Below, in pieces: positions 1-64,000 of a stretch of 64,000 nt of DNA (position 1 is its first letter; each line of letters opens with the position of its first letter). The DNA is from Crambe crambe (Eukaryota; Porifera; Demospongiae; Poecilosclerida; Crambeidae). The DNA lies in NCBI GenBank assembly GCA_963924555.1, contig OZ004595.1, positions 2,108,001-2,172,000 of the forward strand, read 5' to 3'. The notes beneath the pieces are model-generated. The model did not search any database, was not told the origin of the DNA, and worked only from the letters and a program-made list of their open reading frames with translations. A program made the position numbers and the translations under genes.

Positions 1-350
1 AATTCTGCTTTGGCCATCTGTTAGAGCGGCACCTAGAGGCTGATCTTTTGCTATTAGTTTTGACTAAAGCTCTACTTCACTATTCGAGCACTCGGAACAC
101 TAGCTAATCTTTCGACGCCATTTTGAAGCGTATGTCGTTAGGGGGCGGGGTTATGGGCGGAGCCACGTAAGCTTCTTAAGTTTAGCTAGCTAAGCTTAGC
201 TAGGTCTTCAGTTTAATCATTTAGCTAGCTATTTATTCTTATCTGATGATGTTCCAGTCACTCCTTGCTGAATTACAGTGCTCACCCTCAATTCGTTTAT
301 ACATACACAAACTAATATTCAACTTCAAGAACTAAGAAAAAAGGATAGAA
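1..350 (+). repeat. Dispersed repeat R, copy 1 (cut by window edge)
   Basis: The same sequence occurs at about 627-946 (diverged), 41505-41870 (+) and 24690-25045 (-). It starts with an (AAT)n-TCAGATCG stretch in the complete copies and runs into the foldback element at 351. Where complete, it includes a promoter-like stretch that ends in CACTTCACCATGCC. No reading frame is conserved among copies, so I see it as non-coding mobile DNA. Confidence 0.75.
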
Positions 351-610
351 ACAAGTGAGTGCAAAAAATTTCTTCTAAATAAAAAGGTTAAGTAGGGATA
401 GCCTAAAATCTAGCTGGGCTATATAATGTACTGCAGCCTCGTATGAATACAATCCCTACTTTTACAACTGCTATAGCTAGCTATAGGTAGTGGATGTAAA
501 TGTAGGGATTATATTCATACGAGGCTGCAGTACATTATATAGCCCAGCTAGATTTTAGGCTATCCCTACTTAACCTTTTTATTTAGAAGAAATTTTTTGC
601 ACTCACTTGT
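351..610. mobile_element. Foldback element, family 1
   Basis: A near-perfect palindrome of about 260 bp. Its ends are ACAAGTGAGTGC and the reverse complement GCACTCACTTGT. Each arm carries GTAGGGAT twice, once about 45 bp from the end and once near the loop. Related copies lie at 24178-24406 and, as a half element, from 42051. No coding capacity. Confidence 0.85.
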
Positions 611-626
611 AATAATAATAATAATA

Positions 627-946
627 ATCAGATCGGCGTACTGACTAACTGGCTATAGTCATCAGAATTCTGTTCGGGCCATCTGTTAGAGCGGCACCTA
701 GAGGCTGATCTTTTGCTATTAGTTTTCACTACAGTTCCATTTCACAATTCAGTGATTATGGAACACTAGCTAATCTTTCTTCGCCATTTTAAGGGCGGGG
801 CCACATAGGTGCGCGCTAGCTAGAGCTGTTCAGCTTTGATATCTATACTTCAGCTAGCTATTTCTTGTGTTTCAGTCATTCCTCAGTACAGATTCTCATC
901 CTACACATAATCAGTACTTAGCTCTGTGCAGTTTGCTCACTTCACC
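627..946 (+). repeat. Repeat R, diverged copy; 5' flank of the micro-exon gene
   Basis: It aligns with 41505-41870 from the TCAGATCG start to the CTCACTTCACCATGCC end, so the ATG of the downstream proline-rich gene sits at the repeat's 3' edge. It probably supplies that gene's promoter and 5' UTR (inference). The other copies continue into different sequence after the ATGCC. Confidence 0.6.
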
Positions 947-3643
947 ATGCCAGTGCCTCCAGAAGGTAAGGAACTATAGATAACGCATTTCCATTCATTA
1001 CTCTTACAATTACATCATCCAGTGCCACCTCCAGCCGCGCACCCCCTCCCAGAAGGTAAGCAACTATGGAAATTTCTCCACTCTCACAATTACATCATCC
1101 AGTGCCACCTCCAGCTTAGTCTGGCGTAGCGGCGACCCTTACTACCTCCAGCTGTGCGCCCCATCCCAGAAGGTAAGCAACTACATGTATGTAGAATTAT
1201 CACATTCACTGCTCTTACAATTACATCATCCAGTGCCACCTCCAGCCGCGCACCCCCTCCCAGAAGGTAAGCAACTATGGAAATTTCTCCACTCTCACAA
1301 TTACATCATCCAGTCCCACCTCCAGCTGTGCGCCCCATCCCAGAAGGTGAGCAACTACATGTATGTAGAATTATCACATTCACTGTTCTTACAATTACAT
1401 CATCCAGTGCCACCTCCACCCGCACGCCGCCCCCTCCCAGAAGGTAAGCAACTATCAGTCTACACTAAGACCACGGTATTGTAGTGATTGTGGAATGTAC
1501 TGTTAACAGCAATCAACAAGCATGAATATCATTACTAATAATTCACACGTTAGATTATTGTATCACATATGCGAGCAAGCCAAAGTACAGCAGAGATGTC
1601 TGAAGCCTCTGAGGGTTCCAGCTATCTTCATATTCTGAATCATCCTGCTCCTGAAGTTCTGTGGTATCATCCCACTTGATTAGGTCATTGCAATCGAACC
1701 ATTATTCATGTTTGCGGTCGCCAAAATATTGTCCAACACCCACGCAACTTGACCAAAGTTCACCTAATGTTTCATTATATAATTATTGGTTTTCTCATGT
1801 CTATATTTTCATCGGGTAATGGTCTACTGGTTGAAAAAGGTCATTTAGACTTAGGTCAGGCCTCCAATTAGCCTGTGGAGCCAGTTTCTTCGTGCAGCGA
1901 CCCTTGGCTCCTACTTGTGCAGTCTACTGAAATCGAGGTGGTCGATAGAGTCTCTTCAATAGAACAGGCTATATTTTACCTAGCGTTTGATTAGTAAAGG
2001 TGAAAACTGTGTGCTTAGTAGAGTTAATGTGAAAGTAACTATTGATAAGTCCTAGTTAGCTAGAGTAGTCTGTGTGGTCCACAATATCTAGTTCAAAGAC
2101 GACCGATTTAGCCATTTTTTGATGCCATCTATCCTGGACTCTCAAGGAACCAGTGGTTTGAATATCTGATATTGTGTTCAAGAACCTTCCTACTATCACC
2201 TGTCAAGAGATGGAGCCCTGGCTACAGTTGGCTCCTTGCTGTGCAGTCAACTGAAGTCATCGAGTACAGGAATTGTGACCTGTATATCCGAGATCTCTCC
2301 TGCCCTCAAGTTGGCACTAGACTAGATTGATTTATTGTAAAAGAAACTTTGTTTATTACTCTCTATGGTTGATAAATTATATGAACTCTAACGATCTATA
2401 ACTGTCAAAAATATCAAAATACAAATTGCCTCAGTTTTGCCTCCATTTTCCCGCCTTGTAGCCTGCTGCATTTCAACCGGAAGTGGTCAGCCCAATACCG
2501 TGGTCTTAGCGTAGACTGCTATGGAAATTTCTCCACTCTCACAATTACATCATCCAGTCCCACCTCCAGCTGTGCGCCCCATCCCAGAAGGTGAGCAACT
2601 ACATGTATGTAGAATTATCACCTTCACTCCTCTTACAATTACATCATCCAGTGCCACCTCCACCCGCACGCCGCCCCCTCCCAGAAGGTAAGCAACTATG
2701 AAAATTTCTCCACTCTCACAATTACATCATCCAGTCCCACCTCCAGCTGTGCGCCCCATCCCAGAAGGTGAGCAACTACATGTATGTAGAATTATCACAT
2801 TCACTGCTCTTACAATTACATCATCCAGTGCCACCTCCACCTGCACGCCACCCCCTCCCAGAAGGTAAGCAACTATGGAAATTTCTCCACTCTCACAATT
2901 ACATCTTACATCATCCAGTGCCACCTCCAGCTGTGCACCCCATCCCAGAAGGTAAGCAACTACATGTATGTATAATTATCACATTCACTGCTCTTACAAT
3001 TACATCATCCAGTACCACCTCCAGCTGTGCGCCCCATCCCAGAAGGTGAGCAACTACATGTATGTAGAATTATCACCTTCACTGCTCTTACAATTACATC
3101 ATCCAGTGCCACCTCCAGCCGCACGCCCCCTCCCAGAAGGTAAGCACTATAGATGGCACATTTCATGATCTTACAATTACATCATCCAGTGCCACCTCCA
3201 GCTGCGTGCCCCCTCCCAGAAGGTAAGGAAGATAACACATTTCATGATCTTACAATTACATCATCCAGTGCCATCTCCAGCTTCCCACCCTCACCCAGAA
3301 GGTGCATGGAGGGGTAGGGCCAGGGCCAGGCGGAGGGGGAGGGGACGTCAATGGTTCTGCCCGTTCCCGTGTGAGTACATACTTAACTATTTTCCACCAA
3401 CACATAACATGCATCACCATAATCTATAATTCCAGACCCAAACATGTACAATGGAAATCGTAAGTAATATAAAACAGTACAAAATCACTTAGCTATAGCT
3501 ACTTCTCTTTTCCAGTACACTTTCATTACCATGGGAGGTAAAAAGTAAGTTATGCACTCTAACACTATAAAACATTTCATTTGCATCTCAATACTTGCAG
3601 AAATCCTCAACAAGAACTCAAGGCAAGCATAAAGCTGCTATAG
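947..3643 (+). CDS. Proline-rich protein gene made of tandem phase-1 micro-exons
   Basis: Exons read by eye: 947-965, 1023-1055, 1152-1172 (broken copy, alternative acceptor), 1234-1266, 1314-1346, 1408-1443, 2558-2590, 2652-2687, 2735-2767, 2829-2864, 2919-2951, 3013-3045, 3107-3139, 3190-3222, 3269-3370, 3436-3459, and 3516 to the stop. Each micro-exon follows CATCCAG, ends CCAGAAG, and is followed by GTAAGC or GTGAGC. All are phase 1-1, so each adds one VPPPAxxPxPEG-type repeat. Two intron types alternate, 47-nt and 61-nt class. After MPVPPEG and the repeats come an Arg/Gly-rich stretch (3302-3350) and a Tyr/His/Asn-rich tail. Stop is TAA 3539-3541, or TAG 3641-3643 if the donor at 3538 is used. 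No signal peptide and no family recognised. RNA evidence would settle exon use. Confidence 0.7.
1115..1151 (+). mobile_element. 29-bp insertion with 8-bp target duplication in micro-exon 3
   Basis: Compared with the other repeats, this exon has 29 extra bases (1115-1143) followed by a second ACCTCCAG (1144-1151) duplicating 1107-1114. An 8-bp duplication fits a hAT-type footprint or a tiny remnant. The insertion brings an in-frame TAG. The duplicated CCTCCAG offers an in-frame replacement splice acceptor. Confidence 0.65.
1456..2518. mobile_element. 1,063-bp non-autonomous DNA transposon inside a micro-exon-gene intron
   Basis: Inverted ends of 26 bp with one mismatch: CAGTCTACACTAAGACCACG at the left, and the complement of the same with one G at the right. 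It is flanked by a 4-bp duplication CTAT (1452-1455 and 2519-2522). Removing it restores the standard intron GTAAGCAACTATGGAAATTT seen in sister introns. No transposase frame inside. Superfamily unassigned. Confidence 0.85.
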
Positions 3644-4562
3644 CTAGGCTTCATTTAACCCTATTGCTTTATACTTGCAGAACTCAAATCATTCATAATA
3701 ACTTAGATATAATCTCACGATCATCACGTACTCAAACAGCAGATCTATACTAAGCTGCACAAAATCCTGCCATGCTACCAGCATCATAACATGTACACAC
3801 AGGAGGTAGCACACGTGCCACAAATTACTACTCTTATTTGCTCATTCCCCACACCCTCCCTCATACAAGACAACCAAACGTCTATATAGTATTCAACTTA
3901 ATGTTTCATTCTGCTCTCATTTGCACTGCACATGCTCATCCATCCTCCCTCATGTAAGACAACCAAACCTCAACAACTATTATTAAATTGAATGATTGTG
4001 CTCCTCTACAATAATGCTTTTCACTCCTCAGTACTGTATCCACAACAGATAGCTACTCATCCTTCATGTCAGTCATACTCTCCTCCCTCAAGACAACAAA
4101 ACATTCTTCAGTCCTATGCTTGCAAACAATACCGATTGCAAATTAACCCTCAGCAGGCATGCACGAGAGGGTACTCTCAATACAAAAACTGCCCAATCAC
4201 TCCTTATTGCACATGCCCACACACATTAATTGAAAAAAGAAAACACCAATAATTATGAAATTTGGGTATTAGCTAAGTGCAGCCATTCATTTCTTCAGGT
4301 TCTTCTTCACCACTGCACCTTCTCATTCTCTGCCAAGTGAAGATATTGAAGCCTCTTCATCAGTCAATCATCCCTGACGAATATAACATTCAAAATTAAT
4401 CATTGAGCTTTTCTTAGCATATATTTGGAAATAACTACTTCTTATGAATATGAATAATAGCTACACAAGTATTGTTATATAATCTTCCATATCCAGTGCT
4501 ATGTACTTACCAAAGAGGAACATTTCAATTTATATAGCTAATTACAAAGAAAAAGAATGGAA
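3644..4562. other. Unassigned 0.9-kb stretch
   Basis: A/T-rich with several CATCCTCCCTCAYRYAAGAC-like stretches (about 3850, 3945 and 4060) that look like a degenerate tandem repeat. A free 86-codon frame at 3992-4252 has no recognisable features. No gene called. Confidence 0.4.
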
Positions 4563-5088
4563 ACAAGTGAATGCAAAAAATTCTTCTAAATAAAAAGTGA
4601 AGTAGGGATAGCAGTAAAATTTAGCTGCATTCCTATCACTCCTACCCCTCCAAAAAATTTCAATATCCACGCCCATATATACACCCAACTTAAATCCCTA
4701 CTCTTCACTCCCCCTTCAGCAATAAGTGAGTCAAGTAACCCCTTACCCATACCCATCACCAAACTCAAGAATCACAGCAATAATATTATTACAAAACTAC
4801 TATTCCTACTTCACTCCTAAGGAGGCCTAGGAGTGAAGTAGGAATAGCTAGTAGTTTTGTAATAATATTATTGCTGTGATTCTTGAGTTTGGTGATGGGT
4901 ACGGGTAAGGGGTTACTTGACTCACTTATTGCTGAAGGGGGAGTGAAGAGTAGGGATTTAAGTTGGGTGTATATATGGGCGTGGATATTGAAATTTTTAG
5001 GAGGGGTAGGAGTGATAGGAATGCAGCTAAATTTTACTGCTATCCCTACTTCACTTTTTATTTAGAAGAATTTTTTGCATTCACTTGT
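4563..5088. mobile_element. 526-bp near-perfect palindromic foldback element, family 2
   Basis: Ends are ACAAGTGAATGC and its complement; arms are about 260 bp with only a few mismatches; the centre is CTCCTAAGGAGGCCTAGGAG. GTAGGGAT occurs twice per arm. Because the arms mirror each other, the same 60-codon frame appears on both strands (4586-4768 - and 4883-5065 +). A second member lies at 42547-43061. Confidence 0.9.
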
Positions 5089-6502
5089 TATACTTGGGAC
5101 ATGACTAGCTAAATGGAGTCGTACTATAAAAGGAAGAAATCAAGCTCGATTTAATGCTTATCTGCATGCCTGGGGAGCACAGAGATAGCTAAGCTGTTTC
5201 ACCAGACAGACTTCGATAATTAAGTTGCATCATGCATGATCTGGCACAGCAAATAAACAGAATTCATAGGAATGACAGTCATAGTATCAAGGGTGAATGA
5301 CTTTGTGTACTCCTTGGCATCATTGTAGCTAGCTAGTCACAATTTAGTTATTATTATATTCATAACTAGTGCATGGTAGTTTCGTCTACAACAAAACATC
5401 TCACAAGCACACTGCAGCCCGATGAATCAAGAAGGAAAATAATATATTCTGTGCTAGTGATGACCTCATAGGAAACCATGTCTGTAGTTACCCTTCCTCC
5501 CTCTCCCCCATCCCCTCCCTACCTCCCTCTCTCTCACACACTCTCCCTCTCCCAATGATGGTGAATGCTAGTCAAACTCATTAAAATTCCTTCATAATTT
5601 GAGCGATAGAAGGCCTAGCTATTTTTTGTTGTGTCTATAACAGCCCAGGGGTCCAAGTCCCAAGAGGGCTTTTAGTGTACATTTCAACCTGAGTTAGCAG
5701 GCCACCTCTTTAGCTATAGCAGCCATTTCTTGCTGGCCTGAGGGTCACCAGGTTCCACTGATGGGGTAAAGGTTTAGAAAAAATCATGAAAACCAGGACC
5801 GCTGATAGCTATTCCATGGTAGCCTAACTAGCAGTGAATTCATCACTCGCTCAAAGATAATTTTCCCTTAAAAATAATTTTCCCTTTTTAGTTGATAAAC
5901 CCCACCTCCCCACTCTCTGCTTATAGCTAATGACTGAGACATAGCTACAGCAAGTTAACTATTTATTAGCACCTCTTTCAAAACATTGGCACCATACCAA
6001 TGGCAATTAGCATGACTACTGATTCATCAAAGTCCATTGCAGACTTTGATGACTATTATTAGCTTACATGAAGAATTTAACAGGTTAGCTATCAAATGAA
6101 TAACTGTCAGAAAAGGTATACTCTTTCAGTGTCACTACTGTGGCTACTACAACTTCCTTAAAAGGCATATTGTTTATCCTGTCACTCGGTCACAACAAAA
6201 TTAAGAATCCAATTAGTGGTTAAGGTGGAGCAATATAAATTCAGGATAGGCAGTAGCTGGATGAATATTTCTTCCATAATGATAAAATAAAGAGTTTTCT
6301 TGTCGTGCCTTTTTCATTTCAAGGTAGCTATAGACTACTGCCCTCAAGCGAAATTAAAATTAATGATCTCTTCAAGTTCCTTGTGATAAAATAGTGCTTC
6401 TTTTTAAGGTTAGTCAATAATAACAGTAGCTAGCCACTTGAACTGTCAATCTCTCCCTTTATAACTTTATTTGCAGTGCAATCAAGTCAAGGATAGTTAA
6501 CA
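5089..6502. other. Unassigned 1.4-kb upstream region
   Basis: Low-complexity CCTCCCTCTC stretches near 5490-5550 and AT-rich DNA. No conserved frame, RNA gene or inverted-repeat element was seen. It includes the likely promoter of the cysteine-rich gene starting at 6503. Confidence 0.4.
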
Positions 6503-7698
6503 ATGTTGGACTGCAAGATCTTTGGGTTTATCACTGTGGTAATGGTTGCATCAAGTATGAATGTAGTTCATACTCATTCCATTAACTGTGCTGCTATCCA
6601 ATGTGCATCAGGTATGGAGTTTTTAAGTAGCTAATGTTATGATGGTCTGTATGAATAGAGACAGCAATAGACTAGTGGCTACAGCCAAGCCAAGATAACA
6701 AGATCACAAAGCAATATAGCTGACTAGCTATAGACAGCATAAATCCCCCCTGTGGCAACTGTACCACACGATAATGTTAGGAGGGCAGTCCCCCCCAACC
6801 TTTTCTATTGTCAGACTCTATGCTAACTATCGCTATCATGCGGCTATTAGTAAATAAAGGGTCAACTGCTTCTGTTGCTAGCTGTAGCTCAACCTCCCCC
6901 CTCTCCCCTCCCTCCCGGATCCCCCTCAATTCCACCAATCTGTAGTTTGCTAGCCCTGCCACAAAGTTAACGATTTATACTTTCCCTCATGATCATGTAG
7001 AGTGCCCTTCCAGTAAACCGGCAGTGAACTGCTCTCCTGCTCCATGTGAAGTGATCAAATGTCCAGCCCATCCCAATGCAAAATGTGTGAACAGCATCTG
7101 CGGAGACTGCAAGGCTAAATTCATGGAACCAGGTGGAAATGAAGTCACAGATACGTGCCAGTGTCCTCCTGGAGTTAAACTGATGCACTGCTCAGACGAC
7201 CCGTGTCTGTTCACAACATGCCCTGCCTATCCAGATGCAACCTGCATGGCTGACTACTGTGGAGGTTGCAATGCCATATTCTTCCAAGGAAGAAATGAAA
7301 TCACCAAAAACTGTCACAATCCTTGTCCCCCTCACAAACCACTGGCGAAATGTATTGTTGATCCGTGCAAGGTAATCAAATGCCACTCCCATCCTGACGC
7401 CATCTGCAAGGCTAATTACTGTGGAGGTTGCAATGCCATATTCTTCGAAAAGGGTGTTGAGGTCACCGGCAGATGTGGTATGCTATATTATACGTACATA
7501 GTTTTAACAACTAGTATGAATAATGAGAGCAGAGATTACAATGATAGCCGCAAGAACAAAAATGTACCACAATGAATATTATATGACTACTCTGCATACT
7601 GTAATCTGATTGGTCAATAGGTGTTCAAAATAGTACATGACTGTATTTGTGTATGCAACTATTGAGATCGACCAATCTTTATTTTCACTACAGGTTGA
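6503..7698 (+). CDS. Secreted cysteine-rich protein with three YCGGC-type repeats
   Basis: Exons 6503-6611, 7001-7477 and 7694-7698, all joined in phase 1. Exon 1 encodes MLDCKIFGFITVVMVASSMN, a good signal peptide. The main exon holds three modules of about 45-50 residues with the pattern PC-x4-C-x2-HPxAxC-x4-CGGCxAxF-x6-EVTxxC (NYCGGCNAIFF and DYCGGCNAIFF in modules 3 and 2; ICGDCKAKF in module 1). The last exon adds only the end of a Gly codon and TGA (7696-7698). If the second intron is retained, the frame runs to 7575. About 196 residues, likely extracellular and disulfide-bonded. I do not recognise a named family. A near-identical copy starts at 63019. Confidence 0.8.
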
Positions 7699-8361
7699 TC
7701 ACAAGCACGAAGAATTATTGCAAACATACAAGCTAGCACTATCACTGACTATGTTATACAATTTGCAATTCACAACAGCAATAGCATTTAGCCAAGGGCA
7801 CACGTACACACAGTCAATAGCAATACAACTAACACAAGAATGACATCAAAGGCTGTGTATACGGCCAGTAATCAGTTAATCTCCACGATGCCATCACTCT
7901 GTCAGCTAGCTATATAATAATTATTAAATTGAATAACTGGATAGTGGCTATGTCACGTTTTATGCCTCCAAAACTGTTACTGAAAAAAGTCCCTATTGTG
8001 CTTAGTCAGACATGACTTTGATACTTTTCTTCTGCAGTCCAGCCATAATACACTGTGTTCTATTACTGATAGCTATACACGGTGACAACTAGTTAGCTTT
8101 CAGCTCAGTCACAATGAAGATATATCAGTGTTCAACAGTCTAGCCTTTGTTTTGAAGGAAATGACATTTTGAAGCTTTCAAAGACTAAATTTAATAGTCT
8201 TTAGATTATTTCCTTCTGGAGACTAGCATCTAACCAATAACTAATAGGAATTTTTCATGATGCAATTAATTTTGGCATTAGCTAGCTAGCTAGGTAATCA
8301 AAGTTTGGGTCATTAATTTTAGTCCGAAGAGTCAGAGAGATATGATCAATTCTCCATCCCA
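7699..8361. other. 3' flank of the cysteine-rich gene, no gene seen
   Basis: AT-rich. 7699-7965 is nearly identical to 63735-64000, so the duplication of this locus extends at least that far. It includes a TAGCTAGCTAGC run at 8279-8292. Confidence 0.5.
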
Positions 8362-8537
8362 TCAACCTTTCCTGTGAGGGCAATGTGATTGATGTATGCA
8401 TTTCTTCCTGTGGAGGATGGTACCATGAGGACACTCGCAGCGAGGCACACACAGGAAGATACAGATGGGGTTAGGGTTGGAACATGTGGGGATACACACA
8501 GACCCACAGCCATTGAAGACTTGAGTTGGTGGGCATC
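8362..8537 (-). CDS. TIL-like (trypsin-inhibitor-like) cysteine-rich exon, partial gene
   Basis: Reading from 8537 down to the TGA at 8364-8362, the frame has ten cysteines in the TIL arrangement: GCPPTQVFNGCGSVC, then C-x6-C-x3-C-x3-C-x-C, the CECPHGT element, and a final KKCIHQSHC. TIL domains commonly form small secreted protease inhibitors. The exon would start in phase 1 after an AG at 8539-8538. An upstream signal-peptide exon was not found with confidence; a GTAAGT donor at 8692-8687 on the same strand is a candidate. It lies tail-to-tail with the cysteine-rich gene. A truncated relative is at 62769-62861. Confidence 0.6.
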
Positions 8538-8862
8538 CTTGATACAAAATAATGCATACAATTACTGTATAACTAACTCAATAATTTTATGGTCTGAAAC
8601 TTTGCTCTAGCAAGAAGGTCACGGAAAGTTTAGGTCACAAAAATTTACAAATGATAGCTAGTTGAAGTTATATTATACTTACGATGGCAAAATCTCTTGG
8701 TGCAGACAACACGACCAGTGTGTGTACATGCACTATAATATTATTAATAATATAGCCATAACATAGTCACCGGCATAATTTTATACATTATAATATGCAT
8801 TACTACAATCAGGTTCTCCAAAAGAGGGAGACTGATAGCTATATATAGGATACTATACCTGA

Positions 8863-9155
8863 CAGGGTTTCATCTAGGATTTTTTGTTTGGGGGTCGGGG
8901 AAGAACTCCTTGGAATCCTTGACCACACCCATTTTTGTAGGTGCTGCATGTTATTAATTTATTCTGTACTACTTTGGGATATTAGCTAATGGCAGCTAAG
9001 AAGAAACTGAATTCAGAAGATTTACTCAGTATTGGAAGGAGACTTGTAACTAATTATTTTTCATGAATTACTTTGGGGGGGAAGATTGAGGGTTTGGGGG
9101 GGGGGGGGGGGGGGGGGAAGCTTCCCCCCTGCACCCCCCAGTAGATGAAACCCTG
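8863..9155. mobile_element. Short non-autonomous element with CAGGGTTTCATCTA ends
   Basis: Begins CAGGGTTTCATCTAGG and ends with the complement CTAGATGAAACCCTG-like sequence (9141-9155). G-rich interior with a poly-G run at 9097-9117. CAGGG ends suggest a hAT-type MITE, but no clear 8-bp duplication is visible. Confidence 0.55.
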
Positions 9156-9802
9156 CCAGACTAGTATAAGGAGGTCTGTCAAATGAGACCAGAGTTTATA
9201 CTAACTTAACACTCCACTAGCTATAGGAGGCTACTGCACTACAAAAAATATGGTGTATAATGACTTCCATAGGTTCATTCAACTATGTTAAATTAAGAGC
9301 AAATTGACTACATTGAGTTGTTACTACTAGATAGGGAAAAAATAGCAGAAATAAGTCATTTGAACCCATTTTTTCAAAATAATTTTTAACTTCGTGGTTA
9401 CTTTAACCAAAAGTGGGTTAAAATAATTCATAATAGTTAATCCTACCCTTTAAAGGTATATACAACATACTTTCCTGAGGAAAAATTGTTTTGACTACAC
9501 TTTTGAGGTTATTATAACTGATTTACTTAGTGCTATTATAACAAACCAAGGAAATTAAAATCACTATGTTCTTCATGGTTGATTTAACTCTGGATGATAA
9601 AATCTTGAGTCATTTTAACATTACTGTGTTGTATTAACCTATACACTATTATCAAAATAAGTCTTCTGAATAGGTCATGATTACTATAATCATTATTATA
9701 ACTCTCTATAACTAATGGTTAAGACACACCCTAAGACTCCAGTAAAATAACCATCTCTCAGTCATAATGATAACATCAAAGCGTTGTTATAGCTAATAAT
9801 GA

Positions 9803-12708
9803 TTACAAAAAGTGATATTTAAGGGTGATATAGGTGTAGCCATTTGCCAATTTATGGCCATGATAAATGTTATGATCTAAGAGCTTTGATAAAAATAACC
9901 TCTGAGAAGTAACAGTAACTGCATATGCATGATAATGGTCAACAAAAAAGCACCTCACACCGAGAGAGAACAAAAATAACCGAATCACCTCCAATCACCA
10001 TCATTTCATCTAAGCGACCAAAGATTGGATCCAATCCATCAGATTTGATGATAAGGTACGTGTTATTATTTTTATATAATGTGCCATACCTACCCACCCA
10101 TTTTGGACGAAATAAAGTTGCTTCATCACTAATCTGTGGAAATATTCCAGATTTAACATCTTCAGTTTCATGTCTTACTGCCGTTACACCACTACCACAT
10201 TCTGATGGACCACATTCCAGTGGTGAATGAACAAGTTTACCAGTTGCCATTTCATAGCAAAACCACCGCTGATGTCGACGGGCCAGACTGAAAGCAACAT
10301 TTTTAAAATTCAGTAATCTTGAAGCTTGCTTAAAGAAGTTAAGCTTGGCTTCGTGGCGAATGGTCCAGGTACATACCATTGGACCAACTGCTTCAATTTG
10401 GTCAGGGTAATACACTAAGAAGTGCATTTTAGGTATTAAAGCACTAGCACCATACAGATGCACAAACAAATTATGGTGGAAATTAATAAGAATTTTTAAA
10501 GAGGAGCAAAGGTCTTTAGATACAGTAGGGCATAATACAATATCAAGAATCTTTCTCAAAAGAATAAAACACAGCCAGTGATCATCATTTTCTGGAATTT
10601 TTTCTCCAATAAGAAATGGCAAAATTTTGATAAGGACTAACATCTGAGATGCTGATGACCTAATCTTTTTATCTTCACTATTAAGGACATTGCTTAAAAG
10701 ATAGGTATAGGTTTATCGTCCTCAGAATATCCATAGTTAAAATTTATCAACCTATTATTGAAATAATCCAAAGAGAAGAGATTATTTGTGTGTATATAAT
10801 AATGCAGCAAAAGCTTGATTTCTAATGGTGCAATACCCTCCAGAATGTCGTGCATAGCATCATGTGGCAACCCACCTCCAAACATAGAAAAGAACTTCAC
10901 ATTTAGAAGCACAGATTTCTCATTGATGCCAAAAGTTTTTGAAAAGTGTTCTGCTGTAGGCCCATTTAACATGTCAAGTTGCTTACGATGCTCAATTTCA
11001 GTCCTCAAGTCAAATTTTTCAGACGTAAAACTATTTCGGAATGTTTCCCTTGTAGCTAGGCATGAACGGCAACTTCAAAAAGCAAATGAGAAAGACTTTT
11101 TGAAGCCTCCCAAGTCATTACTGGCTAGATTATCGGCTAGAAAAACTAATAATGCTCCTTTGTATGTTCTTGACACACCAGAAACGATAATCCCTTTGGT
11201 TGATAAAGTATTCAGATCAGAAATGAAGGGTTCTAATACCTTATTCAAACCATACTTTTCAATTATGGGAACTGTAGCAATAATGGCCAGATTAATAAGT
11301 CGGAACTGTGACCTATAAATTGGATCAATGTTTCCCAATGTATAGAAAACAATTCCAATTTTATGTCGTTTAGAGTATGAGACCCCAAGGGATTGCATAT
11401 CTCTAGCTCATCGTAATAAGCAATGATTTGCAGTGCACAATGATCATGTGAAAAGATAGGATGATTGGAAAATATCGTACCATCACAAAAATCATGAATT
11501 AGATTGTTATCATGAATACGCTGTGCACAATTCTCAACTTGCTCGAGAACAGATTTGTCACACAAAAGCCTTTGAAGTGAAGGTAGCAATGGAATATATT
11601 GGTAAGTATCGCATACTTGAACCAAGCGGCGCTTGAAACCTGAGAATTGTTGGGAATATTCTGGCTGTCCAACATGAATTTCCTTCGGCTCCTAAAACAA
11701 TTGAAAATATCAATATGACCTTCTGTGTCACTGGCAAAAAAACAACAACAAAAAACAAACAAACAAACAAACAGAACAATAAAAACAAGACTATACAGAG
11801 TGCTCTATATTTAGAATCAGATATATCCATGTAACATAAACTCTATACTTACAATAAGATTAAGTGATTCATGAAAGTATTTTTCCTGTAGATGACATGT
11901 TTCAAGACCATGGAAAGGATCAACAATATCTTTAAAAACTCCCTCCAACCCCACAGATCCAGGGTCCACTCCAACTTCTGCTAATTGTGATTTTACTCCA
12001 GCTTGAAGGCGATCAAGTGTCTGACAGAAGAGACTCCGTGATCCCTCTACTATATCATCTATTGCAACTTGTGATACTCTTCTTTGCTCTTTCATTTTAA
12101 GAAGGAAAAGAGCACTGGATCTACGCAATTCCTCCTCATCACTTCCAGTCAAATATTTGATATCAGCACAATCTGTTACGACAAAAATACATCTTGTACC
12201 ACATCATTCAATGATTAACTTTTGTAGACGGCTAGCTGTTAGACCCTTTTTCCCTTTTCAAAATCAGAAGGCATACACTGAACTTTTCCGTATGGCTGGC
12301 ATATCAGCCACATAACAGACATCCAACAATACACAAAAGTTATCCCACCACACTTAAGTAGTTTTACTTAAAACACATACCTGTTTCAATTTGATCTGTT
12401 ACATCTAGCCCATCATCAAACATCTGGGATTGTAAACGTCCAGAAACTTCATTGGGTACACTTAACTTTGTACCTACAGACCCACGACTCCTCTTCCTGA
12501 TATAGGTTTGATGATGTCGATAGATATGGGAATATAAAGCAGAGAAGGACCTTGACGTTGTTGCACATCCATCAAGACCGCAAATTACTAGAAAATGGGG
12601 GTCACTAGAATGAACTGTACGTAGATGGCCCAAAATAATTGCAACTGTGGGCGCTTCAAAAGAACAAAGAGGGCACAGCTTCTCAGACACTTTCATACTA
12701 GTAGCCAT
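9803..12708 (-). pseudogene. CACTA/TNP2-like transposase with N-terminal C2H2 fingers, decayed
   Basis: Exon 1 (12381-12708) starts MATSMKVSEKLCPLC and has C2H2-like CPLC...H-x4-H and CGLDGC...H-x4-H pairs. Exon 2 is 11853-12172. The long exon from 11691 holds YYDELEICNPLGS, then KYGLNKVLEPFI, GLPHDAMHDILEG (the D-x2-H motif resembling the LPHNIDVMH box of CACTA transposases) and WTIRHEAKLNFFKQASR. The C-terminus reads DHYHAYAVTVTSQR and ends at 9803. Lesions: frameshift near 11380, TGA at 11077-11075 in place of an expected Arg codon, frameshift near 10697 and frameshift near 9950. Four lesions in a family otherwise well preserved argue for a dead copy. The expected residues are from general recall of animal homologues. 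Confidence 0.75.
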
Positions 12709-12867
12709 ACTAAAGTTCAAAGTTCTTTTTTTGCGCGCGCAGATCGATCTCACGTGGTTTCAATTATCTTCTGTTTTTCAAAGCCATTGCTCTTTCCAAT
12801 CAGGTAAGCTAAATCCATCTTTTGTAGGACTAGCTATTAAACGGTTGACATTGTGATTCAGGTTTAA
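12709..12867. promoter_or_regulatory. Bidirectional promoter region of the CACTA-like gene pair
   Basis: Only about 160 bp separate the two start codons, which face away from each other. It contains TTTGCGCGCGCAGATC and a CACGTG E-box (12751-12756). A 5' UTR intron for the plus-strand gene seems likely: donor GTAAGC at 12803, acceptor CAG ending at 12861. Confidence 0.5.
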
Positions 12868-15347
12868 ATGGAAGAAGGAGGAGGACCCGAGGATTCACTG
12901 ATTCAAGCACAACCTGATTGGAGTCCATCATATGGCAGCACTACAGAGGATGATGATGAAACGCATCTTCCTGAAGATTGCTCTCGTATCCCTGAAACAA
13001 ACCTTTATAGCGGGACTACAATCAATTTAACACAACCTACCTCCAACATAGAGGAAATGTCAGTTTCTCAACTGGGATCGTTTCTTTGTGCCAAGGGAAT
13101 TCCAAAAGAATATAGTGAAGTATTTGAAAGTAGGTTAAGCAGTGGATAGATCTTGTGTATCATTACAATGCGAGTGAAATAAGAAATACCAGTCAGTGAA
13201 ACGTTTTGCAATCCTTGGTGTCTTGAAATCTAGCGTTGTGAGATAATAGAATTAATGGATATTGATTCCCTTAATTAATGTGATGTACATTATTTTATTC
13301 AGAGAATTATATTGATGGTACCGAGTTTTTTAACCTTACTGAAGTAGAGGTTAAAGCAATGATTCCTCCCATTGGCCTACATCGGAAAATAATGAGAATT
13401 CTAGAGGTATTAATAGTTTCGGGATAAGCTCTTGCAGTTATTGAAGAATTTAGCATCCATATAAAATGAGCTTGTATCCATAGGTACTGTTGAGCTTGTA
13501 TCCTTGGATGCTACCATTGGCTAGCTATCACCAGTAAATGTAGTTCAAACCAGATAGTGTGCTTTAATAGGTAAATACTTATTGTATGCTTACTCCTATC
13601 AATGGTTTATGGTGTGCTATATTTAGAAATTTTATGCACTATTCGTAGGATCAATCACAGAAGAGATCTAGTTGTTTTTGTTTGGACACCTCCACTTCTA
13701 GTCGTATTTTTTCTCCTACTATATCTTCATCTTCCCCAGCCCCCTCCTCTATTTCTACACCAAATTCATCTGCTTCCAGTAAAACTGAAATAATGATTCC
13801 TGAGCATTGGCGCCCTGAAGTAGAACTGTGTATTGAAGAAAAAGTGTTAACTGAGCGTGCTCGGAACGAAATTATAAGGACATTGGTTAATTTATTATTT
13901 ACTAGGTCAAGAAAGCCATCTCGGTATGAATGTGACAGCCTTGCAAGAAAATTAATTTTGGTATATCCATTCATCAAGGACGACTTGGGTAATGGATATG
14001 TAAGTTTACACTTTGTATACTAGCTAACTCTCATTCCTGTACCCATTCATCACTATTGTTTCTTTATTTGTGAAGCAATCGTGGTCGGACAAGATGGTCG
14101 AAAGAATTCGTAACGTGATTAAGAGAGATTGCAAAGGAGCTAAGCAAACAGATGAATCTGAGGTTCCATCCAGTAAGCGTAGGAAGAAAGAAGTGGAGCT
14201 GCTGAGACGCTATCCAGTGACTAGTAATATTGATTCGGGCACTGTAGAGAATGCTGACAGCATACGAGAACACAAGAAAGCTATTGATAAGGAACTGTCC
14301 AAAAAAAACACCAAGGGATGCTATACTACTCCCTCTTATGAAATCGACATATATAACGAGAGGAGGATTCATGTCCTTAATGTAACATCCTCAGTTAGTG
14401 ATTTTCTACAAAAATATCCTGCCATGTCTCGTCCAGCTGTGGTATGTATAATATAATTATGTTAGATGCATCAAAACTTTAAAAATCTTTTAATATAGGT
14501 AGAGCAAGAAATGGGGCTAATATTCGAACGACCTTCATTTAAATCACACTTCTTAACACAGTGGTCAAAATATGTTGAAGCGATACTACTTTATGCAGAA
14601 AAGAGTAGCAAAAAAGGTGTTTCCAGTAAGCTAGTTGATCTGGATAGAGATGGTAAGTGAAGTGTGTGCTGTATTCTTGTGTGATTTATGCATGTACCAA
14701 TTTTTATTATACAAACAATTTCTTTAACCCTAATTTTTTATTGTTGAATTAGATGAAACTTCAAAACACCTAACTTCCTTGAAAGTGCTTTGCGAGTGCC
14801 TAGGAAAAGGAAAACAATCGCTCTGCTATGTGTATGAGGAATATGAGGTAAATTATAGCTATAAAGTGTATCAGTTGCTCCTCCTTTAATGAGTTAAATT
14901 ATGTTGGACACCTCCAGCATAACAATTCAGAAGCATGCTCAATTCCTCATGACAACACTGCTTTAATGACATTCATACCAAATCTCTTACATCAGTATGG
15001 TATGGTGCTTATTGTTGTAATTGTTCTTAATTATCAGGCCATGGATATAGAAATCGTATGCAGCAAGCCACTGACACAACCAAGGATTGCTGCACTCATT
15101 GGGGAGGAGGAAACTCAGTATTTGATTATTTTGTGAAAAGTCAATACTTTTCAAAGTTGCCACAATCAAGTTAGCAATATTCTTCACTGTTGCAGCTTAT
15201 TATTGCTTCAATTTGGAATATCCTACACCTGCAAAAAATGTATTTAACTTTTTACAAGACTATATTTTAGCACAACCTGATTCGAACAAGAAATCAGCTA
15301 GCTACCTAGCTGTAGTATCTGATATCAAGCGTAATACTTCTGACTAA
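12868..15347 (+). pseudogene. SAM-domain (SAMD3-like) gene carried by the CACTA-like element, one frameshift
   Basis: Exons 12868-13129, 13303-13406, 13649-13999, 14076-14441, 14499-14652, 14753-14847 and 15038-15347 join in frame up to the last. The SAM domain spans exons 1-2 (SVSQLGSFLCAKGIPKEYSE, then NYIDGTEFFNLTEVEVKAM). A Ser/Thr/Pro-rich linker follows, then a region resembling animal SAMD3-like proteins (LARKLILVYPFIKDDLGNGY and LTQPRIAALIGEEE). In the last exon the frame shifts by one base near TTTT at 15132-15136; after it the sequence reads on as VAAYYCFNLEYPTPAKN to TAA 15345-15347. A candidate extra exon at 14918-14999 breaks the frame. The shift may be real decay or an assembly error. 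Role unknown; DNA or protein bridging during transposition is a guess. Confidence 0.65.
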
Positions 15348-15855
15348 GTTTTTATAATAATAATACTACAATATTCATGGTTCTTTCTGGTTTGAAATAA
15401 CTATAATTATAGTTGAAGTAACCTAGGAGATATGGTATTTTACTGGAGTCAAAGTTTTCTTGACCATTTAGATAGAATAGCTAGCTACTATGTAGATGCT
15501 GAAATAACCCAAATCCTGGAAGTCTGACCACCCAATGATTATAGCAACACCAGTAGATAAGTTAAAAGACTCACTTCAGAGTTAAATCAACCATGAAATC
15601 GATCATTAAAATAATGTTTCATTGGTTAGTTATAACTATATGCGAATGGGTTAAACTTACCTTGTCCATGCAGTCAAAGCATTTTGTTAGTTATATCAAG
15701 TTATTTACATCAGTCATTAATACTTTTTTTAATGGAATTATAATGTTATTGGTCAGTTATACTAAAAATAAGTCAATGGGTTAAAATAACCTTGGAGTCT
15801 AGTCAAAACGATTATTTTCCAGTTAGTTGTTACCATCATTTAAAATAGGTCATCT

Positions 15856-16598
15856 TGACCAGTCCATGTAGCTCATTCTGTAGCTCAGAATGAGCTACAG
15901 AATGAGTAGACCAGTCCATGTAGCTCATTCTGGGTTTTAATTGGACAGATCTCTGAGCAAGATTTTGGACTAACAGGGGCTTGAATTGGGCTATTAGAAT
16001 ATTAGGTAGATCTCATATAAACTCCCATGATTGGTTGATCAGCCGATGGCACTGATGGAGTAGCTAGTTCTTCTAGCGGCTTACTTTGCAGTTCAGAACA
16101 AGAGCTATATATGTAGCTTTATTTGCTTTTGTCTTTTTTCCATGGATCTAAATAGCTGTAACACGAGCCAAAATAGGCCACATGGTAAGATTGAATATGG
16201 TCTACTGGCAACACCAGCCACCATCCAAGGAAATCCTGGATCAGCCCTGCTAAAGTCCCCAGATGGCCTCTACCCAAGATGTACATAATCTGGAAACAAG
16301 ACTAGTGCAAGGGCATAACACCCTAGCCCACCGATGCACCAAGTACTTGATACTCTCTTGTAGCTACAAAGTTTGGCTACTTACTCATAGTGGGAAAAAA
16401 GAAAGAAAAATGACAGGAGGCAGCACTCTCCACTACAGCCGGCCACATGGTCATGCCTGACGTAGTGCGCGTGCTATGTGAACGCAATGCATTATCTATG
16501 GTTCTACACAGGTGCTGATAAATCCTTGCTGCGTATTTAGATAAAAGCTGATAACTCCCTTCTATAGATTGCGTGATAATACGCGAACCGGGTGCACC
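15856..16598. other. Spacer with a short hairpin repeat
   Basis: 15863-15935 holds GACCAGTCCATGTAGCTCATTCTG twice, with the complement CAGAATGAGCTAC between the copies, forming a hairpin at the decayed right edge of the CACTA-like element. The rest shows no gene. Confidence 0.45.
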
Positions 16599-17182
16599 TT
16601 CTTCCCCTCCCCCCTTCCGTGCGCGCGCAAGAGCCTGGGACGTGGCTAACCACCTACTCGATCAAGTCGGTGGGCGGTGCTATGCCAGACTAAGATGAAA
16701 ACGGCGATTTTTGAAGTCGCTGTAAAATGATACTGCTTTGTTCTCTGCTCTGAGTCCTAGCACAGTCTTCAAGTTAGGAGTTACTGACTGCAGGAGGTAA
16801 GTATTCTGGAGTTATGAAAGAAAATATTAAGTACAATGGAGCTTCCGTGCCATCCCTACTTAGAGAGTACTATCGTGCTCTCTGATACAATTTCAATGAG
16901 TCATGACCTGAGAGTCAGCTCGCTCGCTGCAATTATTTATCTGTTGGGTGTGTTTTGTAAATCTGCGTTAATTGTGCTGTGCGTTTTATGAGGAAATAAA
17001 CAAACAAACAACAAAAATATGGAGCACAAAAGCCAATAAAATTTTTTTGTCATATTGGAGGTTTTTAACCAGCATAATTATGTTTCTTCATCATCCACAA
17101 ATTCTTCGACAGCTGCACAGCAAGAGGAAAGCTTAGGAGCACAGAATTGTAGTACTGTGATTCAATGGCCATTGTACTAAAC

Positions 17183-18020
17183 CATAGATATTAGACACGG
17201 AACAGGATTGGAAACTTAATAGCTACTACCATGCGCGTGCTATCCGTGTTTGCCGGGAAATATTGGCGCGAGATACGAATGCATAGTTACCACATACATA
17301 GTTAAGAATGAGTTCTGCAAAAGATATCAGAGCAGATATTAGTCTAGTAGCTTAATATTAGCTAAGCTGGAGTGTTTTCATGTTGTGTTTTATAAAAATA
17401 ATAAAATTTAATATGAGACTAGATCTAGCTAGATAGTACAAATCTATGAGAGATTCAGTATCTCAAGTTTTGAAAGATGAAGAGTTTAGTCTTCCTCTCC
17501 AGCCATCTATAGATGCCTGTTCTTGTGCAGAGAGCTTCATGGAGTGGATAATAAAACATGATAATGCAAATAAATAATAGAAATGTAATAATAATAATTT
17601 AACCCGTAGTTTAATATATCATCCAATAGACAAACTATTATACTACTAAAAGATACCAAACACTTGACTTCTAAATTTATGTGAGTCCTGTTCTAATCCC
17701 ACAAATTGGTAAGCCTATAAAATCTTTAGCAACATATCCTACACCAAAAACAGTTATTATACTCTTTATTTCAGTCTATTCCAGTAAGAAACTTTACCCT
17801 CCAGACATCTATAGGAGAAAATTGCTACAAAAGCACTTGCACTCGTAGTTCTAGTCCCACAAAGTCTGTACCTCTCTTCCTCAGAAAATGTATTGCGACG
17901 ATAGGGCTAAATTTTCTATGGTTACAACGCGGATAGCATGCGCGAAATGTATTAGCTTAATGGGCGTGACGTCACATGACGTAGGAAGTTTCCAATCCTG
18001 TTTCGTGTCTAATATCTATG
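17183..18020. mobile_element. CATAGATA-type element, subtype A, copy 1
   Basis: Inverted ends CATAGATATTAGACACGG (left) and the complement (right), followed inward by CAGGATTGGAAACTT. Flanked by the 7-bp duplication ACTAAAC (17176-17182 and 18021-18027). 838 bp, no transposase frame. Partner in the duplicated block at 44999-45826. Confidence 0.85.
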
Positions 18021-18571
18021 ACTAAACTGAGCAGCTGCAACTTTACTAATTTTTTAAAAGTGAAAATTTATAAGGCAAAAAAGAGGACCCTGCAGGGAAA
18101 CCTAACCTTCCTTACCAATGGTGTAAGAAGATGGTTTAGGGCTGAGGCATGCTACCCAATGAAATTTGGATTTTAAACTGCACTCTGAGGGTGTGGTCTC
18201 TCCTGAGATGGCCGGGGGGAGGGTCTGCTTCTTACATCATCTGGGGGGTGGGGGGCAGGGGAAGCTTCCCCCCCCCCCTCCCAAACAGCTCAACTTCTCC
18301 TCCTCCCTCCCCTCCCTCCCCCCCCCCCCCCCCCCCCCCCCAAGGTATAAATATTTTATAAGCTACTCCCTTTGGTGACCACAGTAGTCACCCACCAAAA
18401 GGAGCAATTAAGGACCAATTTGAGATACTTCAGAGTAGTAAGCATTTTGGCTTCATGCTTCATGTGAGAGGTGACACATCCTCCTCCCGCACTCTCCCCC
18501 TTGCTGTGGCCTACGGCCATGCAATCGGTGAGTTTCCCCCTAGATGAAACTCTGACAGTGCTTACAGTGAT

Positions 18572-18608
18572 GGAGGAGGAGGAGGAGGAGGAGGAGGAGG
18601 AGGAGGAG

Positions 18609-18679
<71 letters not shown>
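18572..18679. repeat. (GGA)n(GA)n microsatellite
   Basis: About 42 bp of GGA then about 66 bp of GA. The partner at 46361-46486 has a shorter GGA and longer GA tract. Glu/Arg and Ser/Leu-repeat frames here are artefacts. Poly-C tracts lie just upstream (18266-18342). Confidence 0.9.
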
Positions 18680-18684
<5 letters not shown>

Positions 18685-19341
18685 TTGCATGATGGATGCA
18701 AAATTGTTTCACCAGTACTGGTGAAAATAATTCTATCTAGCTATGCCAAGATCAATTCTAACTTGTGTGTCATCCTTCACTACCTTATTTTTGATGACTT
18801 TGAACAGTGGGTATAGAGGTGAGGCTACAACACCAACTGTATCATCACAATCATCACACTTGACTCTTCTTCAAGTCCTTTGTTTTGATGGAGAAGACAT
18901 TATGAAATTGATCTTTGAATCCCAAAATGAGCCCAAATAAAAAATCGATGGAATTACCCCACTCTACCTTAGTAGCTTTATCAGTGACTTGCTATTTCAC
19001 TTTGCAAGCACAAGGCATACCTGATCTAGTTAAATACTTCATTCTATCTGTTTGTAAGGACACTTTTCCAAAATATTTTCGACAATGACATGAATGATTC
19101 CCTTTGATACAATCAGCCTTAATGAGGTAACAATATCATGTAGCAATTACTTGCTAGGCCTGCAAGTGGTCAGGTATCCAAGTGTCTACTTATATCACTG
19201 TGGTTCCAAATTAGTGTCCTGTGGTTGTCATAAGTTTATAGCTACTGTTCGGAGTCAGTTAAATCATTCCAGTGACTATTATACTCAGTTTACAATAGAC
19301 ACCTCTGCTCCGCCATAAACAAATTTAAGAATGGAATTATA
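18680..19341. other. Non-coding stretch 3' of the GH18 gene
   Basis: Unique-looking sequence between the microsatellite and the tandem repeat. Short free frames (18743-18940, 19094-19318) are conserved only because the whole block is duplicated. No gene called. Confidence 0.4.
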
Positions 19342-19562
19342 AAGTTACAAGGTATGAAAACAAAGCACGCATAAATACATGTTATATGCAAAATATACTA
19401 CCTACTCACTACATGTTTTAAGTTACAAGGTATGAAAACAAAGCACGCATAATATGCAAAATATACTACCTACTCACTACATTTAAGTTACAAGGTATGA
19501 AAACAAAGCACGCATAAATACATATTATATGCAAAATAAACTACCTACTCACTACATGTTTT
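19342..19562. repeat. Three-unit tandem repeat, copy 1
   Basis: Three units of 65-78 bp starting AAGTTACAAGGTATGAAAAC at 19342, 19420 and 19485. The middle unit is shorter. Same array at 47153-47373. Confidence 0.9.
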
Positions 19563-19927
19563 ACCAATATTGTCACTAGTTACTCACAAAATGTGGCTTT
19601 TCATTTTTTTTTCTTCATTGAGCTGCAAAAGTAAAAGAACATGTATGATATATAGTGGCATGAATAGCTACTACTAAGAGGTCATGAATATCAATCATAA
19701 ATAGTAAGTTGTCTCTCTCTCTCACACACTCTCCATTATATGGGGCAACCCACCTGCTGAAAGTCAAAGGTAGCTATAGTGTTGAAAAAAGTTCTGGAGC
19801 ATGTTAAAACTTAACATGTAGCTACTGAGAAAAGGCACAACAACAAAAGGGAAGCCCTTTAGCTATACAACTGTAGGCATCCGGCAAGTTTTTATGACTA
19901 TAACAGCAAAACATCATGATGCCATAC

Positions 19928-21073
19928 CTGAGTTAGTCTTAAGGCTCTCCACAACTGCTTTCAATAATTCGCCATTTTTATCTCCACCTAGTTCCCATAC
20001 CATTGCACCAGCATTATCAAGACTTTTAATATACTCGCACTTAGCACGAATCGATTCAATGTTATCAAAAGTTATCAACACTTTTTTGGACTCTTGGTAG
20101 ATGTAGACTGCTGCTGCATTAGGATCATATTGGGCCGTTGAAACGTCCTGAATATCCTTGTAATCAATGCGCATTGAGTTTGATGACTGCTTATCGAAAG
20201 GGTGATGAAATCCATTACTCTCTACATAAACATCACCGAACTGCTGACCATAAAAGGCAAGACCTAGGTAAAGCTTTTCCTTAGAAACACCAAATTCCAG
20301 TAGAGCCTCAGTAGATGTTTTAATATCAGGTAAGGGGGTGTTGAAGCCTGTATGCCTACTCCATTTTGCACCACTGTACTCATATGAAAGGAGACTGTAA
20401 TAATCCACTAGACCATTTAAAGATGTGTAATCAAGAGAGCCCACCCTTTCTGGTATTCGAAAAATCGTCACACCTATCACTTTGTCGATTGCTTTGCGCA
20501 TAGCTCGCACAAGGTCAACATAGTGTGCTGCATCTGTTTTTTTTTTATATTCCCAGTTGATATCCACACCATCAAATTTATATTTCTCCATCAAATCTTT
20601 TAATGATGAAGCGAAACTCTTTCGTCCCTCTGGAGTTGCAGATGCAAGTTTGAAATTGTCAGAATGTTCATATCCACCAACAGAGATAAGAATCTCGACA
20701 CCTTCACTTTGTAACTTTTTAAGCTCTTCTAAATTGTCTTCTAGTCTTCTTTTATTTTGTTCATCAAGACTAACTGTGCCATCTTCATTTGGATATGCAA
20801 ATCCGAAAATAACATAATCAACATCGTTAGTATACAAAGCTTGCAAGTTGCCAGTATTGAAATAAGCAATAATCTTTTTCTCACAACCTAAAAATTAATA
20901 AAGAATATCAACATCTTTACATAAGGACAAACATTTTTAGGTACCTGTTTCCGCTTCATCAAGATTACGTTTAAGAAGCTGAACATTTTTCTCTAACTCA
21001 GCCAGTGTGTTTTGCACATGCTGGTCAAGTGCAACAACGCTGCAAGCAGAAGCAACAGCGCAGCAAACTTCAT
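19928..21073 (-). CDS. GH18 chitinase-like protein, copy 1, altered catalytic motif
   Basis: Main exon 19928-20887 encodes a GH18 barrel: KKIIAYFNTGN strand 1, ILISVGGYEHSD (the SxGG motif), then FDGVDINWEY where GH18 enzymes have DxxDxDxE. The third Asp is Asn here, while the acid/base Glu is kept. Later: YYSLLSYEYSGA, LYLGLAFYGQQFGD and GAMVWELGGD. The upstream exon (20945-21073) adds a short coiled-coil (LAELEKNVQLLKRNLDEAE) joined in phase 1. The ATG at 21073 opens MKFAALLLLLAALLHLTS, a signal-like peptide, but in another frame from the coiled coil. The main exon ends at a GTATGG donor; reading through gives GMAS and a stop. The Asp-to-Asn change suggests reduced hydrolysis or a lectin-like role (inference). 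Confidence 0.75.
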
Positions 21074-21432
21074 TTTTTAGGTTAATGTGTAGCTGGAAAA
21101 TAAGTGGATTCTACAGTTGGTTCCAGCCAGGCGGCTACATATGCCATGTAGGAAGTTGTAATGTGAACCTGTAATACTTACTACGAAGCACTTAGATAAC
21201 TACCAGACCCACAAACAACTAAGATATAAGCCAATGCACTTTGTAGGCTTGCCTATCATCTTCAGAAATGTCTAGTTTCATGGGCCAGACTCGATTCTTT
21301 CCTTTTTCTTGGAAAGAAAGAGTCATGCATTGGACGTTTCGTTTGTGCCGACTCAGCATCATAGGGGTAGCGTGGGCATTGCGTTTTGACTATGACGTAC
21401 CATGACGAAACATTAAACAGCCAATAAAACTA

Positions 21433-21579
21433 CAGTGGATTTACGGTCCGTAAGAATATTCCGTATGCCGTACTTGGGAAGCGTATGCTTTGTGCGTGAA
21501 TACATTTTTATTGAAAAAAAAAGGCATAAGCTTCTCGTATACAGCATACAGAATATTTGAACGGAGCGTAAATCCACTG
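21433..21579. mobile_element. 147-bp MITE, Tc1/mariner-like, copy 1
   Basis: Ends CAGTGGATTTACG and CGTAAATCCACTG, flanked by TA on both sides. The partner at 49236-49372 has lost about 10 bp from its left arm. Confidence 0.7.
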
Positions 21580-21682
21580 TACTGTGACGTATGCTCCGGT
21601 TTGTGCAAAAGCCAGTCATCAGGCTTTTGCACAGGAAAAAAAAAATTTATTATACAGAAAAATATATATTATACAGAAAAAA

Positions 21683-23165
21683 AAAGTCATCAGGCGCGTC
21701 ATCCGTAAACCGACTACTACGCATGCGTACTGTTTGTTAACTTTTAAAATTGCGCCGAATTTGGAGGGAAATAAGCCTTGCTGGTGATTGTTTCAGTCTT
21801 TGGTGTACAATTAACCTTTTCCAGTGAGCATTTTGCAAGATTCCCGCAAACCGGAGTAGTGACGTTTAAAAATTCCCACTGCCTTCTCCTGCCCCACTGG
21901 CTCCATCAGACATAATGAGATTCGGGACTTCACTGCACATCTCCTTTCAGAAGTTGGTAATAGAACCACATCTCCAGCCATTATAAGGTGAAGCCCTCCA
22001 CAATCAATCATCAAATTGTCAGAGTTGAGTATGCTTAGACATTGCCGATGGCTTCTGGGGAAGTAGGCACGAGAGAGCTTTCTTTGATGTAAGGGCTCCC
22101 TCAAACCGAAACTCCAAATTGCTACAGATCTCATGAAAATGCAAAGAAAAGATCTTATGATCAACGAATCAGAGAAGTTGAACATGGCTCTTTCAGTCCC
22201 CTCATTTTATCTTGCACTAGTGGCATGGGACGTGCTGCCGTAAACACATACAAGAGATTGGCCGCTCTTATCTCAACAAAAAGAGATGATACATACAGCA
22301 ATACCATGGGGTGGATCCAATGTCGTCTCTCATTCTCTCTGCTACGTGCAGCTATCATGTGCAAATGTAAATTGTTACTATATTTAACCATAATTTACTG
22401 CAGTATCCGGACATATGCGGACGAGCCTACCACGTGCTAAGCTATATTTTACATACCCCTTTGGCTTCCAAAACCGTGTAGTTCTGCACATGCAGTTATC
22501 CGGGAGAAAAACGGGAAATATCCAGCTCATGAATATTCATTGTCGGCATGTCGGCACTATCAGTAAAAAAAAATCTCAGAAAACAATAGAACGATCTGAT
22601 AAGCCCTTTGATTCAAGTGCTTTCGCTTTGAAGAAGCTTTGATGTTAGCTTTGAGGACTTTTTTTTTTTTTTTTTTTTTTGAAAGTACTAGCTAGACATG
22701 CATGCCTATGCTTGCCTATGTAGCCAATAGTGGCCTGGTGGCTTTAGCTGGAGAAGAAGCGGCTGAAACGGGTGACTTGTACAGCTCGAGCTGCTGGTTA
22801 GGTTGCCATGGGGATGATGGATGACGTAGAATTCGCTGGCGATTTTCCCGTGTCGATTCGTTCATGAAGACAAAGAGAGACAGCTGCCGAAGTCAAAGGG
22901 TTAGTCCGGTTTGCGGGAATCTTGCAAAAATGCTGAGTGTGCATTCTCGCGCATGCTCGTCGTTGAGCCTCGAAAAATCTCACTGGAGAAGATTAATTGT
23001 ACACCAAAGGTTAGAAGTATACTAGAACAGTCACCAGCTAGCTCTTCATGGCTTATTTGAAGTTACTTCTCTCCAAATTCGAGCGCAATTTCAAAACGCA
23101 ATTTCAAAAGTTCAAACAGTACGCATGCGTAGTAGTCGATTTTACGGATGACGCCTGACGACTGG
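21683..23165. mobile_element. Inverted-repeat element enclosing a retroelement remnant, copy 1
   Basis: Arms of about 170-180 bp face each other: GTCATCCGTAAACCGACTAC to TGTACAATTAACC on the left, and TGTACACCAAAGG to TAGTCGATTTTACGGATGAC on the right. GCAAGATTCCCGCAAACCGG also recurs inverted. A poly-T run (22662-22680) is internal. Partner near 49485-50960. Confidence 0.6.
21870..22365 (+). pseudogene. Mobile-element polyprotein C-terminus, decayed, copy 1
   Basis: Plus-strand frames, with shifts between them, read HNEIRDFTAHLLSEVGN, VIEPHLQPL, ADGFWGSRHERAFFDV, then REVEHGSFSPLILSCTSG and GWIQCRLSFSLLRAAIMC. This order (EPHLQPL, RGFWG, AFFDVR, EVEHGSFTPL, CRLSFSLLRSAI) is familiar from the C-termini of retroelement-type proteins in cnidarians and molluscs; I cannot name the clade. 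At least two frameshifts and stops make it dead. Confidence 0.55.
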
Positions 23166-23641
23166 ATTTTGCAAAATTCCCGCAAACCGGAGTGTACGGA
23201 GCATCGGAAATTGCATGCCCTCTCGCCGCTTCGCGGCTTGATGTAAACCCGCCGGCAGGTATCAAAAGCATAATAAAGGCATGAAGTGTGGATTTTAAAT
23301 CCACGAATTATTTGCCACACAGGTCAAGGTGACTTATCAGAACTAGAATGTAGCTAAGTTTATTCCTGGACAAAGTCACGATCTACCCATGGGTTCGAAT
23401 ATGAAGAATGTCATGATGGTATTCATCTAGATGGTCACGTGACATGGCACATCCCTATCAAGCCCACCCATAAAAACAAGATATACTTCAGAGTGTAGAA
23501 TAAGAAGTTGATGCAGTCATACATATAGCTAGTTAGCTTGAAATTTACAAATTCAGTCCAGCATCAATACCAAGCATGTTTCGTCCTTCCATAAAACTGC
23601 ATAAAAACAAAACCATTCTATACACTGTTTTAATAACCATA
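23166..23641. other. Spacer within the duplicated block
   Basis: At 23370-23371 the sequence jumps from a point matching 51155 to one matching 51955, so about 800 bp is missing relative to copy 2. 23370-23640 then matches the 5' part of the trichoplein-fragment unit at 51955-52230. Confidence 0.6.
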
Positions 23642-23759
23642 CACTGTAAAAATTAGTGTGCATAGCACACCAAATTGTCGCAATGTTCACACCAAAATGC
23701 ATTTTGTGTGAACATTGTGACAATTTCGGTGTGCTATGCACACTTTAGTTTTTACAGTG
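23642..23759. mobile_element. 118-bp palindromic MITE with TA duplication
   Basis: Ends CACTGTAAAAA and TTTTTACAGTG; interior is a long hairpin around GTGTGCATAGCACACC. TA flanks at 23640-23641 and 23760-23761. The duplicate block at 52228 reads ACCATACCTTAGG, the exact empty site. Tc1/mariner-type by TA target. Confidence 0.9.
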
Positions 23760-24177
23760 TACCTTAGGTTGATATCTCTCTGTGTTTAGTCTGATCTCTT
23801 CTTTTAAGTAGTTATCATAGTCCTCATCCATTTGCTTGTAGCAAGACATATTATAACTAGGGCAATGTACAACATTTGAGTCACAGCGAGCAAGCAAGCA
23901 AGTAGCTAGGCTTTTATGCTGCTATTCATTTGTGCTTCAACTCCTTAGAAGATATTGCTGTGAGTTATAATTATGTAAGTTGCAGGCAGCTGCATACATA
24001 GAATGCTGTAATGCTTACCTCAAAGCACTTAGACCTAGTGTCTACAATCTGCTTAGATAAGCCTTGTGCTTGGCTACCCACAAAGCAGAAGTCAATCTAG
24101 AGCAGGGTGCTACTATTGCACAACACCTATGTACGCCTGGGGCATTTTGGAGTGTAGACCTAGATATACAAGTGAGC

Positions 24178-25275
24178 GCAAAAAATTTCTTCTGAATAAA
24201 AAGGTTAAGTAGGGATAGCCTAAAATCTAACTGGGCTGTATAATGTACTGTAGCCTCATATGAAAACAATCCCTACATTTACATTCACTGCCTATAGCTA
24301 GCTATGGGTCGTTATAAAAGTAGGGATTGTTTTCATACATTATACAGCCCAGTTAGATTTTAGGCTATCCCTTTTTATTTAGAAGAAATTTTTTGCGCTC
24401 ACTTGTTTCTATCCTTTTTTTAGTGCTTGAAGTTGAAAGTAAGTTTGTGTAAGTAAAGAATCGAGGGTGGCAGTATTAATTGTCACTTAAACTGAGAGTA
24501 TTATAATATTTGACATGAGGCTACAGTAAACCTATCTTTTTTCTTCATACACAGTCTCTGGAAGAATTTATTTAGCTATTTAGGCTAAGTCTTGTTTATT
24601 ATTTAATATAAAATTTTACAGCAACAACAATGTAAATGGCATGTGCATGGCATGGTAAAGTGAGCTGACTACACTACAGCCAAGTACTGGCTATAATACT
24701 ACTATATATAGGATGAGCATCTGTACTGTAATTCAGTAAGGAGTGTCAGGAAGATCATCAGATAAGAATAAATAGCTAGCTAAATGATTAAACTGAAGAC
24801 CTAGCTTGATTAGGCTGCACTATAGCACTTATATATGGCCACGCCCATATGCTCATATGCTCCGCCCCCTACCGACGTGTGCTTTAAAATGGCGTAGAAA
24901 GATTAGCCGAGTGCTATCGATATCACTGATTTGTGAAGTAGCGCTTTAGTCAAAACTAATAGCAAAAGATCAGCCTCTAGGTGCTGTTCTAACAGATGGC
25001 TAAAGCAGAATTTTGATGACTATAGCCAGTAAGTCGGTACGTCGATCTTATACATTATTATAAAGAAAAAGAACAAAAGTCAATTTTAGAACTCGTTTTT
25101 TTCTTATGTTAGCGAATGAATATTTGGTTTTTGAACACATTCTCCTCTCTTCTTTGTACGTAGATGTAATAATTCACTGTAGCCTTCTGAGAACCTGTAG
25201 AGTAAGGGTAGAAGAGAAAGAAGAGTTTTAGTTTATACAGTCTTATGACCTTTGACCAGCCATCCCTACTTAGAC
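24178..25275 (-). mobile_element. Internally deleted derivative of the 37273-43061 element
   Basis: Read on the minus strand: left-end block K (25275-25055), repeat R (25045-24690), spacer, then a family 1 foldback (24406-24178). The same blocks flank the 1,021-residue gene at 37273-42140, but here K and R are joined with about 4 kb missing. The junction lies near 25050-25070 (TTTCTTTATA next to GATCGACGTACCGAC). Confidence 0.75.
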
Positions 25276-25735
25276 AGTGCTAACGCACTCTCGATAAAGA
25301 AAAAGAACAAAAGTCAATTTTAGACATTGTTTTTTTCTTATGTTAGCGTATGAATTTTTGGTTTTTGAACATTCTCCTCTCTTCTTTGTAGATGTAATAA
25401 TTCACTGTAGCCTTCTGAGAACCTGTAGAGTAAGGGTAGAAGAGAAAGAAGAGTTTTTAGTTTATACAGTCTTATGACCTTTGACCCGCCATCCCCACTT
25501 ATAGAGTGCTAGCGCACTCTCTGATATAATTTCATGAGTCATGACCTGAGAGTCAGCTCGCTCGCTGCAATGAACAATCTAGATGAAATGTAAATTTTAT
25601 GAATTGCTTTCTTTCTCTTACTCTCTGTACTTTTCTCTCTTCTATGACACTGTAGTTTTTTTGAGTCAGATAACCAAGAGAAAAGAGTTTTGAGTTCATA
25701 CAGTCTTATGACCCTACCTAACGCACTCTCTGATA
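25055..25735. repeat. Tandem copies of left-end block K
   Basis: Two good copies (25055-25283, 25290-25515) and a diverged third (about 25590-25735). Each runs from AAAGAACAAAAGTCAATTTT to CATCCCTACTTA and a terminal hairpin of the type GAGTGCTARCGCACTC followed by TGATA. The third overlaps the 3' end of the CARD-like gene. Confidence 0.75.
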
Positions 25736-28217
25736 AAGCTCACCATAGGCATCTTTGCCACAAGGTTGACTTCTTCCAGACGGATCACCAGAGGATCGTT
25801 TTGATGGGACAGGGGAGGAGCCACTGATAGATGTGGTGATTGGTGTAGTCATCATAGATTTGGTTTCTTCAGAGAATTCTTTGCCATCGATAAGGATACA
25901 TTCAATTCCATTTTCATTAGAGAATTCAATGTTTTTGATGTTCTTCCTGAGAGCTGATGCGATAAGTGTTGGGATTGTCCATGTGACTATGATGGATCCT
26001 GGTTCAATGCTTCGTATACTCATCACAAATGAAGGAAGAAAGAACTGTTGAGTAATGTTCTCTTTCAATTCTTCTAAGTCTTCAAGTGTGCATTCATCCC
26101 AGGATTTCTTCAGCTTAACAACAAATTCTTGTAAATCTTTTTCAGGCAACTTTCTACTGATTTTATCACAGTATTTGGCAAATTCGCACAAACGAGTGTT
26201 AGTTCGAAATTCTTTTAATTGCTCCAAATAATTTCTCATATCAGCTTTGAGAGTGTGACTCCCATATTTGTGAACCAGATTCTCAAGGAGTGAGTAGTTG
26301 AGGAAATTCCAGTACTGACTTAGCTTCATCCATATGTGATCTATGGTCGTGTCTTTCTCTACATCTTCTATAAGCTGCTTGACAAAATCTTTGTGCTGTT
26401 CTTGGTACTTAAACCTCAAAGAAACAAGTTTTGCTCTGAATCGCTTGACATTGGGATTACCTTCTTCTATTTCATCGAATGTTTTATCAGCAAGTTCATT
26501 GAATTTATCTTCTAAATTTCTGATTTTTTGTTTTATCATCTCATTGCAGGAACCTGCATAACAAAATGCTATTATCTCGATCAGGACACAACATTGGTAA
26601 AGGGTCATCCAAACTGTTGGTGGCATACTGTATGGCCAGAAATATTGGTTTTTGTTTAACCATAATCATTATAGCCTAGCTGGGCTAGCTTGGCAACCTC
26701 TGCTCTGCAGTACTGGTCACTATCATGGAAGGTAAGCAGCACTACGCTACTGTCTTTTGCATGCTAGTGTCTAGTTTAGCTAGCTGGGTATGCGGTATCA
26801 GGTAGCTAGGCTAATCCCCATAGCTAGTACATGTTATTAGCCAAAGTGTTTAGCTAGCTCGTTAGTTGCCATTTGGATTCGTTCGAGCTGCTGTAGCTAT
26901 AGTTAGTCAGCAAGTGTGTTAGTCAACTAAAATCACGAGCTGAGATTTGGCAAATTTGGCAGATTGCTCTCATTCAATATTGGCGGAATGTGCATGCTCA
27001 TTGACGCACGTGCAAGCTTGCTTATGCGTGCATGCATGCATGCTATATCGAGCATGCAAGCGCTCAAGCTCAATCAATCGATGGCTTTTGAATTCTCTGT
27101 TAAAAGTTATGTTTGGAGACCAATAGTTAGCGTTGTCATGTCTAGCTAGCTAGCTCAGCTCCTAGATCCTACCCAGATTCATAATGTTGATGACCTTTAC
27201 CATACCTATGTAAGAAGACTACTTTATAAGTCTTCAACCGCCAAATTAATTCTCTGCCAATATTTTTGGCCATACGATATTGGTCTAAATTGATGGTAGT
27301 ACATGGTAAAAAGCTAAGGGTTGAAGATCAACTGGTAAAGGGTCATTAAAACTGTTAGGGGCATTGAAATTGTTGGTGTAGGAACTTGGGCTTACTTGAG
27401 TTATCACTTGTTGCTGCATCACAAGTTTGCATTCTTCCAGAGGGATCAGTAGAAGATCGTGTTGAGGGGACTGGGGAGGAGCCACTGGAGAGTGGGATGG
27501 TGGGTGTGGCTATTGCAAAGGGTAAGGTTACTGGCAAACGAGCAATATTGGATGGAATAAAAGTGGAGGGTGTAGCTTCAGAAGAGTCATTTGGAGATCT
27601 AGGAGAAGGGGTGGGTGTGATCATCATAGAAGCCATTTCTTCACAGGACTCCTTTAGAGATCTCATTGGCGAAGTGGGAGAGCTAGAGGCCTTCACAGAT
27701 TGAGTAGCAACTATGTGGAAACAACACATTGTATGCATATGCATGATAAACAATGACAACAATGAAACAACAACCAATAATGATGACAATAAAATAAATA
27801 TATGTCCAAGATTATAGGTGCTCTATATCTATACTGTATTTCAGTCATTCACTCACCTGGTTGGGGCTGGGGAGCAGCTGGAGGGCAAAATTCAGGAGCA
27901 AATCCAGGATATCTTTGATACTCCATATCAAGAATTTCTATGATGTCTCTGTATCTTATGTTCTGACGCATATGATTGACCACTATGTGGTAATTGTGAG
28001 GGTTGAGTGCAACTTGATTCCTTATAGTACTCACTAGCATATGAGCCTTTTCAGCATCTGTCCGGTTTGACTTTGGGCTGTTAATTTCATCGTAACGCTC
28101 TGGTGAGATGAACCCTTGCTTAAGCAGAAACTGTGTAATATCTCTGTTAGACTCCAGAGCAATCTCCAACTGTTTTATACAGTTAATCATTGTGGAATGC
28201 TCTTTGGACTCTGCCAT
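25718..28217 (-). CDS. CARD-like death-fold protein with Ser/Pro-rich linker and helical C-terminal domain
   Basis: Exon 1 (27857-28217) encodes 120 residues with a CARD-like six-helix pattern (DITQFLLKQGFISPERYDEI, AEKAHMLVSTIRNQV). Exon 2 (27396-27710, donor GTAAGC) is Ser/Thr/Pro-rich and contains SGSSPVPSTRSSTDPSGR. Exon 3 (25718-26553) encodes helices, including YWNFLNYSLLENLVHKYG and LKADMRNYLEQLKEFRTNT, and ends with a tail echoing exon 2, SGSSPVPSKRSSGDPSGR. All joins are phase 1. If exon 2 is not spliced it ends at TAA 27357-27355, a 238-residue short form. The long form is about 502 residues. Death-fold families are expanded in sponges and act in immune or apoptotic signalling; a role here is inferred. 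The last codons lie in a transposon-end repeat. Confidence 0.65.
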
Positions 28218-28929
28218 TTTTTATGCCCCTACCATCCAAAAGTGTAAAAATAAGATGTGATGATTCATTTATAGTATAATCATAATTATGCCAACTTACA
28301 AGTCAATCTGATCTATTAGTTGAACAAATGTCAATGATCACAGATGTCTCTCAACAAGAGAGGAATTAGCTGATTATGTAGAGAAAGGGGCAGTGACCTG
28401 AGAAAATTAAGATTAAGGCTTTATGCAGACTGGAGTAGGTGGGGTTCCCACTAATGGCACTCAATAATGAGCTAGCTAGAAAGCTAACTCACCTTTGTAC
28501 ACAAACTCAATGAAAATCAAGAGATCAATCACACACTACTCAAGATACTGCTATAAAATAACTCACACTGCAAACCGTAGAACAATGAGTCTCTTGATGA
28601 TATGAGGGTATGGATGAAACTAGACTGGGAGATTTACAAGGGAGAAATAAAGCAACTACACTATCTGATCATCAGTAGGGACCACTTGCTGCTATAAGTA
28701 CCTCTTTAGATGGTGAGAAGTATGTACAGTAGCACTAGTAGCGGTGGTACAAGCCCCGCCCTCCTTGTAGAGGTTCGATGATAGGGTGATATTAGCAATA
28801 GCTAGAGCCTAATAGGATGTAGATTTTACTACAACTGTCTAGCGATTCAAATCTCGGCTTTTCAGTGGTAAATTATAAGAAGACAAGGCTTTTTTTTAAG
28901 ATCGAAAATCTGGGTGTGGTTAGCTAAAC
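28218..28929. promoter_or_regulatory. Upstream region of the CARD-like gene
   Basis: About 700 bp without a frame, ending at the CATAGATA-type element. It includes a GC-rich CCCCGCCCTCC motif (28755-28766), a possible Sp/KLF-like site on either strand. Assignment as promoter is positional only. Confidence 0.35.
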
Positions 28930-30027
28930 CATAGATATAAGAGGTTTTACGGGATTGGAAACGCCCAATGAACTGCACAACCGAGGCGCGTTGACAGATG
29001 CGCACGCGCATGCAGCATTAATTATATTAATGGCCGTGAAAGGAGATCAATATTCACTCCTTTCAAGGCAGTTAAAGTGATGTTCTGCCCCAACAGCTCA
29101 CAGAATAGTACATGTAAGCTAAGGGGAAGGTATTGAAGAAGTGAAGAGTCAGAGAGTTGAAGTTGGAGAGTCTGAGGAAGGAAGTTATTAATTATTCATA
29201 ACTTTTTTCCTTGTAATTATAACTATGAGTACCTATCATTGCTCATTATACATTAATTTTATGTGATTGATTTGAAAGAAAGGCCAGAATGACTTTTGGT
29301 ATTAAAATTCATCATTATTATAGCTAGATAATTTTGCCCCAAAGTTATCCGCCAGTTTCTGCTCAGTTCTCCCTCATCAACATTATTGCAATACTTCCAG
29401 CTTTTGGCTGTTGGATTTTGACACCATCCACCTCAAGAATTCGGCTCAGTCAGCTGTCCTGTGGACCCTATGGATATTAGGGGGGAAATATAGTAAGCTT
29501 GCCATCTCCATAGGATGACTATTGTATAGAAAACGAATGCACCAATTCCATTTACTCTTCTATCCTTTCCCTGAAATAACTAATACAGTTGCAATATTGT
29601 TAATCTATTTCTTGGGAGAGGGATTACAGTTTTAACACCACTTGCAAATGCTAGAGACAATATATGTCAGCTAATACAAAAACTAACATTACTATTCCAT
29701 GTAGCTAAAGTTTACATGCCTTTTGATCAGAAAATGGGCAACAGCAATTGATTCTATCAAGCGTGAGAGGGATTATAGTCCCATTAACCACTACAGTAGT
29801 ATTTGTAGGATTAAACTTGAAAATCTGAGCTAAAATTTATTTCATACAGTAAACCTATGCCCTAGTGTATTATAGTATCATTGGCATAAGTCTTACCTCA
29901 TGGATCTTGTCAGAACAGCAACTTTGACAAAAGTGCTATGTCATTCAGCTGTCAACGCGCCTCGGTTGTTAGTTGCTAACGAGAGCACGTGATCCGTTTC
30001 CAATCCCGTAAACCTCTTATATCTATG
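28930..30027. mobile_element. CATAGATA-type element, subtype B
   Basis: Ends CATAGATATAAGAGGTTT and complement, followed inward by ACGGGATTGGAAACG. Flanked by GCTAAAC on both sides (28923-28929, 30028-30034). 1,098 bp, no coherent frame. The subterminal GCGCGTTGACAG also recurs inverted near the right end. Confidence 0.85.
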
Positions 30028-30253
30028 GCTAAACAAACCAAGGACGCATATACGCATGCGCAGATTTATTAGTGACGTCATAATGACGTATGTATTATGA
30101 ATAACTAGGGCAATGTTCAACATTCAGTTGACAGCGAGCGAGCAAGCAAGTATTCTTCAACGATTTTCATTTGCTGTTGAGTATCTGTAGCAATGTGCAG
30201 CATTTGACAGTGAGCAATTAAAGTAGCTGATAGGCTTCAGTGCTTGATATTGC

Positions 30254-31984
30254 CATAGATACTATAAACTACGTGTACGGGATTGGAAACGGCACATTAA
30301 CCCGTTGAATCCGTGTCCGAGGGCTTGGCCTTGCTTAACTCTTTATCCGCGAGCGACGTAACGCGGGAGATTGCCGCTGCATCGAGCTAAGCTAGCTACG
30401 GGTCTCTGTGATCCTCTGAGTTACCTATGGCCACTTGCATTCCACAAGTTAAAGGTTAGCTGACAACTTATTATTGTATAAAAAAGGGAGAGAGAAAAAT
30501 GAAAAATAGGTAGCTAGGTGATATTTAAGTTAGCTAGAGGCTACTTCATATCTGCAGATAGTTGTGTGGAAGCTATAAAAGCTGGCTTGCCATAATATGA
30601 GCATGGATGCAGATTATGATACCTCCGTGGATAATTGTAAGATTTTAATTGACATGGCTACTAAGTTATATGAGCTATACCAGCAACCCAATTCCATTAT
30701 TACTGAGTTCAGTAAATGGCTTCTAGATTCTATCTCAAAAATCATTACAAAAGGTATAGAAAATTTTCAAGTATTAAGGAAAAATTATGGATTGAGTTTC
30801 ACTCACTCCGGAGTTCATCTTGATTTATTGAGAAGTGGGTGAAATTCCTCACTGATTGTGGCATAACCGTTGAGCCCCTATTTTATCAGCAACTTACTCT
30901 GAATTTATTCATCTCACTGATAGAAAAAGCATTACCTGTGACAGTTGATGATGATGTACACACCAATATAAAGGAGCTAATATACGAAGGACAGTGTGCA
31001 ATTAGGTATATTGGAGGCTACATAGTCAGATCCATTCACAAAGACTGCACAGTCAAAGAAATTTTACTTGGACTTGACGACTTACAACAGTGACGATAAC
31101 ATGGAACCATCTGAATCGGAGGAATGGATGTGTGGTGTGCCATCGATAGGGGAGGTTTAATCCACAGCTTTTATTATACCCTATGTGCCATAGAATATAG
31201 CACACGGTGCCATTTTAATATAACAGGAATAGATACTCTCCCATGCACATTAACAAGATGTTCTGAATGATTATCTCCCCTAATTCTGCCTCTTTTACAT
31301 CTCTGCAGATTCGACCCAATCATCACTAGCACTGTGAGACTGTTGCTGTCTTTTAGCATTGGAATACATACATTTCTTTGACTCATAGCTATAATTCAAT
31401 TTTAATAATAGTCATTTTCAAAAAAAGTGTAACAAATTAACTGTTTTCTCTAGGATCAAAAGCTTGTTACAGGTACATATGGTAAGCATTGCTCTACCAC
31501 TTTCAGTAGAGTGGTAGGCATTTTAGCTAATAGTAATGTAGGAAGTGTTACTACAGTTGAACTGGTTTTTTTCATCCAAATTGTTCACTCTGCTGAATGT
31601 AATAGTATTACATGACTTAAAATATGGTTAAGTACATGTAAGAAACTATTCTCCAACTAATTTTCATTGTCATTACTGTTCACTGTGAGTTCTAGGCAAG
31701 TTAATGTTACTAACATGCAAAAAAGTAGCCATTTTCACGGTAACTAGAGTTTATGAACTATTTCTGCAACTCTTTCGTGTAAAAGCTTTGCATAGTTACC
31801 TTGCTAATCCACCGCAGGAACTATTCCTCCTTTGGAGATGAACTTGGGATGCGTAGAACACGCGAAATTCGCCAAAACAGGAAACTAACTGTCTAGGAAA
31901 CCTCGGACAAGGATGAATTACATTGCCATATACGGATGCGGGGGCGGGTTTCCAATCCCGTACACGTAGTTTATAGTATCTATG
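30254..31984 (+). mobile_element. CATAGATA-type element, subtype C, with transposase remnant
   Basis: Ends CATAGATACTATAAACTACG and complement, followed inward by GTACGGGATTGGAAAC. Flanked by ATATTGC on both sides (30247-30253, 31985-31991). 1,731 bp. It contains coding remnants at 30597-31093, making it the best candidate for the family's autonomous source. Confidence 0.85.
30597..31093 (+). pseudogene. Transposase-like fragment inside the subtype C element
   Basis: Two overlapping frames (30597-30842 and 30839-31093) read as one protein after a one-step shift near 30825: first NCKILIDMATKLYELYQQ, then EKWVKFLTDCG and EGQCAIRYIGGYIVRSIHK. The last motif resembles the ALRYVAGYV box common in animal transposases. 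An upstream start exon (ATGGCCACTTGC at 30427) with a GTTAGC donor is possible. With 7-bp duplications a P-like family is one option; I cannot assign it. Confidence 0.5.
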
Positions 31985-32593
31985 ATATTGCTAAGAGTCA
32001 TGTAAGTGGTGGCAGGCAGCTGCATACATGCTTACCTCAAAGCACTTAGATAAGCCTAGTGCCTACAAGCCGCTTAGATAAGCCTCTTGTGCCTGCTGCC
32101 CAAAAGGCTGTAGAAATGTTGAGCTTGCTTTGCTGTTGTGTTATGTAGCTAAGTGGCAGGCGGCTGCATGCATAGAAAGCTAAGTACTTACCACAAAGCA
32201 CTTGGATATGTCTAGTGCCTACAATCCACTTAGATAAGCTTAGCCCTACTATCCACCATGCTATATACAAAGCGATGTAGAAATCAATCAAGCAATTGCA
32301 ACTGGAGCATGCGCATAAATGCACGCGCAGGGGCGCTACTATTGCACGCTACTATTGCACGCTACTATCATTTTCGTATTGCTACTATCGTATCGCTACT
32401 ATCATTTTCGTATTGCTACTATTGGCGCTACTATTCGCAATTGCAATTTCATATCCCGTACTATTGCACGACACGTACGTACGTACGTACGCCTGGGGCA
32501 TTTTGGAGTGTAGACCTAGATATATATATTTATTCTTACAGACCACGCCCACTAGTACATTTTCCCCATAGACGAGCCGTTGAATAAGTAATA
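31985..32593. other. Spacer with a CTACTATTGC short tandem repeat
   Basis: 32336-32425 holds degenerate units of GCTACTATTGCAC and GCTACTATCATTTTCGTATT, then four ACGT steps at 32471-32490. The segment around 32490-32520 also occurs at 24135-24175. No gene. Confidence 0.5.
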
Positions 32594-34380
32594 GTTAGAA
32601 CACGGTAGTCTGGTGATTATGGCCAATAAACAACCGAATCCGAGGGCGCAGCCCGAGGATAAGGTTGTTTATTTGGCCATAATCACCAGGACTACCGTGT
32701 TCTAACTGTTATATATCCCCAGGGCGCACGATTTCATTGGTCGGTCTGTAGCTAGAGCGTAGCTACCCCTTAGTTACGAAACAAAACGAAAACTCCTGCC
32801 ATGGCTTGTCCCTGTCCTGGGATGTGCCGTTGTTCAGACTCGAACTCACAGAGCCTCGTGCTCTCAAGCAAGACTACGAACTACGAGGCTCCTCCCATGC
32901 CCACCACACCCGGTACCCAGCTATTAACGAGTTCCTCCACCCACGTTTTGGCGAAGCTAGCGGAAGGTATGACGAAAAATACCAATGGGCCTTAGAAATA
33001 ATTTCTTCTTGTGTGAAAATTGCAAAAAAAAAAAAAAAAAAAGCTATGAAGTTTCCTTGTGACCCAGCACCAGATGACTTCTTCATTTTCCAACAATCAG
33101 CTATAAACTACCCAGAGACAGAAATAGATTAATGACAATGTTATAGACTGATCGTTAACTTCTTCTTCCAACAGTCAGCTATAAACTACCAATATAATAC
33201 AGAGACAGAAATAAACTCTTTAGTAATAGCTAGCTAATTAATGACAATGTTATCTGATCATTATCTCATGCATAGATTATCTTCATTATCTTATATTATT
33301 ATCATTATCATTATAGATTATCTTCATTATCATCTTCTTCCAACAGTCAGCTTCAGAAAACCTGTTATTCATAGCCTGGGGAACAGTGCGTTATGAGTCA
33401 TAACGCACTTTACCCTAAGGGAGGGAATTTATGACAGTAAGAGCACTTTTCTCTATGGGAGTAAATGTATTAGGTGGGATATATGTAATAGTTAGAACAC
33501 GGTAGTCTGGTGATTATGGCCAATAAACAACCGAATCCGAGGGCGCAGCCCGAGGATAAGGTTGTTTATTTGGCCATAATCACCAGGACTACCGTGTTCT
33601 AACTGTTATATATCCCCAGGGCGCACGATTTCATTGGTCGGTCTGTAGCTAGAGCGTAGCTACCCCTTAGTTACGAAACAAAACGAAAACTCCTGCCATG
33701 GCTTGTCCCTGTCCTGTGATGTGCCGTTGTTCAGACGCCAACTCTAGCCTCGTGCCAAGCAAGACTACGAACTACGAGGCTCCTCCCATGCCCACCACAC
33801 CCAGCTATTAACGAGTTCCTCCACCCACGTTTTGTGTTTGCTAGCGACAGCGAAGCTAGCGGAAGGTATGACGCCAAATACCAATGGGCCTTAGAAATAA
33901 TTTCTTCTTGTGGAAAATTGCAAAAAAAAAAGAAGTTTCCTTGTGACCCAGCACCAGATGACTTCTTCATTTTCCAACAATCAGCTATAAACTACCCAGA
34001 GACAGAAATAGATTCTTTAGTAATAGTTAATGACAATGTTATATACTGATCGTTAACTTCATAATCATCTTCTTCCAACAGTCAGCTATAAACTACCAAC
34101 ATAATACAGAGACAGAAATAAACTCTTTAGTAATAGCTAGGTAATGACAATGTTATCTGATCATTATCTCAGATTATCTTCATTATCATCTTCTTCCAAC
34201 AGTCAGCTTCAGAAAACCTAAAACTGTTGTTATTCATAGCCTGGGGAACAGTGCGTTATGACTGTGCGTTATGAGTCATAACGCACTTTACCCTAAGGGA
34301 GGGAATTTATGACAGTAAGAGCACTTTTCTCTATGGGAGTAAATGTATTAGGTGGGATATATATCCCCATATCTCACGCT
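32594..34380. repeat. 897-bp tandem duplication, two units each led by a palindrome
   Basis: Units start near 32594 and 33491. Each begins with a palindrome of about 115 bp (GTTAGAACACGGTAGTC...GACTACCGTGTTCTAAC) around GGGCGCAGCCCGAGG, then TTTCATTGGTCGG and an ATGGCTTGTCCCTGTCC start (32801, 33698). Frames in the two units share KYQWALEIISSC and PAPDDFFIFQQSAINYPET but differ by indels and a poly-A tract, so coding is doubtful. Confidence 0.65.
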
Positions 34381-34879
34381 GACTCGTGTAATAAGTCTTA
34401 TTTATTCTTACAGACCACGCCCACTAGTATATTTTCCCCATAGACGAGCCGTTGAATAAATCCTCATATTCAACGGTTATATTCAACCGTCTACTACGCA
34501 TGCGCACATTAGCCTAGTAACCTTTTTGGCTGACATTTCTGAAGATGATAGGCAAGCTTAATTGAATCTTACAGTGGTTTGTCGAAGTGCATTAGTTGTT
34601 TGTAGGGCCCGGTAGGCTGCTAGGCTTATCTAAAGTGCTTCGTGGTGAGTATTACAGGTTCTCATAACAGCTTCCTACAGACGTATGTTTATATGATGGC
34701 TATAAACACTCCTTAGACTTGTTAGTTGTGACATATGTAGTTCACTGTAAGAATAAATCACTTATTACACTCGTCAGCTGTGAGATATCGCGAGATATTT
34801 CACGCTGACTCGTGTAATAAGTCTAATATATTTAAAATTTCAATGAGTCATGACCTGAGAGTCAGCTCACTCGCTTCGC
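34381..34879. other. Repeat-derived spacer
   Basis: Contains a dispersed repeat (about 34540-34690: GACATTTCTGAAGATGATAGG and onward) seen inverted near 21100-21280, 48890-49080 and 59228-59440, and the GAGTCATGACCTGAGAGTCAGCTC segment shared with 16897, 25532 and 44703. No gene. Confidence 0.5.
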
Positions 34880-35700
34880 TCGCTCGCTGCAATTATGTAC
34901 TCCTGGACCCATGCATGATCCACGTAGTAGCTATTACCTCTGTTGTTCCAATTTTAGCACATCAATTTCCAAGTCCTTCTGAACTAATCTCTTTTTCTCT
35001 GCAACCTAGATCACAGCATGTTAGCTAATAATGATCACAAGTACAGAACCAGGCAGAGTAATGTTGAGATAATCACTGCGCGATGTACATGCCAGTTCCT
35101 TAATCCTGTTTTCTTTTCCCCTCCCTCATCTGGCTCTCCCTAGCAGTTATTCAATTGGCTAGCTCAATATCAACATAGTAACTCCTTGCGTCTTTGTATA
35201 GACTCAGCCTGCATAGAGCCATGAAATCAAGGTATCAGTATCTCCTATACTCTAAAAAGTATCCTATATACCTGTTGTTCTTGATCACTTCCATTCTTGC
35301 TTCTATCTGCTTGTGTTGGTTTGAGGAATGTGGGCACTAAGAGATACAGATCAGGAAAACACTTATGTGTACATATATACCCATTTTGAATACATGATGA
35401 CAGAAACAGATAGAAGCAAGAATGGAGGCAATCAAAGAACAATAGGTATGATCTTGTGAATTGTATTCATGGCTATGTATATTAGCTATATGCAGGCTGA
35501 GTTTATACAAAGACGTGAGGAGTTACTACATGATATTGAACTGCATGTGGCCAATTAAATGACTTCTATAGGGAGAGTCAGATGAGGGAGAGGGAAAAGA
35601 AAAACAGGATTAAAGAACTGGCAGAATAACTTCATTAATCAAAATATCCATTATACATAGTGAAACCTCTAATATAAAAGGACACTCCTAAAGAGAACAA

Positions 35701-35748
<48 letters not shown>

Positions 35749-36590
35749 CTCTCTCTCTCTCTGTCTCTCTCTCAAAAAAAACAACAACATATATAACAGG
35801 GCTGTAGCCAGGATTTTAGAAAAGGGGTGGCTGAAGGGTATCTGTGCACATGCACTGCAAAAACGAAATTGTTATTTTAACAAACCTACTTAGTTAGGTG
35901 AGGTTAATCATTTGAAATCTGTCAAAATGACACTATATTTTCGGTGAATATAACAAACTGTTTGGTTGTTTCAATGATGATTAATCTTAATTAACCGTTA
36001 TGTTTATTGAAATAACAATTCTGTTTTTGCAGTGTGTGTGCAGAAAATTTTCACGGCCATGCCAAACCACACTCACTGATGTTTTGCAAGCAGATATGAG
36101 GCAGGCAGGGAAATTATGAGGATGGTAGCTACCACTTCTTCACTATAAATAAAAGGACTTGTACATTAGAAAATTGTCGATCATATGGCCCCTATGTCAG
36201 ACGATGCCATGTCATACATTGTTCTGGCCAGCCAGGCTAAAGGAGAGCAGCGGTATACATCTTCAATTCTGTGGAATGTACCCTAAGTGCTCACCACGAA
36301 AACCTCAGGAGAGTGTGTAGCTATAATGCCTGTAGTTGATGGGTTTAGTCTGGCCCTTGATGTGTCTGGTCTCTCGAGACCAGACACATCAACATGCTCT
36401 CTAGCTCCCAGGCTTGGTGAGGAACCCACACATCATTTGGCACTACTTGAATAATAGAATCGGCTTTGAGGCTTACTAACATGTGACGCACAATGCACTG
36501 ACACATTCTAAAACAGCACAAGGAATGTCCTACACTGACTCATCCTTCCAGCAGAAGCTGCAGGTGTTCCAGTATAGCACTAGCCTTAAT
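34880..36590. repeat. Trichoplein-fragment repeat, unit 1
   Basis: Matches 52325-53580 and 54795-56280. It holds exon-like pieces of a trichoplein-type gene on both strands: KQIEARMEVIKNN reads on the minus strand at 35265-35310 and KQIEARMEAIKEQ on the plus strand at about 35405-35442. An ESIQRREELL-type exon also occurs in both orientations (about 35200 - and 35490 +). Stops and indels show the pieces are dead. Also contains a (CT)n tract (35704-35774) and a MITE. Confidence 0.65.
35853..36034. mobile_element. 182-bp CACTG-ended MITE with TG duplication
   Basis: Ends CACTGCAAAAACG and CTGTTTTTGCAGTG with complementary subterminal AATTGTTATTT. Sister units at 53231 and 55711 read CACATGTGTGCAG, the empty site, giving a 2-bp TG duplication. 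The ends resemble those of the CACTA-like element at 9237. Confidence 0.85.
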
Positions 36591-37272
36591 GCCGATTGCA
36601 ACATACACTAATACAATTAAACAACGATTCAACGATTCTGAATACTGATACTGATTGCCTACGCTGCCACCTGTCTACATGTATAAACTTTAGCCTTTTC
36701 TTTTCTTTTAAATTTGGACAGATGACCTTTTGCCCTACTCTTTCTGCTGTCGTGGAGGTAACAGGTGTGCCCAGTATTACAGGTCACGACCATCGATGGT
36801 TGAAGGAGCACCCGAATATGTTCTGCCCGTGCCTGCTACGTATACATATGTGCGTAGTCTAGGCGTTAAATACCGTGAATTATTCAACGGTAACGGACCA
36901 ATCAGATTGCTTGAATCCACGTATCTATAATAATAATAATAATAATTATTGGACAAAATTCTGTGATAAAAGCATAACTTCAAAGTTTATACTTCAAGAA
37001 TTTCATAACACTGCAGGGAAATAGTCCTTGCTAATTTTATCCAAGTGTACAAATTCATCATGCTAATAAATGTGATCTAGTCACATGACCATCCATGTTT
37101 ATTTCTCAGGTAGCTAATAACCTTTGTATTGCCAGTGAAGAATACAGCAGTACAAAACTTTGTGTAAAGTTTCTTTGTACCTGCATGACTCTGACAATTA
37201 AGATCTTACTGTCAAGATAGTTACAGTGTAGGAAGCATAGTCTGCATAGCTAGATACCTGGAGAATCTATAT
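36591..37272. repeat. Left flank of the 5.8-kb insertion, duplicated at 59468-59874
   Basis: From about 36846 to 37272 the sequence is nearly identical to 59468-59874. No conserved gene. The first 250 bp is unique in this window. Confidence 0.75.
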
Positions 37273-37969
37273 CAGAGAGTGCGGTAGCACTCTCTAAGTA
37301 GGGATGGCAGGTCAAAGTCCATAGGACAGTATAAACTAAAAACTCTTCTTTCTCTTCTACCCTTACTCTACAGGTTCTCAGAAGGCTACAGTGAATTATT
37401 ATATCTACAAAGAAGAGAGGAGAATGTTCAAAAGCCAAAAATTCATTCGCTAACATAAGGAAAAAACGAGTTCTAAAATTGACCTTTCGTTCTTTTTCTT
37501 TATAGCTAATATTTTAGCGATTACCGACGATTTTCAAAAGTGAGAATAATGTTTAAATATCCATGAACTCAGCTTCAGGACACCGAGAGGATCACAAAGA
37601 TACCAATATTGTGGGAGTTTTGCTTTGGATTTCATTCGTAGAACGAAATTTTTTTGAAAAAATATTCTAAATTTTCTACGTAGTACGAGTATTTAGATAA
37701 TAGATAAGAATGGCACAATAATATAATATCGCGATACCTATAATTTAAAGAAACGTATCTAGGGTTAGGAAGGTCGTATAAACATCAAACTTGGACCATT
37801 TTGAAGCACTTAAGAAGAACTTTATCAATACACACAAAGTACATGTTAAAAAAGAAATTCAAGATCTCTATACCACAGTACAACCAAACTACAAAAACAA
37901 ACAAACAATATAATATGATATAACGAAGGTGTATAAAACACAGAGATGAACATAACAGCAGGGAATAAT

Positions 37970-40900
37970 TCATAAACAACTATAAACAATAACTTCACCA
38001 TTCGATATATCATCCAACAAAGGGAACAAGTACTCACTCTCTTCAGAGTCATAAAGAACTCTGTATTCGTTGGTATCTTTTAGATAGCCTATGACTGTTC
38101 CTTTGTACCATTGGAGTCCTTGCTCAGTATCAAATAAGTGTTCGATCCTCTTGTTAACTAACAGCTCAGGGTTGGTCACAAACTGCTCCGCTGGTAATGT
38201 CTGCTGTTCCATTGGTAATAATCTTAGAAGGTTGGTAGTTAGCTGAGCAATACTGTGTTGTTTTCCACTGTGTGAAAAGAAAAATACCGTATTATCACTA
38301 TGGGATTGCTCAAGGACTTTCTTACGGAAATTTAACTGAAGCTTCAATGCTTCACACTTTGCCTTTACTGTTTTCAGCTGTTGAAGACCGTCTTCAATCT
38401 CACTTGCATTTGTCCACAAACCAAAGGCTTGAATTTTCTTTGTCAAGGACTCTTTCAATCTGATCTCCTTTTCTTTCTTTCTTATGTAGTCCTCTTCTTT
38501 CTTCTTCACTGCTTCCCGTCTCTTGGTGTTGATTTCTTCTCTTCGCTTCTTGAATCTGGACTTCAGAACGGGAGACAGTGTTCGAGCGGCCTTAAAGAGT
38601 TTTTCTTTTTCTTCACCTGGCTTAGAATCCAACCACTTTGAGGTTTGGTTATGGGAAAAAAGTAGGAGTGATTCCAGGGCGATGTGAGTGGCATTTGGCT
38701 TTTCAGACATCAGTCTGTCTAGTACTGCAAAATCTCGCTCGGGGTTTACATTAGTTGTTGGTACTGATCTTGTTTCTTCAATCACTGCGACATCTCTTAC
38801 TGTATGAAACTCTCCACCCGGCAAATGATCAAGAAGGAGCCGCTGCACTGTGGCAGCAAAAGATCTGAAAATAAGTTGGAGTAGCTCCTGTACCATGGCA
38901 TCATCTTCTGCTGATAGGAACAGCATCCTATAAACCTCATCCTCCTTTTCGTGTTGAGATAACAAATGTTCACGTCTCTCCATCACAGCTTGAGCATCTC
39001 TACTCCATTCCTCAAACTTCTCCTTCGTTACAGTATAGACATCACTCATGTTCAATACTGATGTAGTGCTCAGTTGCAGATGACGCCATAGAGGGCCTGT
39101 TACCAGCTTATCAATCATCCCAAGCGCCCTGCACCCAGCAATGTACTGTGGCACATTCAGGTTAGATAACACAGTCTGTAGCAAGAAGTTTAGTGATCCA
39201 TGAGAAGTTGAAAGATACTGGATCATGTGGCTTTTCAAAAAGAATACACCGGCTGCATCATGAAAGAGAATATTGAACCGATTCCCACGAAAAGCAGTTA
39301 AGGGTAACTTGTCAATATCCTTGCTGCGAAGGTAAGCACGGAACTGAGAGGAGCATCCAGCCTGCTGTGATCCCCTGGAATGAAAGCTCTTACACGCACT
39401 GCGTATGAGTACTTGTGTTCCTGAGTATTTGTTTACTTGTAATTCATGACTTTCTTCCCAAAGTTTAACAGTAGCCTCGGCACAATCAGCAAGTCCAACC
39501 ATAAAATGCAACCCACAGAAGAAGTTATTCATCCGTGTTATATGGCCCTTCTCTCTCTCACTTGTTTCAGCCCAGCCAGCAAAAACTTCTGGTAGTATTT
39601 CAGCTCTGTAGTCTGCTAACAGCTCGTTGAAGAGCTTTTCAGCAGCATGTCGATCAGACATTGTATTTTTTAATTTTGAAATAATCATTGAAGACACCTT
39701 TGCACCACCTATTTCTCTCTGAACCATGTCCAAGTCATCCAAAATTTCTTTCAGTGTATCTAATGTATTTTGAGCCGACCCTGAAAAAACATGACGAAGA
39801 CCAAGCGTGTATGTAGCATCTCCAGTTGCTACATCAAATGTGGCGAAATGTTGGCCATATTTAGTAGTACCATCGGTTTGTATTGTGAAATTATCTTTGT
39901 TGTCCTCAGATAATTTCTCTCCAAGCTGAATTTCAGCTAAAGATAAACCTTCCAACATCATTCTACACAGAACTGTATGGCTGGGAAGACGACCAACTGA
40001 CTGATGAGCTAGAGTGCTCATTACTGCCCTAATAACAGGATCAATATTTCTAATTCCAACATTAAGTGACAGCAGCTCATAACAGCATGCACGAATGTCA
40101 TCATTGTACCTACCCTTATGAAAAGTTTCGACTTCATCATCAGTGGACGTTAGTTCCTTGATTTTGTCTTGGAGATCAATGTTGTGGTCTTCCAAATTCA
40201 CTATTTCATGCTTCAAGGTTTTAATTTTTTCCTCTTTATCAGCAATCTCCCTGATTTCTTGATCTTCACTTGATGATTTAACTTGGTAGGTTTTGGATCT
40301 CCAATATTCTGCTTTATGGCGATATCGTTCCTTGTCCCTTCTGAGCTGCTGAAGCTGCGACTCCATCTGTGTTACTTTATTGTGTAATCTTTGTAATTCC
40401 ATCTTTTGCTTATCTATTCTTTCAGATTGCTCAGAAATAGCATTATCTCTACGACCGAGTTTTTTATTAGTGTTACGATGAAGTGAATACATCTTCTCAC
40501 GTAACACTTTAATGCTATCCTCAGCATCCTTATGTAACTCATTTTCAAGCTTCAGTTGAGCAATTTCTCGACAAAGATCTTCATTAACTCCTTTGAGTAC
40601 ACCAGCAGTCTCAGACTCAGATGTGGAATCAGACAACTTATCCCTGGCAATAAACTGTTGAGGAAGACTATACTCCTCACTCAGAAAGTCTGCTATTTTC
40701 CTTTCTTTTTCAGGACTAGTTGATAATTTGTTAAGCTTTTCCTTCCGAATTAAAACTCGTTTCACACTCTGAGTAATGGCTTTTATAGAGGGAGGTTGAT
40801 CACTTGGCCACTTTTCACCAAGGAGACAGCACAGCCATCTAGTTAGTGTCCGATATGTACACTCTGAATGTTTACACATGAAAGAGTAGAGATCTAACAC

Positions 40901-41035
40901 CATTTCATTAGTAATTGTTGGTACAGAAGCAAGTCCACTCTCAGTAACAGGTGACGACTCATCAGTATAAGCCAGAAGGGTAGAGCTGGTGATTTTTAGC
41001 TTGTGTAATGAAGTTCCAATTGTTGAATCAGCCAT
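37970..41035 (-). CDS. Transposase-like coiled-coil protein with C-terminal Tudor-like fold, 1,021 residues
   Basis: One intronless frame, ATG at 41035 to the stop at 37970. Residues about 40-130 form a Cys/Trp-containing N-terminal domain; about 150-310 is coiled coil. About 330-600 looks like a transposase core, with FTIQTDGTTKYGQHFATFDV, NTMSDRHAAEKLFNELL and NNFFCGLHFMVGLADC giving conserved Asp positions and a later WEE that could act as a DDE/RNase H triad (inference). About 790-900 is charged coiled coil. The last 70 residues (WYKGTVIGYLKDTNEYRVLY and EYLFPLLDD) resemble Tudor-type domains often attached to such proteins. No frameshift or stop interrupts it, so it may be active or domesticated. 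It lies inside an insertion missing from a duplicate locus. Confidence 0.7.
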   Translation of the reverse strand: MADSTIGTSLHKLKITSSTLLAYTDESSPVTESGLASVPTITNEMVLDLYSFMCKHSECTYRTLTRWLCCLLGEKWPSDQPPSIKAITQSVKRVLIRKEKLNKLSTSPEKERKIADFLSEEYSLPQQFIARDKLSDSTSESETAGVLKGVNEDLCREIAQLKLENELHKDAEDSIKVLREKMYSLHRNTNKKLGRRDNAISEQSERIDKQKMELQRLHNKVTQMESQLQQLRRDKERYRHKAEYWRSKTYQVKSSSEDQEIREIADKEEKIKTLKHEIVNLEDHNIDLQDKIKELTSTDDEVETFHKGRYNDDIRACCYELLSLNVGIRNIDPVIRAVMSTLAHQSVGRLPSHTVLCRMMLEGLSLAEIQLGEKLSEDNKDNFTIQTDGTTKYGQHFATFDVATGDATYTLGLRHVFSGSAQNTLDTLKEILDDLDMVQREIGGAKVSSMIISKLKNTMSDRHAAEKLFNELLADYRAEILPEVFAGWAETSEREKGHITRMNNFFCGLHFMVGLADCAEATVKLWEESHELQVNKYSGTQVLIRSACKSFHSRGSQQAGCSSQFRAYLRSKDIDKLPLTAFRGNRFNILFHDAAGVFFLKSHMIQYLSTSHGSLNFLLQTVLSNLNVPQYIAGCRALGMIDKLVTGPLWRHLQLSTTSVLNMSDVYTVTKEKFEEWSRDAQAVMERREHLLSQHEKEDEVYRMLFLSAEDDAMVQELLQLIFRSFAATVQRLLLDHLPGGEFHTVRDVAVIEETRSVPTTNVNPERDFAVLDRLMSEKPNATHIALESLLLFSHNQTSKWLDSKPGEEKEKLFKAARTLSPVLKSRFKKRREEINTKRREAVKKKEEDYIRKKEKEIRLKESLTKKIQAFGLWTNASEIEDGLQQLKTVKAKCEALKLQLNFRKKVLEQSHSDNTVFFFSHSGKQHSIAQLTTNLLRLLPMEQQTLPAEQFVTNPELLVNKRIEHLFDTEQGLQWYKGTVIGYLKDTNEYRVLYDSEESEYLFPLLDDISNGEVIVYSCL

Positions 41036-42546
41036 AATCTAGGCCTCTAGCACTCTGCATAGGGATAAAGGTCACCAGGGTCAACCCAATACATATAACA
41101 CCAAGTTTACTACAGCAGCGTAAAAACTAAAGGCTACTAAGCCATTTCAAAGCTTTGTAACTCTTGCTATCACCCATTGGAGCACACGTAAGAACGTTTC
41201 CCGGTCAGCCATTACTAAATGAAGGTGTAGTCAACAACTTTCAGCTTATACGAGTAGTAAAAGTCGATTTTTAGATTTGAAACGGGTAATTTCAGCATCA
41301 TATTCAAATTTAGCACCCCTTAAAACCCCAAGACACTTACCTCCTTTTAAATAGTCGACAATACCGTTGATTATAGAAATTTGAAAGCGACTCTCTTTGT
41401 GCCACGCGTGTCTATCTAAATATACGGAGAAATATTTTCTTAATTTTTTAACGAACCGGAAACCGCTACTAATAAGGATAATAATAAGGATAATAATAAT
41501 AATAATAATCAGATCGACGTACCGACTTACTGGCTATAGTCATCAAAATTCTGCTTTGGCCATCTGTTAGAGCGGCACCTAGAGGCTGATCTTTTGCTAT
41601 TAGTTTTGACTAAGGCTCTACTTCACTATTCGATAGCACTCGGAACACTGCTAATCTTTCTACGCCATTTGAAGGGGGCGGGGCTTATGGGCGGAGCCAC
41701 GTAATTACGTAAGCTTAAGTTTAGCTATAGCCAAGGTCTTCATTTATTATCTGATGATGTTCCAGTCACTCCTTGCTGAATTACAGTACAGATGCTCATC
41801 CTATAGTAGCATTATAGCCAGTACTTTGCTGTAGTGTAGTCAGCTCACTTCACCATGCCGTGTAGCTACATGTCATTTACATTGCTGTTGCTGTAAAGTT
41901 TTATATCAACAAAACTTAAATAGCTAAACAAATTCTTCAACCAGAGACACTGTATGTACCTACAAAAGAGGTTTATGCAGAGCTGGCTTTGTATAGTACT
42001 GTACTGTAGCCTCCCTCATTCAACTTCAAGCACTAAGAAAAAGGATAGAAACAAGTGAGCGTAAAAATAAAAAGGTTAAGTAGGGATAGCCTAAAATCTA
42101 GCTGGGCTATCTATAATGTGCTGCAGCCTCGTATGAAAAAAATCTTTGCGATATTACCTCATAAAAGGGGTGGGGCAATTAATAGCAGTTCTCCTCATAT
42201 AACACCTGCACAGGATGTGGCCATTTGATGGCATCCACTATTATGATCACTACACCAAATGCATAAACTCCCCATACTCCTCCCTCAAGCAAGACATACG
42301 TACCATCTCAATAATTATTTCAGTGATCACATATGTAACAATTAGCTAATGCTGTTCACTTTTTAAAATGTTCACTCCTTTCAGTACTCCATTACACTGC
42401 AGATGATCATCCTTCAAACTCTCCTCCCTGAACAGAATGAAATACTATAAAATTTGATCATTAAATAAATTTAGTTCAATCAAGGAAGCATTAGCTATAC
42501 CTTTAGTGTCTATCAATTTTCATAATCACAAAGAAAAAGAATGCAA
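41036..42546. other. Right internal region of the 5.8-kb element
   Basis: Holds the transposase promoter side (41036-41500), an (AAT)n tract (41469-41507), repeat R (41505-41870), a half family 1 foldback (42051-42140) and about 400 bp of unassigned DNA with CTCCTCCCTCAAGCAAGAC-like units similar to 3850-4090. No other frame seen. Confidence 0.55.
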
Positions 42547-43061
42547 ACAAGTGAATGCAAAAAATTTCTTCGAAATAAAAATGTGAAGTAGGGATGACCG
42601 CAAATTTAGCACATAATAATTATTATAGCTATTATAACTGCAGCTTCATTATGAAAACCAAGTACTGCAGCATCGAAACAGTATGGCCCAAAAATCTATA
42701 GCTGGAATATGTATTATAACTGCATGCAAGAGAGTGAACTTAGTGAAGGTACCCTTACCCATCATCAAGTACAAGATACTATTCCTACTTCACTCCCATG
42801 ATCAAGGGCCAAGGGAGTGAAGTAGGAATAGTATCTCGTACTTGATGATGGGTAAGGGTCACTTCACTAAGTTCACTCTCTTGCATGCAGTTATAATACA
42901 TATTCCAGCTAGATTTTTGGGCCATACTGCTTCGATGCTGCAGTACTTGGTTTTCATAATGAAGCTGCAGTTATAATAGCTATAATAATTATTATGTGCT
43001 AAATTTGTGGTCATCCCTACTTCACATTTTTATTTCGAAGAAATTTTTTGCATTCACTTGT
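42547..43061. mobile_element. 515-bp foldback element, family 2
   Basis: Ends ACAAGTGAATGC and complement; two arms of about 250 bp around CATGATCAAGGGCCAAGG. GTAGGGAT near each end. It is related to 4563-5088 at the ends and near the centre (CTATTCCTACTTCACTCC), but the arm interiors differ. Confidence 0.9.
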
Positions 43062-43176
43062 TATAGTTTATGATGACGAAAGTTATTGTGTGTGCACATC
43101 GCATGTTGACAAATATATTTAGAACTCATCATGCCCTACCCCTATAGCTAATCACTTTAGCACTAATACTATGTTC

Positions 43177-43377
<201 letters not shown>

Positions 43378-43482
43378 ACTTTGGCCAAAAGCCAATAGCT
43401 AGTTCTTACTTCTTACATGTGTCCTTGATAAGGATCCTGACTGATAGCCTGCCATGTACAATAGCTAGCTATTTATTGCAGA

Positions 43483-43647
43483 ATGAATATTTGTGGCTGC
43501 TTTTCCAGCTACCCCCTCCAAAATGGTCATAAGTATGAGGTGGTATCTACGAAAAAGAGAAGTCCAGTACATAGTCACATGGTTGTACTTTTGTTATTGA
43601 TACTGGCGGGTGACATTGAAGTGAACCCAGGACCTGTAGCTACATGA
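43483..43647 (+). CDS. 54-residue frame ending in a 2A-like peptide, copy 1
   Basis: ATG 43483 to TGA 43647. It encodes MNICGCFSSYPLQNGHKYEV, a basic stretch, a hydrophobic run (MVVLLLLILA), then GDIEVNPGP followed by VAT and a stop. GDIExNPGP matches the 2A consensus D-x-E-x-NPG-P, where ribosomes skip the Gly-Pro bond. 2A-like peptides preceded by a leucine-rich run are known at the N-termini of non-LTR retrotransposon proteins and some innate-immunity genes in marine invertebrates. Only three residues follow, so this is a truncated element or a first exon (a GTAGCT donor could follow the final Pro codon). Copy 2 at 60272-60436. Confidence 0.6.
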   Translation: MNICGCFSSYPLQNGHKYEVVSTKKRSPVHSHMVVLLLLILAGDIEVNPGPVAT

Positions 43648-44395
43648 ATTATACAGATCGCTTTTTATGATTGTAGTATAAGCGCTTCATTTCTATGTCT
43701 CTAATTTTGGTTTTCTTTTTAACATTGGACTGCAGGCTTATCTGTGGTATGCACAGTTGCAAGGGCTGTATCAGGGCTATATGCTTTCTACAGCATTTTG
43801 TCATAGAGGCGCTAAGTGGATTGTAGTGGCTTTCTAAGTGCTTATGGTAAGCAGTATGCAGCTGCAATATCTTAGTAAGTCAAAGTACAAATGACTTTCA
43901 CCAACTGCTTCGCTCGCCGATTGAATATGTTACACGAACATACCCTAGTTATATCTCGAGCTCCCGTTGACATGACCAGAGAGTGGCTCGCTTCGCTCGC
44001 CAATTAGTATTCGATCTACCATCAGAGGAGAAACTACCAGTACAGCGCAGCTCTTGGAAGCGTGAAGTTAGTTATACTGGTGTTCCATCACAAAAAGGAA
44101 GATTTATAACATAGGCTCTTCCCAAAGCCAGTTGCTTCCTTCATAAACGACAGATGCTGCTCATCCTTCAAGGAGAGATCGCTAAAACCTAACCTTCCAA
44201 GTCCGTCTTCTTCAAGCTAGCACTGCTACTAGCACTAGGAACACTAGACACTCCATTGTAGACATTATGAATCAATGACATCATTTATATTACGCATTTG
44301 TACGTAGAATGAACCGAAGAATTACGGAAGAATACAAATTCACAGATTTCTGTGAAAAACCTGAGCATGCGCAGTCAGTGTGTACTAGGCTCTCT
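43648..44395. other. Spacer between the 2A-like frame and the second duplicated block
   Basis: To about 43775 it matches 60437-60553. The rest is unassigned, with a TTCGCTCGCC stretch (43907-44005). No gene. Confidence 0.5.
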
Positions 44396-44998
44396 TTCTT
44401 CCCCTCCCCCCTTCCGTGCGCGCGCAAGAGCCTGGGGACGAGGCTAACCACCTACTCGATCAAGTCGGTGGGCGGTGCTATGCCAGACTAAGATGAAAAC
44501 GGCGATTTTTGAAGTCGCTGTAAAATGATACTGCTTTGTTCTCTGCTCTTCATATTTGAGTCCTAGCACAGTCTTCAAGTTAGGAGTTACTGACTGCAGG
44601 AGGTAAGTATTCTGGAGTTATGAAAGAAAATATTAAGTACAATGGAGCTTCCGTGCCATCCCTACTTAGAGAGTACTATCGTACTCTCTGATACAATTTC
44701 AATGAGTCATGACCTGAGAGTCAGCTCGCTTGCTGCAATTATTTATCTGTTGGGTGTGTTTTGTAAATCTGCGTTAATTGTGCTGTGCGTTTTATGAGGA
44801 AATAAACAAACAAACAACAAAAATATGGAGCACAAAAGCCAATAAAATTATTTTGTCATATTGGAGGTTTTTAACCAGCATAATTATGTTTCTTCATCAT
44901 CCACAAATTCTTCGACAGTTGCACAGCAAGAGGAAAGCTTAGGAGCACAGAATTGTAGTACTGTGATTCAATGGCCATTGTACTAAACCATAGATATT

Positions 44999-45826
44999 AG
45001 ACACGGAACAGGATTGGAAACTTAATACTACCATGCGCGTGCTATCCGTGTTTGCCGGGAAAAATTGGCGCGAGATATGAATGCATGGTTACCACATACA
45101 TACGTAGTTAATAATGAGTTCTGCAAAAGATATCAGAGCAGATATTAGTCTAGTAGCTTAATATTAGCTAAGCTGGAGTGTTTTCATGTTGTGTTTTATA
45201 AAAATAATAAAATTTAATATGAGACTAGATCTAGCTAGATAGTACAAATCTATGAGAGATTCAGTATCTCAAGTTTTGAAAGATGAAGAGTTTAGTCTTC
45301 CTCTCCAGCCATCTATAGATGCCTGTTCTTGTGCAGAGAGCTTCATGGAGTGGATAATAAAACATGATAATGCAAATAAATAATAGAAATGTAATAATAA
45401 TAATTTAACCCGTAGTTTAATATATCATCCAATAGACAAACTATTATACTACTAAAAGATACCAAACACTTGACTTCTAAATTTATGTGAGTCCTGTTCT
45501 AATCCCACAAATTGGTAGGCCTATAAAATCTTTAGCAACATATCCTACACCAAGAACAATTACTACACTCTTTATTTCAGTTTATTCCAGTAAGAAACTT
45601 TACCTTCCAAACTTCTATAGGAGAAAATTGCTACAAAAGCACTTGCACTCGTAGCTCTAGTCCCACAAAGTCTGTACCTCTCTTCCTCAGAAAATGTATT
45701 GCGACAATAGGGCTAAATTTTCTATGGTTGCAACGTGGATAGCATGCGCGAAATGTATTAGCTTAATGGGCGTGACGTCACATGACGTAGGAAGTTTCCA
45801 ATCCTGTTTCGTGTCTAATATCTATG
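44999..45826. mobile_element. CATAGATA-type element, subtype A, copy 2
   Basis: Same ends and same ACTAAAC duplication (44992-44998, 45827-45833) as 17183-18020, so it inserted before the segmental duplication. Confidence 0.85.
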
Positions 45827-46360
45827 ACTAAACAGAGCAGCTGCAACTTTACTAATTTTTTAAAAGTGAAAATTTATAAGGCAAAAAAGAGGACCCTGCA
45901 GGGAAACCTAACCTTCCTTACCAATGGTGTAAGAAGATGGTTTAGGGCTGAGGCATGCTACCCAATGAAATTTGGATTTTAAACTGCACTCTGAGGGTGT
46001 GGTCTCTCCTGAGATGGCCGGGGGGAGGGTCTGCTTCTTACATCATCTGGGGGGTGGGGGGCAGGGGAAGCTTCCCCCCCCCCCCCAAACAGCTCAACTT
46101 CTCCTCCCTCCCCCCCTCCCCCCAAACTAACCCAACTTCCCCCCCCCCCCAAGGTATAAATATTTTATAAGCTACTCCCTTTGGTGACCACAGTAGTCAG
46201 GACCAATTTGAGATACTTCAGAGTAGTAAGCATTTTGGCTTCATGCTTCATGTGAGAGGTGACACATCCTCCTCCCGCACTCTCCCCCTTGCTGTGGCCT
46301 ATGGCCATGCAATCGGTGAGCTTCCCCCCTAGATGAAACTCTGACAGTGCTTACAGTGAT

Positions 46361-46491
<131 letters not shown>

Positions 46492-47152
46492 TTGCATGAT
46501 GGATGCAAAATTGTTTCACCAGTACTGGTGAAAATAATTCTATCTAGCTATGCCAAGATCAATTCTAACTTGTGTGTCATCCTTCACTACCTTATTTTTG
46601 ATGACTTTGAACAGTGGGTATAGAGGTGAGGCTACAACACCAACTGTATCATCACAATCATCACACTTGACTCTTCTTCAAGTCCTTTGTTTTGATGGAG
46701 AAGACATTATGAAATTGATCTTTGAATCCCAAAATGAGCCCAAATAAAAAATCGATGGAATTACCCCACTCTACCTTAGTAGCTTTATCAGTGACTTGCT
46801 ATTTCACTTTGCAAGCACAAGGCATAGCTACCTGATCCAGTTAAATACTTCATTCTATCTGTTTGTAAGGACACTTTTCCAAAATATTTTCGACAATGAC
46901 ATGAATGATTCCCTTTGATACAATCAGCCTTAATGAGGTAACAATATCATGTAGCAATTACTTGCTAGGCCTGCAAGTGGTCAGGTATCCAAGTGTCTAC
47001 TTATATCACTGTGGTTCCAAATTAGTGTCCTGTGGTTGTCATAAGTTTATAGCTACTGTTCGGAGTCAGTTAAATCATTCCAGTGACTATTATACTCAGT
47101 TTACAATAGACACCTCTGCTCCGCCATAAACAAATTTAAGAATGGAATTATA

Positions 47153-47373
47153 AAGTTACAAGGTATGAAAACAAAGCACGCATAAATACATGTTATATGC
47201 AAAATATACTACCTACTCACTACATGTTTTAAGTTACAAGGTATGAAAACAAAGCACGCATAATATGCAAAATATACTACCTACTCACTACATTTAAGTT
47301 ACAAGGTATGAAAACAAAGCACGCATAAATACATATTATATGCAAAATAAACTACCTACTCACTACATGTTTT
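47153..47373. repeat. Three-unit tandem repeat, copy 2
   Basis: Same three units as 19342-19562, including the shortened middle unit. Confidence 0.9.
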
Positions 47374-47736
47374 ACCAATATTGTCACTAGTTACTCACAA
47401 AATGTGGCTTTTCATTTTTTTTTCTTCATTAAGCTGCAAAAGTAAAAGAACATGTATGATATATAGTAGCATGAATAGCTACTACTAAGAGGTCATGAAT
47501 ATCAATCATAAATAGTAAGTTGTCTCTCTCTCTCACACTCTCCATTATATGGGGCAACCCACCTGCTGAAAGTCAAAGGTAGCTATAGTGTTGAAAAAAG
47601 TTCTGGAGCATGTTAAAACTTAACATGTAGCTACTGAGAAAAGGCACAACAACAAAAGGGAAGCCCTTTAGCTATACAACTGTAGGCATCCGGCAAGTTT
47701 TTATGACTATAACAGCAAAACATCATGATGCCATAC

Positions 47737-48876
47737 CTGAGTTAGTCTTAAGGCTCTTCACAACTGCTTTCAATAATTCGCCATTTTTATCTCCACCTAG
47801 TTCCCATATCATTGCACCAGCATTATCAAGACTTTTAATATACTCGCACTTAGCACGAATCGATTCAATGTTATCAAAAGTTGTCAACACTTTTATGGAC
47901 TCTTGGTAGATGTAGACTGCTGCTGCATCAGGATCATATTGGGCCGTTGAAACGTCCTGAATATCCTTGTAATCAATGCGCATTGAGTTTGATGACTGCT
48001 TATCGAAAGGGTGATTAAATCCATTACTCTCTACATTAACATCACCGAACTGCTGACCATAAAAGGCAAGACCTAGGTAAAGCTTTTTCTCAGAAACACC
48101 AAATCCCAGTAGAGCCTCAGTAGATTTTTTAATACCAGGTAAGGGGGTGTTGAAGCCTGTAAGCCCACTCCATACTGCACCACTGTACTCATATGAAAGG
48201 AGACTGTAATAATCCACTAGATCATTTAAAGATGTGTAATCAAGAGAGCCCACCCTTTTTGGTTTTCGAAAAATTGTCACACCTATCACTTTGTCGATTG
48301 CTTTGCGCGTAGCTCGCACAAGGTCAACATAGTGTGCTGCATCTGTTTTATTTTTATATTCCCAGTCGATATCCACACCATCAAATTTATATTCCTCCAA
48401 CAAATCTTTTAATGATGAAGCAAAACTCCTTCGTCCCTCTGGAGTTGCAGCTGCAGGTTTGAAATTGTCAGAATGTTCATATCCACCAACAGAGATAAGA
48501 ATCTTGACACCTTTACTTTGTAACTTTTTAAGCTCTTCTAAATTGTCTTCTAGTCTTCTTTTATTTTGTTCATCAAGACTAACTGTGCCATCTTCATTTG
48601 GATATGCAAATGCGAAAATAACATAATCAACATCGTTAGTATACAAAGCTTGCAAGTTGCCAGTATTGAAATAAGCAATAATCTTTTTCTTACAACCTAA
48701 AATAAAGAATATCAACATCTTTACATAAGGACAAACATTTTAGGTACCTGTTTCCGCTTCATCAAGATTACGTTTAAGAAGCTGAACATTTTTCTCTAAC
48801 TCAGCCAGTGTGTTTTGCACATGCTGGTCAAGTGCAACAACGCTGCAAGCAGAAGCAACAGCGCAGCAAACTTCAT
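47737..48876 (-). CDS. GH18 chitinase-like protein, copy 2, complete catalytic motif
   Basis: Exons 48748-48876 and 47737-48696. The structure matches copy 1, and the catalytic motif is intact: FDGVDIDWEY (DxxDxDxE). SxGG motif in ILISVGGYEHSD; YYSLLSYEYSGAVWSG and LYLGLAFYGQQFGD near the expected barrel strands; GAMIWELGGD at strand 8. The barrel is about 319 residues with no carbohydrate-binding module. The first exon carries a short coiled coil joined in phase 1. As in copy 1, the ATG opens a signal-like peptide in a different frame, so the true start is uncertain; TTGCTTCTGCTTGCAG inside it could be a splice acceptor. This is the copy more likely to be an active chitinase-type hydrolase. 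Confidence 0.78.
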
Positions 48877-49235
48877 TTTTTAGGTTAATGTGTAGCTGGA
48901 AAATAAGTGGATTCTACAGTTGGTTCCAGCCAGGCGGCTACATATGCCATGTAGGAAGTTGTAATGTGAACCTGTAATACTTACTACGAAGCACTTAGAT
49001 AACTACCAGACCCACAAACAACTAAGATATAAGCCAATGCACTTTGTAGGCTTGCCTATCATCTTCAGAAATGTCTAGTTTCACAGGCCAGACTCGATTC
49101 TTTCCTTTTTCTTGGAAAGAAAGAGTCATGCAGCGGACGTTTTGTTTGTGCCGACTCAGCATCATAGGGGTAGCGTGGGCATTGCGTTTTGACTATGACG
49201 TACCATGACGAAACATTAAACAGCCAATAAAACTA

Positions 49236-49372
49236 CAGTGGATTAAGAATATTCCGTATGCCGTACATGGGAAGCGTATGCTTTGTGCGTGAATACATTT
49301 TTATTGAAAAAAAAAGGCATAAGCTTCTCGTATACAGCATACAGAATATTCGAATGGAGCGTAAATCCACTG
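49236..49372. mobile_element. MITE, Tc1/mariner-like, copy 2
   Basis: Partner of 21433-21579 with a deletion in the left arm; TA on both sides. Confidence 0.65.
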
Positions 49373-49484
49373 TACTGTGACGTATGCTCCGGTTTGTGCA
49401 AAAGCCAATCATCAGGCTTTTGCACAGGAAAAAAATAATTTATTATACAGAAAAATATATATTATACAGAGAAAAAAAAAGTCA

Positions 49485-50960
49485 TCAGGCACGTCATCCG
49501 TAAACCGACTACTACACATGCGTACTGTTTGTTAACTTTTAAAATTGCGCCGAATTTGGAGGGAAATAAGCCTTGCTGGTGATTGTTTCAGTCTTTGGTG
49601 TACAATTAACCTTTTCCAGTGAGCATTTTGCAAGATTCTCGCAAACCGGAGTAGTGACGTTTAAAAATTCCCACTGCCTTCTCCTGCCCCACTGGCTCCA
49701 TCAGACATAATGAGATTCGGGACTTCACTGCACATCTCCTTTCAGAAGTTGGTAATAGAGCCACATCTCCAGCCATTATAAGGTGAAGCCCTCCACAATC
49801 AATCATCAAATTGTCAGAGTTGAGTACGCTTAGACATTGCTGCCGATGGCTTCTGGGGAAGTAGGCACGAGAGAGCTTTCTTTGATGTAAGGGCTCCCTC
49901 AAACCGAAACTCCAAATTGCTACAGATCTCATGAAAATGCAAAAAAAAGATCTTATGATCAACGAATCAGAGAAGTTGAACATGGCTCTTTCAGTCCCCT
50001 CATTTTGTCTTGCACTAGTGGCATGGGACGTGCTGCTGTAAACACATACAAGAGACTGGCCGCTCTTATCTCAACAAAAAGAGATGATACATACAGCAAT
50101 ACCATGGGGTGGATCCAATGTCGTCTCTCATTCTCTCTGCTACGTGCAGCTATCATGTGCAAATGTAAATTGTTACTATATTTAACCATAATTTACTGCA
50201 GTATCCGGACATATGCGGACGAGCCTACCACGTGCTAAGCTATATTTTACATACCCCTTTGGCTTCCAAAACCGTGTAGTTCTGCACATGCAGTTATCCG
50301 GGAGAAAAACGGGAAATATCCAGCTCATGAATATTCATTGTCGGCATGTCGGCACTATCAGTAAAAAAAAATTTCAGAAAACAATAGAACGATCTGATAA
50401 GCCCTTTGATTCAAGTGCTTTCGCTTTGAAGAAGCTTTGATGTTAGCTTTGAGGACTTTTTTTTTTTTTTTTTTGAAAGTACTAGCTAGACATGCATGCC
50501 TATGCTTGCCTATGTAGCCAATAGTGGCCTGGTGGCTTTAGCTGGAGAAGAAGCGGCTGAGGGTGACTTGTACAGCTCGAGCTGCTGGTTAGGTTGCCAT
50601 GGGGATGATGGATGACGTAGAATTCGCTGGCGATTTTCCCGTGTCGATTCGTTCATGAAGACAAAGAGAGACAGCTGCCGAAGTCAAAGGGTTAGTCCGG
50701 TTTGCGGGAATCTTGCAAAAATGCTGAGTGTGCATTCTCGCGCATGCTCGTCGTTGAGCCTCGAAAAATCTCACTGGAGAAGATTAATTGTACACCAAAG
50801 GTTAGAAGTATACTAGAACAGTCACCAGCTAGCTCTTCATGGCTTATTTGAAGTTACTTCTCTCCAAATTCGAGCGCAATTTCAAAACGCAATTTCAAAA
50901 GTTCAAACAGTACGCATGCGTAGTAGTCGATTTTACAGATGACGCCTGACGACTGGATTT
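49485..50960. mobile_element. Inverted-repeat element with retroelement remnant, copy 2
   Basis: Same arms and interior as 21683-23165. The remnant of the mobile-element protein lies at about 49665-50163 (+), with the GSFSPLILSCTSG and CRLSFSLLRAAIMC segments. The poly-T tract is shorter. Confidence 0.6.
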
Positions 50961-51159
50961 TGCAAAATTCCCGCAAACCGGAGTGTACGGAGCATCGGAA
51001 ATTGCATGCCCTCTCGCCGCTTCGCGGCTTGATGTAAACCCGCCGGCAGGTATCAAAAGCATAATAAAGGCATGAAGTGTGGATTTTAAATCCACGAATT
51101 ATTTGCCACACAGGTCAAGGTGACTTATCAGAACTAGAATGTAGCTAAGTTTATTCCTT

Positions 51160-51955
51160 CATGGCTGCATGCCATTTGTTATTGTAGCTAATAAGGTACG
51201 ATAGCAAATAAAAATCTATAGTTAGGCCAGTGTTAATGACATGTTTCTGATCAGGATTTTTTCTCAGAACCATGCAGGCGGGTGGTAGTTATTATCCATT
51301 ATACCAGTCATTATTATTCACATCAAAAATGTCCTTTTTAGCCATAAATCATCACAAGTACAAGCACTTTAAATCTGCAGCAGCTCAGCTGAATAGCTGT
51401 ATAGCTAATTGATGTAATAATGACATTTTGGAGTGCATGATGCCAATTTTTCAATGCAGGTGGTTGGCCAGAAACATGAATATTATTAACACTGGCCTTA
51501 TGGAAAGATTATTCGTACATTTAAAATCCACAATTAGCATGCCTTCATGCCTTTTTTTTAATCCTTACCAGCCATATCAATAGTGTTGAGACTTGGAACT
51601 ATAGATTGCTGTATAGAAGACTTTTGCTATTAGAAACTGGCTATATTTACACAGGTTTGTATTGATAATCAGCAGCACTGAAATTTTTCTGCAGACTAAT
51701 CCCTTTATGTACTGAATGGATAAGGTCAGGCAGTATGAATGCAATGTTCTTAGCACCCCGCAGATTCTTCAAGAGCATGATGTCACGATCCACCCATAGA
51801 ATACGAACTTGATGAATAAAAAAATGTCATGAATTCATGATCCACCCCACAGAATACGAATGGATATGAATAAATAAAAGATCACCCCATAGAATGCAAA
51901 TGATAGAGTCATGATCTACCCCATGCACAGAATATAAATGAATGTCATGATCCTG
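51160..51955. other. About 800 bp present only in copy 2
   Basis: Begins after TTTATTCC and ends at CCTGGACAAAG; copy 1 joins these points directly. It contains a Harbinger-like MITE and part of a minisatellite. Because the minisatellite continues into shared sequence, a deletion in copy 1 is more likely than an insertion here. Confidence 0.65.
51235..51497. mobile_element. 263-bp MITE, PIF/Harbinger-like
   Basis: Ends GGCCAGTGTTAAT and ATTAACACTGGCC, subterminal ACATGTTTCTG and CAGAAACATG; TTA duplication at 51232-51234 and 51498-51500. TTA targets and GGC-type ends fit PIF/Harbinger. Confidence 0.75.
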
Positions 51956-53580
51956 GACAAAGTCACGATCTACCCATGGGTTCGAATATGAAGAATGTCA
52001 TGATGGTATTCATCTAGATGGTCACGTGACATGGCACATCCCTATCAAGCCCACCCATAAAAACAAGATATACTTCAGAGTGTAGAATAAGAAGTTGATG
52101 CAGTCATACATATAGCTAGTTAGCTTGAAATTTACAAATTCAGTCCAGCATCAATACCAAGCATGTTTCGTCCTTCCATAAAACTGCATAAAAACAAAAC
52201 CATTCTATACACTGTTTTAATAACCATACCTTAGGTTGATATCTCTCTGTGTTTAGTCTGATCTCTTCTTTTAAGTAGTTAGCTATCATAGTCCTCATCC
52301 ATTTGCTTGTAGCAAGACATATTATAATTATGTACTCCTGGACCCATGCATGATCCACGTAGTAGCTATTACCTCTGTTGTTCCAATTTTAGCACATCAA
52401 TTTCCAAGTCCTTCTGAACTAATCTCTTTTTCTCTGAAACCTAGATCACAGCATGTTAGCTAATAATGATCACAAGTACAGAACCAGGCAGAGTAATGTT
52501 GAGATAATCACTGTGCGATGTACATGCCAGTTCCTTAATCCTGTTTTCTTTTCCCCCTCCCTCATCTGGCTCTCCCTAGCAGTTATTCAATTGGCTAGCT
52601 CAATATCAACATAGTAACTCCTTGCGTCTTTGTATAGACTCAGCCTGCATAGAGCCATGAAATCAAGGTATCAGTATCTCCTATACTCTAAAAAGTATCC
52701 TATATACCTGTTGTTCTTGATCACTTCCATTCTTGCTTCTATCTGCTTGTGTTGGTTTGAGGAATGTGGGCACTAAGAGATACAGATCAGGAAAACACTT
52801 ATGTGTACATATATACCCATTTTGAATACATGATGACAGAAATAGATAGAAGCAAGAATGGAGGCAATCAAAGAACAATAGGTATGATCTTGTGAATTGT
52901 ATTCATGGCTATGTATATTAGCTATATGCAGGCTGAGTTTATACAAAGACGTGAGGAGTTACTACATGATATTGAACTGCATGTGGCCAATTAAATGACT
53001 TCTATAGGGAGAGTCAGATGAGGGAGAGGGAAAAGAAAAACAGGATTAAAGAACTGGCAGAATAACTTCATTAATCAAAATATCCATTATACATAGTGAA
53101 ACCTCTGATATAAAAGGACACTCCTAAAGAGAACAAACCTCTCTCTCTCTTTCTCAAAAAACAACAACATATATAACAGGGCTGTAGCCAGGATTTTAGA
53201 AAAGGGGTGGCTGAAGGGTATCTGTGCACATGTGTGCAGAAAATTTTCACGGCCATGCCAAACCACACTCACTGATGTTTTGCAAGCAGATATGAGGCAG
53301 GCAGGGAAATTATGAGGATGGTAGCTACCACTTCTTCACTATAAATAAAAGGACTTGTACATTAGAAAATTGTCAGATCATATGGCCCCTATGTCAGACG
53401 ATGCCATGTCATACATTGTTCTGGCCAGCCAGGCTAAAGGAGAGCAGCGGTATACACAAACACACATCTTCAATTCTGTGGAATGTACCCTAAGTGCTCA
53501 CCACGAAAACCTCAGGAGAGTGTGTAGCTATAATGCCTGTAGTTGATGGGTTTAGTCTGGCCCTTGATGTGTCTGGTCTC
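51740..53580. repeat. Trichoplein-fragment repeat, unit 2
   Basis: Offset by about 2,470 bp from unit 3 (54210-56060), near-identical. Reverse-strand pieces include a last-exon remnant with YLKEEIRLNTERYQP (52230-52300). Contains the 35245-type fragment (52681-52878) and the palindromic exon fragments described for unit 1, all non-functional. Confidence 0.75.
51778..52010. repeat. Degenerate minisatellite, copy 1
   Basis: About five units of roughly 45-55 bp: TCATGATCYACCCCAYAGAA then TAYRAATGRATATGAATAAA. The same array occurs at 54248-54480. Confidence 0.7.
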
Positions 53581-53973
53581 TCAAGGAACTAACTCAAATG
53601 ACCCATTCAGTGATCAGTGCTTGTGGCAACTGAACATGAATGGTGTTGAGGACTTGCATACGTAAGCTATATTTCATCGGTGATAGATGAATTGCTGATG
53701 TTGATTCAACTTTCAAGGAATTGTTAGATTGGTCATTATTATCAACTAACTCAACAATTCCTGGAAAGTTGAATCAATTCATCTATAGATCTATTATACA
53801 TATACAATTATTTTCCTGAATCAAAGGGGGGGGGGGGCTCAAGCCCGCTGAGCCGCCTGCTGGCTACAGGCCTGTATAACATCCAAAATAGGACTATATA
53901 CCAAGTGTGTCCACTATTCGGAGGTTCCACCCTTTCTATGGTTGTGGTCATAGATATATGATGTGATTTGTAG
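53581..53973. other. Junction between units 2 and 3
   Basis: Holds an imperfect inverted repeat (53690-53790: TTGATTCAACTTTCAAGGAA against TTCCTGGAAAGTTGAATCAA), a poly-G tract (53827-53840), and the complement of the CAGGGCTGTAGCCAG sequence that starts at 53178. The last pair may mark a 0.7-kb element (53178-53873). Confidence 0.5.
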
Positions 53974-54169
53974 GTTTCACAGAAAAAGAGAATGGCTCAG
54001 AAAGACTTGGAAATTGATGCATTAAAATTGGAAGAACAGAGGTAATGCATGCATGCATAGATCCAGGAGTGCATTGGTGTATATTTTGCTCTACAGGCAA
54101 ATGGATGAGGGTTATGATGACTATTTTAAAAGAAGAGATCAGATTAAATACAGAGAGATATCAACCTAA
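53974..54169 (+). pseudogene. Last two exons of a trichoplein-like gene
   Basis: Exon 53974-54041 (68 bp) reads VSQKKRMAQKDLEIDALKLE and joins in phase 2 to 54097-54169, which starts QMDEGYDDY. Then an extra T in a TTTT run and about 10 extra bases alter the end. The homologous ending at 60962-60895 reads DDYLKEEIQRDINLR and stop. The upstream 24 kb on this strand does not supply the rest of the gene. Confidence 0.6.
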
Positions 54170-54199
54170 GGTAGACAGTGGTGCACAGTGATATGTAGG

Positions 54200-56390
54200 T
54201 CAGGCAGTATGAATGCAATGTTCTTAGCACCCCGCAGATTCTTCAAGAGCATGATGTCACGATCCACCCATAGAATACGAACTTGATGAATAAAAAAATG
54301 TCATGAATTCATGATCCACCCCACAGAATACAAATGGATATGAATAAATAAAAGATCACCCCATAGAATGCAAATGATAGTCATGATCTACCCCATGCAC
54401 AGAATATAAATGAATGTCATGATCCTGGACAAAGTCACGATCTACCCATGGGTTCGAATATGAAGAATGTCATGATGGTATTCATCTAGGTCACAGTGAC
54501 ATGGCACATCCCTATCAAGCCCACCCATAAAAACAAGATATACTTCAGAGTGTAGAATAAGAAGTTGATGCAGTCATACATATAGCTAGTTAGCTTGAAA
54601 TTTACAAATTCAGTCCAGCATCAATACCAAGCATGTTTCGTCCTTCCATAAAACTGCATAAAAACAAAACCATTCTATACACTGTTTTAATAACCATACC
54701 TTAGGTTGATATCTCTCTGTGTTTAGTCTGATCTCTTCTTTTAAGTAGTTAGCTATCATAGTCCTCATCCATTTGCTTGTAGCAAGACATATTATAATTA
54801 TGTACTCCTGGACCCATGCATGATCCACGTAGTAGCTATTACCTCTGTTGTTCCAATTTTAGCACATCAATTTCCAAGTCCTTCTGAACTAATCTCTTTT
54901 TCTCTGAAACCTAGATCACAGCATGTTAGCTAATAATGATCACAAGTACAGAACCAGGCAGAGTAATGTTGAGATAATCACTGTGCGATGTACATGCCAG
55001 TTCCTTAATCCTGTTTTCTTTTTCCCCTCCCTCATCTGGCTCTCCCTAGCAGTTATTCAATTGGCTAGCTCAATATCAACATAGTAACTCCTTGCGTCTT
55101 TGTATAGACTCAGCCTGCATAGAGCCATGAAATCAAGGTATCAGTATCTCCTATACTCTAAAAAGTATCCTATATACCTGTTGTTCTTGATCACTTCCAT
55201 TCTTGCTTCTATCTGCTTGTGTTGGTTTGAGGAATGTGGGCACTAAGAGATACAGATCAGGAAAACACTTATGTGTACATATATACCCATTTTGAATACA
55301 TGATGACAGAAACAGATAGAAGCAAGAATGGAGGCAATCAAAGAACAATAGGTATGATCTTGTGAATTGTATTCATGGCTATGTATATTAGCTATATGCA
55401 GGCTGAGTTTATACAAAGACGTGAGGAGTTACTACATGATATTGAACTGCATGTGGCCAATTAAATGACTTCTATAGGGAGAGTCAGATGAGGGAGAGGG
55501 AAAAGAAAACAGGATTAAAGAACTGGCAGAATAACTTCATTAATCAAAATATCCATTATACATAGTGAAACCTCTGATATAAAAGGACACTCCTAAAGAG
55601 AACAAACCTCTCTCTCTCTCTCTCTCAAAAAAAAACAACAACAACAAAACAACATATATAACAGTAGCCAGGATTTTAGAAAAGGGGTGGCTGAAGGGTA
55701 TCTGTGCACATGTGTGCAGAAAAATTTCACGGCCATGCCAAACCACACTCACTGATGTTTTGCAAGCAGATATGAGGCAGGCAGGGAAATTATGAGGATG
55801 GTAGCTACCACTTCTTCACTATAAATAAAAGGACTTGTACATTAGAAAATTGTCAGATCATATGGCCCCTATGTCAGACGATGCCATGTCATACATTGTT
55901 CTGGCCAGCCAGGCTAAAGGAGAGCAGCGGTATACACAAACACACATCTTCAATTCTGTGGAATGTACCCTAAGTGCTCACCACTAAAACCTCAGGAGAG
56001 TGTGTAGCTATAATGCCTGTAGTTGATGGGTTTAGTCTGGCCCTTGATGTGTCTGGTCTCTCGAGACCAGACACATCAACATGCTCTCTAGCTCCCAGGC
56101 TTGGTGAGGAACCCACACATCATTTGGCACTACTTGAATAATAGAATCGGCTTTGAGGCTTACTAACATGTGACGCACAATGCACTGACACATTCTAAAA
56201 CACCACAAGGAATGTCCTACACTGACTCATCCTTCCAGCAGAAGCTGCAGGTGTTCCAGTATAGCACTAGCCTTAATGCCGATGAATTTTTGGATATGCT
56301 CTCCAGTTCACATCATGCCAGTTCGTTTGCAGTGATTTTCTCCAGGACTTAAGGATCAGTGGTCATAATAATGGCCATAATAGGTATGGT
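54200..56390. repeat. Trichoplein-fragment repeat, unit 3
   Basis: Repeats unit 2 and extends further, matching unit 1 (36361-36595) through CCAGACACATCAACATGCTC. Free frames such as 56170-56352 are shared with unit 1 only in part. Minisatellite copy at 54248-54480. Confidence 0.75.
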
Positions 56391-57106
56391 ACACTAGTGT
56401 ACAGAAAGACTGCAGTCAATACATGGATACCCTAGCCTTCTCTCCTCCCAACACACGCTCACACATACACACACACCCTCCCACGATTCAATAGTGACCT
56501 ATTCTGAGACCGGACATTCTTCGTCTAAACAGTCTACAGTAAAAATTATCAGCTCATATCATAGCTAATGAGTTATGCATTAATACTGCTTACCAAAGTT
56601 TTGTGTCTGAGGCTGTAAACTCCAACCACAGAGACTTGAAGCATGTCACTCCTCATTCAAGCAACTCAAACTCCTTCAATAAAACTTCCCAAAAGTAGAC
56701 AGAACATATTGAGCAATTGAAAAAAAAAAACACTCTAAATCCAGTAGGGAGGGTTATAGCTTCACACAATGGGCTAAGCGCTCACCATACGCCAGTCTGC
56801 AACCTTCACAAACACTACTGACCGCCATGTGATCTTTTTCTCTAAAATGAGCCCACTTCGTCGCGCGGGCGTGATATGAATTGAGGCAAATTTGCCCCGT
56901 GCGTATTGACTGTTAAAGTATAGGTGATGTAGTACTTAATACTTATTGCACACTCCTGCATTGAATATCATGATTTATTACTAGGCCTACCGCGCCGAGG
57001 TGGGAATATTTCACGAGGCCGTAGGCCGAGTGAAATATGCCCAACCGAGGGTAGTAATAAATCTGATATTCAACGCAGGAGTGTGCAATAAGCATTTTAT
57101 TATATA
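56391..57106. other. Unassigned 0.7-kb spacer
   Basis: CA-rich around 56455-56480. 56945-57090 contains inverted copies of an AATATCA...TTTATTACTAGG segment on either side of GAGGCCGTAGGCCGAG. No gene. Confidence 0.4.
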
Positions 57107-58123
57107 TAAGGGAAAAAGCATTTCGTGAAATGAAAAAAAGATGTAGGGATGACCACTGCTCAAAAAAGTAAGGAAACAAGAAGGATGGAATCTTTGTTCT
57201 GTATATCCAGCCAACAATCCCTACATATACGTCGGGTAGCTTCAGATTATAGTGTAGTAATGTACGTATATGTAGGGATTGTTGGCTGGATATACAGAAC
57301 AAAGATTCCATCCTTCTTGTTTCCTTACTTATTTGAGCAGTGGTCATCCCTACATCTTTTTTCATTTCACGAAATGCTTTTTCCCTTACTTGTTCCTGGT
57401 CTTTTTTCCTCTCTTTTATGGTTTTAGCTATGATTAGAGTTCATTCTTCTATGTGTATGCAGGGACAGATGAAAGAAGTTCTCCAATAGCATACCAGCCC
57501 AATCATTTATCGAGTCAAGGTGTTGTGTTGTTGAGCCATACTTGGAGGTGGAAGATGCTGAAATAGAGTCTACCGTGGTGAATCTAAATCCCCGAATCCG
57601 ATACAGTAGTCTATCATCAGCTAGAGCTAGCTAGCTAGCTAGAGACAGCTGAGTAATATTATGATTTCGAATAATTGGATATTCAAATACATGCGCATAC
57701 GTATTATAGAAAAGATGGCTTCCTAATTGAATTAGTCGAGTGCTGTGCTCCATAGTGTCTCCTTTTTCATCGACTCTTTCGAGGATCAACGAGTAGAAAA
57801 GATCGTAGTTGGTAGAATTTGGAGTGGATTTGTCCAGAAATCATGGCTGTAGCTTGAGTGGTTCGAGAGATATGGTTGTCTAAGAATAATAATAATCAGA
57901 GCACTCTCTATGTAGGGATGACTCGGACGGTCGCGCGCGCCGCCTATAGACTAATACAAAAGTGAAATTCCAGTTCCCCCACTTAGACCTAACAAAAGCT
58001 ACTGTGAATGATTATCCAGCCTACTAGAGCCTACTACAATGTGCAGACCAAGTTTCAGGACCAGGGAGCTTACCGTTTCAGAAATACGGCAAGCAGGTAA
58101 ACCGCTATATTCTTCTTCTTCTC

Positions 58124-58173
<50 letters not shown>

Positions 58174-59228
58174 TTAGACAACCATATCTCTCGAACCACT
58201 CAAGCTACAGCTATGATTTCTGGACAAATCCACTCCAAATTCTACCAACTACGATCTTTTCTACTCGTTGATCCTCGAAAGAGTCGATGAAAAAGGAGAC
58301 ACTAAGGAGCACAGCACTCGACTAATTCAATTAGGAAGCCATCTTTTCTATAATACACATGCGCATGTATTTGATATCCAATTATTCGAAATTATAATAT
58401 TACTCAGCTGCCTCTAGCTAGCTAGCTAGCTAGGTCCTAGGTATAGGTATATGTAGCTAGAATAATGATGATGATGATAGACTACTGTATCGACTCGGGG
58501 ATTTAGATTCAACAAGGTAGACTCTATTTCAGCATCTTCTACCTCCACCTTGACTCGTTGATAATGATTGGGCTGGTATGCTATTGGAGAACTACCGTAT
58601 TCTTCTTTCATCTGTCCCTGCATACACATAGAAGAATGAACTCTATACATAGCTAAAACCATAAAAGAGAGGAAAAAAGACCAGGAACAAGTAAGGGAAA
58701 AAGCATTTCGTGAAATGAAAAAAGATGTAGGGATGACCACTGCTCAAAAAAGTAAGGAAACAAGAAGGATGGAATCTTTGTTCTGTATATCCAGCCAACA
58801 ATCCCTACATATACGTACATTACTACACTATAATCTGAAGCTACCCGACGTATATGTAGGGATTGTTGGCTGGATATACAGAACAAAGATTCCATCCTTC
58901 TTGTTTCCTTACTTTTTTGAGCAGTGGTCATCCCTACATCTTTTTTCATTTCACGAAATGCTTTTTCCCTTACTTGTAATAATAATAATAATAGAGAAGA
59001 AGAAGAATATAGCGATTTACCTGCTTGCCGTATTTCTGAAACGGTAAGCTCCCTGGTCCTGAAACTTGGTCTGCACATTGTAGTAGGCTCTAGTAGGCTG
59101 GATAATCATTCACAGTAGCTTTTGTTAGGTCTAAGTGGGGGAACTGGAATTTCACTTTTGTATTAGTCTATAGGCGGCGCGCGCGGCCGTCCGAGTCATC
59201 CCTACATAGAGAGTGCTACCGCACTCTC
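57107..59228. mobile_element. Nested palindromic cluster of foldback elements (family 3)
   Basis: Two family 3 foldbacks (57107-57388 and 58687-58977; ends ACAAGTAAGGGAAAAAGC where complete) and two further inverted pairs: 57394-57890 against 58190-58680, and 57899-58140 against 58978-59225. (TTA)n tracts (58126-58171, 58975-58992) mark the joins. The outer right end is CATCCCTAC-ATAGAGAGTGCTACCGCACTC, the same hairpin type as the end of the 5.8-kb element. Confidence 0.7.
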
Positions 59229-59467
59229 TGATATTAAGTGGATTCTACAATTTCCAGCCAGGCGGCTACATATGCCGTGTAGGAAGTTGTAATGTGAACC
59301 TGTAATACTTACCACGAAACACTTAGATAAGCCTATCAGCCCACCAGACCTACAAGCAACTAAGATAAGCCAATGCACTTTGACAAACCGCTGTAGAATT
59401 CAATTAAGCTTGCCTAACATCTTCAGAAATGTCGACCAAAAACGTTACTAGGCTAGTCTGCGCATGC
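59229..59467. repeat. Dispersed repeat copy
   Basis: TAAGTGGATTCTAC...GTAGGAAGTTGTAATGTGAACC matches 21100-21280 and 48900-49080, and is inverted at 34540-34690. No frame. Confidence 0.65.
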
Positions 59468-60553
<1,086 letters not shown>

Positions 60554-60894
60554 AGTTATTCTGGCTATCCAGACAGCAGCACTGACTTGTGAGTTCAAAG
60601 AGTTATGAAGTTGATTACACTAGCTCATCAGTGCAAGTGGAATAAATTAAATGCCCTTTATGCAGTTACCTCGCAGTGTGATGGGATCTTGCTCCTGTTC
60701 TGCTCTGATCAAACTCCTCTCAGATCATGCATAACAAGCTGTATGTGGTGCACGACATCTGGGGAGACTACAATGCCATGCTGTAGTTGGCTTTAAAATA
60801 AAATTGCAGTCAATGCTAATACCAAACATGTTTCTTCCTTCCATAAAACTGTATAAAAATAAAGTACAGCAAATCATTCTCCGTGCACCACTGT

Positions 60895-62235
60895 CTACCT
60901 TAGGTTGATATCTCTCTGGATCTCTTCTTTTAAATAGTCATCATAATCCTCATCCATTTGCCTGTAGAGCAAAACATACACCAATGTACTCCTGGACCTA
61001 TGATTACCTCTGTTCTTCCAATTATAATGCATCAATTCCAAGTCTTTCTGAGCTATTCTCCTTTTCTCTGAAACCTACAAATAAATCACAGCAAGTCTGA
61101 CTGACAAGCATCTCTGGTAGAGAGGTTGTCTTATTTTGGAGATTACCTCTTTAGGAGTGTACTTTAATGGATAGTTTGATTAATGAAGTAAGGAATTATA
61201 ACCTGTTGTGCCAGTTCTTTAATCCTGTTTTCCTTTTCCCTCTCCCTCATGTGATTCTCCCTAGAAGTCATTTGATTGGCTAGTTCAATATCATGTAGTA
61301 ACTCCTCACGTCTTTGTATAGACTCAGCCTGTATGTACATAGCCATGAAATCCCTTAAAGTATCGATACGATTCACAAGATCCTTGTATGATACTCCTCC
61401 TCTTTCTCTGAAAAAGTATCCTATACCTGCTATTCTCTGATTGCTTCCACTCTTGCTTCTATCTGCTTCTGTCTGTCTGCTAATACCTACATAATGATGG
61501 GAATCATCAAGAAGTCATGCATACAAGAGGCTTACTTCTTTCATGAGTCTTTCCCTTGCTGACTTTTCCCGTTCCCATTCTTCTTCTCTCTTCTGCCACA
61601 TTCGTGTTGCCTCCTCCCTACAGCACACATAACATGTAACCATCTCTTTGAATTATATCAAGAAAGTAAAATAATGGGTCTTTACACAGAAGTATTCTCC
61701 TGATTTAGTGTCTACATTCCTCAAACCAGCACCCAATATTGCTCACTGATACAGCAAGTCCAAGTCCCTAGTTTCATTTCCTCAGCAACAACCTATTGTT
61801 AACATAATATGTGCTCTTGACAGCAAAGGTCACCTAAAGTCCCACCTGTTTCATCCACTGGACATCTGCTTTTGCCTTCTCTCTTTGTGCAGACTGTGCA
61901 GACAAATCTTCTTGCTCCTGAAGGTGCAAATTTAAACAATAACGGGGCATAGTTTCCCCACCTTTAGAGAAAGCTCTTTCGATATCTTCAGATCTAATTC
62001 CTAAAGGATTATAACAGTGTTATGCAAATATCAGTGAGAATGACATGCTACCACAAACCAGAGCTTCTTGTATTTTCCTAGATTTTCTTCTCAACTCTGC
62101 CTTATGTTGTCTTAGAAGAATACGCCTGCACAAGTTCCAATCAGTACTGCTGTTCTAATGACAGTAGCTGGTCTAGTAAAGTTACCCCATGTAAGCTTTC
62201 TTCTGAGCTTCTTCCAGTTCTTTCCTCTCATCTTC
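60895..62235 (-). pseudogene. TCHP: Trichoplein-like (TPH-domain) coiled-coil gene, 3' half, decayed
   Basis: Exons in order: 62186-62235, 62059-62125, 61962-62000, 61846-61917, 61536-61613, about 61410-61485, 61203-61328, 61008-61074, 60895-60962. They read RILLRQHKAELRRKS, AKADVQWMKQ, EATRMWQKREEEWEREKS, KQIEARVEAIRE and QRREELLHDIELANQ, closely following the C-terminal half of trichoplein, a keratin- and centriole-associated ciliary protein. Most joins keep frame. Defects: TAG in the sixth exon, which also does not join the fifth in frame, and a 1-bp deletion in the 67-bp eighth exon (68 bp at 53974-54041). No 5' half up to 62700. Probably the source or a sister of the fragments in the repeat units. 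Confidence 0.65.
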
Positions 62236-62768
62236 CTACACAAATACACATAATTACTTATACTAGCTATGATAGTGGAAACACAATCATGTACATCCAT
62301 TTCAGGGATAAGGTATACTATGGGATAAGGTATACTATAGGTTTAGCTATTTTTTTGCAGGTCATATGATATTGATAGATGTGGAGTTGTTGAATCTATT
62401 ATTGTTACCAGACTGCTTATTTCCGCTGTACACTAGGTACGTCATTGAAGGATGAAGGATAAAGTCTAAAAATTAAGGACTGTCCTTCAGATTTAAGGAC
62501 AGTTGGAGCCTATGTGAATCTTCAAAATAGTGCTGGTATTATAATTATTATGTAGCTATCTCCCTTGCTCTTAATCATCCCCATGTACAAGCACCAATCA
62601 TTTCTTCGATCTAATAATGAAAGAGACAATGATGTAAAAATTGCATTGATAATTTCTGTCTGTGTAAAGTATATAAAGATAAGTAAACTTATTGTATATC
62701 AGTGGGTAGTCCAATTAAGATTTGCATTAGTCCAAAATCGGTCGATAAATTCTGAATTTTTCTCTCCA
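62236..62768. other. Spacer without a gene
   Basis: AT-rich. No exon 1 like 6503-6611 is visible before the second cysteine-rich copy. A GGATAAGGTATACTAT motif is repeated at 62306-62341. Confidence 0.45.
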
Positions 62769-62861
62769 TCAACCTTTTTTTGCGGTTGGTGGGCATTTTG
62801 ATGGAGGTATGCACTTCCCCCTGTGGTGGACTTTGCCAGTCGGACACTGACAACAATAATC
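62769..62861 (-). pseudogene. TIL-like domain remnant, C-terminal half
   Basis: Read on the minus strand: DYCCQCPTGKVHHRGKC then IPPSKCPP and a stop (62771-62769). It aligns with RCECPHGTILHRKKCIHQSHCPHRKG at 8362-8440, including the GG-TGA ending. A TAA precedes the Asp codon, so the N-terminal half is missing, unless the exon starts at TTGTTGTCAG. Confidence 0.55.
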
Positions 62862-62879
62862 TTACCATGTCTGCCGTCT

Positions 62880-64000
62880 ACCATGTTGCTCAGTGTGCTC
62901 CCCCCTCTCCCCCCTCTCCCCCATCTCCCCCTCCCTCTCAATTCCACCAATCTGTAGTTTGCTAGCCCTGCCACAAAGTTAACGATTTATACTTTCTCTC
63001 ATGATCATGATCATGCAGAGTGCCCTTCCAGTAAACCGGCAGTGAACTGCTCTCCTGCTCCATATGAAGTGATCATCCATCCCAATGCAAAATGTGTGAA
63101 CAGCATCTGCGGAGACTGCAAGGCTAAATTCATGGAACCAGGTGGAAATGAAGTCACAGATACGTGCCAGTGTCCTCCTGGAGTTAAACTGATGCACTGC
63201 TCAGAAGACCCGTGTCTGTTCACAACATGCCCTGCCTATCCAGATGCAACCTGCATGGCTGACTACTGTGGAGGTTGCAATGCCATATTCTTCCAAGGAA
63301 GAAATGAAATCACCAAAAACTGTCACAATCCTTGTCCCCCTCACAAACCACTGGCGAAATGTATTGTTGATCCGTGCAAGGTAATCAAATGCCACTCCCG
63401 TCCTGACGCCATCTGCAAGGCTAATTACTGTGGAGGTTGCAATGCCATATTCTTCGAAAAGGGTGTTGAGGTCACCGGCAGATGTGGTATGCTATTATAT
63501 GTACATAGTTTTAACAACTAGTATGAATAATAATACGTATCAGGTGGGATGTTCTAGGCTGAGAGCAGAGATTACAATGATAGCCTCAAGAACAAAAATG
63601 TACCACAATGAATATTATATGACTACTCTGCATACTGTAATCTGATTGGTCAATAGGTGTTCAAAATAGTACATGACTGTATTTGTGTATGAAACTATTG
63701 AGATCGACCAATCTTTATTTTCACTACAGGTTGATCACAAGCACGAAGAATTATTGCAAACATACAAGCTAGCACTATCACTGACTATGTTATACAATTT
63801 GCAATTCACAACAGCAATAGCATTTAGCCAAGGGCACACGTACACACAGTCAATAGCAATACAACTAACGCAAGAATGACATCAAAGGCTGTGTATACAG
63901 CCAGTAATCAGTTAGTCACCACGATACCATCACTCTGTCAGCTAGCTATATAATAATTATTAAATTGAAGAACTGGATAGTGGCTATGTCACGTTTTATG
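62880..64000. repeat. Duplicate of 6890-7965
   Basis: Similarity begins in the CCCCTCTCCCC tract and continues to the window end. Both exon and intron sequence are nearly identical, so the duplication is recent, about 56 kb apart in the same orientation. Confidence 0.85.
63019..63734 (+). CDS. Secreted cysteine-rich three-repeat protein, copy 2 (5' exon not found)
   Basis: Main exon 63019-63486 and last exon 63730-63734 correspond to 7001-7477 and 7694-7698. Modules 2 and 3 are almost unchanged (DYCGGCNAIFF, NYCGGCNAIFF). In module 1, the segment PCEVIKCPAHPNAKC of copy 1 is PYEVIIHPNAKC: one Cys is replaced by Tyr and another lost with a 9-bp in-frame deletion. No signal-peptide exon is found within 700 bp upstream, and similarity to copy 1 fades before about 62880, so this may be a partial duplicate or have a more distant first exon. 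Confidence 0.65.

What the first reader, a model, noticed from the sequence alone, without database searches (positions are those of the whole stretch)
947..3370. Tandem array of 33/36-nt symmetric micro-exons encoding a proline-rich repeat
At least 13 consecutive micro-exons have the same acceptor context, the same donor context and phase 1-1. Any subset can be skipped or included with the frame kept, so one gene could make a large ladder of repeat numbers. The array grew as a two-exon unit of about 175 bp, with alternating 47-nt and 61-nt class introns. I know of no standard family with this design.
Basis: partly seen in the sequence, partly recalled or inferred. Interest (0 to 1): 0.88.

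Follow-up and report, generated by a model that had tools for sequence, protein, structure and literature searches.

The report
Jumping gene built from micro-exons
In a genome thought to be a sponge's, a row of tiny 33- or 36-letter exons coding for a proline-rich protein is real, but it is cargo of a mobile DNA element (a Helitron relative) that has copied it to many places, rather than one unusual gene.

Summary
The array is real: 13 of 14 candidate exons in 1023-3301 are 33 or 36 nt, phase 1-1, with GT-AG borders; one (1103-1172, 70 nt) carries an in-frame TAG. A 1,063-bp transposon splits one intron.

The array is cargo of a dispersed, non-autonomous Helitron-like element (here 618-5087, 5' end missing). 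The acceptor/exon motif occurs 433 times in the genome (control 0). Copies begin A|TCAGAGAGTGCG and end CTTG|T after a foldback; these termini are shared with a Rep-helicase Helitron.

Evolution supports coding and splicing: three subfamilies differ mostly synonymously in the C-terminal exons (A-B pS 0.74, pN 0.12), and a leucine codon split by an intron reads CTA, TTG or TTA. A splicing ladder is untested: no RNA was available.

An unexplained oddity: synonymous sites there diverged far more than adjacent introns (0.05) or 3'UTR (0.11), though not among copies of one subfamily.

"No standard family" is too strong: schistosome micro-exon genes share the design. I found no report of such an array as Helitron cargo.

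The parts
1..240 (+). Remnant leader of an adjacent Helitron-like element, similar to 666-930
   Evidence: w1-128 matches L052 553-680 at 85%
351..610 (+). Foldback 3' end of that adjacent element, abutting the micro-exon unit
618..946 (+). 5' leader of the micro-exon unit, shared with other copies; the first 230-odd bases of the element (TCAGAGAGTGCG...) are missing here
947..965 (+). First exon, ATG CCA GTG CCT CCA GAA G (inferred start codon)
1023..1055 (+). Micro-exon, 33 nt
1103..1172 (+). Irregular exon, 70 nt with in-frame TAG; an internal CCTCCAG could act as acceptor and leave a 21-nt phase 1-1 exon 1152-1172 (inference)
1234..1266 (+). Micro-exon, 33 nt
1314..1346 (+). Micro-exon, 33 nt
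1408..1443 (+). Micro-exon, 36 nt
1456..2518 (.). Unrelated inverted-repeat transposon in the sixth intron, flanked by CTAT
2558..2590 (+). Micro-exon, 33 nt
2652..2687 (+). Micro-exon, 36 nt
2735..2767 (+). Micro-exon, 33 nt
2829..2864 (+). Micro-exon, 36 nt
2919..2951 (+). Micro-exon, 33 nt
3013..3045 (+). Micro-exon, 33 nt
3107..3139 (+). Micro-exon, 33 nt
3190..3222 (+). Micro-exon, 33 nt
3269..3370 (+). Last repeat fused to an arginine/glycine-rich stretch, 102 nt: VPSPASHPHPEGAWRGRARARRRGRGRQWFCPFP
3436..3459 (+). C-terminal micro-exon, 24 nt (PNMYNGN)
3516..3544 (+). Last coding exon (LHFHYHGR, TAA at 3539-3541)
4563..5087 (+). Foldback 3' end of the unit, ending CTTG|T

Best explanation
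The array is the N-terminal coding part of a small spliced gene carried by a non-autonomous Helitron-like element. SHOWN: many dispersed copies; copy ends of the form A|TCAGAGAGTGCG...CTTG|T shared with a Rep-encoding Helitron; repeat exons mostly of lengths divisible by three; C-terminal exons whose differences between subfamilies keep the protein. INFERRED: (1) an autonomous Rep-helicase Helitron supplies the enzyme, and rolling-circle transposition spread the gene; (2) recombination or slippage between the near-identical 174-177 bp units changes the number of exons from copy to copy; (3) the transcript is spliced into MPVPPE-[VPPPAxxPxPE]n-RG-rich-FCPFPYPNMYxGNLHFHYHxx, where skipping a symmetric exon changes n and not the frame. 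Most likely role, a guess: a disordered, basic, nucleic-acid-binding accessory protein that helps the element.
For: 433 motif sites, control 0; the 100 listed places fall at 30 loci on three contigs. Downstream unit (window 3302-4600) found at 91-97% over its full length at 8 other places; leader at 40 scored candidates of 1254. 5' flank A|TC in 8 of 9 ends; CTTG|T in 5 of 7 fuzzy 3' ends, T next in 6 of 7; L052 and L043 have both ends in one copy. 5' terminal motif 2296 sites, control 0. Helitron_like_N: 67 matches, 65 over cut-off; two lie about 4.0-4.1 kb downstream of such a 5' end on the same strand. One, L055, has the same 5' end in two 231-bp copies; the 3' foldback is shared too. Coding: A-B 17.7 synonymous of 28 differences, 7.3 expected, 0 of 5000 shuffles as high; B-C 0.0016. 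Split Leu codon C|TA, T|TG, T|TA. Exon lengths divisible by three in 174 of 190 exons at 31 loci other than the window. Array variation by codon position 0.045/0.059/0.108 and 0.009/0.011/0.041. L052 reads through as 78 residues.
Against: No RNA. The 3' end is CTTG, not the canonical CTRR, and there is a foldback of about 520 bp instead of a short hairpin. Many copies are broken: the window copy has a TAG in the 70-nt exon; L051 has two 19-nt exons (read; the script missed them); L063 lacks 4 bases in the 24-nt exon; 52-nt (8) and 37-nt (4) exons recur. Of 9 copies with a recognised ATG, only 3 matched the tail pattern too. No start codon was found for subfamily B. Within subfamilies copies drift without clear constraint: A 4 synonymous, 4 not; B 2 and 3. 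No Pfam family over its cut-off, no solved structure, no protein relative but one 133-aa unspliced-looking reading. Autonomous partnership rests on shared ends only. No empty site was shown.
Confidence: 0.78

Rival explanations
1. Non-coding repeat: a minisatellite inside a non-autonomous element, with splice-like motifs that are a by-product of the repeat unit.
For: Introns are as conserved as exons within the array (variant fractions 0.019-0.028); many copies have broken frames; within subfamilies no clear codon bias.
Against: Synonymous bias between subfamilies; the Leu codon split by an intron kept through changes on both sides; stop codon at the same place in A, B and C; third-position bias in array exons.
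Confidence: 0.1
2. Coding, but constitutive: all intact micro-exons are always included, and length varies between genomic copies rather than by alternative splicing (no ladder from one gene).
For: Splice sites are near-identical at every exon and introns are 46-61 nt, which by general knowledge suits intron definition and full inclusion; exon number clearly varies between copies.
Against: The window copy would then give only 22 residues. No direct evidence either way.
Confidence: 0.5
3. Host multigene family of MEG type, spread by ordinary duplication, with Helitrons merely nearby.
For: Micro-exon genes of schistosomes form multigene families (passages of PMC10526429).
Against: Copies share exact outer ends with a Helitron, with unrelated flanks; no copy outside such an element was recognised among those read, though subfamily C (L060) lacks a recognisable 5' end.
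Confidence: 0.08

Closest known systems
Schistosoma micro-exon genes (MEG)
   Same: Many very short exons, mostly divisible by three, in tandem, so that skipping keeps the frame (passages of PMC10526429; tandemly repeated 81-base exons are cited there from Davis et al. 1988).
   Different: MEGs have introns of 100 to about 5000 bp and a signal peptide (same passages); here introns are 46-61 nt, the predicted protein starts MPVPPE with no evident signal peptide, and the gene lies in a mobile element.
Helitrons carrying captured genes (maize, Pleurotus)
   Same: Non-autonomous Helitrons carry genes with introns, with alternative splicing reported in maize (listing and abstract start of PMC4528327 and PMC4289320).
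   Different: No micro-exon array is mentioned in what I saw of these papers.
Helitron2 / Helentron-type elements
   Same: Palindromes at both ends and an inverted motif (AAGTAGGGATRGC) at unequal distances from the two ends, like the asymmetric or subterminal repeats described (passages of PMC4067079).
   Different: Flanks are A|T rather than TT; an endonuclease domain was not looked for.

Membership tests
Helitron (canonical) | 5' TC | tested here: met
   8 of 9 5' ends
Helitron (canonical) | Insertion between A and T without target duplication | tested here: inconclusive
   A before the 5' end in 9 of 9, followed by TC in 8; T after the 3' end in 6 of 7; no empty site examined
Helitron (canonical) | 3' CTRR preceded by a 16-20 nt palindrome about 11 bp from the end | tested here: not met
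   Ends CTTG; long foldback reaching the end
Helitron (canonical) | Rep/helicase in an autonomous partner with the same ends | tested here: met
   PF14214 hits; L055 5' end; 3' foldback in L056/L057; the middle of the partner was not read
Helitron2 / Helentron | Asymmetric terminal inverted repeats and palindromes at both ends | tested here: met
   By eye
Helentron | Endonuclease domain; insertion in TT | not tested
   Endonuclease not searched; flanks seen are A|T, which speaks against the TT target
Schistosome MEG | Tandem short exons mostly divisible by three | tested here: met
   13 of 14 in the window; 174 of 190 at 31 other loci
Schistosome MEG | N-terminal signal peptide | tested here: inconclusive
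   Predicted N-terminus MPVPPEVPPPA shows none by eye; start codon inferred, no predictor run
Schistosome MEG | Sequence homology or shared descent | not tested
   No MEG sequence was compared

The most novel reading that the evidence does not exclude
The element's protein is kept while its exon letters are deliberately changed: selection favours synonymous recoding of the spliced message, for example to escape small RNAs that target mature mRNA, which would leave introns free to stay the same. The micro-exon array would be part of the same contest, giving many mRNA variants of one protein. A second reading is repair of exons from a spliced template, which would alter exons and spare introns.
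Probability: 0.1. Interest if true: 0.88.

Novelty: new variant of a known kind. Interest (0 to 1): 0.6.

Why it matters
It would join two known things not reported together in what I searched: a micro-exon array that can change length without breaking the frame, and a transposon that copies it through the genome. That makes a natural library of dozens of near-identical splice arrays with different exon numbers, useful to test how very short introns and exons are paired. The excess of synonymous change over intron change in the C-terminal exons, if it holds in more lineages, would be a rare and testable sign of selection on mRNA letters apart from the protein.

Tried and rejected
Antisense coding: rejected, since GT-AG borders, the split Leu codon and the stop all fit the + strand. 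Reading through the introns as a 58-residue repeat: the first half of the array is open in one frame (166 aa), but all three frames of the second half hold stops. The array as part of the autonomous Helitron's own protein: L055 has an unrelated 15-residue repeat there and no micro-exons in the 5.3 kb read. Relatives in phage and plasmid collections: none. Protein search with 78 residues: one weak hit, a 133-aa reading that looks like an unspliced copy; with 191 residues: none. A general exon hypermutation: not supported, since copies within a subfamily do not show it (A 8 variants in 123 exon sites against 9 in 260 non-coding; B 5 in 114 against 45 in 269, the last probably inflated by misaligned indels). 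An earlier run with broken rows left in gave no codon bias within A (10, 10, 10) and was replaced, which kept 7 of 12 A rows and, for B, 9 of 12 (L041 and L043 broken off, L060 set apart as C). Whether the autonomous Helitron's genes show the synonymous excess: could not be tested; its non-coding leader matched over full length at only two other places, both 99%.

Full report
OBSERVATION. After an ATG exon (947-965) come 14 candidate exons between 1023 and 3301: ten of 33 nt, three of 36 nt and one of 70 nt with an in-frame TAG. The sixth intron is 1114 nt because a 1,063-bp inverted-repeat transposon (1456-2518, CTAT repeated on both sides) landed in a 47-nt intron. After 3370 come a 24-nt exon, a last coding exon and a TAA at 3539-3541.

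IT IS A REPEATED ELEMENT. The 24-base acceptor-plus-exon pattern, up to two mismatches, has 433 sites in the 143-Mb, 119-contig assembly; the pattern written backwards has none. The 100 places listed fall at 30 separate loci on three contigs (grouped by me, tallied), so the full number of loci is larger. The downstream sequence (window 3302-4600) is found over its whole length at 91-97% at eight other places and at 73-76% at four; 40 of 1157 candidates were scored. The leader (605-1000) has matches at all 40 candidates scored of 1254.

ENDS. Copies read from the genome share outer ends. The 5' end follows an A and starts TC in 8 of 9 cases: A|TCAGAGAGTGCG(C/G/T)TAGCACTCTCTAAGTAGGG. The 3' end is a foldback finishing CTTG|T in 5 of 7 fuzzy matches, with a T next in 6 of 7; the window copy ends the same way at 5087. 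L052 and L043 have both ends in one copy. Flanks outside these ends are unrelated. The window copy lacks the outermost 5' part and abuts the 3' foldback of a neighbouring relative (351-610).

LINK TO HELITRONS. The 5' terminal motif has 2296 sites (control 0), some in runs about 230 bp apart. The assembly has 67 matches to the Helitron Rep domain PF14214, 65 over the cut-off, some in open frames above 2,300 residues. Two of them, on contig C1, lie about 4.0 and 4.1 kb downstream of this 5' motif on the same strand. I read the start of one (L055): two 231-bp copies of the same 5' end, about 100 bp of shared leader (82%), then a long open frame. Its 3' region and that of the second copy carry the same type of foldback. 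I did not read the middle of these elements. So an autonomous Helitron shares both ends with the micro-exon element. The canonical CTRR ending is not met; palindromes at both ends and an inverted motif at unequal distances look more like Helitron2 or Helentron-type elements (passages of PMC4067079), though the A|T flank does not fit the TT target of Helentrons.

CODING AND SPLICING. Among copies there are three subfamilies by their C-terminal exons: A (window, L052 and others), B (L032, L033, L036, L039, L058, L059 and others) and C (L060 only). Over 37 codons A and B differ at 28 of 111 bases; 17.7 differences are synonymous where 7.3 are expected, with 0 of 5000 shuffles as high. A-C gives 18.0 of 31 (0 of 5000) and B-C 9.0 of 15 (P 0.0016). 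Length changes there are in threes between subfamilies. One leucine codon is split by an intron: C|TA in A, T|TG in B, T|TA in C; letters on both sides of the intron have changed and leucine is kept. That is good evidence, without RNA, that this intron is removed at the predicted border. In the array, third codon positions vary more than the others (0.045/0.059/0.108 in 52 exons of one type; 0.009/0.011/0.041 in 42 of the other; 3 of 97 exons of 33 nt were left out as too different). In 31 loci other than the window 174 of 190 exons have lengths divisible by three.

RESULTS AGAINST. Many copies are broken. The window copy reads only 22 residues if every exon is used, 191 if the 70-nt exon is left out. 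L052 reads 78 residues with all exons. L051 has two 19-nt exons that would break the frame. Of nine copies with a recognised ATG, three matched the tail pattern. Within subfamilies I saw no clear constraint, as expected of element copies that are not selected one by one. I found no start codon for subfamily B.

THE ODDITY. Between A and B synonymous sites differ at 0.74, while the introns between the same exons differ at 0.05 (9 of 176) and the 3'UTR at 0.11 (99 of 866 aligned, with many gap columns). B-C: 0.37, 0.011, 0.026. Synonymous against UTR: P 3e-12, 6e-12 and 2e-8 for A-B, A-C, B-C; non-synonymous against UTR: not different in A-B and A-C (P 1.0, 0.39), slightly higher in B-C (0.035). 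In the last coding exon the leucine, both first histidines, phenylalanine and tyrosine codons all differ synonymously between A and B. The sample is small (about 24 synonymous sites), there are only three lineages, and copies within a subfamily do not show the excess. The array exons do not show it either: the same 33-mers occur in A and B, perhaps through homogenisation. Plain possibilities are that introns and UTR are constrained or homogenised while the coding lineages are old. A bolder one is selection for changed mRNA letters.

FUNCTION. Not known. The predicted protein is a proline-rich repeat with a basic RG-rich stretch and an aromatic/histidine tail (FCPFPYPNMYxGNLHFHYH). No Pfam family reached its cut-off, no solved structure matched. 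My best guess is a disordered accessory protein that binds nucleic acid; that is inference from composition.

COMPARISON. The exon design resembles schistosome micro-exon genes, which also have short exons mostly divisible by three, but with long introns and signal peptides (passages of PMC10526429). Helitrons with captured, spliced genes are known (PMC4528327, PMC4289320: listing and abstract starts only). I found no report of a micro-exon array in a Helitron in searches, which cover open-licence papers only.

VERDICT. Observation confirmed; interpretation partly right; a new variant of a known kind (gene-bearing Helitron) with an unusual exon design, and one unexplained pattern worth following.

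Noticed in passing
3299-3541 against L036, L060: Synonymous sites of the C-terminal exons diverge far more than adjacent introns and 3'UTR between subfamilies A, B and C.
   Followed up: partly
1456-2518: A 1,063-bp inverted-repeat transposon inside an array intron with a 4-bp CTAT repeat at both sides.
   Followed up: partly
about 19384-23109 and 47195-50900: A segment seems to be present twice about 27.8 kb apart (same tandem repeats), each with a GH18 chitinase-like reading frame (19914-20894 and 47723-48739): a segmental duplication or an assembly artefact.
   Followed up: no
6946-7575 and 62958-63521: Two very similar cysteine-rich reading frames with repeats (FASPATKLTIYTF...); no Pfam match at E 0.01.
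   Followed up: no
L055:1691-2211: The Helitron Rep protein has an N-terminal array of about eleven 15-residue repeats.
   Followed up: no
G000:C3:2040111-2040260: A fragment 78% like the Helitron coding region lies about 3.8 kb upstream of the subfamily C array on the same strand; whether one old element once carried both genes is open.
   Followed up: no
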